DNA of 57,154 nt from Elusimicrobia bacterium RIFOXYA2_FULL_39_19. Lineage in GTDB: Bacteria; Elusimicrobiota; Endomicrobiia; CG1-02-37-114; XYA2-FULL-39-19. Below the pieces are notes generated by a model. The model searched no databases and was not told the DNA's origin. It saw only the letters and a program-made list of their open reading frames with translations. Below, in pieces: positions 1 through 57,154 of the stretch. The number at the start of each line of letters is the position of its first letter. Positions within the stretch are counted from its first letter, which is position 1. A program made the translations under genes and the position numbers. The stretch lies in contig MGVC01000037.1 in NCBI GenBank assembly GCA_001800285.1, forward strand, positions 1 to 57,154, read 5' to 3'.

Positions 1-157
1 GCTTTCTGTTCTTTCCACACTGTTTAATTTGCCTCAGGATTACTACGCCTATACTTCCCCATAGATTATAAAGACCCGGGGCATCCAGGTTCTTTGTTGC
101 TTTTAAGTCCCTGTGGATCCCCTACAGAACCATTAGGGGATGACAGAATGTAACGTA
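1..157. other. Intergenic left edge with a small hairpin
   Basis: No gene is supported here. The segment lies downstream of recO (which reads leftward). It holds an 8-bp inverted repeat, ATCCCCTA at 117-124 and TAGGGGAT at 134-141, with a 9-nt loop. There is no T-run, so it is not a convincing terminator. The CCCCT/AGGGG motif recurs in the structured repeat at 1012-1205 and loosely in the aspS leader, so this may be a degenerate repeat. Confidence 0.4.
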
Positions 158-943
158 TTATCTGATATCTAAATTTTTCACAAACATCTGGGTTTTAAAT
201 GAATACGGCGTGTATTCGTTTATGTAAGAGCGCACCAGCTGTTCAACAAAAATTTCAGAATTTTCTTCGGGTGTAAGTTTTTCAACTTCCAGCCCGGATA
301 TTTTGGCTAATTGCCTGATATAATGCAAAGAATTACGGTTAAAAACAATGAATTCATCTTCGCTGTCATTTGTGCAGTTTTCGCAGATAAGGCCGCGGTC
401 TTTGAGGCTGAAGTATATTATATCAGATTTTTCATTTTTTGAAACCTTGAAAGACTCAAAAGGATTTTCGCATTTAATGCATTTGTTCAGTTCCAGGCCG
501 TAACCGCAGAGCTTTAAAAACCGCAGGGCGAACGCCAGATAAATTCTATCCGGGCTGCAGGTGGTTTCCAGCAGTTCAAGGGTTCTTTTAAGCAGTACGT
601 ACTTGCGGATATTTTTTTCATATTCGGGTGTTAAAGAATCCACTAAATTTACTGTGGCGCAGGCAAAGGAATAACGGGTGATTTCTGTTTTAAGCGGGTT
701 AAACATATTTTTTAATATGCCGCCTACCACGCGTATCCGGGATGTTTTATGGTTTATGTAAAAGGAAAAGTCTGTTTCGGTGACGGGTTCTGTAGCCGCC
801 AACAGTTTGGCGGTAATTTTGCGCGAGCCGACAGCCGTGGCCTTTACTTTGCCCAGGTCATAGGTTAAGATATGCAGGTATTTGTCCACCTCGCCGGTTT
901 TTCTGCTGTATAACACAATGCCTGAAGTATTTTTGTATTCCAT
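158..943 (-). CDS. recO: DNA repair protein RecO
   Basis: RecO works with RecF and RecR to load RecA on SSB-coated single-stranded DNA and anneals complementary strands. The 261-residue product has the family length. The N-terminal part (about 1-80, beginning with a GIVLYSRKTGEVDKYLHILT-type stretch) fits the RecO OB fold, followed by the helical C-terminal domain. Four cysteines in two pairs (C155/C158 and C187/C190) form the zinc finger found in many, but not all, RecO proteins. The ATG at 943 has no clear Shine-Dalgarno sequence. A 284-bp gap with the structured repeat 1012-1205 and a TTGATA-type inverted repeat separates it from the upstream minus-strand operon, so it may be transcribed independently. 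Confidence 0.9.
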   Translation of the reverse strand: MEYKNTSGIVLYSRKTGEVDKYLHILTYDLGKVKATAVGSRKITAKLLAATEPVTETDFSFYINHKTSRIRVVGGILKNMFNPLKTEITRYSFACATVNLVDSLTPEYEKNIRKYVLLKRTLELLETTCSPDRIYLAFALRFLKLCGYGLELNKCIKCENPFESFKVSKNEKSDIIYFSLKDRGLICENCTNDSEDEFIVFNRNSLHYIRQLAKISGLEVEKLTPEENSEIFVEQLVRSYINEYTPYSFKTQMFVKNLDIR

Positions 944-954
944 AGTTAAAGGAA

Positions 955-1014
955 AATGTTGATAGGTTTATAAGATTATAAGTTGATATGATAAATGTTT
1001 TTCTTATCAACTTA
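955..1014. repeat. TTGATA-type inverted repeat upstream of recO
   Basis: TAAGTTGATA (979-988) and its exact complement TATCAACTTA (1005-1014) form a 10-bp stem. The surrounding DNA is built from GTTGATA/TTATAAG units. A similar run of GTTGATAAG units is at 29704-29745. The right arm runs directly into the structured repeat starting at 1012, so the two elements are nested or adjacent insertions. Confidence 0.5.
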
Positions 1015-1205
1015 CCCGCTTTCGCAGAATGCCCCGAGTGTAAACTTAGGCGTGAATGCGTTGTAGGGTATCCCCTAAAGCTGCTTATGCAATGCGGCAA
1101 ATAGCCGCGAATATTGCAGAAGCGGTTAGCGACAGGGGATGTTCTTCGGCGGTTTTTGCCGAAGATGAAGCAGATGCTATGGGCGTAAGCCCATAGTGCT
1201 TCACC
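1012..1205. repeat. 194-bp structured dispersed repeat, copy 1
   Basis: This segment is repeated almost exactly at 9137-9316; the copies differ by a 14-nt insertion/deletion. Several hairpins are visible. GCAAT-GCGGC (1089-1098), loop AAATA, then GCCGC (1104-1108) and ATTGC (1113-1117) form a 10-bp stem with a bulge. TCTTCGGC/GCCGAAGA (1143-1150/1158-1165) form an 8-bp stem. CTATGGGC-GTAA-GCCCATAG (1177-1196) forms an 8-bp stem, whose core is exactly what copy 2 lacks. No terminal inverted repeats or convincing target duplications were found. It may be a non-autonomous mobile element or a structured RNA. Open frames through it are short and not protein-like. Confidence 0.85.
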
Positions 1206-1226
1206 AACATATCATCTTACCAGCTT

Positions 1227-2492
1227 CTATTTAATGACTTTGATTTTCTTTATTCTTTTGCGGTCTGCATCAACTATTTCAAGGGTAAAATCTTTCCATT
1301 TGGTTTTTTCACCGATGTAAGGGATGCGTTTGAAAAGTGTAAGTACCCAGCCGCCAAAGGTGGTGTATGTTTTTAACTGGGGTATTTCAAGGTTAAGTTC
1401 ACTGTTTACTTTATTTATGGATTCTGTGGCTTTTATTATCCAGTTGTTGCTGGGCAGGTCTACAATGGTTTTTTCCCTGATATCATATTCATCGTAAATC
1501 TCACCTACAATTTCTTCAACTACGTCTTCAACCGTAATCAGCCCCTGGGTTACGCCATATTCATCAACCACTATAGCCATATGGTGTTTCCCTGATTTAA
1601 ATTCACGTATCAGGTTGTCAACCAGTATGTTTTCCGGGACAAAGTAGGCCGGGCGCACTAAATCTTCAAGAATAAACAATTTTCTGTTGGGCCAGGTTAA
1701 TATAAGGTCTTTGGTGTAAATAATCCCTATTATGTTGTCCTGGGTTCCTTTATAGACAGGTATTCTTGAAAATTTGGAACTTAATACTTTATTTACTATG
1801 GCATCAATGCCCAGATTATAATCAATGGCAAATATTTCAGTTCTTGGTATCATAACTTCCTGAATTCTTCTTTCTGCAAATTCAAGTATGTTTGAAAACA
1901 GTCTTTTTTCCTGCTTGGAAAGTCCCAGAGAAGATTCTGTGTCAGTATGAAGCAGGTGCTGAAGTTCGTCTTTAGTGATAAAGGGGGATTCCAGGCTTTT
2001 ATGTATTTTGAAAAATTTCATAATATGCCTGGTAAGGGCTACAAGAAATATTGTAACAGGTGAAATAATTTTTGAAAAGAAAATAAGTGATGGAATGGCT
2101 CTGATGCAGATGGCTTCCGGGTGAAACCTGCTGTAAACTTTCGGGGCAATTTCACTGAATATCAGTATAAGCACAATTGCTATCAAGGGTATGGATAATA
2201 CAAGCCAGTGGCTTGAACCAAGAACTTTAGCAGTATCTAAAGAAAGTGAAATTGAAATAACGCCGGCACCGATATTTGTCAGGTTGGTTCCTACAAGGAT
2301 TGTAGCTATAAGTATATCGGGGTTTGTTTCCCAGACGTTAAGGCACTTGATGATTTTCGGGTATTTGTTTTTAATGCCGGTAAGGCCTAACCCGGTAAGG
2401 CTAAGCAGGGATGTTTCTATGCCGCTAAAATAAGCGCCGGCGGAAATAAACATAAAAAGTAAAATAAGTTTAATTACTATTATAGTGTCCAT
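1227..2492 (-). CDS. CNNM/CorC (hemolysin C)-type transporter, full length
   Basis: This 421-residue protein has the domain order DUF21/CNNM transmembrane domain (about 1-190, several hydrophobic helices), a CBS pair (about 200-330, including VMIPRTEIFAIDY and VVDEYGVTQGLITVEDVVEE), and a C-terminal CorC/HlyC domain (about 340-421). Family members are linked to magnesium or cobalt efflux and are nucleotide-sensing through CBS. Its start ATG shares one base with the stop codon of the upstream paralogue (TAATG at 2494-2490), so translation is probably coupled. It ends the aspS-led operon. Substrate cannot be read from sequence. The family is clear; the older name hemolysin should not be taken as function. 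Confidence 0.85.
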   Translation of the reverse strand: MDTIIVIKLILLFMFISAGAYFSGIETSLLSLTGLGLTGIKNKYPKIIKCLNVWETNPDILIATILVGTNLTNIGAGVISISLSLDTAKVLGSSHWLVLSIPLIAIVLILIFSEIAPKVYSRFHPEAICIRAIPSLIFFSKIISPVTIFLVALTRHIMKFFKIHKSLESPFITKDELQHLLHTDTESSLGLSKQEKRLFSNILEFAERRIQEVMIPRTEIFAIDYNLGIDAIVNKVLSSKFSRIPVYKGTQDNIIGIIYTKDLILTWPNRKLFILEDLVRPAYFVPENILVDNLIREFKSGKHHMAIVVDEYGVTQGLITVEDVVEEIVGEIYDEYDIREKTIVDLPSNNWIIKATESINKVNSELNLEIPQLKTYTTFGGWVLTLFKRIPYIGEKTKWKDFTLEIVDADRKRIKKIKVIK

Positions 2493-3526
2493 TATTGATT
2501 TGCCTGTGTGTCGGTGTGCGAAAGTTCATATTCGTCAATCATTTCACCCACAATTTCTTCAATTACATCTTCAAGAGAGATAAACCCTTTTGTTTTCATC
2601 TCATAATCTATGACAATAGCGCAGTGTGTTTTTCCTTTCTGGAATTCAGATAATAGTTTAGGAACTTTTTCATCTATTGTAATAAAATTTGCAGGCCTTA
2701 CTATTTCTTTGGAAAATTCCATTATTTCTTTTCTGTCTTTAGATATTAAATCCTTCAATAAAACTATACCTATAATATTGTCTATGTTTCCTGAATAAAC
2801 CGGTATTCTGCTGCGGCCGGTTTCAAGCAGTTCATCGATAACTTTAGAAAGCGGGTTGTCTATGTTTACAGCTTCCATTTTTTCAAGGGGAACCATGATG
2901 TCGCTTACTTTTATTTTTGCAAGTTTTAAAACGCCGTTAAGCATTTCAGATGTTTCTTTGCCAAGTATTCCTTTGTTTTCGGAGTCAAGGACAATATTTC
3001 TCACTTCTTCAGCTGTCATAGAGTTCATTTTGCTTACAGGCACTGAAGTGCCTACACCAAGCACTAAATCAACAAACCATATGAAAGGGCTGACAATCGG
3101 ATAAATAATTCTATTTAAAATTCCAATAGGCCTAATAACAATAAGGGACATTTTTTCCGGGTTATTTTTGCTGAATATTTTAGGAAGTATTTCACAGAAA
3201 ACTAAAATTAAACAGGTTATGCCTAACCAGACAAGTAATTCTATGGCTTCCCTGGGAAGAATTTTAGAAAAAAGGTATATGGCAATAAGTGTGGCTATAG
3301 AGCTGATAAGAATGTTGGTAATAGCGTTGCCTACTAAAATAGTGGTAAGAAAATCCTGCGGGTGTTGTATCCATTTTTCAAAGATGGCCTGCAAAGGTTT
3401 CTGGTGTGCTGTAATTTTTTTTATTTTGTATTTGGAAAGAGATGTAAGGGCGGTTTCTGCACCTGAAAAAAAGAAAGATAGAAAAAGAAGGATTAACAGT
3501 AGTATTAAACCGGGTATTATATACAT
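2492..3526 (-). CDS. CNNM/CorC-type protein lacking the C-terminal CorC domain
   Basis: This 344-residue paralogue of the next gene has a DUF21-type membrane domain (about 1-180) and a CBS pair (about 195-330, with DIMVPLEKMEAVNID and IVIDYEMKTKGFISLEDVIEE). It stops shortly after the second CBS domain at IDEYELSHTDTQANQ, so the CorC_HlyC domain is absent. The start overlaps the end of ybeY by 10 nt and the stop overlaps the full-length paralogue by 1 nt. A short and a long member encoded in tandem suggest a heteromer or division of labour, which is inference. Such pairs beside ybeY, phoH and a PgpH-like HD gene are common in bacterial genomes. Confidence 0.83.
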   Translation of the reverse strand: MYIIPGLILLLILLFLSFFFSGAETALTSLSKYKIKKITAHQKPLQAIFEKWIQHPQDFLTTILVGNAITNILISSIATLIAIYLFSKILPREAIELLVWLGITCLILVFCEILPKIFSKNNPEKMSLIVIRPIGILNRIIYPIVSPFIWFVDLVLGVGTSVPVSKMNSMTAEEVRNIVLDSENKGILGKETSEMLNGVLKLAKIKVSDIMVPLEKMEAVNIDNPLSKVIDELLETGRSRIPVYSGNIDNIIGIVLLKDLISKDRKEIMEFSKEIVRPANFITIDEKVPKLLSEFQKGKTHCAIVIDYEMKTKGFISLEDVIEEIVGEMIDEYELSHTDTQANQ

Positions 3527-3987
3527 TTTGATGCCTTAAGCAGCTGCTCCTGACGGTCCCACATTCCTTGTCTTTGTTCCTGGGTGTCATCGTGATAACC
3601 AACCATGTGCAGTATGCCGTGAATGGCAATAAAAAGCAATTCTTCCAGAAAGGTATGCCCGTAATCCCCGGCCTGCAGTTTTGCAGTATCTACGGAAATA
3701 AACATTTCTGCCTGTACATCGTTGCCGCCGGAATAGGGAAAACAGAGAATGTCCGTAGGATTATCTTTATTCAGGTAGCGTTTATTCATTTCTATTATTT
3801 CATTATCGCTGATAAGCATGACGGATATCCGGTATTCGGCCTTAGGGCGCTCATTTTCAAAAGTAAAATGAACTGCCTGTTTTACAATTTGGTAAATATC
3901 TTCAGGAAGCTCAGCGGCAACTGCCTGGGCTTCAGGATTAATAAATACTTTTACCGTTTTCTTTGGGTTGATCTGATTTACTGTCAT
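3517..3987 (-). CDS. ybeY: Endoribonuclease YbeY (16S rRNA maturation)
   Basis: YbeY is a zinc-dependent single-strand RNase needed for 16S rRNA 3' processing and ribosome quality control. The 156-residue length and the core NKRYLNKDNPTDILCFPY plus HGILHMVGYHDD are characteristic. The usual zinc motif is HGxLHxxGYDH. Here the first two ligands are H123 and H127, but the third histidine is at position 132, one residue early (GYHDD rather than GYDH). The ATG at 3987 lies inside the end of the HD-domain gene (50-nt overlap); there is no later in-frame ATG before residue 57. It sits between the HD gene and the CorC pair, the classical phoH-ybeY-corC neighbourhood. Confidence 0.9.
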   Translation of the reverse strand: MTVNQINPKKTVKVFINPEAQAVAAELPEDIYQIVKQAVHFTFENERPKAEYRISVMLISDNEIIEMNKRYLNKDNPTDILCFPYSGGNDVQAEMFISVDTAKLQAGDYGHTFLEELLFIAIHGILHMVGYHDDTQEQRQGMWDRQEQLLKASKCI

Positions 3988-5422
3988 GGTCTGTCCTTGT
4001 GTGGTGCATTCCGGTTAGCGTAGAAATTATACTTTCGGCAATTATATGCATGTCTGAAAGCGAAAGGGGAGAATTATTAAGTTGCCCGTCAATAAATTTA
4101 TTATTGATAACTTTTTCTACGGTTTCCTTTATTCTGCTGGCGGAAGGTTTTTCAGACATTCTTAAGGCAGCTTCACAGGAATCTGCAAGCATAAGTATGG
4201 CAGATTCTTTGGTTTTCGGTTTAGGGCCGGGATAGCGGAACCTGGCTTCTTCGGCATTATCTACATTTTCCAGGGCTTTCTTATAAAACATATGAATAAG
4301 AGATGTCCCGTGATGCTGTTCAATCATATCAATAATGGGTTTGTCCAAATTTGATTTATGCGCCAGATTTACACCTTCTTTTACATGAGCGGTAACTACC
4401 AGCCCGGACATGGAGGGATTAATGTTATCGTGCGGGTTGTCCTGGGACTGGTTTTCTATAAAATATTCCGGCTTTACAAGTTTACCTATGTCGTGATAAA
4501 ATGCGCCGGCTCTTGCCAGCAGGGCATTGGCTTCTACGGCTTCTGCCGCACGGGACGCCAGGGTAGCCACCATTATAGAATGATGGTACGTGCCGGGCGC
4601 TTCCATCATAAGCCTTTTTATAAGCGGCTGGTTAAAATCTGTAAGTTCTATAAGTTTTATATTTGTTATGCGTGAAAAAAACATTTCCAGCGGTGAAAGC
4701 AGGCCGAGCACGAAAACAATAAGTATGATACCGTTTACACCGGCCCAGAGAATGTTGTAGTGCAGTTCCGTGTTGGGTACTTTTCCTAAAAAAGAAATAG
4801 TAATAATTGTAAGTATATTTATCAGGATGATTTTTCCGCCGGCAATGGTAATATCCTGTCTGTGATATATTTTTCCCGCCAGATTTACAGCCACCAGACA
4901 GGCTGTAAGGTGATAAAACAGAAATTCAAGCTTAAAATTGTATAGAAGGCCGCAAAGAAAAGACATGGATATAGCAAGTATTAACCCTGTTTTATAGCCA
5001 AGTAAAAGCGTTGCCAGCATGATTATCCCTGCCAGCGGTACCACAAAAGGTGAAAGAGTGCTGATAGATTTTATGGTTTCAATCAATAGCACGGAAAGCG
5101 AAGTAAGTATGCCTAAAAGCATCATGGCATCATTGTCTTTTATGAGGTCAGTGAGGTGTTTTTTAAGATAAATTATGAACAGCGAAAAAGAAATGAATAC
5201 AAAAATTAGCAAGCCGGCAAGTTTTGTGGGTACAGGGCCTATTTCAAAAATAAGGGCCGCAAAAATTAAAATGGCATTAACGGAGATGATTATGTAAGGA
5301 TGGATATGTATCTCTCTATGCCATAAATGCAGGTTGCCTGTTACAATGGGTTTGGATTTTTTTTCAGTCCAGATGAAAATACGAAGCAGTAGTTTTCTGA
5401 TAGGTTTTCTAAGTAAATTCAT
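3938..5422 (-). CDS. 7TM-HD phosphodiesterase (PgpH/YqfF-like), short form
   Basis: The protein has several membrane helices in roughly its first 260 residues, then a cytoplasmic HD domain with [20 protein letters not shown] and AFYHDIGKL. PgpH-type enzymes hydrolyse cyclic di-AMP. At about 494 residues it is shorter than typical PgpH and appears to lack most of the long extracellular N-terminal domain, so sensing may differ. I prefer the ATG at 5422 because it overlaps the phoH stop as ATGA and has GGGCGG just upstream; an upstream in-frame start at 5443 would add seven residues. It lies between phoH and ybeY in the operon. The phosphodiesterase assignment is from the family; the exact nucleotide substrate is inferred. 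Confidence 0.82.
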
Positions 5423-6360
5423 GCGTCCGCCCTTTTCTCCCAAAGGTCATAAGCTTTTACAATTTCTCTTACCAGTTTATGCCTTATAACATCGCTTTCA
5501 TTAAAATGTACAAAGTCTATACCGGCTATATTTTTCAATATTTTCTGGCACTGTACCAAGCCGGACTGTTTTTTGTTGTCCAGGTCTATCTGGGTAACGT
5601 CTCCCGTGACTACCGCCTGGGAGTTAAAACCCATTCTGGTTAAAAACATTTTCATCTGCTCGGCTACGGTGTTTTGCGCTTCGTCAAGTATGATAAAGGC
5701 GTTTTCCAGTGTTCTGCCGCGCATATAGGCCAGAGGCACAATTTCTATGGTTTCATCTTCGCGGTATCTTTTAAATTTTTCCGGGCCCAGCATAGTATGA
5801 AATGCATCATAAAGCGGCCTTAAATACGGATTTATTTTTTCGTAAAGGTCACCGGGAAGAAAACCCAGCTTTTCTCCGGATTCTACAACAGGGCGTGTAA
5901 GCACAATTTTCTGCACCCTGCCGCTTTCCAGCATTAAAAGAGCTGAGGCTACCGCCAGATAGGTTTTACCCGTGCCGGCCGGGCCTATGCCGAAAACCAG
6001 GTCATATTTTTTTATGGCTTCAATGTATTTTTTCTGGTTTGCCGATATGGGTACAATAGTTTTTCCGTTAAAAGCCGTGTACACATAACCGGAAACGTCT
6101 TTTTTTTCAGCGGAAGGTATATGGCTGCTTATTTTTATGGGAATGTTATTATCCTTTAAAGCTACCAGTTCCTGAAAGGCTTCGTTGACTTTCTGCTGTT
6201 TACCGGTAATTTCAATGACATACTGGTTAGTGCGGGAGTCCTCAAAAGAATATACTTTCACCCGGTGCTTTTTTTCAATGTCGTTGACATTTTTGTCCTG
6301 CTCACCAAGCACGGTGATAGCTTCCTGGTAATTATTTAGAAATATTTTCTTTCTCGGCAT
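5419..6360 (-). CDS. PhoH-like ATPase (KH-PhoH)
   Basis: PhoH-family ATPases have a Rossmann/P-loop core related to superfamily 1 helicases and are associated with RNA metabolism. In this 313-residue protein, residues about 1-80 form the KH-like N-terminal part. Walker A GPAGTGKT is at about 126-133 and Walker [10 protein letters not shown] near 218-226, with GDVTQIDL further on, as in the family. The start overlaps the aspS end by 29 nt and the stop overlaps the HD gene as ATGA. Its position beside ybeY agrees with the known phoH-ybeY linkage and a role in rRNA or RNA processing. Confidence 0.88.
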
Positions 6361-8143
6361 ACAGGGATTTTATGTACAGCTCCTTTAATTGTTTTGGCAA
6401 GACTGTGTCAGGAGCATTTGTGAGCGGGCAGTTACCTTTCTGCGTTTTAGGAAATGCAATAACGTCTCTTATGGAATCTTCGCCCTGTAAAAGCGCAACA
6501 AACCTGTCAAAACCCAGCGCTATGCCGCCGTGGGGCGGGGCGCCGAATTTAAGCGCTTCTATAAGAAAACCGAACCGGTCTGTTATTTCCTGGTCAGATA
6601 TTTTTAACAGCTGGAATATTTTTTCCTGCAGGTCTTTTTTATGGATACGCAGGCTTCCTCCGCCAAGCTCGGAACCGTTGAAAATAATGTCATAAGCGTG
6701 CGCCATAACAGGCGATGTGTGGCTGTCCGGTGTAGTGCTTTGCGAAGCAAGAGCGTCAAGCTCTGAAAGGTCTTTTATGGCCGGGCGGGTAAACGGGTGG
6801 TGCATGCTGACCCATCTTTTTTCTTCATCGGCCCATTCCAGAAGCGGAAAATCAACTACCCAGTGGAAAGAAAGTATTTTTTTATCTATCAGGTTCAGCT
6901 CTTTGCCGAAATAATTTCTTAAACAGCCCAGGGACGGGTAAACTACTTTTTTCTTATCCGCTACAAAGAAAATAATGGTGTCCGGCCCCGCGTTAAACTT
7001 TTCTTTTATGCCGTTAAGCTCTTCCGGTGAAAGGAATTTGGCTATAGGAGAATCAAACCCGGTTGGTGTGACGCGTATCCAGGCCAGCCCTTTGGCGCCG
7101 AAAGGCGCTACTACTTCTTTTAAAGATTCAAGTTTCTGCCGTGAAAATTTTTCCCGGTCGTCTTTTATGCAAAGGCCGCAGACTACGCCTTTATTGGCCA
7201 GGGTATCTGCAAAAACCTTAAATTTTGTGTTTTCTAAAACAGGTGATATGTTTACTATTTCCAGTCCGAACCTTAAATCCGGTTTATCTGACCCGTATCT
7301 GGTAATGGCTTCTTCGTAGCTCATACGGGGAAACGGTGTTTTAATATCCAGTCCTGCGCCATCTTTAAGCATTCCTGAAATCAGTTTTTCAGTCATGGCT
7401 ATAATATCGTCAATTTCCACAAAACTCATTTCTATATCTATCTGGGTAAATTCCGGCTGGCGGTCTGCGCGCAGGTCTTCGTCGCGGAAACAGCGCACAA
7501 TCTGGAAATATTTATCAAAACCGGAAACCATAAGCAGCTGTTTAAATAACTGGGGGGACTGGGGCAGGGCGTAAAATGTGCCCGGCGTTAAACGCGAGGG
7601 CACCAGAAAATCTCTGGAGCCTTCTGGTGTGGATTTTGTAAGAAAAGGTGTTTCAACTTCCAGAAACCCTTCTGTGGACAAATGTTTTCTGGCGGCTTGC
7701 GCCAGTTTGGTGCGGAAAATAATATTTTCCCTCAACTGAGGCCTGCGCAGGTCCAGGTATCTGTATTTAAGGCGCATTTCTTCGCCTACATTGGAAAATT
7801 CTGATATTTCAAAAGGCAGGGTTTCAGAAGTGTTTAGTATTTCCAGGGTTTGGGCTTCTATTTCTACTTCGCCGGTAGGCAGTTTGGGGTTTTCGGTGCC
7901 CGAGGGCCTTTTTTGCACGGTGCCGGTAATTTCTACCACATATTCACTGTGCAGTTTTTCTGCCTGGGCAAACAGTTCGGCAAATTCCGGCTTAAAAACT
8001 ATCTGTACCAGGCCTTCCCTGTCGCGCAAATCTACAAAAACAACGCCGCCGTGGTCTCTTCTGGAATGGACCCAGCCGGCCATTACTACTTTCTGGCCGA
8101 TATTTTTTGAATTTAATACTCCGCAATAATGTGTTCTTTTCAC
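6332..8143 (-). CDS. aspS: Aspartyl-tRNA synthetase, probably non-discriminating (Asp/Asn)
   Basis: This class II synthetase charges tRNA-Asp. It has the bacterial-type order: OB anticodon-binding domain (1-110), catalytic domain with motif 2 [16 protein letters not shown] and motif 3 [13 protein letters not shown], and an inserted GAD domain at about 290-410. I choose the GTG at 8143: AAGGAG lies 6 nt upstream, and the product then begins MKRTHYCG as in other AspRS. An upstream ATG at 8158 would place the Shine-Dalgarno sequence inside the gene. Numbered from GTG, His31 (RRDHGG) and Gly82 match the residues reported for non-discriminating AspRS that also load tRNA-Asn. This is an inference that needs GatCAB elsewhere in the genome. 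It heads the operon down to 1227. Confidence 0.93.
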
Positions 8144-8163
8144 CTGAAACTCCTTCATTTCAG

Positions 8164-8227
8164 GTGTCCCCTTGACAGATTCTGACCGACAAGTTCACGG
8201 TGAACTTGGGAAGAAGCTATGGGGACA
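8164..8227 (-). promoter_or_regulatory. Structured leader of the aspS operon
   Basis: Between the predicted transcription start (about 8238) and the aspS start, the leader can fold as a closed hairpin. TGTCCCC (8165-8171) pairs with GGGGACA (8221-8227). Inside, CAAGTTCAC (8190-8198) and GTGAACTTG (8200-8208) form a perfect 9-bp palindrome around a single base. No T-box specifier or antiterminator signature and no T-run are visible. It could be an inserted palindromic repeat or a regulatory structure. Confidence 0.45.
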
Positions 8228-8244
8228 TTCCTAAAATTCATTGT

Positions 8245-8273
8245 ATTATACTAAAAAGGCAGGGTTTGTTCAA
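8245..8273 (-). promoter_or_regulatory. Promoter of the aspS operon
   Basis: On the minus strand, -35 TTGAAC (8273-8268), a 17-nt spacer and -10 TATAAT (8250-8245) match the sigma-70 consensus well. The predicted start is near 8238, leaving a leader of about 95 nt before the GTG start of aspS. The divergent small gene at 8333 has its own -10 at 8321-8326. Confidence 0.75.
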
Positions 8274-8297
8274 ATAAAAAACGATACAAGAAAACCG

Positions 8298-8326
8298 TTT
8301 ATATAGTGCTGAATATTTGTTATAAT
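8298..8326 (+). promoter_or_regulatory. Promoter with -10 box 6 nt before the start codon
   Basis: A perfect TATAAT (8321-8326), with TTTATA 17 nt upstream (8298-8303), is followed by only 6 nt and then the ATG at 8333. The predicted transcription start falls on or at the ATG, so the mRNA would be leaderless. There is no Shine-Dalgarno sequence. Confidence 0.6.
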
Positions 8327-8332
8327 ATTAGT

Positions 8333-8536
8333 ATGAAAATGAACAGGAAAACAGCTAAAGTATTAAGGATTTCGTCATGTTCTGAACCTGCTGATTCCTA
8401 TGTAAAAGCTACCAGGCAGGAAAGGGTAGCCGCTATGTGGGAAATAACCGCAGAATTATGGTCTTTAACGGGGAAATGTAATGTTAAACGAAGATTACAA
8501 AGAAATGTTACGCGCCTTTACAGGCAACAAGGTTAA
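8333..8536 (+). CDS. Small protein overlapping a nucleotidyltransferase
   Basis: This is a 67-residue reading frame. Its C-terminus (ERVAAMWEITAELWSLTG, then KRRLQRNVTRLYRQ) resembles the small proteins often encoded directly before DUF6036-type nucleotidyltransferases, which carry a WxLT..L...G...RLQRHVVRL-like tail. It overlaps the nucleotidyltransferase by 56 nt in another frame, as in those pairs. The frame is open from a GTG at 8306, but the -10 box lies inside that extension, so the ATG at 8333 (or 8339) is more likely. A partner or antitoxin-like role is inference. Confidence 0.6.
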   Translation: MKMNRKTAKVLRISSCSEPADSYVKATRQERVAAMWEITAELWSLTGKCNVKRRLQRNVTRLYRQQG

Positions 8537-8933
8537 ATTTCTTGTTGTGGGGGCCTATGCTATGGGAGTTTACGGCTACCCAAGAGCTACCGGTGATTTT
8601 GATATTTGGGTAGAAGCTACACCGGAAAACTCAAAAAACATATATAAAGCGCTTAAACAGTTTGGTGCGCCTCTTGCTGAAATATCTACTGCAACCTTTG
8701 CTGAAAAAGGGATTGTTTTTCAGATAGGAGTGGCACCAAGAAGAATTGATGTTTTAACCCAGATTGACGGCGTGAATTTTAAGCAGGCTTACAAAGCAAA
8801 GGAAGAAGTTGTAATAGACGGGACAAAAATACCATTTCTTTCAAAAAAACATCTTATAAAGAATAAAAAAACCACCTATAGAGAAAAAGACCGGATAGAT
8901 ATAAACTGCCTGAAAAATAAGTTTTTAAAATAA
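8481..8933 (+). CDS. Nucleotidyltransferase-fold protein (DUF6036/MNT-like)
   Basis: This 150-residue protein has a pol-beta-type nucleotidyltransferase core. VVGAYAMGVYGYPRATGDFD contains the G-A-x-A glycine motif and the DxD metal-binding pair (DFDIWV), and RRIDVLTQIDGV supplies a further acidic residue. Proteins of this type are small, often horizontally transferred, and sometimes act as nucleotidyltransferase components of toxin-antitoxin systems. The substrate is unknown. It overlaps the preceding small gene by 56 nt. The pair stands at the left edge of an accessory zone (8.3-10.7 kb) containing a repeat, a gene remnant and an inserted ATPase gene. Confidence 0.75.
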   Translation: MLNEDYKEMLRAFTGNKVKFLVVGAYAMGVYGYPRATGDFDIWVEATPENSKNIYKALKQFGAPLAEISTATFAEKGIVFQIGVAPRRIDVLTQIDGVNFKQAYKAKEEVVIDGTKIPFLSKKHLIKNKKTTYREKDRIDINCLKNKFLK

Positions 8934-8936
8934 CGC

Positions 8937-9136
8937 CTAATTCTGGTTTTCTACCTCAACTACTTCTTTTTCATCGTTCCCTTTATCAAATACTATTCGT
9001 ATAATTTTACCATCGTCATCAAAAACTGCATTGTCTATTTTTTCTCCAGCAAATACTTGTTCTCCAATAGCAACCAATTTTTTATCATCTTTTAGTTCTA
9101 GAAGAAACAGGTGAGCTGTTGTTTCCTTTTTTTCAT
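8937..9136 (-). pseudogene. C-terminal remnant of an unknown gene, cut by the repeat
   Basis: On the minus strand a frame with protein-like composition runs from the repeat boundary to a stop at 8939-8937. It encodes about 66 residues, including HLFLLELKDDKKLVAIGEQV and, further on, NAVFDDDGKIIRIVFDKGND. No plausible start codon or Shine-Dalgarno site precedes it. The upstream part is replaced by repeat copy 2 (9137-9316), whose sequence gives a stop in this frame. I read it as a gene truncated by insertion of the repeat. The family is not recognised. Confidence 0.55.
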
Positions 9137-9316
9137 TTACCCGCTTTCGCAGAATGCCCCGAGTGTAAACTTAGGCGTGAATGCGTTGTAGGGTATCCCC
9201 TAAAGCTGCTTATGCAATGCGGCAAATAGCCGCGAATATTGCAGAAGCGGTTAGCGACAGGGGATGTTCTTCGGCGGTTTTTGCCGAAGATGAAGCAGAT
9301 GCTATAGTGCTTCACC
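9137..9316. repeat. 180-bp structured dispersed repeat, copy 2
   Basis: This matches 1012-1205 over its full length in the same orientation, apart from a 14-nt deletion. The missing bases (GGGCGTAAGCCCAT in copy 1) are exactly the core of a palindromic hairpin, as expected for slippage across a hairpin. The near identity suggests recent spread or conserved function. It abuts a truncated coding frame on its left. Confidence 0.85.
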
Positions 9317-9400
9317 GCAATTATTAGAAATTTTATTATGTTTTTGTTTTAGCTCTATGGATTATCCGGTCAGGCAGGATTGGACATCTATTGTTGTTTC

Positions 9401-9456
9401 TTATATGAAATTATTAAGCTCTTCTAAAGTTATTTTGCCCTGGCGCAGTATTTGGG
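9401..9456 (-). pseudogene. Duplicated 3' end of the tsaC/sua5 gene
   Basis: The minus strand encodes QILRQGKITLEELNNFI followed by a stop at 9403-9401. This copies the C-terminus of the Sua5/TsaC protein encoded at 10689-11324 (KILRQGKITLEELKKFI). At DNA level, 9414-9453 and 10711-10750 are 40-bp direct repeats with one mismatch. They bracket the ATPase gene, as if a segment carrying it inserted into or recombined at the 3' end of sua5. Confidence 0.75.
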
Positions 9457-9472
9457 AGATGAATTATTGATT

Positions 9473-10627
9473 CTATATTTCTGGGATAGAGCGCCAAGGT
9501 ACTGCTTTGATGGATTGCCTTGTATGGGTCTCATTACCGGCATAAATGAGATAAGAATTAGTTTCTTTGCCGGTTATTTTTTTCCATTTATTCAGGGTCT
9601 TAAAATAATCGTCTGACAGTGTTTGGCCTGATTTTATTTCTACCGGTATTTGCTGCGCTCCGTTATCAACAAGCACATCTATTTCGTCGCCTAAATTATT
9701 GCGCCAGAAATAAAGGTTTGATTTAAGCCCGTGATTATACCGTGTTTTAAGCATGTCATTAATTACTAAATTTTCAAACAGAGCGCTCCGGCTTGGATGC
9801 AGGGCAAGGTGCCCTGTGTCCTGAATATTTAAAAGCCAGCAAGCCAGGCCGGTATCATGAAAGTAGATTTTTGGCATTTTTACCAGGCGTTTGCCAAAAT
9901 TAGAAAAATGCGGTTGTAAAAGATAAATAATGTAACTTGCCTCAAGAACCGAAATCCAGTTCCGGGCCGTAGGAGTAGAAATACCGCAGTCATTTGCCAG
10001 GGCTGACAAATTAAGTAGTTGTCCTGTTCTTGCCGCGCACATTCTTAAAAAACGCTGGAAGGTGTTTAGTTCGCGTATGTTCAGCATGTTGCGTACATCA
10101 CGTTCAATATAGGTTGTCACATAGCCGGCAAACCATTGGTTTGAAGAAAGTTTTTTGTCGTATAAAGGCGGGTAAAGGCCTTTAAACAGGATTTCGTTGA
10201 GAGAAGGGAGCCTGTCATCATCCTGAAGTTCTTTAATAGAAAATGGGAGCAATTCAACAATACCGGTTCGGCCAGCCAGAGATTCAGTAATTGAGGAAAC
10301 TAATCCGAACTGTTGTGAGCCGGTTAAGACAAATAGGCCGGGTTTTTTTGTTTCGTCAACAATTACTTTTATGTATGAGAAAAGTTCAGGAAACCTCTGG
10401 GCTTCATCAATCACCGCTCCCTGCGGGAACCTGGCAAGGAATCCCCTGGGGTCATTTTTTGCTGATTCAAGAACATCCAGGTTATCAAAGGTAACATATT
10501 CTTTGTTAGGAAAGGTTGTTTTTACAAGAGTGGATTTTCCTGCTTGACGGGGCCCAGTGACGGTAAGTACCGGGAAACCGGCAGACATTTTTGTAAGTGT
10601 TAATTGAGCAGTTCTTTTTATAAGCAT
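9473..10627 (-). CDS. DUF4143-family AAA-like ATPase
   Basis: This 384-residue protein has Walker A GPRQAGKST at about residues 25-33 and Walker B GAVIDEAQR near 90-98. A winged-helix-like middle part is followed by a C-terminal DUF4143 region with GDEIDVLVDN and PVEIKSG, the acidic/lysine pattern of a PD-(D/E)XK-like nuclease fold. The family is widespread in archaea and bacteria, has no settled function and is often transferred horizontally. The gene lies between 40-bp direct repeats derived from the end of sua5 (9414-9453 and 10711-10750), which supports insertion as a unit. Its own promoter gives a leaderless mRNA. Confidence 0.85.
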   Translation of the reverse strand: MLIKRTAQLTLTKMSAGFPVLTVTGPRQAGKSTLVKTTFPNKEYVTFDNLDVLESAKNDPRGFLARFPQGAVIDEAQRFPELFSYIKVIVDETKKPGLFVLTGSQQFGLVSSITESLAGRTGIVELLPFSIKELQDDDRLPSLNEILFKGLYPPLYDKKLSSNQWFAGYVTTYIERDVRNMLNIRELNTFQRFLRMCAARTGQLLNLSALANDCGISTPTARNWISVLEASYIIYLLQPHFSNFGKRLVKMPKIYFHDTGLACWLLNIQDTGHLALHPSRSALFENLVINDMLKTRYNHGLKSNLYFWRNNLGDEIDVLVDNGAQQIPVEIKSGQTLSDDYFKTLNKWKKITGKETNSYLIYAGNETHTRQSIKAVPWRSIPEI

Positions 10628-10633
10628 ATTCTA

Positions 10634-10662
10634 TAGATAGCAATAATTATACAGAATGTCAA
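10634..10662 (-). promoter_or_regulatory. Promoter of the DUF4143 ATPase gene
   Basis: A perfect -35 TTGACA (10662-10657), a 17-nt spacer and an extended -10 TGCTATCTA (hexamer 10639-10634) are followed by 6 nt and the ATG at 10627. The transcription start would coincide with the start codon. Confidence 0.65.
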
Positions 10663-10688
10663 CCATACTTACCAAATTGTATAATTGT

Positions 10689-11324
10689 TCAAATAAAAGG
10701 GATGAATTTTTTAAGCTCTTCTAAAGTAATTTTGCCCTGGCGCAGTATTTTTGGCGGGGAAACGGTAAAATCCACAACGGTAGATGAAATCCCAGAGCCT
10801 GTTAAGCCGGCATCCAGCACAAAATCTGTTTTTTCAAGCAGTTCTTTGGGAATTTCTGCTATGGATTGCGGGCTTTTTTGCTCGGAAAAGTTGGCGCTGG
10901 GAGCGGCTATATAACAGCCGGATTGTTTTATAAATTCCAGGGCAACAGTATGTGCCGGAAAACGTATACCTACCGTGTTTTTGCCTGCGGTTACTACGGC
11001 AGGAATTGCCGGGTTTTTTTTAAGCACTATTGTTAAAGGGCCGGGTAAAAAGTTGTCAATTATTTTGTAGATGAAGTCCGGTACTTCTACGGCTATTTCT
11101 TTTATGGCTTCTTTTGAGGCAATATGTATGGAAAGAGGGTTGTTTTCAGGCCTGCCCTTGATTTCAAATATACGTTTTATGGCAGTTTCGTTGAAAGCGT
11201 CTGCGCCTATACCGTAAACAGTTTCGGTGGGAAATATTACTACCCCGCCTTTTTTGATAACAGTGCTGGCGGGAGCAATAAGCCGGGTAAGGTTTTCCTG
11301 CAGATTGATTTTAATAAGGTTCAT
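10689..11324 (-). CDS. L-threonylcarbamoyladenylate synthase (Sua5/TsaC family)
   Basis: The enzyme makes threonylcarbamoyl-AMP from threonine, bicarbonate and ATP for the t6A37 modification of ANN-decoding tRNAs. The 211-residue YrdC-type fold is complete: KKGGVVIFPTETVYGIGADA near the N-terminus, KGRPENNPLSIHI, PGPLTIVLKK, and VGIRFPAH. It lacks the extra Sua5 C-terminal domain, so it is the TsaC-length form. The gene lies 10 bp downstream of the exported methyltransferase and is probably cotranscribed with it. Its last residues (KKFIPFI) differ from the duplicated copy at 9401-9456 (NNFI), so one of the two ends is not ancestral. Confidence 0.9.
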   Translation of the reverse strand: MNLIKINLQENLTRLIAPASTVIKKGGVVIFPTETVYGIGADAFNETAIKRIFEIKGRPENNPLSIHIASKEAIKEIAVEVPDFIYKIIDNFLPGPLTIVLKKNPAIPAVVTAGKNTVGIRFPAHTVALEFIKQSGCYIAAPSANFSEQKSPQSIAEIPKELLEKTDFVLDAGLTGSGISSTVVDFTVSPPKILRQGKITLEELKKFIPFI

Positions 11325-11334
11325 AAAGATGTAT

Positions 11335-12066
11335 TTAAGGCTGCGGTTGTTTTGTTTCTGCTATGCCTGTCATAGGGGTAAAATTTACGGATGAGATTTT
11401 ATGGGACGTGGTATTTTTGCCGTTTCTTCTTATAAGCAGGAGTTCCTGCGTTTCTTCGCCTACCGGTATAACTATCCTGCCGTAATTTGCCAGCTGGTCC
11501 AGTAATGGCTGGGGAACGTGGGAAACTGCGCAGGAAACTATAATTCTGTCATAAGGCGCATGGGATTTCCAGCCTTCATACCCGTCCCCGCATCTAAGTT
11601 TTACATTAGAGTACCCCAGATTTTTCAGGTTAAATTCCGCATTTTCTTTAAGTGCGGGTAAAATTTCAACCGAATAAACCTCTTTGGCAAGTTCTGATAG
11701 TATGGCGGTCTGGTATCCGGAACCGGTACCTATTTCAAGTACTTTATGTGTTTTTTTTAATTCAAGGTTTTGTATCATTAAAGCTATAAGGTAAGGTTGT
11801 GAAATTGTCTGTCCTTGACCTATGGAAAGCGGGTAGTTTTCATAAGCGTATTGCTTCAGGTTGTCTTCAACAAACTTATGTCGTTCAACTTTAAACATGG
11901 CTTTTAGCAGATTTTTGTTTTTTATACCTTTTGCTTTTAACTGCTGGGTTACCATGGCATAGCGAAGCTTTAAATAATCCGGTTCAGAATATGCCAGGTT
12001 TCCGGTACAAAAGCCTATTAATATAAGGAAGGTGAGAGTTTTTTGAAACATAAATGTTTTATTCAT
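11335..12066 (-). CDS. pcm: Protein-L-isoaspartate O-methyltransferase, predicted exported
   Basis: PCMT repairs isoaspartyl residues in aged proteins using S-adenosylmethionine. The 243-residue protein has the family motifs IGQGQTISQPYLIALM, VLEIGTGSGYQTAILSELA (SAM site), and the late FTPMTG. Residues 1-25 form a signal peptide (KTLTFLILIGFCTGNLAYSE), so the enzyme probably works in the periplasm, where there is no SAM pool in textbook models. Exported PCMTs are known in several Gram-negative groups. It leads a two-gene unit with sua5. Confidence 0.88.
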   Translation of the reverse strand: MNKTFMFQKTLTFLILIGFCTGNLAYSEPDYLKLRYAMVTQQLKAKGIKNKNLLKAMFKVERHKFVEDNLKQYAYENYPLSIGQGQTISQPYLIALMIQNLELKKTHKVLEIGTGSGYQTAILSELAKEVYSVEILPALKENAEFNLKNLGYSNVKLRCGDGYEGWKSHAPYDRIIVSCAVSHVPQPLLDQLANYGRIVIPVGEETQELLLIRRNGKNTTSHKISSVNFTPMTGIAETKQPQP

Positions 12067-12080
12067 GATTATTGGGCTAA

Positions 12081-12109
12081 ATTTTACTATAAAAACCCTT
12101 TATTGTCAA
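12081..12109 (-). promoter_or_regulatory. Promoter of pcm-sua5
   Basis: A perfect TTGACA (12109-12104), a 17-nt spacer and TAAAAT (12086-12081) on the minus strand. The predicted start is near 12074, leaving a leader of only about 8 nt before the ATG at 12066. Confidence 0.7.
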
Positions 12110-12133
12110 AAAAAGGGGTTAGTAATGGCTGGC

Positions 12134-12163
12134 TTGACTTTCAGGCTGGTAATTTTATACAAT
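12134..12163 (+). promoter_or_regulatory. Probable promoter of glutamate dehydrogenase
   Basis: TTGACT (12134-12139) and TACAAT (12158-12163) with an 18-nt spacer lie in the divergent interval between pcm and the dehydrogenase gene. The leader would be about 110 nt, and AAAGGAACT precedes the ATG at 12282. Confidence 0.5.
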
Positions 12164-12281
12164 TCAAAATCGCGTGATTTTATATAATGTAGTTACTTTT
12201 ACAGTTTTTTAACAAAGCCCAAATTAAACCAATTCCATAATAACCGCTTTATAAACACAAAACAGTTACAACAAAGGAACT

Positions 12282-13490
12282 ATGTCAATTTTTGAATCCC
12301 CATCACTTGAAAAGTTTATTAATATTCCCGCTAATGCCAGGGAAATACTAAGAAAACCTGAAAAAAGAATAACTATTAATATCGGCGTATGGTTTGACAG
12401 TAAAAAACTGACGGTCTGTGAAGGTTATATAGTTTACCACAACACGGTCCGCGGGCCGGCAAAAGGCGGTATAAGAATTGCCGCAGATGTGACCCTGGAA
12501 GAAACCATGGACTTAGCCGAAAGAATGACCCTCAAAACCGCTCTTACCGGCATACCGTTTGGCGGCGGGAAATCCGGCATCTGCCTTGATAATAAAAACC
12601 TCACACCTTACGAAAAAAAAGAAATCATAAAAGAATATGTGCACCTTATCCGCAATGAATTAACAAGCGGCAACTATATTCCTGCGCCGGATATCGGCAC
12701 AGGCCCCAGGGAAATGGCTATAATTTACGGTGAACTGCATATACCAGAATGTGTAACCGGCAAACCTATAAGTATCGGCGGTCTGCCCGGAAGAAAAGAA
12801 GCCACTGGTTACGGCGTTGCCATGTCAGCCATACATGCTTATAATAAATACTTCAAAAAAGATATTAAAGATGTAAAAGTAGCCGTGCAGGGTTTTGGCA
12901 ATGTAGGCAGCTGGGCTGCCGGGTTTTTATTTGAAAGAGGCGCAAAGATTGTAGCCGTGTCAGATTTCTACAGCGGTATATATAATAAGGAAGGGCTTGA
13001 CATAAAGAAGCTTAACGAATACCTGAAAGAAAAAGGCAAAGTAGAGGGTTTTCCCGTAGCGGATAAAATTTCCAATGAAGAACTGCTCTGCCTGTCTGAT
13101 ATTGAAATATTAATTCCGGCCGCAGTTGAAAGAGTAATAAACGAAAAAACGGCCCCAAAAATAAAAGCAAAACTCATAGTAGAAGGCGCCAACGGCCCTA
13201 CTACGCCTGACGGCGATAAAATACTGGATGAAAAAGGGATTATTGTAGTTCCTGACATTCTGGCAAATTCCGGCGGCGTAATTGGCTCTTATATTGAGTG
13301 GAAAAGCTCCAAATCCGGCAGTATTACGCCGGTTTCTGAAGTATATAAATCCATAAGCGACCTTATCATACATTCTTTTGAAAGAGTTTCTGATCTGGCC
13401 CAGAAAGAAAAACTGACAAACCGCAACGCGTCTTTAGTATTGGCAACCCAGGAAGTAATAAACGCCATGAACGAACGCGGCTGGATCTAA
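12282..13490 (+). CDS. gdhA: Glutamate dehydrogenase (Glu/Leu/Phe/Val dehydrogenase family)
   Basis: The enzyme interconverts glutamate and 2-oxoglutarate plus ammonia. The 402-residue protein has the substrate domain with GPAKGGIRIAADVTLEE and the glycine-rich GIPFGGGKSGI. The Rossmann domain has VAVQGFGNVGSWAAGFL and, at the end of the second strand, VAVSDF; the aspartate there favours NAD over NADP (inference). AAAGGAACT just before the ATG is a weak Shine-Dalgarno site. PPDK follows 41 bp downstream on the same strand, so nitrogen assimilation or amino-acid fermentation may be coupled to pyruvate/PEP interconversion. Confidence 0.92.
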   Translation: MSIFESPSLEKFINIPANAREILRKPEKRITINIGVWFDSKKLTVCEGYIVYHNTVRGPAKGGIRIAADVTLEETMDLAERMTLKTALTGIPFGGGKSGICLDNKNLTPYEKKEIIKEYVHLIRNELTSGNYIPAPDIGTGPREMAIIYGELHIPECVTGKPISIGGLPGRKEATGYGVAMSAIHAYNKYFKKDIKDVKVAVQGFGNVGSWAAGFLFERGAKIVAVSDFYSGIYNKEGLDIKKLNEYLKEKGKVEGFPVADKISNEELLCLSDIEILIPAAVERVINEKTAPKIKAKLIVEGANGPTTPDGDKILDEKGIIVVPDILANSGGVIGSYIEWKSSKSGSITPVSEVYKSISDLIIHSFERVSDLAQKEKLTNRNASLVLATQEVINAMNERGWI

Positions 13491-13531
13491 ACAAGGTATT
13501 TCAAATTTTTATAAAAAAGGAGAGTAACAGT

Positions 13532-16264
13532 ATGGCTACAAAAGGCAAGTATGTTTATTTCTTTGGCGCCGGCAAAGCCGACGGCAATGAAAAGATGAAA
13601 GAGTTATTAGGAGGCAAGGGCGCAAATCTGGCGGAGATGGTAAATATAAAAATCCCGGTTCCCGCAGGTTTCACCATTACCACAGAAGTATGCACTCATT
13701 ATTATAAGAACGGGAAAAAATACCCGAAAGAACTTACCGCCCAGTTAAAAACTGCGCTGGCAAAAGTAGAGCAGATTATGGGCAGCAAATTCGGCGACCC
13801 GGTAAACCCTCTGCTTGTTTCTGTGCGTTCCGGCGCGCGTAAATCCATGCCGGGAATGATGGAAACGGTATTAAATGTAGGTTTAAACAATATAACCCGC
13901 GAAGGTTTAATAAAGAAAACCAACAATCCGCGTTTTGTGTATGATGCCCAGAGGCGCTTGATCCAGATGTATTCAGATGTAGTTATGGAAAAAGCCGCAG
14001 GCATTGAACCCGCAGAAGGCAAAGGCATCCGCCAGCAGCTGGAACATGAACTGCAGGCAATGAAAAATAAACGCGGCGCAAAGATAGATACAGACCTTAC
14101 AGCCGACGATTTAAAAGAATTAATTGAAATTTATAAAGCAAAAGTAAATGAAGTTTTAGGCAGGCCGTTTCCGGAAGATCCCATGGAACAGCTTTGGGGT
14201 GGAGTAGGCGCAGTATTTTCCAGCTGGCAGGGCAAACGCGCTATCTCTTACAGAAGAATTGAAGGTATTCCAGATGAATGGGGTACAGCAGTAAACGTAC
14301 AGGCCATGGTATTCGGCAATATGGGCAACAGCTCAGCCACCGGAGTAGCTTTTACCAGAAACCCGGCAACCGGCGAAAAAGCATTTTTCGGCGAATGGCT
14401 TGTAAATGCACAGGGCGAAGATGTAGTTGCAGGTATCCGCACACCTAACCCGATAAACGAATCAGCAAAATCAGAACACAGCGCGCATTTGGAATCACTG
14501 GAAAAAGCTATGCCGCAGATATATAAAGAACTTGACGGTATACAGAAAAAACTGGAAAAACATTACCGTGATATGCAGGACATAGAGTTCACCATTCAGG
14601 AAGACAGGCTTTGGATGCTTCAGTGCCGTATAGGAAAAAGAAACGGCCCTTCGGCAGTCCGCATGGCTCTGGATATGACAAAAGAAAAACTAATCAAAAA
14701 AGAAGAAGCAATAACCAGAGTAACCGCTTCCCAGCTTGATGAATTACTGCACCCGATAGTAGATCCGAAAGTAGAAAAAACAGCAAACGTTATAGCAAAA
14801 GGTTTGCCGGCAGGTCCTGGTGGAGCCGCAGGTATGGTAGTATTTTCAGCCAATGATGCGGTAGCCTGGGCAAAACAGGGTAAAACAGTTATTCTTGTAA
14901 GAGAAGAAACCAATCCTGAAGACGTAGAGGGCATGAGAGTTGCAGAAGCTATTCTTACGGCCCGCGGCGGTATGACAAGCCATGCGGCTCTGGTAGCGCG
15001 CGGCTGGGGAAAATGCTGTATAGTAGGCGCCGGCGGCATGTCAGTAGATTATCATGCAAAACAATTCAAAACAAAAGATATAACCATTAAAGAAGGTGAC
15101 TGGATAACTCTTAACGGTTCAAGAGGTTATGTTTATCAGGGCCAGCTTCCCATGGTAAAAGCAGCAGAAGAAAACCAGGATTTTGTAGCTTTCATGAAAA
15201 TGTGCGACACTATCCGTACCCTTAAAGTAAGAACCAATGCCGATACACCTGAAGATTCAAAGAAAGCCAGAGAATTCGGCGCAGAAGGCATAGGCCTTTT
15301 CAGAATTGAGCATATGTTTTACGGAAAAGGTTCTGAAGAAGCATTATTCAAATTAAGAAAAATGATAGTTTCCAAAAACGAAGAAGAAAGGCGTGTGGCA
15401 TTAAACGAGCTGTTCCCGTTTATGAAATCTGATATCAAGGGCACACTTGAAGCCATGGAAGGCCTGCCGGTAACCATAAGAACTATGGATCCGCCTCTTC
15501 ACGAATTTGTACCAAACAGAGCGGAGGAAAGAGAAAAACTTGCCCAAAGCCTTGGCATCAGCATGGAAGAATTTTCAAAACGCGCTGACGGCCTGCATGA
15601 AAGCAACCCGATGATGGGCCACAGAGGCGTGCGTTTAGGCATTACCTACCCTGAAGTTACAGAAACCCAGGTAAGAGCAATTCTTGAAGCAGCAGCAGAA
15701 TTAATAAAAGACGGAAAGAAAACTTTCCCGGAAATAATGATTCCTGTTGTCTGCACAGTTGAAGAATTTGCGCATCAGAAACTTATAGTAGAAAAAGTTT
15801 ATAAAGAAGTGCTGCAGAAATATGGCATGAAAAAGATACCGTACATGGTAGGAACTATGATTGAAATTCCAAGAGCTGCTTTAACAGCCGGAAAAATTGC
15901 AGAAACTGCAGAATTTTTCTCATTTGGAACAAACGACCTTACCCAGATGAGCTTTGGTTTTTCAAGAGATGATATAGGCGGATTCCTGTCGGATTATCTT
16001 GATAAGAAAATCCTTAAAAATGATCCATTCCAGACCGTCGACGTAGAAGGAGTGGGCGAGCTTATACAGATAGGTATTAACCGCGGAAGGAAAACAAGAA
16101 AAGACCTGAAAGTTGGTATCTGCGGTGAGCATGGCGGAGAAGCGGCGTCAGTAAAATTCTGTCACAAGGTTGGCATGAACTATGTGTCATGTTCTCCATA
16201 CAGAGTACCTATTGCACGCCTTGCAGCAGCCCAGGCAGTAGTTGAGGGAAAAACTAAGAAATAG
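13532..16264 (+). CDS. ppdK: Pyruvate, phosphate dikinase
   Basis: PPDK interconverts pyruvate, ATP and Pi with PEP, AMP and PPi, and serves glycolysis or gluconeogenesis in anaerobes. The 910-residue protein is full length. It has an N-terminal ATP-grasp domain starting GGKGANLAEM and the swivelling phosphohistidine domain with GGMTSHAALVARGWGKCC (His484). The TIM-barrel domain has SFGTNDLTQMSFGFSRDD and the catalytic cysteine in NYVSCSPYRVPIARL. AAAAAAGGAGAGTAACAGT precedes the ATG, a strong Shine-Dalgarno site. It is followed by an intrinsic terminator at 16371-16403. Confidence 0.96.
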   Translation: MATKGKYVYFFGAGKADGNEKMKELLGGKGANLAEMVNIKIPVPAGFTITTEVCTHYYKNGKKYPKELTAQLKTALAKVEQIMGSKFGDPVNPLLVSVRSGARKSMPGMMETVLNVGLNNITREGLIKKTNNPRFVYDAQRRLIQMYSDVVMEKAAGIEPAEGKGIRQQLEHELQAMKNKRGAKIDTDLTADDLKELIEIYKAKVNEVLGRPFPEDPMEQLWGGVGAVFSSWQGKRAISYRRIEGIPDEWGTAVNVQAMVFGNMGNSSATGVAFTRNPATGEKAFFGEWLVNAQGEDVVAGIRTPNPINESAKSEHSAHLESLEKAMPQIYKELDGIQKKLEKHYRDMQDIEFTIQEDRLWMLQCRIGKRNGPSAVRMALDMTKEKLIKKEEAITRVTASQLDELLHPIVDPKVEKTANVIAKGLPAGPGGAAGMVVFSANDAVAWAKQGKTVILVREETNPEDVEGMRVAEAILTARGGMTSHAALVARGWGKCCIVGAGGMSVDYHAKQFKTKDITIKEGDWITLNGSRGYVYQGQLPMVKAAEENQDFVAFMKMCDTIRTLKVRTNADTPEDSKKAREFGAEGIGLFRIEHMFYGKGSEEALFKLRKMIVSKNEEERRVALNELFPFMKSDIKGTLEAMEGLPVTIRTMDPPLHEFVPNRAEEREKLAQSLGISMEEFSKRADGLHESNPMMGHRGVRLGITYPEVTETQVRAILEAAAELIKDGKKTFPEIMIPVVCTVEEFAHQKLIVEKVYKEVLQKYGMKKIPYMVGTMIEIPRAALTAGKIAETAEFFSFGTNDLTQMSFGFSRDDIGGFLSDYLDKKILKNDPFQTVDVEGVGELIQIGINRGRKTRKDLKVGICGEHGGEAASVKFCHKVGMNYVSCSPYRVPIARLAAAQAVVEGKTKK

Positions 16265-16370
16265 TTTTTACCGAAACCCTAAGCTTATAACCTTGTTTGA
16301 TCTCTCCTCTTAGGAGAAGGTAGGGTGAGGGAAATGTAATCAAAGGGCCGGCTTAACAAGAAAAAAATAA

Positions 16371-16403
16371 AAATCCCTGCTTTAAACAGCGGGGATTTTT
16401 TTA
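16371..16403 (+). terminator. Intrinsic terminator after ppdK
   Basis: ATCCCTGCT (16373-16381), loop TTAAAC, and AGCGGGGAT (16388-16396) form a 9-bp stem with one G-T pair, followed by a run of seven T. It lies about 100 bp after the ppdK stop. The gap also holds an inverted repeat CTCCT-CTT-AGGAG followed by GGTAGGGTGAGGG, a motif seen in intergenic repeats of many bacteria. Confidence 0.85.
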
Positions 16404-16415
16404 TTTGAAAAACCA

Positions 16416-16444
16416 TTGAAAAATGCTGGAAGATATGTTAGAAT
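16416..16444 (+). promoter_or_regulatory. Promoter of the toxin-antitoxin pair
   Basis: TTGAAA (16416-16421), a 17-nt spacer and TAGAAT (16439-16444). The leader is about 27 nt and carries AGGAGG before the ATG at 16478, so this unit uses a normal Shine-Dalgarno leader. Confidence 0.65.
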
Positions 16445-16477
16445 AATAATGAATACAAAAGAATACAGGAGGCATTT

Positions 16478-16720
16478 ATGGCTAAAACAATCACAATACG
16501 GCTGTCAGATGAGGAATATGAAAAAATTCAAACCTCGGCTCAAAACGAACACCGGCCTATTTCAAATTTCATTACACATTCAGTCCTGAAAGACATAGAA
16601 ACGTCATATTCTGTTGATCCAGTGGAGATGTCACAGATTAAGTCAGATAAAAAGTTGCAGGAAAAACTGAAAAAAGGGCATAACGATGCAAAAAAAATGA
16701 AAGGAAAACTAATTGGATAA
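16478..16720 (+). CDS. Ribbon-helix-helix antitoxin of a RelBE-like pair
   Basis: This 80-residue protein starts with MAKTITIRLSDEEYEKIQTS, a typical ribbon-helix-helix beta strand and helix for DNA binding. A charged, flexible C-terminal half rich in lysine would cover the toxin. The ATG is preceded by AGGAGG with 5-nt spacing. It overlaps the toxin gene by 8 nt. Such proteins neutralise the toxin and repress their own promoter. The pairing and order fit the RelB/RelE class; exact subfamily is not determined. Confidence 0.8.
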   Translation: MAKTITIRLSDEEYEKIQTSAQNEHRPISNFITHSVLKDIETSYSVDPVEMSQIKSDKKLQEKLKKGHNDAKKMKGKLIG

Positions 16721-16994
16721 TTATATAATATTTGAAACGGAGCAGTTTCAATCTGACATGGAAAGCGATTTTGGCGGCCAACAGGAACGAATAAAAACGA
16801 AGCTTCAGGCTTATGTTTATCCACTGCTTAGAAAAATGCCTTTTTTTGGCAAAAACATTAAGAAACTGGTAAATTACCAGCCAGACACCTGGCGTTATAG
16901 AATAGGCGATTATCGGTTTTTTTACGAGATTGATGAACAACGCAGAATAGTTTTTATGATTTCTGCTGATTATCGCGGAAAAGCATATAGGTAA
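16713..16994 (+). CDS. RelE/ParE-superfamily toxin
   Basis: This 93-residue protein has the RelE-type fold signature near its end: NYQPDTWRYRIGDYRFFYEI, then RRIVFMISADYRGKAYR. The residues W-R-Y-R-I-G-D-Y-R-F-F-Y are typical of RelE/YafQ-like mRNA interferases. Translation starts at TTG (16713) inside the last codons of the antitoxin, so it is probably translationally coupled and kept at a lower level. Its stop (16992-16994) directly abuts the stop of the convergent ligase-like gene, with no intergenic base and no terminator between them. Confidence 0.8.
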   Translation: MDNYIIFETEQFQSDMESDFGGQQERIKTKLQAYVYPLLRKMPFFGKNIKKLVNYQPDTWRYRIGDYRFFYEIDEQRRIVFMISADYRGKAYR

Positions 16995-17993
16995 TTAAAT
17001 CAGGTTGTATCTTTTCAGGGCAGAATCTAAAATTTGGCAGAGAAGCTTTTCGTAGGTTATCCCCATGGCTTGGGCCACGATAGGGAAAACGTCAACCTTT
17101 CCCATATTTGGTAAAGGGTTACATTCCAGAAAGTATGGTTCGTTATTATAATCCACTCTTATATCAATTCTGCTTACATCTTTACACCCCAGTGCTGTAT
17201 AAGAACTTAAAATAAGAGCATTAATTTTATCTTCCATTTTCTTATCTATTTTAGAGGGGCATAAATACTCTATCTCCGTTGAATCTACTCGCGCCTGTGT
17301 ATAAAAGTCTTCACCCAGGTCAGTTTTGCCTGAAATGGCTGTCTGTACTATGGGTAGGACTTTTGCCGGGGTATTGCCTATTACCGGTATCGTAAATTCA
17401 TAGCCGATAATAAATTCTTCTATCAGCGCCGGTTGTTTATAGGTTTCCAACAGCCACTGTGTGCGTTTTTTTAATTGCATAAAATTGCTGCAAAATGATT
17501 CTCTTGAAAGCCCTTTGCTGGTGCCTTCCATGGAAGGTTTTACAATTACCGGAAATCTGAGTTTAAAATTTTCAGGGGAGAGTTCATCAACAGAACTAAT
17601 GGTTAAAAAAGCTGGTGTTTTCAGTCCGTGGTATTGTAACATTCTTTTTGCCATGGTTTTATCCAGAGTCAAACCCATGGTTAACGCGTCACTACCGGCG
17701 TAGGGGATGTCATACAGCTCAAACACTGCCGGTGCCTGGGATTCGCGGTTTCTGCCTTTTACACCTTCGCAAATATTAAATACCAGGTCCCATTTTTTAC
17801 CAGCATGAATTTCCTTTATCAGGTTTTTTACATTTCCAATGCGGACAATTTTATGCCCTGAAGTTTCAAGGGCAGAAGTTATTTCGCAGATTGTCTCTTC
17901 AGCGTCAAACTCAGCGTATTTGTCTGCGTTTTCTCCGGGATTAAGCGGGTAATCATCTTTTGCATCATAGGTGAAACCAATTGTTAATGTCAT
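16995..17993 (-). CDS. ATP-grasp protein of the D-Ala-D-Ala ligase family, atypical
   Basis: This 332-residue ATP-grasp ligase resembles D-alanine-D-alanine ligases in its central and C-terminal parts: FPVIVKPSMEGTSKG, and later DVSRIDIRVDYNNEPYFLECNPLPNM for metal binding. The N-terminus lacks the usual GGxSxEHEVS motif of Ddl. Instead it has MTLTIGFTYDAKDDY, then WDLVFNICEGVKGRNRESQAP, typical of stand-alone ligases annotated as Ddl whose substrate is not settled. No cell-wall genes are nearby. I therefore assign the family but not the reaction. Confidence 0.75.
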   Translation of the reverse strand: MTLTIGFTYDAKDDYPLNPGENADKYAEFDAEETICEITSALETSGHKIVRIGNVKNLIKEIHAGKKWDLVFNICEGVKGRNRESQAPAVFELYDIPYAGSDALTMGLTLDKTMAKRMLQYHGLKTPAFLTISSVDELSPENFKLRFPVIVKPSMEGTSKGLSRESFCSNFMQLKKRTQWLLETYKQPALIEEFIIGYEFTIPVIGNTPAKVLPIVQTAISGKTDLGEDFYTQARVDSTEIEYLCPSKIDKKMEDKINALILSSYTALGCKDVSRIDIRVDYNNEPYFLECNPLPNMGKVDVFPIVAQAMGITYEKLLCQILDSALKRYNLI

Positions 17994-18001
17994 AGGTATT
18001 A

Positions 18002-18030
18002 ATTTTACAATATTTAGTGTATTTTTGCAA
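18002..18030 (-). promoter_or_regulatory. Promoter of the ligase-like gene
   Basis: TTGCAA (18030-18025), a 17-nt spacer and TAAAAT (18007-18002) on the minus strand. The -10 box ends 8 nt before the ATG at 17993, so the mRNA would be leaderless or nearly so. Confidence 0.6.
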
Positions 18031-18103
18031 TTTTCGCGTTATTTTGGCTTTAAAAACCGGGGAAATGTATGAAAATACAGAAAAAATTCATAAAAAAAGT
18101 TGT

Positions 18104-18133
18104 TTGACTTTTAGGCAGGCTTTTTGTTATAAT
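18104..18133 (+). promoter_or_regulatory. Promoter of tRNA-Leu
   Basis: TTGACT (18104-18109), an 18-nt spacer and TATAAT (18128-18133). The predicted start near 18140 gives a precursor with a leader of about 100 nt before the tRNA at 18241. Confidence 0.7.
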
Positions 18134-18240
18134 TTTTCCTACTCAAAAAAGCTTCCTGTCTTAAAAAAATAACAATTAGAACGGTTTGTTTTTTAGAGCA
18201 TAAAAGCTTAATAGTTCTTTACAGAAGGGTGTTTTTTTAA

Positions 18241-18321
18241 GGGCGCGTGGCGGAATGGCAGACGCGTACGGCTTAGGACCGTATGGTGAAAATCGTGGAG
18301 GTTCAACTCCTCTCGCGCCCA
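18241..18321 (+). tRNA. tRNA-Leu (anticodon TAG)
   Basis: The 81-nt cloverleaf has acceptor GGGCGCG paired with CGCGCCC, discriminator A at 18321, and an anticodon arm TACGG-CTTAGGA-CCGTA giving TAG. It also has a class II variable arm (TGGTGAAAATCGTGG) and T-loop GTTCAAC. CCA is not encoded. The last 17 nt plus one flanking base are repeated at 18499-18516. Confidence 0.95.
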
Positions 18322-18322
18322 A

Positions 18323-18516
18323 AATAAACAACAGAATTTTTGTGTATTTTTAAAAAAACCAGCAAGGACAAACCCGCGAGAGAAGTTGAAGCCGACCCGA
18401 GCGCATCCAGTGGATGAAAAGTCAGTCAAGCAAGGCTTGACAGGACGGAAGCGAGGGCGGCCGGGCTCTGGCGGAGGAACGAAGTGACGGGGGAAGAAAA
18501 CTCCTCTCGCGCCCAA
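18323..18516. repeat. tRNA-Leu 3'-end duplication with an inserted GC-rich palindromic segment
   Basis: The tRNA-Leu 3' end at 18305-18322 recurs exactly at 18499-18516 (18 bp, offset 194). The intervening DNA contains an inverted, one-mismatch copy of the same tRNA end (CGCGAGAGAAGTTGAA at 18375-18390). It also contains two compact hairpins, CATCC-AGT-GGATG (18404-18416) and GTCAAGC-AAG-GCTTGAC (18425-18441). It is much more GC-rich than its surroundings. An 18-bp copy of a tRNA 3' end is what an old integrase attachment site leaves, but no integrase is present in the window. Confidence 0.75.
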
Positions 18517-18532
18517 GATACAATGAAGTCTT

Positions 18533-18660
18533 AATGTTAGCGAATAAATGCCGAATAAATATTATTATTCGAGCATGTCGAGAGTCAGTATTTCTTCTCG
18601 ATTCTCTACGTTCACTCGAAGAATAAACTGTTTTATTGTTCGAACATGTCGAGAACGCAA
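18533..18660 (+). repeat. TCGAGA-type palindromic repeat, copy 1
   Basis: The segment contains GCGAATAAATGCCGAATAAA, then TTCTCGATTCTCTACGTTC ending in ACTCGAAGAATAA. It also contains GTTCGAACATGTCGAGAAC, which folds on itself. A related copy lies in the opposite orientation at 54865-54950, with the same two blocks and a different middle. It is a dispersed palindromic repeat with no coding capacity. Confidence 0.6.
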
Positions 18661-18674
18661 TAAACATTTAAATA

Positions 18675-18808
18675 AAAATAAAGTACAAATTTTGCCTTAG
18701 GTCTACCTTAGGCCACGGCATAAATTCTGCTCCTAACGGAGAAAATAAAGTACAAATTTTGCCTTAGGTCTACCTTAGACCACGGCATAAATTCTGCTCC
18801 TAACGGAG
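18675..18808 (+). repeat. Two tandem 67-bp units upstream of tig
   Basis: Units 18675-18741 and 18742-18808 are identical except for one base (GGCC/GACC). Each ends in TCCTAACGGAG, so each carries a purine-rich GGAGAAA at its junction. The second merges with the Shine-Dalgarno region of tig (GGAGAAAGGAAG). This is a recent tandem duplication in the tig leader. Confidence 0.85.
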
Positions 18809-18827
18809 AAAGGAAGAGAACGAATTT

Positions 18828-20147
18828 ATGGAGAATTTGAAGACAAACGTAAAAGAGTTAAGTAAAGTAAAAGTGCAGGTGGAATTTGAGATTTCAAAAG
18901 AAAAAGTAGTTTCTGAAATGGAAACAGTTTTTGCAAATATACAGAAACAGGCAAAAATTGATGGGTTCAGAGTAGGCAAAGCGCCTTTAACTATGGTGCG
19001 CCAGAAATATGAAGGCAATGCAAAAGAAATGGCAGTAGAAAACCTTATCAGGGATTCTCTTTATCCTTTTATGAAAGAAAAAAATATCCGGTCTGCCGCA
19101 ACACCAGTAATTGAAAAAATAGATTTTGAAACCGACAAACCCATGAAGTACACTGTAACCATAGAAAAACACGCCGATGTAACCGCTAAAAATTATAAAG
19201 GCATGAAACTGAAAAAAGAGTTAAAAAAAGTTACCGATAAAGATATTAAAATGAGCCTGGAAGAATTGCAGAAATATAACGCCCGGCTTGTGGAATCAAC
19301 CACCGGTGTCAGCACAGATCAGAGTTCTGTAATCGCAGATTATACCGCCTGGGTAGATAAAACAGATAAAGATGGTAACATCATACAGGAAGAAATAAAT
19401 GATCTCAGAGCGGAAAACCAGCTTATGGATTTAAGCCAGAAAAGTCTGTTGCCGGGGCTGATAGAAGGCCTGAAAAACTGCAAACCCGGAGATAACCGTG
19501 AAATTACCGTTAAATTGCCGGAAAGTTTTCCGAAAAAAGAATTTGCAAACAAAGACGTAGTATTTAAAGTCAGCGTTAAAAACATCAAAGAAAAACAATA
19601 TCCGGAGCTTAATGATGATTTTTCAAAAGAATTCGGCGCAAACACGCTGGAGGAACTGAAAACAAAAATCAAAGAGCAGATGGGAACCGAAATACAGAAA
19701 AAAGCTGTAGAAAAAATGGAAGAACAGATTGTTGAAGAACTTATCAAAGAAAACCCTATGGAAATTGCGGAATCACTGGTGCATGAACAGGCGGAATACC
19801 TGGATAGTTACGCCACTAACAAACTTCATCACCACGGTTACCAGCCGGATCAGATAGAACAAAAGAAAGAAGAAATACACCAGAAAACCCATGCTGAAGC
19901 AGAACGCCAGATAAAGCTTATGTACATTCTCGGCTCTATTGCCAAGCAGGAAAATATTGATATAGACGAGAAGGATCTGGAAGAAAAAAAGGAAGAAGCC
20001 AGAAAGTCAAATCCCGGCAGAGAAAGCCAGGTAGACAAGTATTTTGAAGACAATAAAGACAAATTGATTTCACAGATTAAAACTGATAAGATATTCAAGT
20101 TCATTACTGACAACGCAAAGATAAAAGAATCCGTGATTGAAAAATAA
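18828..20147 (+). CDS. tig: Trigger factor (ribosome-associated chaperone)
   Basis: Trigger factor binds nascent chains at the ribosome exit and has prolyl isomerase activity. The 439-residue protein has the N-terminal ribosome-binding domain with the signature GFRVGKAP at about 46-53, a middle FKBP-type region (about 150-245, diverged), and a long helical C-terminal domain rich in lysine and glutamate. GGAGAAAGGAAG lies 13-24 nt before the ATG. It begins the proteostasis run tig-clpP-clpX-lon, the usual order in many bacteria. The leader contains a duplicated 67-bp unit. Confidence 0.93.
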   Translation: MENLKTNVKELSKVKVQVEFEISKEKVVSEMETVFANIQKQAKIDGFRVGKAPLTMVRQKYEGNAKEMAVENLIRDSLYPFMKEKNIRSAATPVIEKIDFETDKPMKYTVTIEKHADVTAKNYKGMKLKKELKKVTDKDIKMSLEELQKYNARLVESTTGVSTDQSSVIADYTAWVDKTDKDGNIIQEEINDLRAENQLMDLSQKSLLPGLIEGLKNCKPGDNREITVKLPESFPKKEFANKDVVFKVSVKNIKEKQYPELNDDFSKEFGANTLEELKTKIKEQMGTEIQKKAVEKMEEQIVEELIKENPMEIAESLVHEQAEYLDSYATNKLHHHGYQPDQIEQKKEEIHQKTHAEAERQIKLMYILGSIAKQENIDIDEKDLEEKKEEARKSNPGRESQVDKYFEDNKDKLISQIKTDKIFKFITDNAKIKESVIEK

Positions 20148-20246
20148 AAGATTACAGTACTTTTCATAAAAAAATATAACACTAATAACTATCAGACTAT
20201 CCACCTATAGGACTATTAGACTGAATTACTAACTTTTGGAGGCTTT

Positions 20247-20858
20247 ATGCCAAGTATTGTCCCAACGATTATTGAAAGATGGACCCAGGGCGGCGCTGTA
20301 GGTTATGATATTTTTTCCAGACTGCTGAAAGAAAGAATTATTTTTATCGGCGGGTACGGCGGCCAGGTAACCACAGATTCTGCTGACATGATTATAGCGC
20401 AGTTGCTGTATCTGGATGCGGAAGATCCGGAAAAAGATATTTCACTTTACATCAATTCTCCCGGCGGTATGGTAACAGCGGGTTTAGCTGTTTATGATAC
20501 CATGCAGTACATAAAATCAAACATCACTACCGTTTGTATAGGTATGGCCATGAGTTTTGGCGCTTTATTGCTGGCAGCCGGCGGCAAGGGAAAAAGATTT
20601 GCCCTGCCTCACGCAAGAATTATGGTACACCAGCCTCTTATTTACGGCGGCGGCCTTTCCGGCTCTGCCACAGATATTGATATTGAAAACAAAGAACTTA
20701 TGCACACCAAAACAAAACTTATTGAAATACTGGCAAAGCATACCGGCCAGTCAGTTGAAAAAGTAAGACAGGACACCGAACGCAATTTTTATATGTCACC
20801 AGAAGAAGCAAAAGCGTACGGAATCATTGATGAAATAATGTCTTTTAGAAAAAAGTAA
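20247..20858 (+). CDS. clpP: ATP-dependent Clp protease proteolytic subunit
   Basis: ClpP forms the serine-protease chamber fed by ClpX. The 203-residue protein has the triad Ser103 ([14 protein letters not shown]), His128 (MVHQP) and Asp176 (RQDTERN). The nucleophile motif has Met in place of the common Ala before Ser, a conservative change. GGAGG lies 5 nt before the ATG. The 99-bp gap after tig carries short GACTAT-type repeats but no terminator, so tig, clpP, clpX and lon may be one transcript. Confidence 0.95.
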
Positions 20859-20924
20859 ATTTTGTAAACCGGAAATCGTAAATAATTTAACCAATTCTTA
20901 AGTTTACTATACGGGGATTAAACC

Positions 20925-22199
20925 ATGGATAACCTAAAAGAGGGTTCCGGGCTTTATAAATGTATTTTTTGCGGCAAAGGTAAAACCGAGCAGGTAAGGC
21001 TTGTAGGTACCGGCGGTATTTATATTTGTGAGGCCTGTGTAGAAAATTCGCATAAACTTCTCACAGAAGTGGGTAAAGAAACCCATCAACAGAAAATGAG
21101 GCACTTGCCCAAGCCCAGGGAAATAAAACATACCCTGGATGAATATGTTGTGGGCCAGGAAAGAGCAAAGAAAATCCTTTCCGTTGCAGTTTATAATCAC
21201 TATAAAAGAATATTTTCTTACGATAAAACATCCGATGTAGAGTTACAGAAATCAAATATACTGCTTGTTGGCCCCACGGGTACGGGTAAGACTTTGCTGG
21301 CACAGACTCTGGCAAGGCTGCTTCATGTACCATTTGCTATAGCAGATGCTACTACGCTTACAGAAGCAGGTTATGTGGGGGAAGATGTAGAAAATATTTT
21401 ATTAAGGCTCCTGCAGAATGCGGACTTTGACGTAAAAAAAGCCGAACGAGGCATAATCTACATTGATGAAATAGATAAAATTTCCCGCAAAAGCGATTCT
21501 CCTTCCATTACGCGTGATGTGTCCGGTGAAGGCGTACAGCAGTCACTGTTAAAAATTATTGAAGGCACCGTAGCGTCCGTTCCTCCGCAGGGCGGCAGAA
21601 AACATCCACAGCAGGAATTTATAAAAATGAATACCACGGATATTTTGTTTATTTGCGGCGGCACTTTTGATGGCATAGAAAGAACGATTGAATCCCGCAT
21701 GCATAAGCAGGTGGTTGGTTTTGGCACGGAATCTATTTCCAAAAAAGACAGAAAAGCTTTTGATTACCTGGGGCAGATTCATCCGGAAGATTTAATAAAG
21801 TTTGGCATTATTCCTGAATTTATTGGCCGCATACCCGTTATTGCAACAATGCATGGGCTGGATAAAGACCATCTGGTGGAAATTTTGTCCCGACCTAAAA
21901 ATTCGCTGGTTAAACAGTTTCGAAAAATATTTTCACTGGAAAGCGTAGACCTGGACTTTACCAGTGAAGCATTAAGAAGCATTGCAGAAATGGCAATAAA
22001 AAGAAGCAGCGGCGCCAGAGGCTTAAGAGCCATCATAGAAGAACTTATGCTTGATGTGATGTATGACCTGCCGGAAATGAAAAACCTGGAAAAATGCATC
22101 GTTGACGAAAAAGTAGTGAAAAAAATTCATCCGCCTATAATGATATTTAAAAATCAAAACGTGAAAGGTATAAACACGAAAGAGGAAGAAATAGCATGA
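20925..22199 (+). CDS. clpX: ClpX, ATP-binding unfoldase of ClpXP
   Basis: ClpX recognises and unfolds substrates for ClpP. The 424-residue protein has the N-terminal zinc-binding domain with C13, C16, C35 and C38, Walker A GPTGTGKT near residue 117, Walker [11 protein letters not shown], and the AAA+ pore loop GYVGEDVE. Its stop overlaps the lon start as ATGA (22196-22199), indicating translational coupling. Confidence 0.96.
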
Positions 22200-24532
22200 G
22201 TGCCGAAAAAGCTGAGAAAAAATTAGTCATACCAAACAATCTGCCGTTACTGCCGGTACGCGACGTGGTTGTATTTCCGTTTATGGTAGTGCCCCTGGCG
22301 GTAGGCCGTGATAAATCCATAAAAGCACTTGAAATTGCCATGGCTACAGACCGCCTGGTTTTTGTAGTCACGCAAAAAAAAGCCCAGACCGAAGACCCAT
22401 TGTTAGATGATTTATACAACGTAGGCGTGATTTGTGAAGTTCTGCAGATGCTTAAAATGGCAGACGGCACATTGAAGATTCTTGTTGAAGGTATAAAAAG
22501 AGGAAGCCTGAAAGATTATAAAGTTATAGAAGAAAGAGGCTACGTAGAAGTAACTTTTGAAACCGTCGGAGAAGAAGAAGGCGAACCCCCGGAAATAGAA
22601 GCCCTGAAAAGAGAATCCCTGGAGTTGTTTGACCAATATGTCAAATTAAACCGCCGGCTGGTAATAGATATTTCCAGCGCGGTAAGAAGCATAGAAGAGC
22701 CGTCAAAGCTCTGCGATACCATTACTTCGCATCTGATGATAAAAATTTCTGAACGCCAGAGCATTCTGGAAATATTTCCGTTAAAGAAAAGGCTGGAAGA
22801 ACTGATAGCCATACTCAACCGAGAAATAGAAATTCTTAACATTGAACGTAAAATACAAAACCGCGTAAAAAACCAGATAGAAAAAACCCAGAAAGAATAT
22901 TATCTTAATGAGCAGATGAAAGCCATTCAAAAAGAGCTCAGGCAGAAAGATGATTTTTCCAAGGAAATAGATGAAGTCAGGCAGAAAATAAAACTGGCAA
23001 AAATGCCCAAGGAAGCGCAGGAAGAAGCAGAAAAAGAGCTGGCGCGCCTTGAAAAAATGATGCCATTTTCTCCGGAAGCCACAGTTGTGCGCACCTACCT
23101 GGACTGGCTGATAGAACTGCCCTGGTCTGTTGCCACGCCGGATAATTTTGATTTAAAGAAAGCAAAAAAAACACTTGATGAAGACCATTTCGGCCTGGAA
23201 AAAACTAAAGAAAGAATACTGGAATACCTTGCCGTATTAAAACAGGTGCAGAAAATTAAAGGCCCCATACTTTGTTTTGTGGGCCCTCCGGGTGTAGGGA
23301 AAACCTCCATTGCCAAGTCTATTGCCCGTGCCATAGGCAGAAATTTTGTCCGGTGTTCACTTGGCGGCGTACGTGACGAAGCAGAAATCCGCGGCCACAG
23401 GCGCACTTACATCGGTTCGCTTCCGGGAAGAATAATACAAAATATCAGAAAAGCAAAATCAAAAAATCCGGTTTTCCTGCTTGATGAAATAGATAAAATG
23501 GGTTCAGACTGGAGAGGAGACCCGTCAGCGGCACTACTGGAAGTATTAGACCCGGAACAGAATACCAATTTTTTAGACCATTACCTTGATGTAGGCTATG
23601 ACCTGTCATCCGTAATGTTTATTACTACGGCCAATACACTTTATTCCATTCCGCCTACGCTGGTTGACCGTCTGGAGGTAATCAGGTTTTCAGGTTACAC
23701 ACTGGAAGAAAAAATAAGGATTGCTTTAGACTTCCTTGTACCAAAACAGGTTAGAGAACACGGCCTTACCGATAAACAGATAATTATCAATGAAGATGCT
23801 ATAGAAGAAGTTATTGAAAAGTATACCCGGGAAGCCGGCGTAAGAAACCTGGAAAGAGAACTTGCCAACCTGTGCCGTAAAGTTTCTAAAGAACTGCAGA
23901 TGGAAGGCAAAACAGACGCCATAGAATTAACAAAAAAGAACGTAAATAAATATCTGGGCATTCCTGAATTCGTGCGCGAAAAAATATCTCCGAATGATTT
24001 AGGCGTATCCACAGGTTTGGCCTGGACAGAACACGGCGGAGAAACTCTAACCATAGAAGTTGCCATGTTAAAAGGAAAAGGCAAGTACACCTTAACAGGA
24101 AAACTGGGTGAAGTTATGCAGGAAAGCGCGCAGGCGGCGCTGACTTATGCCCGCTCAATAGCAAAAAAATACAAAATCAAAGAAGATTTCTTTAAAGACA
24201 AAGATTTTCACATACACGTTCCTGAAGGCGCCATACCGAAAGACGGCCCTTCGGCAGGCACAGCCATAACCACGGCTCTTGTCAGCGCTATTGTAGGCAA
24301 GCCCGTAAAAAAAGATTTGGCCATGACCGGTGAAATTACGCTTAGAGGCAGAGTTCTGCCAATAGGCGGATTAAAAGAAAAAGTGCTGGCCGCCCACAGA
24401 GAAAAAATAAAAACCATCATATTTCCGGAAGGAAACAAAAAAGACCTAAAAGATATTCCTGAAAAAATACAGAAAGAATTAAAACTCATCCCTGTAAGCC
24501 ACATGGATGAAGTTTTAAAGATAGCACTATAA
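22196..24532 (+). CDS. lon: Lon protease
   Basis: Lon is an ATP-dependent protease for misfolded and regulatory proteins. The 778-residue protein has the N-terminal LON substrate domain ([19 protein letters not shown]), a coiled region, the AAA+ module with Walker [10 protein letters not shown] near residue 363, and the protease domain with the Ser-Lys dyad. Ser686 is in PKDGPSAGT and Lys727 in GGLKEKV. The start overlaps clpX by 4 nt, and a class V aminotransferase gene follows 16 bp later. Confidence 0.96.
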
Positions 24533-24548
24533 AAATAATGGAGGAGAG

Positions 24549-25685
24549 ATGAAGAAACATTTTTTGATCACCCCGGGGCCCACCCCTATTCCGCCGCAGG
24601 TTGCGCAGAAAGAATCTTTACCCATACTGCACCACAGAACCGAAGAATTCGGAAAAATATTCCTGGAAGCTATTGAAGGAATGAAATATATTTTCAAAAC
24701 CAAAAACGATACCTTTATTATGGCCAGCTCCGGTACGGGCGCCATGGAATCCGCAATAGTAAATCTTTTAAGCCCCGGAGACGAAGTGCTGGTAACAACA
24801 TCCGGCGTATTCGGCAGCAGATGGGGAAAAATCTGCGAAGCTTACGGCATTAAACCCGCAATACTGGAAGCAGAATGGGGCAAATGTGTAGCTCCGGAAG
24901 CAATAAAAAAAGAGCTGGAAAAAAACCCGAAAATTAAAGTTGTCTTTACCACACATACAGAAACTTCTACCGGTATTGTAAATGATTTAAAAGCTATCGG
25001 TGAAATAGTCAGCAAAACCAGCGCTGTGCTGGTAGTTGACGCCATCAGCGGGCTGGCAGGGCAGGATTTATGCACGGATGACTGGAAACTGGACGTAGTG
25101 GTGTCCGGGTCACAGAAAGGGCTTATGTGTGCGCCCGGTCTGGCGTTTGCCACAGTAAGCGCAAAAGCATGGCCTCTTGTAGAAGCCGCAAAACTTCCCA
25201 GATTTTACTGGGATTACCGCAAAATGAAAAAATCAGTAGAAAATAAAGAAACACCTTTTACTCCGGCTGTTACGCTTATTGTTTCTTTAAACGAAGCCAT
25301 AAACATGATTAAAGAACAGGGCATTGATAACATTTTCCAGAAAACACAGAAACTAGCCAATGCTACCAGAGCCGCTTTAAAAGCAATGAACCTGGAACTT
25401 TATGCAGATGCATCCTGCGCATGCAACGTTTTAACCAGCGCAAAAGTACCGGAAGGCGTTGACGGCGGAAAAATAGTAAAGATGTTAAGGCAGGAGTACG
25501 GCATTTCCATTGCCGGCGGACAGGACAAACTTAAAGGAAAAATCATCCGCCTGGCGCACATGGGCTACATTGACCAGTTTGATTTATTTGTAGCTTATGC
25601 AGGCCTTGAAATGGTGTTAACAAAACTCGGCCATAAACTTGAGCCGGGAAAAGCCTCGGCGGAAGCTGAAAGGATATTAGCATGA
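24549..25685 (+). CDS. Class V aminotransferase, likely phosphoserine/serine transaminase role
   Basis: This 378-residue PLP enzyme is of the alanine-glyoxylate/serine-pyruvate aminotransferase type: N-terminal ITPGPTPIPPQV, glycine-rich ASSGTGAMES, and PLP lysine Lys190 in SGSQKG. It is not classical SerC. The overlap with serA (ATGA, 25682-25685) suggests it acts as the phosphohydroxypyruvate transaminase of serine synthesis, as proposed for similar pairs in Thermotoga-like bacteria. A glyoxylate-linked role remains possible. GGAGGAGAG precedes the ATG. Confidence 0.85.
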   Translation: MKKHFLITPGPTPIPPQVAQKESLPILHHRTEEFGKIFLEAIEGMKYIFKTKNDTFIMASSGTGAMESAIVNLLSPGDEVLVTTSGVFGSRWGKICEAYGIKPAILEAEWGKCVAPEAIKKELEKNPKIKVVFTTHTETSTGIVNDLKAIGEIVSKTSAVLVVDAISGLAGQDLCTDDWKLDVVVSGSQKGLMCAPGLAFATVSAKAWPLVEAAKLPRFYWDYRKMKKSVENKETPFTPAVTLIVSLNEAINMIKEQGIDNIFQKTQKLANATRAALKAMNLELYADASCACNVLTSAKVPEGVDGGKIVKMLRQEYGISIAGGQDKLKGKIIRLAHMGYIDQFDLFVAYAGLEMVLTKLGHKLEPGKASAEAERILA

Positions 25686-27265
25686 TAAAAATATTGATGA
25701 CCTATTCCAGCAAAGATGGAATGGACAAATTACTCAATCACCCGGAATTTAAAGTAGAGGTAAATGCAAAGCCGTCACCGGAAAAATTTGCGGAGATTAT
25801 TAAGGATTATGACGGTTTAATAATACGCTCAGAAGTAAAAGTAACCAAAGAAATATTTGATGCCGCAAAAAACCTGAAGCTTGTAGTAAGAGCGGGTACC
25901 GGCGTTGATAATATTGATAAAGCCTACGCCACGCAGAAAGGCGTAGTTGTAATGAATGTTCCCGGTGGCAATACTATATCCGCCTGTGAACAGACTATGG
26001 CTCTACTTATGGCTACGGCCAGAAATACTCCTCAGGCCCATGCTTCCGTAAAAGCGGGCAAGTGGGAAAAAGAAAAATTTATCGGTACGGAACTGCAGGG
26101 TAAAGTGCTTGGTTTAATAGGCCTCGGCAGAATAGGCAAGGAAGTAGCCACCCGCGCAAAAAGTTTTGAAATGACAATTCTGGCTTTTGACCCGTTTTTA
26201 ACCGAAGATTATGCAAAATCCATAGGCGTTTCCAAAGCCACTCTTGATGATATATTTACCAAAGCAGATTTTATCAGCCTGCACGCGCCGCTAAATGACC
26301 AGACAAGAAACCTGATAAATAAAGATACCATAGCAAAAATGAAGCCAGGTATGAGAATTATCAATTGTGCTCGCGGCGGCATAATAAACGAGAAAGACCT
26401 TTATGAAGCTTTAAAATCAGGGAAAATAAAATCAGCTGCCATAGATGTATTTGAGAAAGAACCTACACCGGCAGATAACCCGCTGCTAACTCTTGATAAT
26501 ATTATTGTCACACCGCACCTGGGTGCCTCTACCGAAGAAGCACAGATAAAAATTGCGGTGGAATCCAGCGATATGATAATTGATTTTTTCACCAAAGGCA
26601 TAATCCGCAATGCGGTCAATATGCCTTCTGTAGATATGGAAACCTACAAAAAGATGAAACCGTATGTTGAACTGGCAGAAAAAATTGGTTTATTGCAGGG
26701 CCAGCTGGCGCAGGGAGCGGTAAAAGAAGTTGAAATCACCTATTCCGGAGAAGTTTCATGCTTTAATACAGCCACATTAACACCGGCCTACTTAAAAGGG
26801 CTGCTTACGCCCGCACTTGATTTAAAAGTGAATTATGTAAATTCAGCTCTTATTGCAAAAGACAGGGGAATAAAAGTAAAAGACATTAAAACTTCTGAAA
26901 CGGAAGATTACTCTTCGGTCATAAAAGCAAAAATTATTACAGAAAAAGAAGAACTGGTCATTGCCGGTACTGTATTTTCACACCAGTTTCCGCGTATAGT
27001 CAGCATAAAAAATCTTGATGTTGATGTGGTACCGCAGGGCTGTATGCTGGTTTATGATAATATTGATAAACCCGGCATAATAGGCAAAATGGGCACACTG
27101 CTTGGAAGCAATAATGTAAACATTGCTAGTATGCAGGTAGGCAGAGATAAAGTAGGCGGTAAAGCCATAACCATTATAAACATTGACGGCTGCCCTACTG
27201 AAAAAGTAATGAAAGAAATTGCCTTGATAGACGGCATTACAAATGTTTCTCTTGTGCAGTTATAA
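25682..27265 (+). CDS. serA: D-3-phosphoglycerate dehydrogenase
   Basis: SerA oxidises 3-phosphoglycerate to 3-phosphohydroxypyruvate, the first step of serine synthesis. The 527-residue protein is the long form. It has a catalytic/NAD domain with GLIGLGRIGKEVA, INCARGGIINE and the catalytic histidine in TPHLGASTEEAQ (about 1-315), then an allosteric substrate-binding domain (about 320-445) and a C-terminal ACT domain (about 450-527, DNIDKPGIIGKMGTLLGSNN) for serine feedback. It is coupled to the aminotransferase upstream. Confidence 0.95.
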   Translation: MIKILMTYSSKDGMDKLLNHPEFKVEVNAKPSPEKFAEIIKDYDGLIIRSEVKVTKEIFDAAKNLKLVVRAGTGVDNIDKAYATQKGVVVMNVPGGNTISACEQTMALLMATARNTPQAHASVKAGKWEKEKFIGTELQGKVLGLIGLGRIGKEVATRAKSFEMTILAFDPFLTEDYAKSIGVSKATLDDIFTKADFISLHAPLNDQTRNLINKDTIAKMKPGMRIINCARGGIINEKDLYEALKSGKIKSAAIDVFEKEPTPADNPLLTLDNIIVTPHLGASTEEAQIKIAVESSDMIIDFFTKGIIRNAVNMPSVDMETYKKMKPYVELAEKIGLLQGQLAQGAVKEVEITYSGEVSCFNTATLTPAYLKGLLTPALDLKVNYVNSALIAKDRGIKVKDIKTSETEDYSSVIKAKIITEKEELVIAGTVFSHQFPRIVSIKNLDVDVVPQGCMLVYDNIDKPGIIGKMGTLLGSNNVNIASMQVGRDKVGGKAITIINIDGCPTEKVMKEIALIDGITNVSLVQL

Positions 27266-27329
27266 GCAAGAGTAACTTTTTGTTTCTTTGCTGCGTCTTC
27301 AAGTGTAGGAAGCACTAAACTTTAAAAAC

Positions 27330-28052
27330 ATGTCTGCTATAAAGATAGAAAACCTTTCCAAAACGTACCGCAGAAGCCATTTAGGCAAAGTAACTTCAAA
27401 CATGGGAGTAAAAAACCTCAGTTTTGAAGTTAAGCAGGGCACCATTTATGGCCTGCTGGGTTTAAACGGCAGCGGTAAAACAACCACTATCAAACTTATT
27501 CTGGGTTTACTTTTTCCGGACAGCGGAAAAATATCTCTTTTTGATAACCCTATGCCGGACAGAAAAAAACTGTCTCTTATCGGTTACCTGCCTGAAATGC
27601 CTTACTTTTATAAATTTATGACCGGCCGTGAAATATTGCATTTTTATGCGGAATTATCCGGCGGTATACCCAAAGGCAGAGTAGCTGAAGTGCTGGATAT
27701 AGTAAACCTTACGCCCAATGCCGACAAAAGAGTAAGCGAATTTTCAAAAGGCATGATGCAGAGGCTTGCCATTGCTCAAAGCCTGGTGCATAACCCGCCT
27801 CTTTTGGTCTTTGATGAACCGGTAAGCGGTTTGGATCCGCTGGCAATAAGAGAAATGAGAAGTTTTATTATGAAACTCAAAGAGCAGGGAAAAACGCTGT
27901 TTTTCTCTTCTCATTTAATATCAGAAGTAGAAAGAATCTGCGATTGCGTGGGTATTTTGCATAAAGGCGAATTTGTAAGAGAAGTAGAGCAGAAAGATTG
28001 GCGCGAAAAAAATAATCTGGAAGAAATATTTATTGATTCCATCCAAAAATAG
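27330..28052 (+). CDS. ABC transporter ATP-binding protein (ABC-2 type)
   Basis: This 240-residue ATPase has Walker A GLNGSGKTT, signature FSKGMMQRLAIAQS (diverged from LSGGQ), Walker B LLVFDEPVSGLDP and the switch histidine in FFSSHLISEVE. It resembles ATPases of the CcmA/NatA type that pair with ABC-2 permeases. The permease gene follows after an 83-bp gap that is filled by a GTGATTA-type palindromic repeat. The exported substrate is unknown. The start ATG lacks a clear Shine-Dalgarno site. Confidence 0.9.
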   Translation: MSAIKIENLSKTYRRSHLGKVTSNMGVKNLSFEVKQGTIYGLLGLNGSGKTTTIKLILGLLFPDSGKISLFDNPMPDRKKLSLIGYLPEMPYFYKFMTGREILHFYAELSGGIPKGRVAEVLDIVNLTPNADKRVSEFSKGMMQRLAIAQSLVHNPPLLVFDEPVSGLDPLAIREMRSFIMKLKEQGKTLFFSSHLISEVERICDCVGILHKGEFVREVEQKDWREKNNLEEIFIDSIQK

Positions 28053-28126
28053 TGGTTATGTGATTAAGTGATTAGAAGTTAGTTAAGTTTTTACTAAACA
28101 CCTAACAACTAAACACATAATCACTT
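28051..28126 (+). repeat. GTGATTA-type palindromic repeat, copy 1
   Basis: The repeat starts at the last bases of the ATPase stop region with AGTGGTTATGTGATTAAGTG and ends with the complementary ACACATAATCACTT. The two arms form an imperfect hairpin of about 30 bp. Copies of this family also occur at 29667-29700, 54274-54350 and 56924-57000, mostly directly after a stop codon. Confidence 0.75.
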
Positions 28127-28135
28127 TATAAAACT

Positions 28136-28900
28136 ATGAAACAGATTTTATCAATTATTAAGTACACATTAAGGCAGAGCATAAGAAACCGGGTTTATTA
28201 TATCCTGGTAATTTTTGCCGCGGTATTAATTTTTGTGGCGGCACTGCTTTCTGTGCTTGGCGGGGCCCAGCCGGAAAGAATTTTGCTTGATTTCGGGCTT
28301 ACTTCCATAGAATTTTTTGCTTTACTGCTTGTTATTTTTTCCGGGGTAAGTTTACTGCTGGAAGAAATAGAGTCTAAAACGGTTTACCTTATGCTTATCA
28401 GGCCCATACCTAAATGGTATTACGTAATTGGCAGATATTTGGGGTTACTGGCTTCTGTTTATCTGGCTATGATGCTGATGTATGCTATGCATTTTGGATT
28501 GCTTTTAATAAAAGGCTGGCAGATTAACCCGTTATATTTTCTTGCAGTGTTTTCTTCAATGTCAAAAATAGCCATTATCGGTTCGCTGGCTGTTTTCTTT
28601 TCTTTGTTTTCCACTTCCCAGTCTTCATCGCTGGTTTTTACCATCTTTTTGTGGATTTTGGGTCATTTCGGCCAGGAGTTGAAATTTCTTACGGATAAAA
28701 TCCAGTTTATCTTTGCAAAAATATTTATTAAAGCGTTTTATTATCTCATTCCAAACCTGCAGTATTTTAACTGGCGGGACTATATGGATTCAAACTTGAA
28801 CATTTCTTACTGGTTTGGGGTTTCAATAGTGTACGCTATTCTATATTCAACCCTGTGCCTGCTTCTTTCCATACGGCTTTTTAACAAAAAAGAATTTTAA
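28136..28900 (+). CDS. ABC-2 type membrane permease
   Basis: This 254-residue protein has about six hydrophobic segments: a first helix at about 20-45, paired helices in the middle, and a last helix at about 228-248. The short soluble stretch LLEEIESKTVYLMLIRPIPKWYY is typical of ABC-2 permeases (NosY-like). It follows its ATPase and is followed 24 bp later by a TPR lipoprotein. Substrate unknown. Confidence 0.83.
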   Translation: MKQILSIIKYTLRQSIRNRVYYILVIFAAVLIFVAALLSVLGGAQPERILLDFGLTSIEFFALLLVIFSGVSLLLEEIESKTVYLMLIRPIPKWYYVIGRYLGLLASVYLAMMLMYAMHFGLLLIKGWQINPLYFLAVFSSMSKIAIIGSLAVFFSLFSTSQSSSLVFTIFLWILGHFGQELKFLTDKIQFIFAKIFIKAFYYLIPNLQYFNWRDYMDSNLNISYWFGVSIVYAILYSTLCLLLSIRLFNKKEF

Positions 28901-28924
28901 ACATCAACAAACAGTTCTGCTACT

Positions 28925-29665
28925 ATGCTTAAAAAAACTGCCTTCCTATTATTACTTGCTTCATTTCTCTGCTCCTGCTACTATCTGGATAAAAAATTTG
29001 AGTACCCTTTCAAAGTAGTAGACATATCCCTTGCACAAAACCAGCCGCCCATAGAAGAATATACCTTGGCAGACCTTTCCGGAATTGTTTTCGGCGTCAG
29101 AAAAATGGCTGCGGATATTGCCTGGATACAGTTACTGCAATATTATGGCGGAAAAGAAGAATCTGAGGAAAAGCATGCCCAGGAATGCAAGGAGCATGAC
29201 CATGAACATTGTGCAGACGGTGTGAATTATGGAAAGGGAAGATATAAAGTTTTACAAAAACATACACAGCGGATTGTGCGGTTAGACCCATTTTTTACCT
29301 ATGCCTATATTTACGGTGGCGCCTGCCTGGCCTGGAATTTAGACCGGCCCGATGAAGGCATAGCAGTATTTAATGAAGGGATAAAAAATGTTCCTAACCA
29401 GTGGCAGTTATATCTGTATAAAATGGCAATTATTTATAAGAAGCTGGATAAGTATAATCAGATGGTAGGGGAACTGGAAAAAGCGCTCAAGCAGCCGGAC
29501 TGCCCGGTAATGGTAAAAGCCATACTGGCAAATATTTACAGGAAAAATGAAAATTATATAAGGGCTTTACAGATTTGGGTGGAAATATACGATGCCAATG
29601 AATCTGAATATCATGAAAAGTCCGAAAAAGAAATTCAGGAATTGCGCGCAATGACGGGACTGTAA
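28925..29665 (+). CDS. TPR-containing lipoprotein with a His/Cys/Asp-rich patch
   Basis: This 246-residue protein begins with a lipoprotein signal (AFLLLLASFLCSC, predicted lipidated Cys at 18). Residues about 75-100 hold ESEEKHAQECKEHDHEHCAD, a dense His/Cys/acidic cluster that looks metal-binding. Residues about 125-225 form TPR-like helical repeats (AYIYGGACLAWNLDRPDEGI, then NVPNQWQLYLYKMAIIYKKL). It lies directly after the ABC-2 pair and before a terminator, so it probably belongs to the same unit. Metal binding and any link to transport are inference. Confidence 0.7.
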   Translation: MLKKTAFLLLLASFLCSCYYLDKKFEYPFKVVDISLAQNQPPIEEYTLADLSGIVFGVRKMAADIAWIQLLQYYGGKEESEEKHAQECKEHDHEHCADGVNYGKGRYKVLQKHTQRIVRLDPFFTYAYIYGGACLAWNLDRPDEGIAVFNEGIKNVPNQWQLYLYKMAIIYKKLDKYNQMVGELEKALKQPDCPVMVKAILANIYRKNENYIRALQIWVEIYDANESEYHEKSEKEIQELRAMTGL

Positions 29666-29666
29666 A

Positions 29667-29745
29667 TAGTGATTATGTGATTAGGTGGTTAGTGATTAGT
29701 TTACCGAAGCAGTTGATAAGTTTATACGTTGATAGGTTGATAAGC
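29667..29745 (+). repeat. GTGATTA-type half repeat followed by GTTGATA-type units
   Basis: Immediately after the lipoprotein stop there is one arm of the GTGATTA repeat (AGTGATTATGTGATTAGGTG at about 29668). It is followed by GTTGATAAG/GTTGATAGG units (29704-29745) like those at 955-1014. It is a composite or decayed copy. Confidence 0.6.
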
Positions 29746-29852
29746 AAAGACATACAAAAAAGCAATCTAATGGATGTCCGGGTTAACGCAAAGATTTATG
29801 TGTACCCGAACATGACACATAAAAAAATAAAAAACAAAAAATAAAGTTCAAA

Positions 29853-29902
29853 AAAAAACCAAACTTCAAAATCATTTAAATGATTTTGAAGTTTGGTTTT
29901 TT
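29853..29902. terminator. Bidirectional intrinsic terminator (perfect 25-bp palindrome)
   Basis: The two 25-nt arms (29853-29877 and 29878-29902) are exactly complementary with no loop, centred on CATTTAAATG. Poly-A on one side and poly-T on the other let it stop transcription from both the lipoprotein unit (plus) and thyA (minus), which converge here. Confidence 0.85.
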
Positions 29903-29918
29903 AGTTTTTCATAATCCA

Positions 29919-30674
29919 TCAGCCAAGTTTCAGGTTTTCTTTTTTACATCTCTGTTTTGCCCAATCCCAGGTATAATCGTACAGGTGCATGCCTTTAGAG
30001 CAAATTATCATTTCGCCGTCTTCCACGCCTATTTCATCTGCCATATACTTTTTTACCAGCTGTAAACCACCCAGGTTTGAAGGAAAACCGCCCCACAAAT
30101 CCCATGAACGGAAGTAAATAACAAAATGAAGTTTGCCGTAACGAATCCTGGTATCAATTAAACGCATGCAAGGCGGGTCAACTAATTTTATATCGGAAGG
30201 CATGCCTATTTCCATGGTGGCCTGGTTGGTGCCGTGGCCGGTAGTTTTATACATTTTTATTACTTCTTCTACCTGGTTGCAGTGCAGGGGCATTTCGCGC
30301 AGCATATCTTTGCCGTCAATTCTTTCGGTAAATTTTACTTTTGCATCCACTAAACGTTCACCGTAGGTGTAATCTTCGGTTTCTGTTTTCTGGCCGGTTA
30401 AAAGATAGCTTAAATAATCATTTATATAATCCATACTGGTAGGCGCTGGTATACCGCAGCCTTCAGGCATGATAGGTATAATCTGGTGGCCCGGTTCTTT
30501 TATTCTGCAGGTTATAAAATCAAACTCCAGCCTTTTCATGCCTTCATAACTGCCTCTGGTAATGGTATAAACGTGGCCTTTTTCTAAAATAGCGTTTAAG
30601 CACTGAAACCAGGCGTCATCCAAATCAAAGGCTTCCAAATGCACGGGTTTGAGGTAAATTTTTTCGGAATTCAT
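29919..30674 (-). CDS. thyA: Thymidylate synthase, archaeal (methanogen)-type ThyA
   Basis: The enzyme methylates dUMP to dTMP. This 251-residue protein matches the methanogen-type family rather than bacterial ThyA or ThyX. It has NQATMEIGMPSDIKLVDPPC with the catalytic cysteine, MRLIDTRIRYGKLHF, and the conserved nucleotide-site block YFRSWDLWGGFPSNLGG, then DGEMIICSKGMHLYDY. I choose the ATG at 30674, preceded by AAGGAG with 8-nt spacing; the frame is open further upstream (to 30737) but through the promoter. Its presence in a bacterial gene context suggests old transfer from archaea or shared ancestry of an uncommon form. Confidence 0.82.
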   Translation of the reverse strand: MNSEKIYLKPVHLEAFDLDDAWFQCLNAILEKGHVYTITRGSYEGMKRLEFDFITCRIKEPGHQIIPIMPEGCGIPAPTSMDYINDYLSYLLTGQKTETEDYTYGERLVDAKVKFTERIDGKDMLREMPLHCNQVEEVIKMYKTTGHGTNQATMEIGMPSDIKLVDPPCMRLIDTRIRYGKLHFVIYFRSWDLWGGFPSNLGGLQLVKKYMADEIGVEDGEMIICSKGMHLYDYTWDWAKQRCKKENLKLG

Positions 30675-30708
30675 GGGCGGGCTCCTTGGAAAAATATTTT
30701 GATGAGTA

Positions 30709-30737
30709 ATTGTATTAAAAAAATACCCGCTTTTCAA
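30709..30737 (-). promoter_or_regulatory. Promoter of thyA
   Basis: TTGAAA (30737-30732), a 17-nt spacer and TACAAT (30714-30709) on the minus strand. The start would be near 30702, with a leader of about 28 nt containing AAGGAG. Confidence 0.65.
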
Positions 30738-30776
30738 ATATATAAAATTGCATAAAAAATATTTTTAAAATAGCCA

Positions 30777-30805
30777 TTGATTTAAGTCTGTAAAAAGATT
30801 ATAAT
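30777..30805 (+). promoter_or_regulatory. Promoter of the giant surface protein gene
   Basis: TTGATT (30777-30782), a 17-nt spacer and TATAAT (30800-30805). The leader is about 56 nt and carries AAAGGAG 6 nt before the ATG at 30868. Confidence 0.7.
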
Positions 30806-30867
30806 CAAGTAGCATTCCTTCCTTAAATACATTGCTCACAAAAATTTTATTCATAAAGGAGTTTCAA

Positions 30868-33800
30868 ATGTTTAAAAAAGCTGCCCTTATTTTTACCCTG
30901 CTTTTATCTTCCATTGTGTTTGTAAATTATGTTTATTCTGATGTGCTTACCTGTGATTCGGAATTCGTGTTAGGCCAGGATACCTACACCTATACCGGTG
31001 CAAACATGACCAGCAGTACCGGTGTCTGGGGACCCAAGGGAGTTTTTATAGATCACGTAAATAACAGGGCCTTTGTTACAGATACAAATAACAGCCGTGT
31101 GTTAATTTGGAATGACCTGGCAAACCTGACGAATGGAAAATATGCAGATGTTGTAATTGGCCAGCCTGATTTTGGCTCTACCGCCTATAATTTCGGCGGC
31201 AGAAGCGCAAAAACACTTTATTGGCCGCAGGGCATAGCTGTAGATGCTTCCGGAAATTTATGGGTGGCTGATACTTATAACCACAGGGTATTAAAGTTTG
31301 ATGCGCCATTTTCCAATTTCCAAAGCGCAACCCTGCGTTTAGGCCAGGGCGATTTTACAAGCGGCAGTACCTGGGGTGGGGCTTCTATGGGCCAGAACAA
31401 TTTTTATGATCCTAAAGATGTTGCTTTTGACCTTCAAGGAAACCTGCTGGTGTCTGATTATAGCGATTGCAGAGTATTAAGGTTTTCAACACCTTTTTCA
31501 AATAATATGGATGCAGATTTAGTATTAGGCGCAACGGACTTTATTTTAAATACAGCAGCTGCCAATAAAGGCAACCAGAATAATCTATATTCGCCAGAAG
31601 GTATAACTGTTGACTGGTCCGGCAACGTTTGGGTAGCGGACCTGGGTAATCACAGGGCTATAAGATTTGATGTACCTCTTTCAAGCGGTATGAATGCCAA
31701 CGTGGTAATTGGTTCAACGGGCGGGTTTATTAATTATGAAAGCGGTATTGCCAGGCAATACAGATTTAATTATCCCAGCTCTGTAGCAGTAGACCGTTCA
31801 AGTAATGTATGGATAGCAGATCGGGCAAACCACAGGGTATTAAGATTCAGCATTCCTATATCAAGCGGTATGAATGCTGATATTTGCATAGGCCATGGTG
31901 AATATACCAGCGGCGGAGCTAATGACAGCCATCCTTACTGCGACTACTATGCTTACCCTGAACATCTGTATACTCCATACGATATTACTGTAGATTCCGG
32001 AAATAATATCTGGGTAGCGGATAACGGCAATAACCGTGTTTTAAAATTTATGACACCCTCAAGCCAGTTTGGCGAAGCGGCGGATTTAGTTTTAGGGCAG
32101 GCAACTTTAAACAGTAACGCAATTAACGGGCTAAATAATAGGGGTTTATATCAGCCGTATGCAGTAGCGGTAGATACAATTACTGATATTTGCGCAGTAA
32201 CAGATACAAATAATAACAGAGTACTGTTTTGGTATGGTATTGATTCTTTTTCAAACGGTAAGGCCGCTGATGGTGTAATAGGCCAGCCAAATTTTACCAG
32301 CGCGGCACCCCAGCAGAATAATGCCGGCGCGGTGGATAACGGTTTATATGCTCCAAAAGGCGTAGCTTTTGATGCTTCAGGAAATATGTGGGTCTGTGAC
32401 TCAGGAAATAACAGAGTATTAAAATTCACAAAACCTTTTTCAGCTGCAAATCAAAGTGCTGTTCTTGTTATAGGCCAGCCGGATATGAATACAGGAACAA
32501 CAGGTACCACTCAAAAGAAATTAAATGACCCAAGAAATATATGTTTTGATGCTTCCGGCAATCTTTGGGTTGCCGATGCAAGTAATTGCAGAGCTATTCG
32601 TTTTGACCCGCCGTTTGCAACCAATATGGATGCAGCCGTAGTGTTAGGCCAATCATTGTTTACTACCAATGCATATGGCGGCGGCACGCAAAACGGGCTT
32701 TCCTATCCTTATGGTGTTTTTGCCCAGTCTAATGGCAGTATCTGGGTTGCAGACACAAGTGTTCATAGAACACTAAGGTATGATGTGCCCATATCAAGCG
32801 GGATGAACGCAAATTTAGTATTAGGTCAGAGCAATTTTACAGGTATCGGGACAGGCCTTAATGCCAGCGGAACACAAACACCGCAATCCGTTTGTGTAGA
32901 TGGTTTTGGAAATGCCTGGGTAGTTGATGGTTATAGCAGAGCATTACGGTATACTGCCCCGTTATCTTCTGGCATGGCATCTACTAAAGTATTAGGCCAA
33001 GCAGATTTTGGGTCAAATGCTGCAAACCGCAGTGGTACTCCCGGAAGAAATACACTTTATACTCCCAAGGGTATGGTAATAGACCAGGATGACAATCTTT
33101 GGATAGCCGATACTTACAATAGAAGGATAATGAAATTTAATAAACATTATTTTTATCTTGACGTTGCTTCCTCTACACCGAACAGTATTTACAATAATTC
33201 CGTAAGGAATATTCAGCTTACCGGGAATGATTTTGTGCAAGGTGTTGTAGTAACTTTCAAAAAAGCGGGTTCATCCAACGTAACAGCAACAAATGTAGTA
33301 GTTACCACAAATGCATACCTTACCTGTGATGTGAATTTAGTGGGTTATGCTACCGGTTACTGGGATATTGAAGCAAGTTATGGCGGTTTTTATGACATTT
33401 TGATAAGTTCATTTTTTGTTGATTCCGTAAGATTGTATTCTGTTTGGCCTTCAAGCGGATTAAAATCTGTTCCAACAAATATTTCCTTAGCCGGAGTAAA
33501 CCTGCTTGCCGGCACGTCGGTTTGGCTGCAAAGGGGTGGCACACAACTTCCTGCAACCAATATAACCGTGGTATGTTCAACACAGATTATATGTACCCTT
33601 ACACTGGATTCTGCGGTTACCGGTTATTGGACTGTTTATATTTCAACAGGTAATACTTCTTTATCATTAGGCAATGGTTTTTTTGTTTCAGATATTCAAA
33701 CTATTTCAATTAATCCGGCAACGGGCATAAATAACCGGGTCGTGGATTGTTTAATTACCGGAGAAGGTTTTTTAACGGGAACTGAGGTAAAACTTCAAAA

Positions 33801-36800
33801 AGCAGGAGAAACTGATATAACAGCAACAAATATAGCCGTTATGGGAAATAACCAGATTTCAGCCCGACTTGACCTTTCCGGTTGTGCTACGGGTTATTGG
33901 GATTTATATGTTTCCACGGTTAATTCTCTTATGTCCTCCTGGAATGTTCATCCGGATATGTTTACAATAAATACAATTCTAATTAGCTCCATGACTCCTG
34001 ATACTGCAGACAATATATATCCTGCAAACATTACATTATTCGGCCAGAATTTAGGTGTAGGTACTACGGTAGCTCTTACAAAATCCGGGCAAACGAATAT
34101 TAATGGTACAGGTATCGTTGCATTGGATACGCAAATGTCAGCTGTATTTAATCTGACAAACGCAGCAACCGGCTATTGGAATGTAGTAGTAACTTCATGG
34201 CCGGCAACTTATACTTTAACAAACGGATTGTCTGTAAAAACCATATTAGTTTCTTCTATTACACCGCAATCAGTAAATAACGGCGGAGTAGCTTCTGTAG
34301 CGGTTAACGGGGATAATTTTGCACCCGGTTGTACCGTAACACTTACGAAATCCGGCGAAACTGCTATTCCGGCTTTAGGTACCATGCCATTAAGCGGGGT
34401 ACAGCTTGGCTGTGCCTTTGACCTTACAAGTGTTGCTACAGGTTATTGGAATGTGATAGTTACATCAGGTTCCGTGAGTTATACTTTACCAAACGGTTTA
34501 CAGGTTGGAACACTAATAATAAATTCCATCAATCCGCCGGATATTGGAAACCATATGCCTGCAAACATATCTGTAATTGGTGAAAGCTTTGTAGAGGGAA
34601 CAATTTTAAAAATTACAAAATCCGGGGAAACGGATATTAATGCAACAAACGTAACTGTGACAAATCCTGCTTTAATGACAGGTTTGTTTGATTTAACAAA
34701 TGCCGCCACCGGTCAGTGGAACGTAGTAATAACATCCGGTGTAATGACTTACACATTACCAAACGGCCTGCTGGTTTCTACAAACCGGCTTGATACGGTT
34801 AATCCTTCAGCAGAATGGAACAATAAACCTGTTAATTTTACGATAACAGGTGACAATATATTAACGGGTACTCTTATAAATATTTCTCAGCAGGGCCAGA
34901 CAGATGTATATGCAACCAATCTTGTTTATGTGAGCACTTCAGAGATTAAAGGAACTATTGATTTATCCGGTTTAACAACAGGTTATTGGAACGTTGCTTT
35001 GTCTACCTGCGCAACAACCGCTACCAAAGTAAACGGCCTGCTTATAAAAACAAACGCATTAGCTAATATTAACCCTGCAGCTGGTTTAAACAGCGGTTTA
35101 ATAAACGTAACGGTTACAGGTACAGATATGGCAGCAGGTACGGTACTTAAACTTACCAAAACAGCTCAGTCAGATATTTATGCTTCACTTTCAGCAGCCT
35201 CAGAAACAGAACTCACCGGCACGTTTGACCTTACAGGCGCGGCTACCGGTCAGTGGAACGTAGTAATTACTTCTGCCGGTATGAGTTCAACATTGCCAAA
35301 CGGTTTTGCGGTAGGCACAATGCGCGCGGTATCTGTTTCGCCTTCCTTAACATTAAATAACAAAACGCTTAATGTAACTTTAACAGGTGAAAACCTGCTC
35401 TCTGGTACAACTCTTGCTATTACTATAAACAACCAGATAATTTCTGCTGCTGCTGTTAATGTAGTAAGTGCCACAGAGCTGACGGGCAGTTTTGACCTGA
35501 CAGGTGCCGCAACAGGTTATTGGAGCGTAGTAATTACTTCGGGCAATATAAGTTCAGCGCTGGTAGATGTACTGCAAGTAAAGGCAATAAACTTAACTTC
35601 CATTTCTTCAAACATAGAAATAAACAATAAAACAAAAAGTTTTACACTCCAGGGTGATGGAATGTTTGCAGGCGCTACAGTAAAACTTTCAAAAACCGGC
35701 CAGACTGACGTGGATGCAGCAAACGTAACAGCAGGCGATACTTCTCTTGTGTGCGATGTTAGTTTATTAAATTTAACTACCGGTTATTGGGATATTACAG
35801 TAACTACCGGCAATTCAGTTGCCACAATAGCAAATGCCCTGCTCATTAAAACCATGAGCTTAACTTCCATTGTTCCTTCAAGCGGTACAGCAGGCGGTTC
35901 TTTAAGTGTGGCAATAAACGGTGAAAACATATTAGAAGGCTCTACTGTTAAATTAACCAAAGAAGCACAAACAGATATAACCGCCACAGCGGTTACAGTA
36001 TCTTCCGATACACAGATTTCGTGTAGTATAAATCTTACAGCTGCAGTTACGGGTTACTGGAACATGGTAGTTACTTCTGCTCCATTGTCGGCAATTACCT
36101 TAGCCAATGCTTTTGAAGTAAAGGCAAACGAAACCGAAGCGCAACAGCCGATAGATAACACTAAAGCGGAAGAAGTAAAAATAACGCCTCCTGCCGGCGA
36201 AGTAAAAGTAGAAATACCTGCGGCTACATTTACAGAAAACGTAAAAATAAATGTAACAGTGCCTGTGACAGCGTCGCTGCCTGCAGTAACAGAAAAAACG
36301 TTAAAAAGCATAGATGTGGCGGTGGAAATTACTGCAACAAGGCAGGCAGATAACACAGAGGTTCAGCCTGAAAAAGATATTACCATTACCATAAACTACA
36401 GAGACGCAGATGTAGCAGGCATAGATGAAAGCAAAATTGTCATTACCTTCTACAGCGACGGCAATAGATGGGTAACCATACCTTCCGTACCGGACCCAGC
36501 CAATAACCGAGTAACAGGAACCGTAAAACACTTTACACTCTTTAGGCTGGCGCAGGCGCAATCTGCAAATGACCTGGATAACGTGGTAGTATATCCGAAC
36601 CCGTATAAAGGAATAGACAGTATTCAGGGTGAGGGAGTAGTATTTACCGGGTTAACAGCAGATGCGGTAATAAGCATCTATAACATTGCCGGCGAGTTAG
36701 TGCGTAAATGTGATGCAACAAATATAAACGGACTGTACCTATGGGATACCACAAATGAGGCTGGTAATAAAGTTGCCGGCGGAGTTTATGTGTATTATAT

Positions 36801-36858
36801 TAAGGATACCGCAGACAGCGCGCAGAAAGCCAAAGGCAAGTTTGCCATAATGCGCTAA
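30868..36858 (+). CDS. Giant secreted NHL-propeller / IPT-like repeat protein with FlgD/T9SS-like tail
   Basis: This protein of about 1996 residues starts at the ATG at 30868 (AAAGGAG upstream) with signal peptide FKKAALIFTLLLSSIVFVNY, cleaved near VYS-DV. Residues about 60-760 hold 12 NHL repeats of the type WVADTYNHRVLKFD, enough for two six-bladed propellers. Residues about 765-1750 hold 11 repeats of about 85 residues, each ending in a TGYWNVVVTSG-like strand, resembling IPT/TIG domains. A further beta domain (about 1760-1890) follows. The C-terminal 90 residues (VVYPNPYKG, then ISIYNIAGELVRK and GGVYVYYIK) resemble FlgD-like/T9SS type A sorting domains. A cell-surface adhesion or scaffold role is inferred. 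Confidence 0.85.
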   Translation: MFKKAALIFTLLLSSIVFVNYVYSDVLTCDSEFVLGQDTYTYTGANMTSSTGVWGPKGVFIDHVNNRAFVTDTNNSRVLIWNDLANLTNGKYADVVIGQPDFGSTAYNFGGRSAKTLYWPQGIAVDASGNLWVADTYNHRVLKFDAPFSNFQSATLRLGQGDFTSGSTWGGASMGQNNFYDPKDVAFDLQGNLLVSDYSDCRVLRFSTPFSNNMDADLVLGATDFILNTAAANKGNQNNLYSPEGITVDWSGNVWVADLGNHRAIRFDVPLSSGMNANVVIGSTGGFINYESGIARQYRFNYPSSVAVDRSSNVWIADRANHRVLRFSIPISSGMNADICIGHGEYTSGGANDSHPYCDYYAYPEHLYTPYDITVDSGNNIWVADNGNNRVLKFMTPSSQFGEAADLVLGQATLNSNAINGLNNRGLYQPYAVAVDTITDICAVTDTNNNRVLFWYGIDSFSNGKAADGVIGQPNFTSAAPQQNNAGAVDNGLYAPKGVAFDASGNMWVCDSGNNRVLKFTKPFSAANQSAVLVIGQPDMNTGTTGTTQKKLNDPRNICFDASGNLWVADASNCRAIRFDPPFATNMDAAVVLGQSLFTTNAYGGGTQNGLSYPYGVFAQSNGSIWVADTSVHRTLRYDVPISSGMNANLVLGQSNFTGIGTGLNASGTQTPQSVCVDGFGNAWVVDGYSRALRYTAPLSSGMASTKVLGQADFGSNAANRSGTPGRNTLYTPKGMVIDQDDNLWIADTYNRRIMKFNKHYFYLDVASSTPNSIYNNSVRNIQLTGNDFVQGVVVTFKKAGSSNVTATNVVVTTNAYLTCDVNLVGYATGYWDIEASYGGFYDILISSFFVDSVRLYSVWPSSGLKSVPTNISLAGVNLLAGTSVWLQRGGTQLPATNITVVCSTQIICTLTLDSAVTGYWTVYISTGNTSLSLGNGFFVSDIQTISINPATGINNRVVDCLITGEGFLTGTEVKLQKAGETDITATNIAVMGNNQISARLDLSGCATGYWDLYVSTVNSLMSSWNVHPDMFTINTILISSMTPDTADNIYPANITLFGQNLGVGTTVALTKSGQTNINGTGIVALDTQMSAVFNLTNAATGYWNVVVTSWPATYTLTNGLSVKTILVSSITPQSVNNGGVASVAVNGDNFAPGCTVTLTKSGETAIPALGTMPLSGVQLGCAFDLTSVATGYWNVIVTSGSVSYTLPNGLQVGTLIINSINPPDIGNHMPANISVIGESFVEGTILKITKSGETDINATNVTVTNPALMTGLFDLTNAATGQWNVVITSGVMTYTLPNGLLVSTNRLDTVNPSAEWNNKPVNFTITGDNILTGTLINISQQGQTDVYATNLVYVSTSEIKGTIDLSGLTTGYWNVALSTCATTATKVNGLLIKTNALANINPAAGLNSGLINVTVTGTDMAAGTVLKLTKTAQSDIYASLSAASETELTGTFDLTGAATGQWNVVITSAGMSSTLPNGFAVGTMRAVSVSPSLTLNNKTLNVTLTGENLLSGTTLAITINNQIISAAAVNVVSATELTGSFDLTGAATGYWSVVITSGNISSALVDVLQVKAINLTSISSNIEINNKTKSFTLQGDGMFAGATVKLSKTGQTDVDAANVTAGDTSLVCDVSLLNLTTGYWDITVTTGNSVATIANALLIKTMSLTSIVPSSGTAGGSLSVAINGENILEGSTVKLTKEAQTDITATAVTVSSDTQISCSINLTAAVTGYWNMVVTSAPLSAITLANAFEVKANETEAQQPIDNTKAEEVKITPPAGEVKVEIPAATFTENVKINVTVPVTASLPAVTEKTLKSIDVAVEITATRQADNTEVQPEKDITITINYRDADVAGIDESKIVITFYSDGNRWVTIPSVPDPANNRVTGTVKHFTLFRLAQAQSANDLDNVVVYPNPYKGIDSIQGEGVVFTGLTADAVISIYNIAGELVRKCDATNINGLYLWDTTNEAGNKVAGGVYVYYIKDTADSAQKAKGKFAIMR

Positions 36859-36880
36859 AAGCAAATAATATCAAAAGAAG

Positions 36881-36886
36881 TATAAT
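36881..36886 (+). promoter_or_regulatory. TATAAT box 6 nt before the start codon
   Basis: TATAAT lies in the 34-bp gap after the giant gene, 6 nt before the ATG at 36893. There is no convincing -35 and no Shine-Dalgarno site. Together with similar cases it suggests a leaderless mRNA. Confidence 0.45.
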
Positions 36887-36892
36887 TCATTT

Positions 36893-37351
36893 ATGCGGAA
36901 AATAATAACTGAAAAAAGTGAAATAGAAAAAATAATAAAACAGGCAAAAGTCTGCCGGCTGGGTCTGGCACATGAAAATAAGCCCTATATCGTGCCTATG
37001 AATTTCGGGTACGAAAATGGCTGTCTGTATTTTCATTCAAAAAATAACGGTAAAAAAATGGAAATGATAAAAAATAACAGCCAGGTGTGTTTTGAAATAG
37101 ATATTGATACGCAGATAATTCAGGCAGATAAGCCCTGTAATTGGGGTATGGACTACCGCAGTGTAATAGGCTTCGGCAAGGCTGTATTGCTGGAAGATAA
37201 ACAACAGAAAAAAAACGCTCTGGATATAATAATGAAACAGTATTCAAACGAAAAGACTTTCCAGTATCCGGACGAAATGTTAGATAAAGTAATAGCTATT
37301 AAGCTTATTATAGATGAAATGACCGGAAAAATAGCGGACAGCACTTCTTAG
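36893..37351 (+). CDS. Pyridoxamine-phosphate-oxidase-like flavin protein (NimA-like)
   Basis: This 152-residue protein has the FMN-binding split-barrel pattern: VCRLGLAHENKPYIVPMNFG, then GCLYFHSKNNGKKMEMIKNN, and SVIGFGKAVLLED. This matches the NimA/nitroimidazole-resistance-like branch rather than true PdxH. Such proteins are flavin or heme-binding reductases of unclear physiological substrate. It starts 6 nt after a TATAAT box. A permease gene follows 8 bp downstream with its own GGAG. Confidence 0.8.
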   Translation: MRKIITEKSEIEKIIKQAKVCRLGLAHENKPYIVPMNFGYENGCLYFHSKNNGKKMEMIKNNSQVCFEIDIDTQIIQADKPCNWGMDYRSVIGFGKAVLLEDKQQKKNALDIIMKQYSNEKTFQYPDEMLDKVIAIKLIIDEMTGKIADSTS

Positions 37352-37359
37352 GAGATTAA

Positions 37360-38463
37360 ATGGATGAGCAGTACATGGTAAATAAACAGAAATTCAGTAA
37401 ATATTTTCTGCTGGTGGTATTTGTTTTATCATCATTATTGTTTTTAAGCCTTATTCGCTACTTTTTCCTGCAGGTAATGCTGGCAATAATCATAGCTATA
37501 CTAATATATCCGGTAAATAAGTATCTGCTTAAAGTTACTAAAAATAAAGCGGGTTTATCATCTTTAATTTGCTGTATAATTGTACTGCTTGTTATATTTT
37601 TTCCTTTAATAATGATATCCCAGATTATACTGGCGCAAAGCATTGAACTTTACCACAACGCCGGGCCCCGCATAATAGAAATTATCCAGAAATTCAATGA
37701 AGGATATCTGGGTAAAATGCTGAATAATCCGCTTAACAACTGGCTGCTGGAGCATGATATTATACTGGAATGGCAATCAATAATACAAAAAACATTTAAT
37801 ATGTTAAGTTCATCTTTTGCCGTGCTGGTAAGCAATACATCAAAACTTACCGTAGAGTTGTTGTTTAGTTTTTTTATAATAATGTTTTCACTGTTTTATT
37901 TATTGCGTGACGGCGAAAAAATGCTGGTGAAAATAAAAGAGGTAGTGCCGTTAAACGATGATTATAAAAACACAATTGTAACCAGGTTTTATACCATGAC
38001 AAACGCAACAGTAAAAGGCGTGTTGTTTATAGCGCTTATCCAGGGTTCTCTGGCAACGTTTGTCCTATGGGTTTTTGGCATTAAAATTTGGCTTTTGCTG
38101 GGTATAGTAATGTTTGTTTTTGCAGTCATACCGTTTGTAGGTATAGGCGCGGTATTGGTGCCTACGGGTATAATAAAAATAATTTCCGGTGATTTAGTGC
38201 AGGGAATAGCGATTATAAGTATAAGCATATTTTTTATTTCGCTTATAGATAATGTACTAAGGCCCAGAATAGTGGGTTATCATGCGGGCATGCATGACCT
38301 TTTGGTATTTTTTTCCATGCTTGGCGGCATAATGACTTTCGGGCCGGCAGGTTTTTTAATTGGGCCGATAATTGCGGCTGTATTTTTATCTATTCTTGAG
38401 ATGTATAAACTGGAGTTCCTGCAGAAAGCAGAGCTTACGGACACTAAAAACTCTTCAAGCTGA
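37360..38463 (+). CDS. AI-2E family (PerM-like) membrane transporter
   Basis: This 367-residue integral membrane protein has about eight helices. It has the N-terminal pair with VMLAIIIAILIYPVNKYLLK, a central soluble stretch, and the conserved C-terminal GTNDLLV-like region, here YHAGMHDLLVFFSMLGGIMTF followed by GPAGFLIGPIIAAV. The family includes transporters reported for AI-2 export and Na+/H+ exchange; the substrate here is unknown. GGAG lies 5 nt before the ATG. Confidence 0.88.
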   Translation: MDEQYMVNKQKFSKYFLLVVFVLSSLLFLSLIRYFFLQVMLAIIIAILIYPVNKYLLKVTKNKAGLSSLICCIIVLLVIFFPLIMISQIILAQSIELYHNAGPRIIEIIQKFNEGYLGKMLNNPLNNWLLEHDIILEWQSIIQKTFNMLSSSFAVLVSNTSKLTVELLFSFFIIMFSLFYLLRDGEKMLVKIKEVVPLNDDYKNTIVTRFYTMTNATVKGVLFIALIQGSLATFVLWVFGIKIWLLLGIVMFVFAVIPFVGIGAVLVPTGIIKIISGDLVQGIAIISISIFFISLIDNVLRPRIVGYHAGMHDLLVFFSMLGGIMTFGPAGFLIGPIIAAVFLSILEMYKLEFLQKAELTDTKNSSS

Positions 38464-38532
38464 CAGTCCTTTTCCATTCTAATTATTTCAACAACCCTTC
38501 ATTGCATCTTGCATACTTAAAAACAACTTTAA

Positions 38533-38561
38533 TTTACAAATAAAATCAAAAAAAGTATAAT
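38533..38561 (+). promoter_or_regulatory. Promoter of the ABC exporter operon
   Basis: TTTACA (38533-38538), a 17-nt spacer and TATAAT (38556-38561). The start codon at 38597 follows about 28 nt after the predicted start. Confidence 0.65.
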
Positions 38562-38596
38562 CGAATTATATTAAATAAATTAGTCTGGTCTGAAAT

Positions 38597-40321
38597 ATGA
38601 AAAAATACTATCCTTATTTTTCCGAATGCCGTAAACTCCTTATTTTTAGTTTTTCTTTGTTATTAGGCGCTCTTTCCTGTGAGCTTCTTTTACCCCAGAT
38701 TTCCGGTGAAACAATAAATTATCTCCGTGACGTGGCCGCAGGCAAAGTAACAGGAAAATTCGATCTGTGGCCCTACGTTATTTCATTTTTGTGTTTGTCC
38801 GTGCTTAGAAGCGTGATAAACCGCAGAAAGGGAATAATAGACACTTCTATTACCACCACCATTATCAAAAACATCCGGTGCAGGGTGTATGATAAATTGC
38901 AGAAACTTTCTTTTAATTATCACGACAATACAGCTTCCGGGCAGATTATCTCACGCGTTATTCATGATGTAAATGTGATGAGGGGTTATTTTGCCACATT
39001 GTTTTTTACTGTGCCGGAAATAATAATATTTCTGCTGGGCGCTACGGTATTAATGCTCAATATTCACGTAAAGTTAACGCTGGTGGCCCTGTGCACGGCG
39101 CCTGTTACGGTATATCTGATGATAAAGTTTAAGGGCGCCCTGCATAAGCTCTGGCGCAAGACGGATGATTTGTACGGTGATGTCTCCACTGTTTTACAGG
39201 AAAATATAGCGGGTGTAAAAGTAGTAAAATCCTTTGCCAAAGAAAATTATGAAATAAAAAAGTTTAACAATAAGGTAAACATTTTTCTGGACAGTTTTAC
39301 AGATGCCGTAAGTTACTGGGCCAAAAGGGTGCCTATGGCGCATTTTATTTTCGGGTTAAGCATGCCGCTGGCTTTGTGGTACGGAGGCATTTTGGTAATA
39401 AGGCAGGAAATAAATATAGGTGACCTGACAAAAGTACTGTTTTATCTTATGGGTTATGGCTGGAGGATAAGCAGAATAGGCCATATAGTAAATACTATTG
39501 AAAATGCGCACGCTGCCGGCGACAGAATATGTGAAATTATAGACACCAAAACAGAAATAGCAGATAAAGAACATGCCTTAACGCTAAACAATCCCTCCGG
39601 GAGCATTGAATTTGCAAATGTAAGTTTTTCTTATAAAGAAGGCAAAAACGTGGTGCAGAACGTCAGTTTTAAAATTAAACCGGGAGAAATAATAGGGATA
39701 ACAGGGCCCACCGGGTCCGGGAAAACATCTTTGATAAATTTGCTTCCCAGGTTTTATGAGCCGCTTACAGGAAAAATATGTGTTGACGGCGTTGATATCC
39801 GCAACATCCGCCTGGATTCATTAAGGAAAACAATTAAAATGGTTTTTCAGGAGACTTTGCTGTTTTCTGCCACAATAAGTGAAAATATAGCTTATGGAAA
39901 ACCTGATGCCTCCCATGAAGAGGTAGAAAACTGCGCGCAGTTAAGCCAGGCGGCAGGATTTATTAATGGGTTTGAAAAAAAGTACGACACAATAGTAGGC
40001 GAAAGAGGCGTTACCTTAAGCGGCGGGCAAAAACAAAGGGTATCAATAGCCAGGGCCGTCCTGCCGGGCCCGAAAATACTGGTGTTAGATAACCCCACAT
40101 CAAATTTAGATTCGGAAGTAGAGCGTATAGTAATAGAAAATATACTTAACCTTAAGCTGACTATAATTATAATAAGCCAGAAAATGAACGTACTGCGCAA
40201 GACAGACAGAATATATGTAATGGAAGACGGCCTGATAACTGCTTCCGGCACGCATCAGGAATTAATAAGTAAAGAAGGTTTTTACAAAGAGATTTATGAG
40301 GAACAGGTTTTACTGAAATGA
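38597..40321 (+). CDS. ABC exporter half-transporter A (degenerate ATP-site Walker B)
   Basis: This 574-residue protein has a six-helix ABC exporter membrane domain (about 1-300) and an ATPase domain (about 335-574). Walker A GPTGSGKT is near residue 370 and the signature LSGGQKQRVSIARA near 473. Walker B is ILVLDNPTSNLD: the catalytic glutamate is Asn. The switch histidine region reads IIIISQKMNVL, without His. Its signature is canonical. This pattern is that of the degenerate-site partner in heterodimeric exporters such as TM287/288. It overlaps the next gene as ATGA. Confidence 0.9.
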   Translation: MKKYYPYFSECRKLLIFSFSLLLGALSCELLLPQISGETINYLRDVAAGKVTGKFDLWPYVISFLCLSVLRSVINRRKGIIDTSITTTIIKNIRCRVYDKLQKLSFNYHDNTASGQIISRVIHDVNVMRGYFATLFFTVPEIIIFLLGATVLMLNIHVKLTLVALCTAPVTVYLMIKFKGALHKLWRKTDDLYGDVSTVLQENIAGVKVVKSFAKENYEIKKFNNKVNIFLDSFTDAVSYWAKRVPMAHFIFGLSMPLALWYGGILVIRQEINIGDLTKVLFYLMGYGWRISRIGHIVNTIENAHAAGDRICEIIDTKTEIADKEHALTLNNPSGSIEFANVSFSYKEGKNVVQNVSFKIKPGEIIGITGPTGSGKTSLINLLPRFYEPLTGKICVDGVDIRNIRLDSLRKTIKMVFQETLLFSATISENIAYGKPDASHEEVENCAQLSQAAGFINGFEKKYDTIVGERGVTLSGGQKQRVSIARAVLPGPKILVLDNPTSNLDSEVERIVIENILNLKLTIIIISQKMNVLRKTDRIYVMEDGLITASGTHQELISKEGFYKEIYEEQVLLK

Positions 40322-42087
40322 CCCATCGTTACGAAGAAGAAAAACTGGAAACTAAACGGCCTAACATTAAAATTGTTATGCGGCTGAGTAAATATATTTT
40401 AAATCACAAAGCCGTATTTATTTTTAATATAGTTATCAGCATAATAGCCGTTATACCGGCGATTATTGAACCGCATATTATAAAAATCTGTATTGATAAA
40501 TATATATTGCCCGGTGAAATGCAGGGCATTCTGATTATTAGTTTATTATTCCTGGCAAATAAGTTTTTCGGTTGGGTTTTGACCATGTTTGAGGCAATAC
40601 GTACCACCCGCCTGGGGCAGAGGGTGCTAAATGATATAAGGATGGAAGTTTTTAAGCATGCCCAGAAACTTTCTATGGATTATTTTGATACCACACCGCA
40701 GGGAAGAATAATTGCCCGCGCTGATACGGATATTGATACCATGGAACACGTGATGACCTGGGGTGCGGGAATATTTCTAAACAGTTTTCTTACTTTAATA
40801 GGCGCGCTGTACTTTATGGCAAAGTATAACCCGAAATTATGCCTGCTGGTTTCGGTGGTTTTGCCGCTTCTTTTTATTGCCACCTACATATTTCAGAAAG
40901 AAGGCGTGAAAGCCTACCGTAAATTAAGGGAATCAGCCACGCGCATAACCGCCAACCTGGCAGAAAACATTTCCGGAGTAAAAGTAGTGCAGTCTTTTGT
41001 GCGGGAAGATAAAAACCTCTCACATTTCCGGCAGTTAACCACAGACCATGCAAAAAATTCCGTTAATTCAGCCAGGGTCTGGTCAACATATTTTCCTTTT
41101 ATAGGCATAGTAAACGCGCTGGGAATTGTAATAATAATATTTTACGGCGGTAATTTAGTTTACCAGGGGCAGTTAAAAATAGGCGAACTCAGCGCCTATA
41201 TAATCTACCTGGGCATGTTTTTTGAACCTATACAAACCATGGGCGAACTTTATAATAATTTACTGGCCACGGGAACTGCCGCAGAACGTATTTTCCAGCT
41301 GTTGGATGTAACACCAAGAATAGTAGATAAGCCGAAAGCACAGGATTTAACCATAAACGGCAGGGTGCGGTTTGAAAATGTGCATTTCCATTACAGGGAA
41401 AATAAATGGATACTGAAAAATATAAATTTTCAGGCCAATCCTGGGCAGACCATTGCGTTAGTGGGCCCCACCGGTGCAGGAAAAACCACAGTTGTTAATC
41501 TGATAGCACGGTTTTATGACCCTCAGCAGGGCAGTATTTATATTGATGATAAGCCTATAGATAATATCACGCTGTATTCTTTGCGGTCCCAGATGGGTAT
41601 TGTACCGCAGGATAGTTTCCTGTTTTCCGGAACAGTAATTGAAAACCTGAAATACGGCATAGAAAATATTACTGATGATGAAGCCATAAAAGCGTCCAAG
41701 GAAATCGGGCTGCACCCGTTTATAGAAAAGCTGAGCAAGGGTTATCAGACCCAGGTAAAAGAGCGCGGCGCCGGCATAAGCGAAGGAGAGCGCCAGCTGA
41801 TTTGTATTACCAGGGCGTATATTTCAAACCCGAGGATACTGATATTTGATGAAGCCACCAGTTCCATAGATACGCAGACAGAAGTAAATATTCAAAACGC
41901 GCTGGATAAACTGCTGAAAGGAAGGACGTGTTTTGTAATAGCGCAAAGGCTGTCAACTATTAGAAAAGCGGATATAGTTATGGTAGTAAGTGACGGGGAA
42001 ATAATTGAAAAAGGTACTCATTCGGAATTATTGAATTTGTCGGGTTTTTACAGCAGGATGTATAAAGAGTTTGTGTTTAACCAGTAG
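40318..42087 (+). CDS. ABC exporter half-transporter B (degenerate signature)
   Basis: This 589-residue partner has a membrane domain and an ATPase domain with Walker A GPTGAGKTT (near 382) and a proper Walker B ILIFDEATSSID (near 507). Its signature is ISEGERQLICITRA instead of LSGGQ, and the switch reads VIAQRLSTI with Gln in place of His. The two proteins would form one canonical site (A signature with B Walker motifs) and one degenerate site. Exporters of this type move lipids or drugs; the substrate is not visible here. Confidence 0.9.
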   Translation: MTHRYEEEKLETKRPNIKIVMRLSKYILNHKAVFIFNIVISIIAVIPAIIEPHIIKICIDKYILPGEMQGILIISLLFLANKFFGWVLTMFEAIRTTRLGQRVLNDIRMEVFKHAQKLSMDYFDTTPQGRIIARADTDIDTMEHVMTWGAGIFLNSFLTLIGALYFMAKYNPKLCLLVSVVLPLLFIATYIFQKEGVKAYRKLRESATRITANLAENISGVKVVQSFVREDKNLSHFRQLTTDHAKNSVNSARVWSTYFPFIGIVNALGIVIIIFYGGNLVYQGQLKIGELSAYIIYLGMFFEPIQTMGELYNNLLATGTAAERIFQLLDVTPRIVDKPKAQDLTINGRVRFENVHFHYRENKWILKNINFQANPGQTIALVGPTGAGKTTVVNLIARFYDPQQGSIYIDDKPIDNITLYSLRSQMGIVPQDSFLFSGTVIENLKYGIENITDDEAIKASKEIGLHPFIEKLSKGYQTQVKERGAGISEGERQLICITRAYISNPRILIFDEATSSIDTQTEVNIQNALDKLLKGRTCFVIAQRLSTIRKADIVMVVSDGEIIEKGTHSELLNLSGFYSRMYKEFVFNQ

Positions 42088-42098
42088 AAATGCAGGTA

Positions 42099-43259
42099 TT
42101 AATGAAATTTTGCAACCAGATAAGTATTGAGAACATAACTGCCTAAAATACCAGGGCTGAATTCACGGCCGCCAGCACCGTCAAAATGATATAAACTTAA
42201 CCCCAGGTAACCATTCTTAAATATTTCATATCTAAAGTAAGGGTAAAGCATAAAACTATCATCAAGAAGATTTCCTATATAAGTAATGCCGTAGTTCATT
42301 TCTGAGTAAGTAATTATATTGAAATCAAACATCAAATACTGCCGGCCGAAAGTCATCCTGGGCAAAGACATTAGTTCAGAATAGTTACTGTAATCAGGCA
42401 TACCGCTTTCATCATAAAAATATTCAACAGCAATGAAATAATATTTTGCAAAAGAGTAATCCGCGCCGAGACTTGTTTTAAAAGTATCTATTTTTTCTTT
42501 TTGGTTAAACCCATAGTAAAGTTCAGACCATAAACCAACCACAGCATCTCCCTTGCAGGTAAATCCCAGTACATTATTTTCAGAACCGGAATCGTGTAAA
42601 AAAATAAAATTATTATCAAACGTTCCCAAATGTATTTCTGTGTTAATTGCAGCAACTGAATTATTCATTTGGCCTGAAAGCGCTGAATTTGTTGAAATGT
42701 AGGGGGTTATATGCCCTGTATCCATAGATGGAATGGCAAGAAATTCAATAGAGGAAAGGCCAGAGATGTAATATTTAGCAGAAACGCCGTCAATGCCCTG
42801 ATGGCTGAGCATATTCAAGTAAAAGGTTTGGGGAATAAATAGATCAAGCGGCCTGAAAACTTTGGCCCTGCCCCACCCGGGAAGAAAACGGCCAATAGTA
42901 AATTCATAATCATTTCTTGAAAAACTTGTATTAAAAGTGTTTATAACAAAAAAGTCTGTATTATTTGAAACGATGGCAGGATTATTTTCGGAATAAGCGT
43001 AAGCATATTCAAGTTCGCCGCGGGTCCGGAAAAAATCAGTGGGCCTGGCATCAAGTTTTAAATCAAGTATGCCCGTGCCTATATTTGTCGTGCTGTTATC
43101 TTTAAAAGAAGAGAGTGTTTGTCCATAAAATCTTCCATCCCAGAATATTTCAGAATAAAGAGGTGTAGACAGGAATAACAATGCCAGATAAAAAATTACG
43201 ACAGTAGGTTTTATATTCGTACTATTTCTCCAGATTTTTTTTAGAAAAAACCGATTCAT
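42099..43259 (-). CDS. Predicted outer-membrane beta-barrel protein of the envelope operon
   Basis: The 386-residue protein has an N-terminal signal region (PTVVIFYLALLFLSTPLYSE). Alternating hydrophobic strands rich in Tyr and Phe follow throughout (FEITIGRFLPGWGRAKV-like), and it ends with a strand YLVAKFH. It shows no recognised enzyme motif. The start overlaps the end of the LolA-like gene by 38 nt, so the two are probably coupled. It is the last gene of the six-gene unit that starts at 48002. Barrel topology is inferred from strand pattern and the terminal aromatic strand. Confidence 0.65.
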   Translation of the reverse strand: MNRFFLKKIWRNSTNIKPTVVIFYLALLFLSTPLYSEIFWDGRFYGQTLSSFKDNSTTNIGTGILDLKLDARPTDFFRTRGELEYAYAYSENNPAIVSNNTDFFVINTFNTSFSRNDYEFTIGRFLPGWGRAKVFRPLDLFIPQTFYLNMLSHQGIDGVSAKYYISGLSSIEFLAIPSMDTGHITPYISTNSALSGQMNNSVAAINTEIHLGTFDNNFIFLHDSGSENNVLGFTCKGDAVVGLWSELYYGFNQKEKIDTFKTSLGADYSFAKYYFIAVEYFYDESGMPDYSNYSELMSLPRMTFGRQYLMFDFNIITYSEMNYGITYIGNLLDDSFMLYPYFRYEIFKNGYLGLSLYHFDGAGGREFSPGILGSYVLNTYLVAKFH

Positions 43260-43986
43260 TTACAGGTTCATCAAGCACAACGGATTCCATTTCAAATAGC
43301 GTGTAGGAACCTTCCCTTTGTTTATCTTCCATTTTTACCTTTACAGGAAAATATTTACCTTTGATTGTTTTTACTTCCTGGACAACCATCTCTTTTAAAA
43401 GCATTCCTGAAAGAGCAAAATACTGAATTTTAAGGGGTACAAATTGTTCTTTATCAACCCACATTATAAGCCGTGAATAGGTTATTTTTTTTACTTTTGC
43501 GTTAAGTTCAAGTATATAGCATTCCTTGTTACCAATATTTTCACTGCCGGTAAGAGCGGGATTGTATTTATCAATAAGTTTTTCATTATCCATTGAATCT
43601 TCGTATGAATAATCAGACCCCATCATAGATTCGCGTAGTTTATGTCCGGATATTTTATCGGCTCTTTCCGCATAAGCGCCTTTAACCCAGAGTTCATCAC
43701 CAAGTTTTAAATATTTTGTTCCCCGGTCTCCGGGATTTGTAAATTCAATATATGCTTTATCATTACCCCGGGCTATTGCATTGAATGTTTTAATGCGTGG
43801 TTTTTTTCTTGTGCCTTTATTTATTGTCATAGTGCCGATGTATTTTATGGATTGATATATGCTGTTATCATCTGCTTTTGATAATATTCCTTCCGGAGTA
43901 ATTGCTAATGCCTGTGCTGAAATTAGGAATGTTGCCATTAATGTTGCCGTTAATGTTTTCATTAATGCTGTTATTTGTTTTTTCAA
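43222..43986 (-). CDS. LolA-like outer-membrane lipoprotein-sorting protein (COG2834 type)
   Basis: The protein (about 254 residues) has a signal peptide (TLTATLMATFLISAQALA) and a LolA/LppX-like half-barrel pattern (FNAIARGNDKAYIEFTNPGD, WVDKEQFVPLKIQYF, FPVKVKMEDKQ). Such periplasmic carriers shuttle lipoproteins or lipids between membranes. I favour the TTG at 43986, with AGAGGTG about 5 nt upstream, giving MKKQITALMKT. A GTG at 43995 and an ATG at 43962 are alternatives. It sits between two FtsX-type permeases and a barrel protein, suggesting the periplasmic step of one pathway. Confidence 0.78.
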   Translation of the reverse strand: MKKQITALMKTLTATLMATFLISAQALAITPEGILSKADDNSIYQSIKYIGTMTINKGTRKKPRIKTFNAIARGNDKAYIEFTNPGDRGTKYLKLGDELWVKGAYAERADKISGHKLRESMMGSDYSYEDSMDNEKLIDKYNPALTGSENIGNKECYILELNAKVKKITYSRLIMWVDKEQFVPLKIQYFALSGMLLKEMVVQEVKTIKGKYFPVKVKMEDKQREGSYTLFEMESVVLDEPVNESVFSKKNLEK

Positions 43987-44090
43987 AAGAAACACCTCTT
44001 TGTGAAATCGATTTTCCTTATTTTCTGTAAATTATAAATGAATGTTAATATGACGGCCGCAGGAAGAATCTGCAGGCGTAATTATTTGCC

Positions 44091-45365
44091 TTAAAGTATT
44101 CCTCTCATTGCTTCTGCCGGTTCAATTTTTGCTGCTTTAGTAGCAGGGATAAATACGCATACAGAAGAAATTAAAACCCCGAAAATAAATGAATAAAGGA
44201 GAATATCCAAACCAAAGCGGGGATAAACTATTTCTGAAAACTGCAGGTTCATGCCGCCGCCGGTTAATTTTGCAATGTTTATTCCTGTTATTGAAAGGTA
44301 GAGGCTTATAGCTCCTCCTATTACAGTTCCTGTAAAGCTTCCCATAGCGCTTATAATTACGGATTCATAGAAGAATAGCTTGATAATTGCAGTTCCTCTC
44401 ATGCCCAGGGCAGCTATGGTGCCAATTTCTTTCATTCTTTCATAAATCACCATCATAGTTGTATTAATTATAACCAGGCAGGCAAGGAAAATAATTCCGA
44501 TAAATATTATATCGTAAGTCTTGGTTAAAGTAACAAACATTTTGTAGTATTGGCCGTCTTTTTGATATTCCCAGGGATAAGCTATATAAGGGTTAGCCTG
44601 CTGGGTATAGAATTGTTCATTTATTTTTTTTGATACAGGAATGCTTCTATGCATATTATCCAGATAAACGGCCAACTCTATTACTTCATTTTCCATTTTC
44701 AGGAATTTTGCCGCGGCAGAAAGAGGAATATAAAAATATGTTTTATCAAATTCCGAAATACCGTAAGAAGAAATTCCTGAAATTTTAAACGTCATATGCC
44801 CCAGGCCGTCTTCGGCTGTTTTAGTCATCAGGGTAATTTTATCTCCGGATTTAACGCCTATTTCCCGGGCTAAAATTTCACCAATTACAATCTCCTGTAC
44901 TCCGGGGGAATATTCATTGAACATACGGCCGGCTATAATTTTGTCTTTTAAAGGATTTACCGGGTATTCAAGTTTTTGGTCTAATGCAAACCCAACAAGG
45001 TTTTTCATTTTTCCGTTTAAATTAAGAATTGCGCCGAATTTGGTTCTGGGCAGGACATATTTAATACCTTCAATTTTCTTTAATAAATCTATAACTTCAT
45101 TATAATTATTTTCATATCCATAAATATTAAGGTCAAGAGGCATAAGTTTTTCTTCTTTCAGGTAATCTTTATTTATAACTTTAACGTGAGCTGTTTCAAA
45201 AGAGAATACATTGTTTTTAACGTTATTAAAAAGGCCGGTTGTATAAGATTTCATAAAACATACAATCATAACAGCCATGGCTATGGCAAAAGCTGACAGC
45301 GCTGTGCGTTTTTTATTGCGGCTGATATTTCTGAAAGCCATCCGGTAAATATATCCTGATTTCAT
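44091..45365 (-). CDS. FtsX/MacB-type ABC permease, second of pair
   Basis: This 424-residue permease has one N-terminal helix (AFRNISRNKKRTALSAFAIA, about 10-38), a large periplasmic MacB_PCD-type domain (about 40-280), then three helices including MVIYERMKEIGTIAALGMRG, typical of LolC/LolE/MacB. It ends KAAKIEPAEAMRGIL. It lies 9 bp after the first permease gene, and the LolA-like gene follows after about 95 bp. Confidence 0.88.
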   Translation of the reverse strand: MKSGYIYRMAFRNISRNKKRTALSAFAIAMAVMIVCFMKSYTTGLFNNVKNNVFSFETAHVKVINKDYLKEEKLMPLDLNIYGYENNYNEVIDLLKKIEGIKYVLPRTKFGAILNLNGKMKNLVGFALDQKLEYPVNPLKDKIIAGRMFNEYSPGVQEIVIGEILAREIGVKSGDKITLMTKTAEDGLGHMTFKISGISSYGISEFDKTYFYIPLSAAAKFLKMENEVIELAVYLDNMHRSIPVSKKINEQFYTQQANPYIAYPWEYQKDGQYYKMFVTLTKTYDIIFIGIIFLACLVIINTTMMVIYERMKEIGTIAALGMRGTAIIKLFFYESVIISAMGSFTGTVIGGAISLYLSITGINIAKLTGGGMNLQFSEIVYPRFGLDILLYSFIFGVLISSVCVFIPATKAAKIEPAEAMRGIL

Positions 45366-45374
45366 AAGGTGCTC

Positions 45375-46619
45375 CTAAAGGTATCTTATAGAGTCTGTAA
45401 TTTCCATCTTTACAGCTTTTTTTGAAGGCAGAATACTTACCAAAACACTGCATAAAATTCCGAATATAAAAGCAGCAAGCATCATTCCCGGATTCCATTC
45501 ATTATAAAATATGGTACCGGTTCTGTAGCCAAAATCCATGTCTTTAAAAGATGAGGTAAAATCCAGCCCCACATTGACGCCATAAATGGTTAAACAGACA
45601 CCTAAGAAAAGGCCCATAACAGACCCTATCAGACCAAGCCCGGCGGCTTCAATTATAAAACATTTAATAACGTCGTTGTCTCGCATGCCCAGCGCCCTGA
45701 GCATGCCCATTTCTCTTACTCTTTCAAATATGGACATAGTCATTGTATTAATAATTCCGACGGCAACTATTACAAATATTAAAAATATCATAATTTTAGA
45801 GCCGCCTTTTTTTGTCTGGCTTATAGCCAGGTAGTCTGAGCCGTATTCCTGCCAGGTTTGGGTAGTAAGTAGGGTAAGCTTTTTTGAAGCCAATAAAGTT
45901 TTTACTTTGTTTAGCGCAGGCTGATTATCGCCGTTTTCAGTACGAAATGCGATTTCAGAAGCCATTCCTTCCAGCTGAAGGTTGTTTTCAGCCATTGTTC
46001 TGGTGATAAACAACTGGTTTTTGTTTACAATAGGATTAGGGCAGTCAAATATACCGGTTACTTTCAGGCGGAGTGCCTGCATGGTATTATATTTAGTCCG
46101 GGTTTCCATTATAATATATTCACCAATATCTATGCCCAGTTCTTTTTTACAGTAAGCGCTGATAAGTATTCCTTCACTGTTTTTATCAAGATAATTTCCC
46201 TGGATAATATTGTCTTTAATTTTAAAAACTTTGGCGTCAAGTTCCGGGTCTATGGCAAATACAACATACGGCAACCCAAACCCGCGTTTATAGCTCATCA
46301 TACTTCTAAACCCGGTTCTGGGGGATGAAAAACACCCTGTATTTTCTGCAATTATGAGGACTTTTTCTACTTCAGGTTTTTCAATTACAGAGTCAAGGGG
46401 AAAATCTTTTCTGTCATCCGCATATTCTTTGGTGCAGACAATAAAATTGCCGAATTCATAATTTTTTAAATTGCGCTTGGACTCATTATCTGCCCATTTT
46501 AACATTCCATCCATCCAAATAAGCAGAGCAATGCCAAAGGCTATGGCAATACTGGTAATAATTGTTCTTTTTTTATGCCTGGTTAGGTTTTTAAACGCCA
46601 GAATTACTATGTTTTTCAT
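45375..46619 (-). CDS. FtsX/MacB-type ABC permease, first of pair
   Basis: This 414-residue permease has the same layout as its neighbour: LAFKNLTRHKKRTIITSIAI at the N-terminus, a periplasmic domain (about 40-270), then helices with MSIFERVREMGMLRALGMRD, and the end KKAVKMEITDSIRYL. Its start overlaps the ATPase stop as ATGA. The two permeases are diverged paralogues and would form a LolC/LolE-like heterodimer with the ATPase. Confidence 0.88.
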   Translation of the reverse strand: MKNIVILAFKNLTRHKKRTIITSIAIAFGIALLIWMDGMLKWADNESKRNLKNYEFGNFIVCTKEYADDRKDFPLDSVIEKPEVEKVLIIAENTGCFSSPRTGFRSMMSYKRGFGLPYVVFAIDPELDAKVFKIKDNIIQGNYLDKNSEGILISAYCKKELGIDIGEYIIMETRTKYNTMQALRLKVTGIFDCPNPIVNKNQLFITRTMAENNLQLEGMASEIAFRTENGDNQPALNKVKTLLASKKLTLLTTQTWQEYGSDYLAISQTKKGGSKIMIFLIFVIVAVGIINTMTMSIFERVREMGMLRALGMRDNDVIKCFIIEAAGLGLIGSVMGLFLGVCLTIYGVNVGLDFTSSFKDMDFGYRTGTIFYNEWNPGMMLAAFIFGILCSVLVSILPSKKAVKMEITDSIRYL

Positions 46620-47311
46620 GATTTTTTGCCGCCGTTATCGCTTGTTATCATGCCGTCACGGAGGTTTATTATGCGCGTGGCATAGTCCATAACCATTTTG
46701 TCATGTGTTGAAAAAATAAACGTGGTTTGTTTTTTCATATTTAAATCTTTCATAAGAGCCATAATGTCTTCACCGGTTTTAGAATCAAGGTTTGCAGTAG
46801 GTTCATCCGCAAGAATTAAAGCCGGTTCCTTTACCAGAGCGCGGGCAATGGCCACTCTCTGCTGCTGTCCGCCTGAAAGTTCTGACGGTTTTCTGTTTTC
46901 CAGGCCTTTCAGACCAACTTCTTCCAATATTTTCATGGATTTTTCTGCGCATTCATTTTCCGGCAGGTTTTTTTTAAGGGATAAAACAAAATTAACATTT
47001 TCAAATGCGCTTAAAACAGGAATCAGGTTAAAAGTCTGAAAAACAAAACCTATATTTTCGCATCTCAAATCAGCAAGCAGGGTTTTATTTTGTTCTTTTA
47101 TTAGAATCCCGTTAATTTTCAGATTGCCCTCTGTTACTTTATCCAGGCAGCCTATTAAATTAAGAAGCGTGGATTTTCCGCTTCCGGAGGGGCCTACAAT
47201 GGCTGAAAATTCGCCTTTTTCAAAACTCAAGCTGATATCTTTAAGTGCAGAAACAACGCTGGCACCTACCTTGTATTCTTTTGAAACATTATTACATTCA
47301 ACTATCGGCAT
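46616..47311 (-). CDS. LolD/MacB-type ABC ATPase
   Basis: This 231-residue ATPase has Walker [11 protein letters not shown], signature [14 protein letters not shown] and Walker [13 protein letters not shown], all canonical for the LolD/MacB class. I choose the ATG at 47311 ([11 protein letters not shown]) with CAGGAGG 8 nt upstream. Two earlier in-frame ATGs (47317, 47347) are too close to or upstream of that Shine-Dalgarno site. It serves the two FtsX-type permeases that follow. Confidence 0.9.
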
Positions 47312-47333
47312 TGTCATTTCCTCCTGATTTGTA

Positions 47334-48002
47334 TTAAAACCCTGCATTTATTCCTATTGAATAGGTCAATAATGAACCCTTTGCTTTTGATATATTCAAA
47401 ACACCAAGCTGTATGCCTTTTAAACTAACTCTGCAATAATTTACAAGAGCCAGCTGAATACCTTTTACATTTTTGGCATCATTGTACAGCCCGCAGGCCT
47501 GTACTCCGTAAGCTTTATCTGCGATATTATTAAATAAATTTGCCTGCAAACCATAAAAACTGTCTGTTTGATTTCCTGCAATACATATCTGCAAACCTTT
47601 AATGGAATCTGACTTGTTATTAGCCAGCACAGCCAGCTGCATGCCGTTTACATTTCCTGCTTTATTGCCAAACCCTGCCGCTTGAATACCGTTAATTGAA
47701 TCTGCCATGCTCATTACGTAGGAAAGCTGTAATCCGTTTAAGTGTTTTGCTTCGTTGCCAAAGAAACAATACTGAAAACCAGAAACATTTTCTGAAACAA
47801 TAGCAATAAGCCCCAGCCCTACGCCTGCTATGTTTGGTTTATCAAACACGGCATGGCCGGGCGCCAGAGAAAGTTTAAGTGCTGTCCAGTTTATTGTAGT
47901 TGTCGAGTCAGTTTGCAGGGTAAAATCAGCGTTATCCTGCGAAAATATATCAGTGTTAATTGAAAAGACTAAAACAAAAAACGTAATTATGATTTTTTTC
48001 AT
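47334..48002 (-). CDS. Secreted GLQ/GIQ-repeat protein (LA_2272-like surface repeat)
   Basis: This 222-residue protein starts with a signal peptide (KKIIITFFVLVFSINTDIFS) at the ATG 48002. It then carries about nine short repeats of a G-(L/I/V/F)-Q-(hydrophobic) strand spaced by about 18-22 residues: NGLQLSYV, NGIQAAGF, NGMQLAVL, KGLQICIA, YGLQANLF, YGVQACGL, KGIQLALV, KGIQLGVL. This is the pattern of leptospiral LA_2272-like surface repeats, probably a beta-solenoid or barrel. Its function is unknown. It is first in the envelope operon. Confidence 0.7.
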   Translation of the reverse strand: MKKIIITFFVLVFSINTDIFSQDNADFTLQTDSTTTINWTALKLSLAPGHAVFDKPNIAGVGLGLIAIVSENVSGFQYCFFGNEAKHLNGLQLSYVMSMADSINGIQAAGFGNKAGNVNGMQLAVLANNKSDSIKGLQICIAGNQTDSFYGLQANLFNNIADKAYGVQACGLYNDAKNVKGIQLALVNYCRVSLKGIQLGVLNISKAKGSLLTYSIGINAGF

Positions 48003-48093
48003 TAGTTTATCGGTATGTTTTATCAAACGGGTATATAAGAATGATACCATAATTTACGGTATGTGTTAAGAGTTTTAAACGGCTGGCATGACG

Positions 48094-48122
48094 TTTATTA
48101 AAAAGCAGATATAAGGTATAAT
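48094..48122 (+). promoter_or_regulatory. Promoter with -10 box 7 nt before otsAB
   Basis: TATAAT (48117-48122), with a weak TTTATT 17 nt upstream (48094-48099), ends 7 nt before the ATG at 48130. No Shine-Dalgarno site is present. The mRNA would be leaderless. Confidence 0.55.
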
Positions 48123-48129
48123 ATAATAT

Positions 48130-50331
48130 ATGAGATTACTAATAGTTTCAAACAGACTGCCTTTTAGTGTTGAAGAAAATGAAGGTAAAATCAGTTTTAA
48201 AGAAAGTACCGGAGGCCTGGTTACCGGTATAAGCGCTTATCTTGATTCATTAAAAAACGCTTCCTTTACAAAGCAGGAACATGTTTGGATTGGCTGGCCC
48301 GGCAATGAAATAAACCCGAAACTTGAAAATGACCTGAAGAAAAAAGCTCTTGCTGATTTTAACGCTTATCCGGTTAATATTGATGAAAAATCCATGGATT
48401 GTTTTTATAACGGGTTCTGCAACAAGACTATCTGGCCTTTATTTCATTGTTTTCCAGTTTATACAGCTTATAATGAAACATTCTGGAATTATTATAAAAA
48501 AGTAAATGAACATTTTTGTGAAGCAATAGTGAAAATTGTAAAACCCGGTGATTTAATCTGGGTTCACGATTACCACCTTATGCTCCTGCCGAAGTTATTA
48601 AAAGAAAAATTGCCGGATACGCCAATAGGGTTTTTCCTTCATATACCTTTCCCGCCTATAGAAATATTCAGGCTGCTTCCTAAAAAATGGCGCGTAGAAA
48701 TACTTGAAGGGCTTATAGGTGCTGATTTGCTTGGTTTTCATACGCATGATTATACACAGAATTTTTTAAAGTGTACTTTGCGTTTGCTGGGGTTTGACCA
48801 TAACATGGGCAATATCACCACAGAAAACAGAATATTAAAAGCCGATACTTTTCCCATGGGAATTCATTTCCAGAAATATCATGACACAGCAAGCCTGCCG
48901 GAAGTTCAGGAGGAAAAAGAAAAACTTAGATCAACTTTAACCGGATTGAAAACCATTCTTTCGGTTGACCGCCTTGATTATACAAAAGGAATATTAAACA
49001 GGCTTGAAGGTTACCAACTGTTCCTGCAAAACAACCCCCAATGGCAAAAAAAGGTTGTAATGATATTAGTTGTAGTCCCTTCACGCATAGGAATAGATAA
49101 TTATCAGAAAATGAAGGCAGCGCTTGATGCGTATGTTGGAAAAATTAATGGCAGGTTCGGAAGCCTGGACTGGACACCCATTCATTATCAATATAAGTAT
49201 CTGCCGTTGAAGCCCCTGGTTGCTTTATATACTACCTGCGACGTTGCTATGATTACTCCTCTAAGAGACGGTATGAATCTTGTTTCCAAAGAATACATTG
49301 CATCATTGACAGATAAAACCGGCGTATTGATTTTAAGCGAAATGGCAGGGGCAGCAAAAGAGCTTGGCGAAGCTATAGTTATTAACCCTAATCATAAAGA
49401 GGAAATTGCCGAAGCTCTAAAAGAGGCGCTTGAAATGCCTGAGGAAGAACAAAAAAGAAGAAATACCATAATGCAAAAAAGGCTTCAGGAATATGATGTT
49501 ATCCGTTGGGCAAACGATTTTACGCAGGAATTGACGGATATAAATGAATTCAAGCAGAAATTCAATGCAAGACTGTTGAATTCTTCTGATAAAAAACAGC
49601 TTATTAAAAGCTTTAAGGATGCCGATTCAAGAATTATTTTTATGGATTATGACGGAACCCTGGTGCCGTTTGCCGGGCTTCCGGAAAATGCCTATCCTGA
49701 TGAAGAAATCCTGCAATTGTTAAAGTCATTTTCACAATACCCCGGCACAAAAATTGTTATTGTAAGCGGCAGGGACAAGCAAACTCTGCAGAATTGGCTT
49801 GGAAATACCAGCGTAGACATGGTTTCTGAACACGGTGTCTGGATAAAAGACAGCGGCAGTGATTGGCAGTTATTAAAACCCTTAACTTCGGACTGGAAAT
49901 TAAAAATAACGCCAATTCTGAAGACTTATTCTGACAGGTTGCCCAGATCTTTTGTGGAAGAAAAAGAATTTTCCGTTGTATGGCATTACCGCAGGTCTGA
50001 CCCTGAACTGGCCTCAATCAGGGCTAAAGAGCTTATGGATGACCTGATTTCCTTTACTGCTAATATTGATGTTCAAATACTGCAAGGCAACAAGGTAATT
50101 GAAATCAGAAATTCTGGTATTAACAAAGGAATTGCGGCAAATTACTTTCTTTCAAAGAATAAATACGATTTCATTATGGCTTTTGGAGATGACTGGACTG
50201 ATGAAGACCTTTTTAAAAGCCTTCCTGATAACGCCCATTCTTTTAAGGTTGGTATTTCGCCTTCACATGCGAAATATAATTTGAAAAACTATAAAGAAGT
50301 AAGAACCCTTATTGAAGGCCTAATAAAATAG
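48130..50331 (+). CDS. otsAB: Bifunctional trehalose-6-phosphate synthase/phosphatase
   Basis: This 733-residue fusion makes trehalose from a nucleotide-glucose and glucose-6-phosphate. Residues 1 to about 470 are a GT20 synthase (SNRLPFSVEENEG, FKESTGGLVTGI, IWVHDYHLMLLPKLL, VDRLDYTKGI, and TPLRDGMNLVSKEYI). Residues about 495-733 are the HAD-type phosphatase with nucleophile motif FMDYDGTLVPF near residue 505 and MAFGDDWTDEDLF. The gene converges with the TreS fusion, whose stop lies 26 bp away. No terminator is visible between them. Confidence 0.93.
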   Translation: MRLLIVSNRLPFSVEENEGKISFKESTGGLVTGISAYLDSLKNASFTKQEHVWIGWPGNEINPKLENDLKKKALADFNAYPVNIDEKSMDCFYNGFCNKTIWPLFHCFPVYTAYNETFWNYYKKVNEHFCEAIVKIVKPGDLIWVHDYHLMLLPKLLKEKLPDTPIGFFLHIPFPPIEIFRLLPKKWRVEILEGLIGADLLGFHTHDYTQNFLKCTLRLLGFDHNMGNITTENRILKADTFPMGIHFQKYHDTASLPEVQEEKEKLRSTLTGLKTILSVDRLDYTKGILNRLEGYQLFLQNNPQWQKKVVMILVVVPSRIGIDNYQKMKAALDAYVGKINGRFGSLDWTPIHYQYKYLPLKPLVALYTTCDVAMITPLRDGMNLVSKEYIASLTDKTGVLILSEMAGAAKELGEAIVINPNHKEEIAEALKEALEMPEEEQKRRNTIMQKRLQEYDVIRWANDFTQELTDINEFKQKFNARLLNSSDKKQLIKSFKDADSRIIFMDYDGTLVPFAGLPENAYPDEEILQLLKSFSQYPGTKIVIVSGRDKQTLQNWLGNTSVDMVSEHGVWIKDSGSDWQLLKPLTSDWKLKITPILKTYSDRLPRSFVEEKEFSVVWHYRRSDPELASIRAKELMDDLISFTANIDVQILQGNKVIEIRNSGINKGIAANYFLSKNKYDFIMAFGDDWTDEDLFKSLPDNAHSFKVGISPSHAKYNLKNYKEVRTLIEGLIK

Positions 50332-50357
50332 CACAAACATAATTATTTTTACGGTTT

Positions 50358-53300
50358 TTAAATCTCTTTTTTTAGAATATTGGCTATGCCGTTTATGGGG
50401 ATAGTTATCCAGTCAGGGCGGTTGTTGAGCTCATAACCAAGTTCATAGACGGCTTTTTCAAGCATAAAAATATCAAGCAGGTTTTCAATTTGTTTACGGT
50501 CGTTTGGAATAAAAACAGCCTTGTCAGCTGTTTCAAGATATGAAGTTAAAAAAGTACCGGCTGTATATTTATACCATAGAAGCATCCACTCTTCCATTTC
50601 TTTAAAATCTTCAGTTTTTATTGTCTGGTGTTTTATAAGCGAAGTATAGGCCGCATAATGCAAAGACCTTATCATTCCCGCAATGTCCTTTAAAGAAGAT
50701 TTTTTAAGCCTTCTTTCGTTTAAAGACCTCATCGGTTCGCCTTCAAAATCAATACTCTCAAAATCATTTCCCGTAAAAAGCAGCTGTCCCAGGTGGTAAT
50801 CACCATGAATTCTGATTTTCATGCCTGATATTTTTTCTTTAAAAATAAGTGAAAATCTGTTTATTATTTCTTTTTCAAAAGTTGTTAATTTAGCGGTTTT
50901 TTCTTTAAGGGTGTCCGGCAGGGATTTTTGGTTTTTTTTCAAGGTATCAAAAACTTTTTTTGTTAATCCCTGCATAGACTGGTAAAGAGAACGCTGGTAA
51001 AGGGTGGTAAAAGGTTCAGGCGCAAAATCCGGGTTTTCAGAATCAGAAGAAAGAGCAAAATGCAGCTGGGCAGTCCTGGTTCCCAGCAGTTTCATCATTT
51101 CAATATAATCAACGCCTATGGTTTCCTGTATGATCAAGGGTATTTCTTTGCAGCTGACATCAAGCAGGGATTCCGGTGCCGAAGGCGGTTTTTTTATTTC
51201 CGGGAGTTTTGTAAGTATTCTTTCATAGTAACGTGTAAGTGAATCAAGGGTATGCTGCCAGGCATCTGCCGGATTGCTTATGGTGCCCTGAAGTATTCCC
51301 ACTGCCATTGGTTTAGAATTGTGTTTGGTATATTCTATCATTCCGGCGAAAGGAGGGGCATTTCTGAAATTTGTTTTTTCTGTAAGAAATTTCCCTATTT
51401 CAATTTCGGGATTTATGCCTTCGTCAATTCTTCTGTAAAGTTTTAAGAATAGTTCATTTCCAAAAAGGATTGAAGTGTTGCTTTGCTGGGCGCTGGAAAC
51501 AGTAGATTTTTCATTTGTAAAAGATTTTCCCGAAAGAAGCATCTTTTTTAAATATTTGCCCGGATGGCCTGTCAGCCTGCCATTTGCTGTTTCAAAACTG
51601 TGTTTTTTTTCTATCATCAAAAGAAGGGTTTTCCTGAGCTCTTCATTATAAATACCGTCATAAATTATCCCTTCCTCAAAGTTGATTTTAAGGTTAGCAA
51701 TTACTGAATAAGGCAATTCGGTTTTTATTGTCTGTGCAGTAGGCCCGGTTGCCAGGCACACCGGCAGCAGATAGATTTCAGACAGCCCTTCAATAAATGT
51801 TGTTTCAAGTATAAGAATTCGTTCATTATCCTGCAGTTCAATATTTTCGATTATCCTTACTTGCTGTATTTTTTGTGATTTGCTTTTGAACCACCTGCAT
51901 TTTACAAGGTATTCGGGGAGAACCTTGCGTTCTAACTGTTCCTTGGCCTTTCCTTTTATTTCTCCTTCAATGTTTATATTGAAAACATTTTTGCTTCCTT
52001 CAATTAGTTCAATATCTTCTTTCTTGAGTTCAAACCAGAAGTAATCATAAAACCCGAGAGTAAACACATAGGGCGATTCTTTAATGGCAGGAAAACGGTT
52101 TTTGCTGAATATTTCCTGGAGAAAATAGCCGGCATATTTAGAAAGGTCAAGTTCTACTGACTGGGAAAACCGTGAGAGGTTAATTACAATAAGTATTATT
52201 TCATCTTTATATGTTCTGGTAAAGGCCAGTACCCTGGGATTATTTGAAGGTAAAAATTCCAGGCTCCCGCTTCCAAAAGATTTAAAACGCTTTCTCATGG
52301 CAACAACCCGTTTCATCCACCACAAAAGCGAGGACTGGTTGCTCTCATTGTTTTCTACATTTATTGCTTCATAATGGTATTCCGGGTCTATAATAATAGG
52401 AAGGTATAACTTTTGCGGATTTGCGCGGGAAAACCCGGCATTTTTATCTGAACTCCATTGCATGGGAGTCCTTACACCGTTTCTGTCGCCAAGGTAGAAG
52501 TTATCACCCATGCCAATCTCATCCCCATAATAGATTACCGGCGTGCCGGGCAGGGAGAAAAGCAGAATATTCATAAGTTCATATTTTCTCCGATGGTTGC
52601 CCAGAAGTGGTGCAAGCCTGCGCCTTATACCTATATTTATTCTGGTGTTCGGATCTTTTGCATAGACTCTGTACATATAATCTCTTTCTTCATCTGTTAC
52701 CATTTCAAGGGTTAATTCATCGTGGTTTCTTAAAAATAGCGCCCACTGGCAGTTATCAGGGATGGCTGGTGTCTGCTCAAAAATATCAATTATGGGGAAT
52801 CTGTCTTCCATCCACATTGACATAAACATTCTTGGCATAAGCGGAAAATGAAAGGTCATCTGGCAGGAATCACCCTTGCCGAAATAGGCAGCTGCGTCTT
52901 CAGGCCATTGATTGGCTTCTGCAAGAAGCACCCTGCCCGTATATTTTGAATCTATATGTTGTCTTATTGTCTGAAGATACTCATAGGTTTCCGGCAGGTT
53001 TTCACAATTTGTGCCTTCTTTTTCAAAAAGGTACGGGATGGCGTCAAGGCGCATACCGTCAACACCCATGTCAAGCCAGTAATCAATAACTTTAAGTATT
53101 GCTTTCTGCACATGAGGGCTGTTATAGTTCAGGTCCGGCTGGTGGGTATAAAACCTGTGCCAGTAATAGGAATTGGCAACAGTGTCCCAGGCCCAGTTGG
53201 AGGTTTCAAAATCTTTGAATATTATTCTTGCATCCTTGTATTTTTCCTGGGAGTCGCTCCAAACGTAAAAATCTCTTGCTGTTGAGCCTTTCGGCGCTTT

Positions 53301-53687
53301 TCTTGCTTTTTTAAACCAGGCATGCTGGTCTGAAGTATGGTTTAGCACAAGTTCTGTTATTACGCGGATACCGCGCTGGTGTGCTTCATTTAAAAAGTTT
53401 TTAAAATCTCTCAGAGTGCCGTAATTCGGGTGAATACTAAAATAATCGGCTATATCATAACCGTCATCTTTCAAGGGTGAAGGATAAAACGGCAGCAGCC
53501 AGATAGTGTTAATCCCAAGATTATTCAAATAATCAAGTTTACCGGTAAGTCCTTTGAAATCACCTATACCGTCATTATTGCTGTCACAAAATGACCTTAC
53601 GTGTAATTCATAGATAATGGCATTTTTATACCAGAGAGGATCATTCTCAAAATAAAAGCATTTTGTTTTAGCGGAAGGTTTTTTCAT
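50358..53687 (-). CDS. treS: Trehalose synthase-maltokinase fusion (TreS-Mak)
   Basis: This 1109-residue protein has an N-terminal GH13 trehalose synthase (about 1-560), which interconverts trehalose and maltose. It has VLNHTSDQHAWF, the nucleophile in DMGVDGMRLDAIPYL (near residue 215), the acid RVLLAEANQW and FLRNHDELTLEM. Residues about 575-1109 form a maltokinase (CRWFKSKSQ, later RIHGDYHLGQLL and DFEGEP), which makes maltose-1-phosphate. That is the feed to the GlgE alpha-glucan pathway; GlgE itself is not in this window. Paired with OtsAB it implies a trehalose-to-glucan route. Confidence 0.93.
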   Translation of the reverse strand: MKKPSAKTKCFYFENDPLWYKNAIIYELHVRSFCDSNNDGIGDFKGLTGKLDYLNNLGINTIWLLPFYPSPLKDDGYDIADYFSIHPNYGTLRDFKNFLNEAHQRGIRVITELVLNHTSDQHAWFKKARKAPKGSTARDFYVWSDSQEKYKDARIIFKDFETSNWAWDTVANSYYWHRFYTHQPDLNYNSPHVQKAILKVIDYWLDMGVDGMRLDAIPYLFEKEGTNCENLPETYEYLQTIRQHIDSKYTGRVLLAEANQWPEDAAAYFGKGDSCQMTFHFPLMPRMFMSMWMEDRFPIIDIFEQTPAIPDNCQWALFLRNHDELTLEMVTDEERDYMYRVYAKDPNTRINIGIRRRLAPLLGNHRRKYELMNILLFSLPGTPVIYYGDEIGMGDNFYLGDRNGVRTPMQWSSDKNAGFSRANPQKLYLPIIIDPEYHYEAINVENNESNQSSLLWWMKRVVAMRKRFKSFGSGSLEFLPSNNPRVLAFTRTYKDEIILIVINLSRFSQSVELDLSKYAGYFLQEIFSKNRFPAIKESPYVFTLGFYDYFWFELKKEDIELIEGSKNVFNINIEGEIKGKAKEQLERKVLPEYLVKCRWFKSKSQKIQQVRIIENIELQDNERILILETTFIEGLSEIYLLPVCLATGPTAQTIKTELPYSVIANLKINFEEGIIYDGIYNEELRKTLLLMIEKKHSFETANGRLTGHPGKYLKKMLLSGKSFTNEKSTVSSAQQSNTSILFGNELFLKLYRRIDEGINPEIEIGKFLTEKTNFRNAPPFAGMIEYTKHNSKPMAVGILQGTISNPADAWQHTLDSLTRYYERILTKLPEIKKPPSAPESLLDVSCKEIPLIIQETIGVDYIEMMKLLGTRTAQLHFALSSDSENPDFAPEPFTTLYQRSLYQSMQGLTKKVFDTLKKNQKSLPDTLKEKTAKLTTFEKEIINRFSLIFKEKISGMKIRIHGDYHLGQLLFTGNDFESIDFEGEPMRSLNERRLKKSSLKDIAGMIRSLHYAAYTSLIKHQTIKTEDFKEMEEWMLLWYKYTAGTFLTSYLETADKAVFIPNDRKQIENLLDIFMLEKAVYELGYELNNRPDWITIPINGIANILKKEI

Positions 53688-53852
53688 GTTATTTTATTAT
53701 TGTTTGTCAGCTTTTTAATTTATAAGGAAATAGGATTCACCGGAACTCTACTGCAATCTATTCAATTGTTTGCTACACACCTATTGTATCAAATTGAAAG
53801 AAGTATATTAATAGTTGTCTTCAAAATGGTAGTGGGAGATTGAAAATACAAT

Positions 53853-53893
53853 TTACACTACAAAACGCAAAAAAATAGGAAAACGTAGTGTAA
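53853..53893. repeat. 9-bp inverted repeat downstream of tRNA-His
   Basis: TTACACTAC (53853-53861) and GTAGTGTAA (53885-53893) are perfect complements around a 23-nt A-rich spacer. The 265-bp interval 53688-53952 contains this, the terminator at 53920-53951 and no gene. Confidence 0.5.
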
Positions 53894-53919
53894 GGAAAAA
53901 ACAGTTGCCAGTTGCCCAT

Positions 53920-53951
53920 AAAAAAAGCACCCTAGAAAGGATGCTTTTTTT
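53920..53951 (-). terminator. Terminator of tRNA-His
   Basis: On the minus strand AAAGCATCCT and AGGGTGCTTTTTT form a hairpin with one mismatch and loop TTCT, followed by a T-run. It starts directly after the tRNA-His CCA. Confidence 0.75.
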
Positions 53952-53952
53952 A

Positions 53953-54030
53953 TGGGGTAGGTAACCGGATTTGAACCGGCAGCCTCCTGGGCCACAGCCA
54001 AGCGCTCTAACCAATTGAGCTATACCTACC
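53953..54030 (-). tRNA. tRNA-His (anticodon GTG)
   Basis: The anticodon arm CTTGG-CTGTGGC-CCAGG gives GTG. The histidine-specific extra G(-1) at 54030 pairs with discriminator C73, and CCA is encoded (53953-53955). Acceptor GTAGGTA pairs with TACCTAC. The first 18 nt plus 7 nt of upstream flank recur at 54187-54211. Confidence 0.95.
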
Positions 54031-54081
54031 ACTTTGTGCTTTCTGAATATATTTAAGTTTAAAGAACAGTTTTTATAGTAA

Positions 54082-54211
54082 ATCCCGCTATTGCGGGATA
54101 GCGCTCCCCTGCTTCGCTGGCATATTTTGTTAACCGCAGCTAAACGCTGTAACAAAATATAGCTTTGCAGGACACTGTAACCGGATAATTGAGCTATACC
54201 TACCACTTTGT
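54082..54211 (-). repeat. Partial tRNA-His copy with hairpin insertion (tRNA-linked element, His)
   Basis: Read in the tRNA direction, the segment starts with a 25-bp exact copy of the tRNA-His 5' end and flank (54211-54187). Then come ATCC (54186-54183), GGTTA (54182-54178), a 71-nt palindromic core (54177-54107), GAGCGCT as in the tRNA (54106-54100), and a perfect 7-bp hairpin ATCCCGC-AATA-GCGGGAT (54099-54082). The copy contains the tRNA D-arm split by the core and stops before the anticodon. The core pairs CCTGC with GCAGG and ATATTTTGTTA with TAACAAAATAT. Confidence 0.8.
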
Positions 54212-54273
54212 CGCACCCTAACGGGTTCCCTCACTTGCTAACGAAGGAAGCGTTCGGTGCTCTATGAAACTGA

Positions 54274-54350
54274 TAGTGGTTACGTGGTTAAGTGTTTAGT
54301 TGTTAGTAAGGATTTTACTAATCACAAAAGCACTAATCACTTATTCACTG
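54274..54350 (-). repeat. GTGATTA-type palindromic repeat, copy 3
   Basis: AGTGGTTACGTGGTTAAGTG on one arm and CACTAATCACTTATTCACT on the other form an imperfect hairpin. It lies between the His element and tRNA-Arg. The 45 bp before it (54212-54262) contain CACCCTAACGGGT and other short repeat-like words but no gene. Confidence 0.7.
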
Positions 54351-54360
54351 TTTTAATAAG

Positions 54361-54434
54361 TGGGCCCGATGAGACTCGAACTCATAACCACCTGCTTAGA
54401 AGGCAGGTGCTCTATCCAATTGAGCTACGGGCCC
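54361..54434 (-). tRNA. tRNA-Arg (anticodon TCT)
   Basis: Acceptor GGGCCCG pairs with CGGGCCC, discriminator A at 54361, CCA not encoded. The anticodon arm CCTGC-CTTCTAA-GCAGG gives TCT (reads AGA/AGG). T-loop is GTTCGAG. The first 17 nt plus 9 nt of flank recur exactly at 54636-54661. Confidence 0.95.
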
Positions 54435-54531
54435 AAAATTTTCCCAATGATTCATTCTTTTAATTGATATTGGAACGCCTATTCGGCAAAAGAACAATGT
54501 ACAAATAATAACGGAATGATTTTTTATGTAT

Positions 54532-54661
54532 ACCAATCTACGATTGGTGGTGCTCTCCTGCTTCGCTGGCATTTTTTGTTAACCATAGCCATCGGCTACA
54601 ACAAAACATAGCTTCGCAGGACACTGTATCAGGATAATTGAGCTACGGGCCCAAAATTTTC
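54532..54661 (-). repeat. Partial tRNA-Arg copy with hairpin insertion (tRNA-linked element, Arg)
   Basis: This has the same architecture as the His element, with tRNA-Arg sequence: 26-bp exact copy of the tRNA 5' end and flank (54661-54636), ATCC (54635-54632), TGATA (54631-54627), a 71-nt core (54626-54556), GAGCACC as in tRNA-Arg (54555-54549), and a 7-bp hairpin ACCAATC-GTA-GATTGGT (54548-54532). The core matches the His core in both outer arms. The apical stem differs but still pairs (TAGCC/GGCTA here, CAGC/GCTG there), which is compensatory change. Confidence 0.8.
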
Positions 54662-54771
54662 AAAAATCAATAACTAATTCAAAAATTCTTAGTATGAAAT
54701 TATATAAACTTAAAGTATCAAAATCAAGAGTTTAAGGCAGATTAAGGTATTATTGGGATAAATAATACCTA

Positions 54772-54800
54772 TTGACTTTTCATTGAAGTTGTGTTATATA
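54772..54800 (+). promoter_or_regulatory. Promoter of tetR-tolC
   Basis: TTGACT (54772-54777), a 17-nt spacer and TATATA (54795-54800). The operator-like palindrome starts at the next base, so it would cover the transcription start. The leader is about 150 nt and contains a dispersed repeat. Confidence 0.65.
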
Positions 54801-54829
54801 TTAACCAGATGGTTAAACCATTTGGTTAA
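54801..54829. promoter_or_regulatory. Probable TetR-family operator
   Basis: TTAACCAGATGGTTAAACC followed by ATTTGGTTAA forms a 29-bp imperfect palindrome built from TTAACCA/TGGTTAA and ATGGTT/AACCAT half-sites. It directly follows the -10 box of the gene encoding a TetR-type repressor, as expected for autoregulation. Confidence 0.75.
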
Positions 54830-54864
54830 CTGTCAGCAGGGCTTTAGCGAACCATAAAAAATTC

Positions 54865-54950
54865 TATTCTTCGAGCGAATGCAGAGAGTCGAGAAGGAAA
54901 ACAGTGGTTTTATTCGGCACTAATTCGCAGTCATTCGGGAACTAATTCGT
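54865..54950 (-). repeat. TCGAGA-type palindromic repeat, copy 2
   Basis: This is the reverse-orientation relative of 18533-18660. Read on the minus strand it has GCGAATTAGTGCCGAATAAA, then TTCTCGACTCTCTGCATTC ending in GCTCGAAGAATA. The middle differs from copy 1. Here it lies in the tetR leader directly before the start codon. Confidence 0.6.
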
Positions 54951-54954
54951 TTTT

Positions 54955-55602
54955 ATGAAAAAATCTAAAATAAACCTTAAAACCAAAGACAAAATAATGC
55001 ACCATGCCATTCATGAGTTCATTGAACATGGGTATCATGGCGCCCGCATGCAAAACATTGCGGAACGCGCCAAAGTAAATAAAGCCCTTATTTTTTACTA
55101 TTACACCAGTAAAGACCAGATTTATAAGGAAGTGCTGGGCAGAATTTTCAAAACTATTTTTGAACGCCTGAACAATTTAAGCGATGAACCTACCTCCGTA
55201 GAAAACAAGGTACGCCAGATTGTAGATGTATATATGAGCGTATTGATAGATTATCCGGATTATATAAAACTGATGATGTATGAACTTTCCAGCGGCGCCA
55301 ATACTGTAAAAGAACTAAATCCTTTTGGGGCTTTGGGTATGCCGTTTAGCCCTATGGGCGGGAAAATATATAGTTTTTTTGACGGAAAAATCCGTGCCGG
55401 TGAAATGAAGCAGGTGGATATAATACAACTGATAATAAGCATAGTAGGCCAGATAATTATAAGTTTTATTGGCCTGCCTATTATAAGAACAGCATTTGAA
55501 TCCAATAAAATGGATTTTGATATAAAGATTTTCCTTGAAAAACGGAAAGATTTTATAGTAAATCTTGTGATAAACGGCATAAAGCCTGAGGAAAAAATAT
55601 GA
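54955..55602 (+). CDS. TetR/AcrR-family transcriptional regulator
   Basis: This 215-residue protein has an N-terminal helix-turn-helix (DKIMHHAIHEFIEHGYHGAR, then NIAERAKVNKALIFYYYTSKD) and an all-helical ligand-binding C-terminal domain. It is followed by tolC with an ATGA overlap and preceded by a palindromic operator over its own promoter. It therefore probably represses an efflux operon of which the pump genes lie beyond the right edge. The ligand is unknown. Confidence 0.88.
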   Translation: MKKSKINLKTKDKIMHHAIHEFIEHGYHGARMQNIAERAKVNKALIFYYYTSKDQIYKEVLGRIFKTIFERLNNLSDEPTSVENKVRQIVDVYMSVLIDYPDYIKLMMYELSSGANTVKELNPFGALGMPFSPMGGKIYSFFDGKIRAGEMKQVDIIQLIISIVGQIIISFIGLPIIRTAFESNKMDFDIKIFLEKRKDFIVNLVINGIKPEEKI

Positions 55603-56945
55603 AAAAAACACTCACAGTAATTATTTTATGTTTATTAACGCTTACCGGATTTTTAATAGCGCAGGAAACAGCGCCAAAAACTGTGATTACGCTTGAAAAA
55701 GCAGTAGAGTCCGCCCTGGCGAACAATAAAAATGTTTTAATTGCCCGGGAAAAGCTGGAACAGGCAAAGGGCAGAATTACGGAAGCCAGAGGCGCTTATC
55801 TGCCATCGTTAACCATCCAGGGAAGTTATAATAAGTTGTCATTAGTTCCTGCCTTTACTCTTTCTATTCCTGCCGGGCCAGCAACTATCACAAGGGAAAT
55901 GAAACTGGGTGCGGAAGATAACTATTTATTAAAAGCGGTTTTTCAGGAAACGTTGTTTACCTGGGGCCGGGTATCAAATTCATATGCGGTAAGTAAAATG
56001 AATTTTGAAACTACAAAAGAAGCTTATGCGCAGGTGCTTGATGAAACCGTTTATAACGTTACCAAAGCATTTTACGGTGTTATACTTTCAAAAAAGGTAC
56101 TGGAAGCCAATGAGGAAATGCTAAAAAGGTCACAGGAACACCAGAAAATGGTGGAAAATAAATTCAGCGTAGGCAATGCATCACAGTTTGAGCTGCTGCG
56201 CGCCAAGGTACAGGTAGAAAACACAAAACCATTGGTAAGCAAATCAAAAAACGCGGTTGAAAGCTCGCTGATAGCTTTAAAAAATATGCTTGGCATAAAA
56301 CTTTCTGAAAATATTGAAGTGTCCGGTGAACTCTCTTATATAAAGGAAGAGGTATCGCTTGAGGCTTCACTTGCCGCAGCTCAAAAGAACCGGCCTGAGC
56401 TGAAAATTATGGATTTAAGAAACCAGATGCAACAAAAATCACTTTCTATAACAAAAGCCTCCAACAAACCCAGCCTGATTGCCGTGGCTAATGCTAATTA
56501 TCAAAACCCGTATTATTATACTTTAGACTGGGTGAATAACTGGTCCGCCGGAATTATACTGAATTACCCTTTATTTGATGGGTTTTCCACAAATGGCAAA
56601 GTAAAACAATCCGCTTCAGAACAGAAACAGGTGCAGTTACAGCAGCAACAGCTTAAAGAAGGTATAGAAGTGGAAATAAGGCAGTTGATACTTTCTCAGA
56701 ACGAAGCACAGGAAAGAATAGTCTCGCAGGAAGAAAATATTAAGCAGGCGCAGGAATCACTGAAAATTGCGGAAGTGGGTTACGCTAACGGCGTAGTGAC
56801 AAACCTGGAAGTTATGGATACCCAGCTGGCACTTACGCAGGCAAAGATAAATTATATGCAGGCGCTTTATGATTATATAATTACAAACGCAGGGCTGAAA
56901 AAAGCAACAGGAAATGAAAATAAAAGTGATTATGTGAATGAGTGA
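55599..56945 (+). CDS. TolC-family outer-membrane efflux protein
   Basis: This 448-residue protein has a signal peptide (KKTLTVIILCLLTLTGFLIA) and two copies of the alpha-helical OEP repeat (about 30-225 and 235-440) that form the TolC barrel and tunnel. Lines such as ITLEKAVESALANNKNVLIA and VGYANGVVTNLEVMDTQLAL are typical. Its last residues (KSDYVNE) are encoded by the start of a GTGATTA-type repeat, so the C-terminus was altered by repeat insertion. It is cotranscribed with tetR. Confidence 0.9.
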   Translation: MKKTLTVIILCLLTLTGFLIAQETAPKTVITLEKAVESALANNKNVLIAREKLEQAKGRITEARGAYLPSLTIQGSYNKLSLVPAFTLSIPAGPATITREMKLGAEDNYLLKAVFQETLFTWGRVSNSYAVSKMNFETTKEAYAQVLDETVYNVTKAFYGVILSKKVLEANEEMLKRSQEHQKMVENKFSVGNASQFELLRAKVQVENTKPLVSKSKNAVESSLIALKNMLGIKLSENIEVSGELSYIKEEVSLEASLAAAQKNRPELKIMDLRNQMQQKSLSITKASNKPSLIAVANANYQNPYYYTLDWVNNWSAGIILNYPLFDGFSTNGKVKQSASEQKQVQLQQQQLKEGIEVEIRQLILSQNEAQERIVSQEENIKQAQESLKIAEVGYANGVVTNLEVMDTQLALTQAKINYMQALYDYIITNAGLKKATGNENKSDYVNE

Positions 56946-57000
56946 TTAAGTGATTAGTATTTGCTAAATACTTAACCACGTAACCACTAACCACTGGTTA
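56924..57000 (+). repeat. GTGATTA-type palindromic repeat, copy 4, overlapping the tolC stop
   Basis: AAGTGATTATGTGAATGAGTG starts inside the tolC reading frame and supplies its last codons and stop. The complementary arm (TACTTAACCACGTAACCACT) ends near 57000. The remaining 154 bp to the window end carry no gene or clear signal. Confidence 0.7.
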
Positions 57001-57154
57001 CTGATTTATAAAGGTAATTCCCGATGTCTCCCTTTTACCAGTTGATACCCTGATTTATCCTTTCATCAATTGTTATCAGGACACTGTTATGTTAATGTCA
57101 AGCACAAATGCAAATTAAGCAAAATTCTTTGCCATTCAAAAAGCAAACACTAAA

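Follow-up and report, generated by a model that had tools for sequence, protein, structure and literature searches.

The window, a 57,154-nt stretch of an Elusimicrobiota MAG (labelled G000; 3.09 Mb, 43 tRNA genes), carries on its minus strand an intact tRNA-His(gtg) gene (53953-54029) and an intact tRNA-Arg(tct) gene (54360-54434), both called by Aragorn and Rfam, each of which is preceded by an exact partial copy of itself. In the His unit, 25 bp comprising the tRNA 5' end and 8 nt of leader (54013-54037) recur at 54187-54211, and in the Arg unit 26 bp (54418-54443) recur at 54636-54661. Read along the minus strand, the copied leader and tRNA nucleotides 1-17 are followed by ATCC, five D-loop bases, a palindrome, and the 3' half of the D-stem of the same tRNA (GAGCGCT, 54100-54106, for His; GAGCACC, 54549-54555, for Arg). 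Behind this half lie a 7-bp hairpin, an AT-rich spacer, a second leader and the intact gene. The hairpin of the pseudo-tRNA-His (ATCCCGC-..-GCGGGAT, 54082-54099) occupies the place of the anticodon arm, and its counterpart in the Arg unit is ACCAATC-..-GATTGGT (54532-54548). The palindrome common to both units is approximately 64-71 nt long, with its core at 54108-54171 in the His copy and 54557-54620 in the Arg copy, and an alignment of the two inserts shows 85% identity across 94 nt. The initial annotation, which had described exact upstream self-copies, D-stem halves, 7-bp hairpins and a shared core between locus-specific tRNA parts, is borne out in these respects; the five D-loop bases that it also reported are present behind ATCC, as GGTTA, identical to the tRNA, in the His unit and as TGATA, with only four of five bases matching, in the Arg unit. 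Several tRNA genes are also immediately preceded by up to three tandem copies of another repeat family, GAGCGCCGAGCG..TTAGGGCGCGACAAA (window approximately 54208-54263, minus strand; L066, 619-999; L054, 779-818; L009). The neighbouring segment of the window (48130-53687) encodes an OtsA-OtsB fusion beside a second fusion, of a trehalose-synthase-like alpha-amylase with a maltokinase cap.

The third tRNA of the window with such a unit is tRNA-Leu(tag) (18241-18321, plus strand; Aragorn), in which the unit is of the 3' type and lies downstream (18376-18516). An inverted copy of the T-loop/3' end (GCGAGAGAAGTTGAA, 18376-18390) and a direct copy of the 3' end (AACTCCTCTCGCGCCCAA, 18499-18516) enclose a core of the GAAGCCGACCCGAGCG family (18391-18498), all on the plus strand. 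The GAAGCCGACCCGAGCG family has six exact copies in G000, every one beside a tRNA gene. The sequence GAAGSCGACCYGNGCG, with which family A starts, likewise occurs six times without mismatch in G000, always at a tRNA. The family-A pattern also has a match (C8) inside an apparent coding gene that is desulfurase-like by eye. Soon after the Leu unit, a 67-bp sequence is tandemly repeated in two copies (18675-18811).

The His and Arg cores were used to build a covariance model (R2), which matches them at 54097-54196 and 54546-54645. It finds six copies in G000 and none in 393 other genomes, and no match to the core was obtained in viral contigs, phages or plasmids. The copies lie at tRNA-His, at tRNA-Arg, on the opposite strand 3' of three tRNA-Ser genes (the third being L068), and at one dispersed site where there is no tRNA (C24). 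The expectation that the core would not occur mostly away from tRNA genes, and with it the idea of a tRNA-targeted palindromic element, is thus well supported in G000, and the family is considered young because five of its six copies are at tRNA genes and it is absent from the other genomes. Both window cores fold stably (z of -3.2 and -2.8). The suggestion that the apical stem differs between the copies and still pairs is weak for the two window copies, which show one double-sided change among 27 pairs, and strong for the family of six, in which 14 of 27 pairs are changed on both sides (29 doubly changed cells versus 9.9 after shuffling).

Partial self-copies extend well beyond the window. 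In a search for exact pieces of each tRNA, 13 nt or longer, up to 450 bp away from the gene and with other tRNAs masked, 11 of the 43 tRNA genes of G000 had one, compared to 0 of 1,782 control searches with flanks of unrelated tRNAs. The copy holds the outer end of the tRNA together with its leader or terminator: upstream copies begin without exception at the 5' end of the tRNA (His, Arg, Asn, Ser-cga, Ser-tga, Pro-tgg), and downstream copies always reach the 3' end (Gly-tcc, Gly-gcc, Gln-ctg, Leu-taa, Glu-ttc, Ser-tga), some taking in the terminator (53 bp for Gln and 38 bp for Glu). Such copies are few in relatives of the same family (2 of 40 and 2 of 29 tRNAs), and none was found among the 18 tRNAs of one genome of another family. 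In the relative G002, tRNA-Arg and tRNA-His lie 14 nt apart with no insert (L010), which is the empty state. A possible third kind of tRNA-end copy is seen at L159, upstream of tRNA-Gln(ttg), where short tandem units consist of the leader, the acceptor 5' strand TTTTGGGGCG, a hairpin and CTGCCC.

Most of the other self-copy units of G000 hold a different core, termed H1-H2, which consists of NNGG, a hairpin with a 3' bulge and the loop GAATAA, a second hairpin with the loop GAGNNGGTGA, and a terminal NGG; its imperfect, bulged palindrome is confirmed. The motif GAG[AT][CT]GGTGAG occurs seven times in the 3.09 Mb of G000, and all seven occurrences are beside tRNAs (P about 8e-15). The copy number in this genome is seven for H1-H2 and six for the window core. 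A model of H1-H2 (R1) was searched in 394 relatives and matches in 46 of them. Thirty R1 loci were taken, of which 22 have an Aragorn tRNA, no more than a few hundred nucleotides away where the distance was measured; at two more (L158 and L160) the tRNA-Asn carries a group I intron, and at L154 there is a tRNA-Ser that is seemingly split by an island. The 30 top R1 hits in three relatives are bimodally distributed, 10 lying within 152 nt of a tRNA and the others at least 6.5 kb from one or on a contig without a tRNA.

A pattern scan of GTDB places H1-H2 in Nitrospira, Clostridia, Omnitrophota, Deltaproteobacteria and others, where it is mostly dispersed, although 10 of 122 matches have a tRNA no more than 400 nt away (P 5e-6). 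The tRNA-linked copies of like design include those at Pro (Syntrophaceae), Thr (Nitrospirae) and Val (an unclassified bacterium). Many Elusimicrobiota and some Nitrospirota, Clostridia and Deltaproteobacteria thus have tRNA-linked copies, but H1-H2 is a dispersed repeat as well, both in these phyla and in others, with many such copies in Nitrospira and Clostridia; the tRNA preference proposed initially is clear in G000 but not absolute. At the Nitrospira and Alkaliphilus loci L185, L200 and L211, the dispersed intergenic repeat has conserved flanks of its own. A single viral match to the pattern was set aside as chance by its appearance. Some units appear to be inherited vertically, since Gly-gcc has one at the same place in G000 and G002 and Ser units recur in one family; core identity shows no clear difference between vertical and horizontal spread (0.64, 0.67, 0.60).

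In 20 of the 28 copies linked to tRNAs, the sequence up to the GG that opens the element is an exact piece of the tRNA at that locus, the opposite of a block recurring in relatives without matching tRNA arms. The H1-H2 element starts straight after the GG of the copied tRNA, in the D-loop, the anticodon/variable region or the 3' end, and the entry positions are 10-12, 18-19, 24-26 or 40-47 (Gly units being numbered on the opposite strand). Among 60 R1 copies, the foot contains GG in 51 (ATGG 12, AAGG 7, GCGG 7, GAGG 7, GTGG 5). The tRNA sequence resumes behind the insert in L168, L170, L236 and L261, with just 1-2 nt differing. Beside several inserts, the same tRNA arm is found again, inverted and free of the element (for Asn, GCTCCACCATTGAGC), and inverted D-arm copies adjoin the insert at Asn, L055, L169 and L170; these copies are not accounted for by simple insertion with duplication. 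They would fit units that arose as the DNA was replicated, by template switching at tRNA palindromes and duplication on the spot, with no mobile element involved, since tRNA arms are themselves hairpins, inverted D-arm and T-arm copies adjoin the direct ones, and units stand in tandem at L157, L162 and L171. This origin is nevertheless very unlikely, as the cores are not derived from tRNAs and are common to different tRNAs, genomes and phyla.

Covariation is very strong in the 60 R1 copies, in which 91.4% of cells pair and 353 are doubly changed, compared to 111 after shuffling, and the covariation score is 0.730 versus 0.13-0.15 at best when slid. G.T pairs make up 0.9% of the R1 stems (9 of 1,010; 4.0% if one poorly defined bulge-side pair, omitted from this figure, is included, in an alignment that was fitted to the model), as against 6.5-7.6% in the tRNA stems of the same genomes. 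Because G.T pairs are rare and covariation is this strong, the palindromes seem to be maintained as DNA. Covariation and the conserved loops (GAATAA and GAGNNGGTGA) could also be features of a functional structured RNA that is co-transcribed with the tRNA and acts as a processing signal, a tRNA decoy or a switch, the more so as the units lie within tRNA transcripts and the inverted tRNA pieces are able to pair with parts of the tRNA. This role is unlikely, given that G.T pairs are eight times rarer than in tRNA stems, that the units differ in position (5', 3', D-loop, variable region), in strand and in the tRNA concerned, that the same tRNAs lack units in relatives, and that dispersed copies exist. 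Rfam covariance models gave no match in the elements, the only matches reaching threshold being tRNA, tmRNA and group I introns outside them. The alternative reading of the initial annotation, a D-arm-intron-like structure, is not supported: inserts on either strand are also found at the 3' end and in the anticodon/variable region, there is always an intact tRNA close by, and the scarcity of G.T pairs points to DNA and not to a spliced RNA.

Recombination by tyrosine integrases takes place in tRNA genes and displaces one end of the tRNA, and the units might therefore be attachment-site scars of integrative elements, with the hairpins as attP arms or remnants. Partial tRNA ends present as direct repeats are the hallmark of integrase attachment, and integrase-like frames, recognized by eye, abut tRNA-Arg, tRNA-Val and tRNA-Met in G000 (L041, L059, L062); these integrase-abutted tRNAs, however, have neither a self-copy nor H1-H2. 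An island of approximately 11 kb also seems to split tRNA-Ser(gct) in G002 (L154; contig C209, 9263-20081), but the split is in the anticodon loop and the element in the D-loop. The island would thereby have carried the old 5' half of tRNA-Ser(gct), together with its H1-H2 element, away from the intact gene. The units themselves are only 100-270 bp long, share palindromic cores, contain no gene and are also dispersed away from tRNAs, and the duplicated part takes in the locus-specific leader or terminator, all of which makes an origin as integrase scars improbable.

The units are probably non-autonomous, gene-less palindromic mobile DNA inserted in tRNA genes, of which an intact copy is kept. 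This reading draws on the association of a partial copy, a palindrome and an intact tRNA at many tRNAs, the start at GG, the covarying stems and the insert-free relatives. The element would move as DNA, and its hairpins may be read as single strands by a trans-acting enzyme, as is the case for REP or IS200/IS605 ends. Duplication of the tRNA may arise with or after insertion, or perhaps before it, and would be retained since loss of the tRNA would be lethal. Disruption of a tRNA gene present only once would likewise kill the cell, so that the insertions left to be seen would be those with a further copy. A wider formulation, in which gene-less palindromic mobile elements spanning phyla target tRNA genes at GG, often G18-G19 of the D-loop, and regenerate the tRNA by copying its end via a putative enzyme, is put forward tentatively.

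No mobilizing gene was found at the elements, and no transposase-like gene recurs near 118 loci. G000 has six Y1 genes, one of them directly behind tRNA-Arg(ccg); at five of these Y1 (RAYT) loci, neither R1 or R2 copies nor a common repeat was found. The Y1 (IS200-like) gene behind tRNA-Arg(ccg) begins 57 nt after it (L053, 1129-1611). No Y1 transposase is seen in 15 of the 46 element-bearing genomes, one of which is a single contig, and their presence in 31 of 46 carriers versus 179 of 348 other genomes (P 0.06) amounts to a weak association only. The tRNA piece 5' of the hairpins resembles a guide, and H1-H2 was considered as the guide-scaffold of an RNA-guided nuclease; with no recurrent nuclease gene near the loci and no HEARO match, it counts as no more than an idea. 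The HNH gene at two Asn loci is part of a group I intron and not of the element.

Several known systems resemble these units in part. REPs are short intergenic palindromes with a GT[AG]G foot and a bulged hairpin, presumed to be mobilized as single-stranded DNA by Y1 HUH enzymes (PMC6006769, PMC3733652, PMC8266576). The anatomy of H1-H2, with its short foot, bulged hairpin, second hairpin and foot-like NGG end, suggests a REP-like non-autonomous element, which shares with REP/BIME (REPIN) and RAYT (TnpA_REP) systems an apparently intergenic location and an imperfect hairpin with a bulge that directly follows a short unpaired foot. It differs in having two hairpins with conserved loops, a strong preference for tRNA genes, and a foot that is part of the copied tRNA and is mostly NNGG, with GTGG, which would fit the GT[AG]G of REPs, in only 5 of 60; moreover, the element does not flank the RAYT genes of G000, and no RAYT is seen in many of the carriers. 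Because of the foot and the RAYT flanks, the elements are best classed as a variant of short palindromic mobile repeats and not members of REP/RAYT. The CGTC-tagged palindromes, including Rickettsia palindromic elements, are likewise small repeated palindromes that have no transposase of their own (PMC3733652), but here the foot is GG and the element sits in tRNA copies with the intact tRNA kept. Mitochondrial double-hairpin or repetitive hairpin-forming elements of Allomyces and sponges are presumed mobile, have a low to moderate copy number and are also present inside RNA genes (PMC2800124); they share the double hairpin, whereas the elements described here are bacterial, target tRNA genes and duplicate tRNA ends. 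Integrative elements with attachment sites in tRNA genes also duplicate tRNA ends and restore the gene, but the present units have neither integrase nor cargo and share palindromic cores. Group I introns are inserts inside tRNA sequence as well, but the present elements have no group I core and lie in an extra copy, leaving the functional tRNA uninterrupted. In two Elusimicrobiota, the anticodon loop of tRNA-Asn holds such an intron (RF00028), which includes an HNH-like ORF (L160, 1647-2338; L158, 839-1407). No earlier description of these elements was found in the open-access literature.

The tRNA genes are favoured docking sites of large integrative elements, but tiny palindromes without genes that settle in them as a class of their own and leave a working tRNA behind are not known to us. 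The elements are present in at least four phyla and are searchable by covariance model, and the partial tRNA copies that accompany them also disturb tRNA annotation. If the elements do not move, their low G.T content needs another cause; if they do, an enzyme that recognizes tRNA-like hairpins in DNA would be implied.
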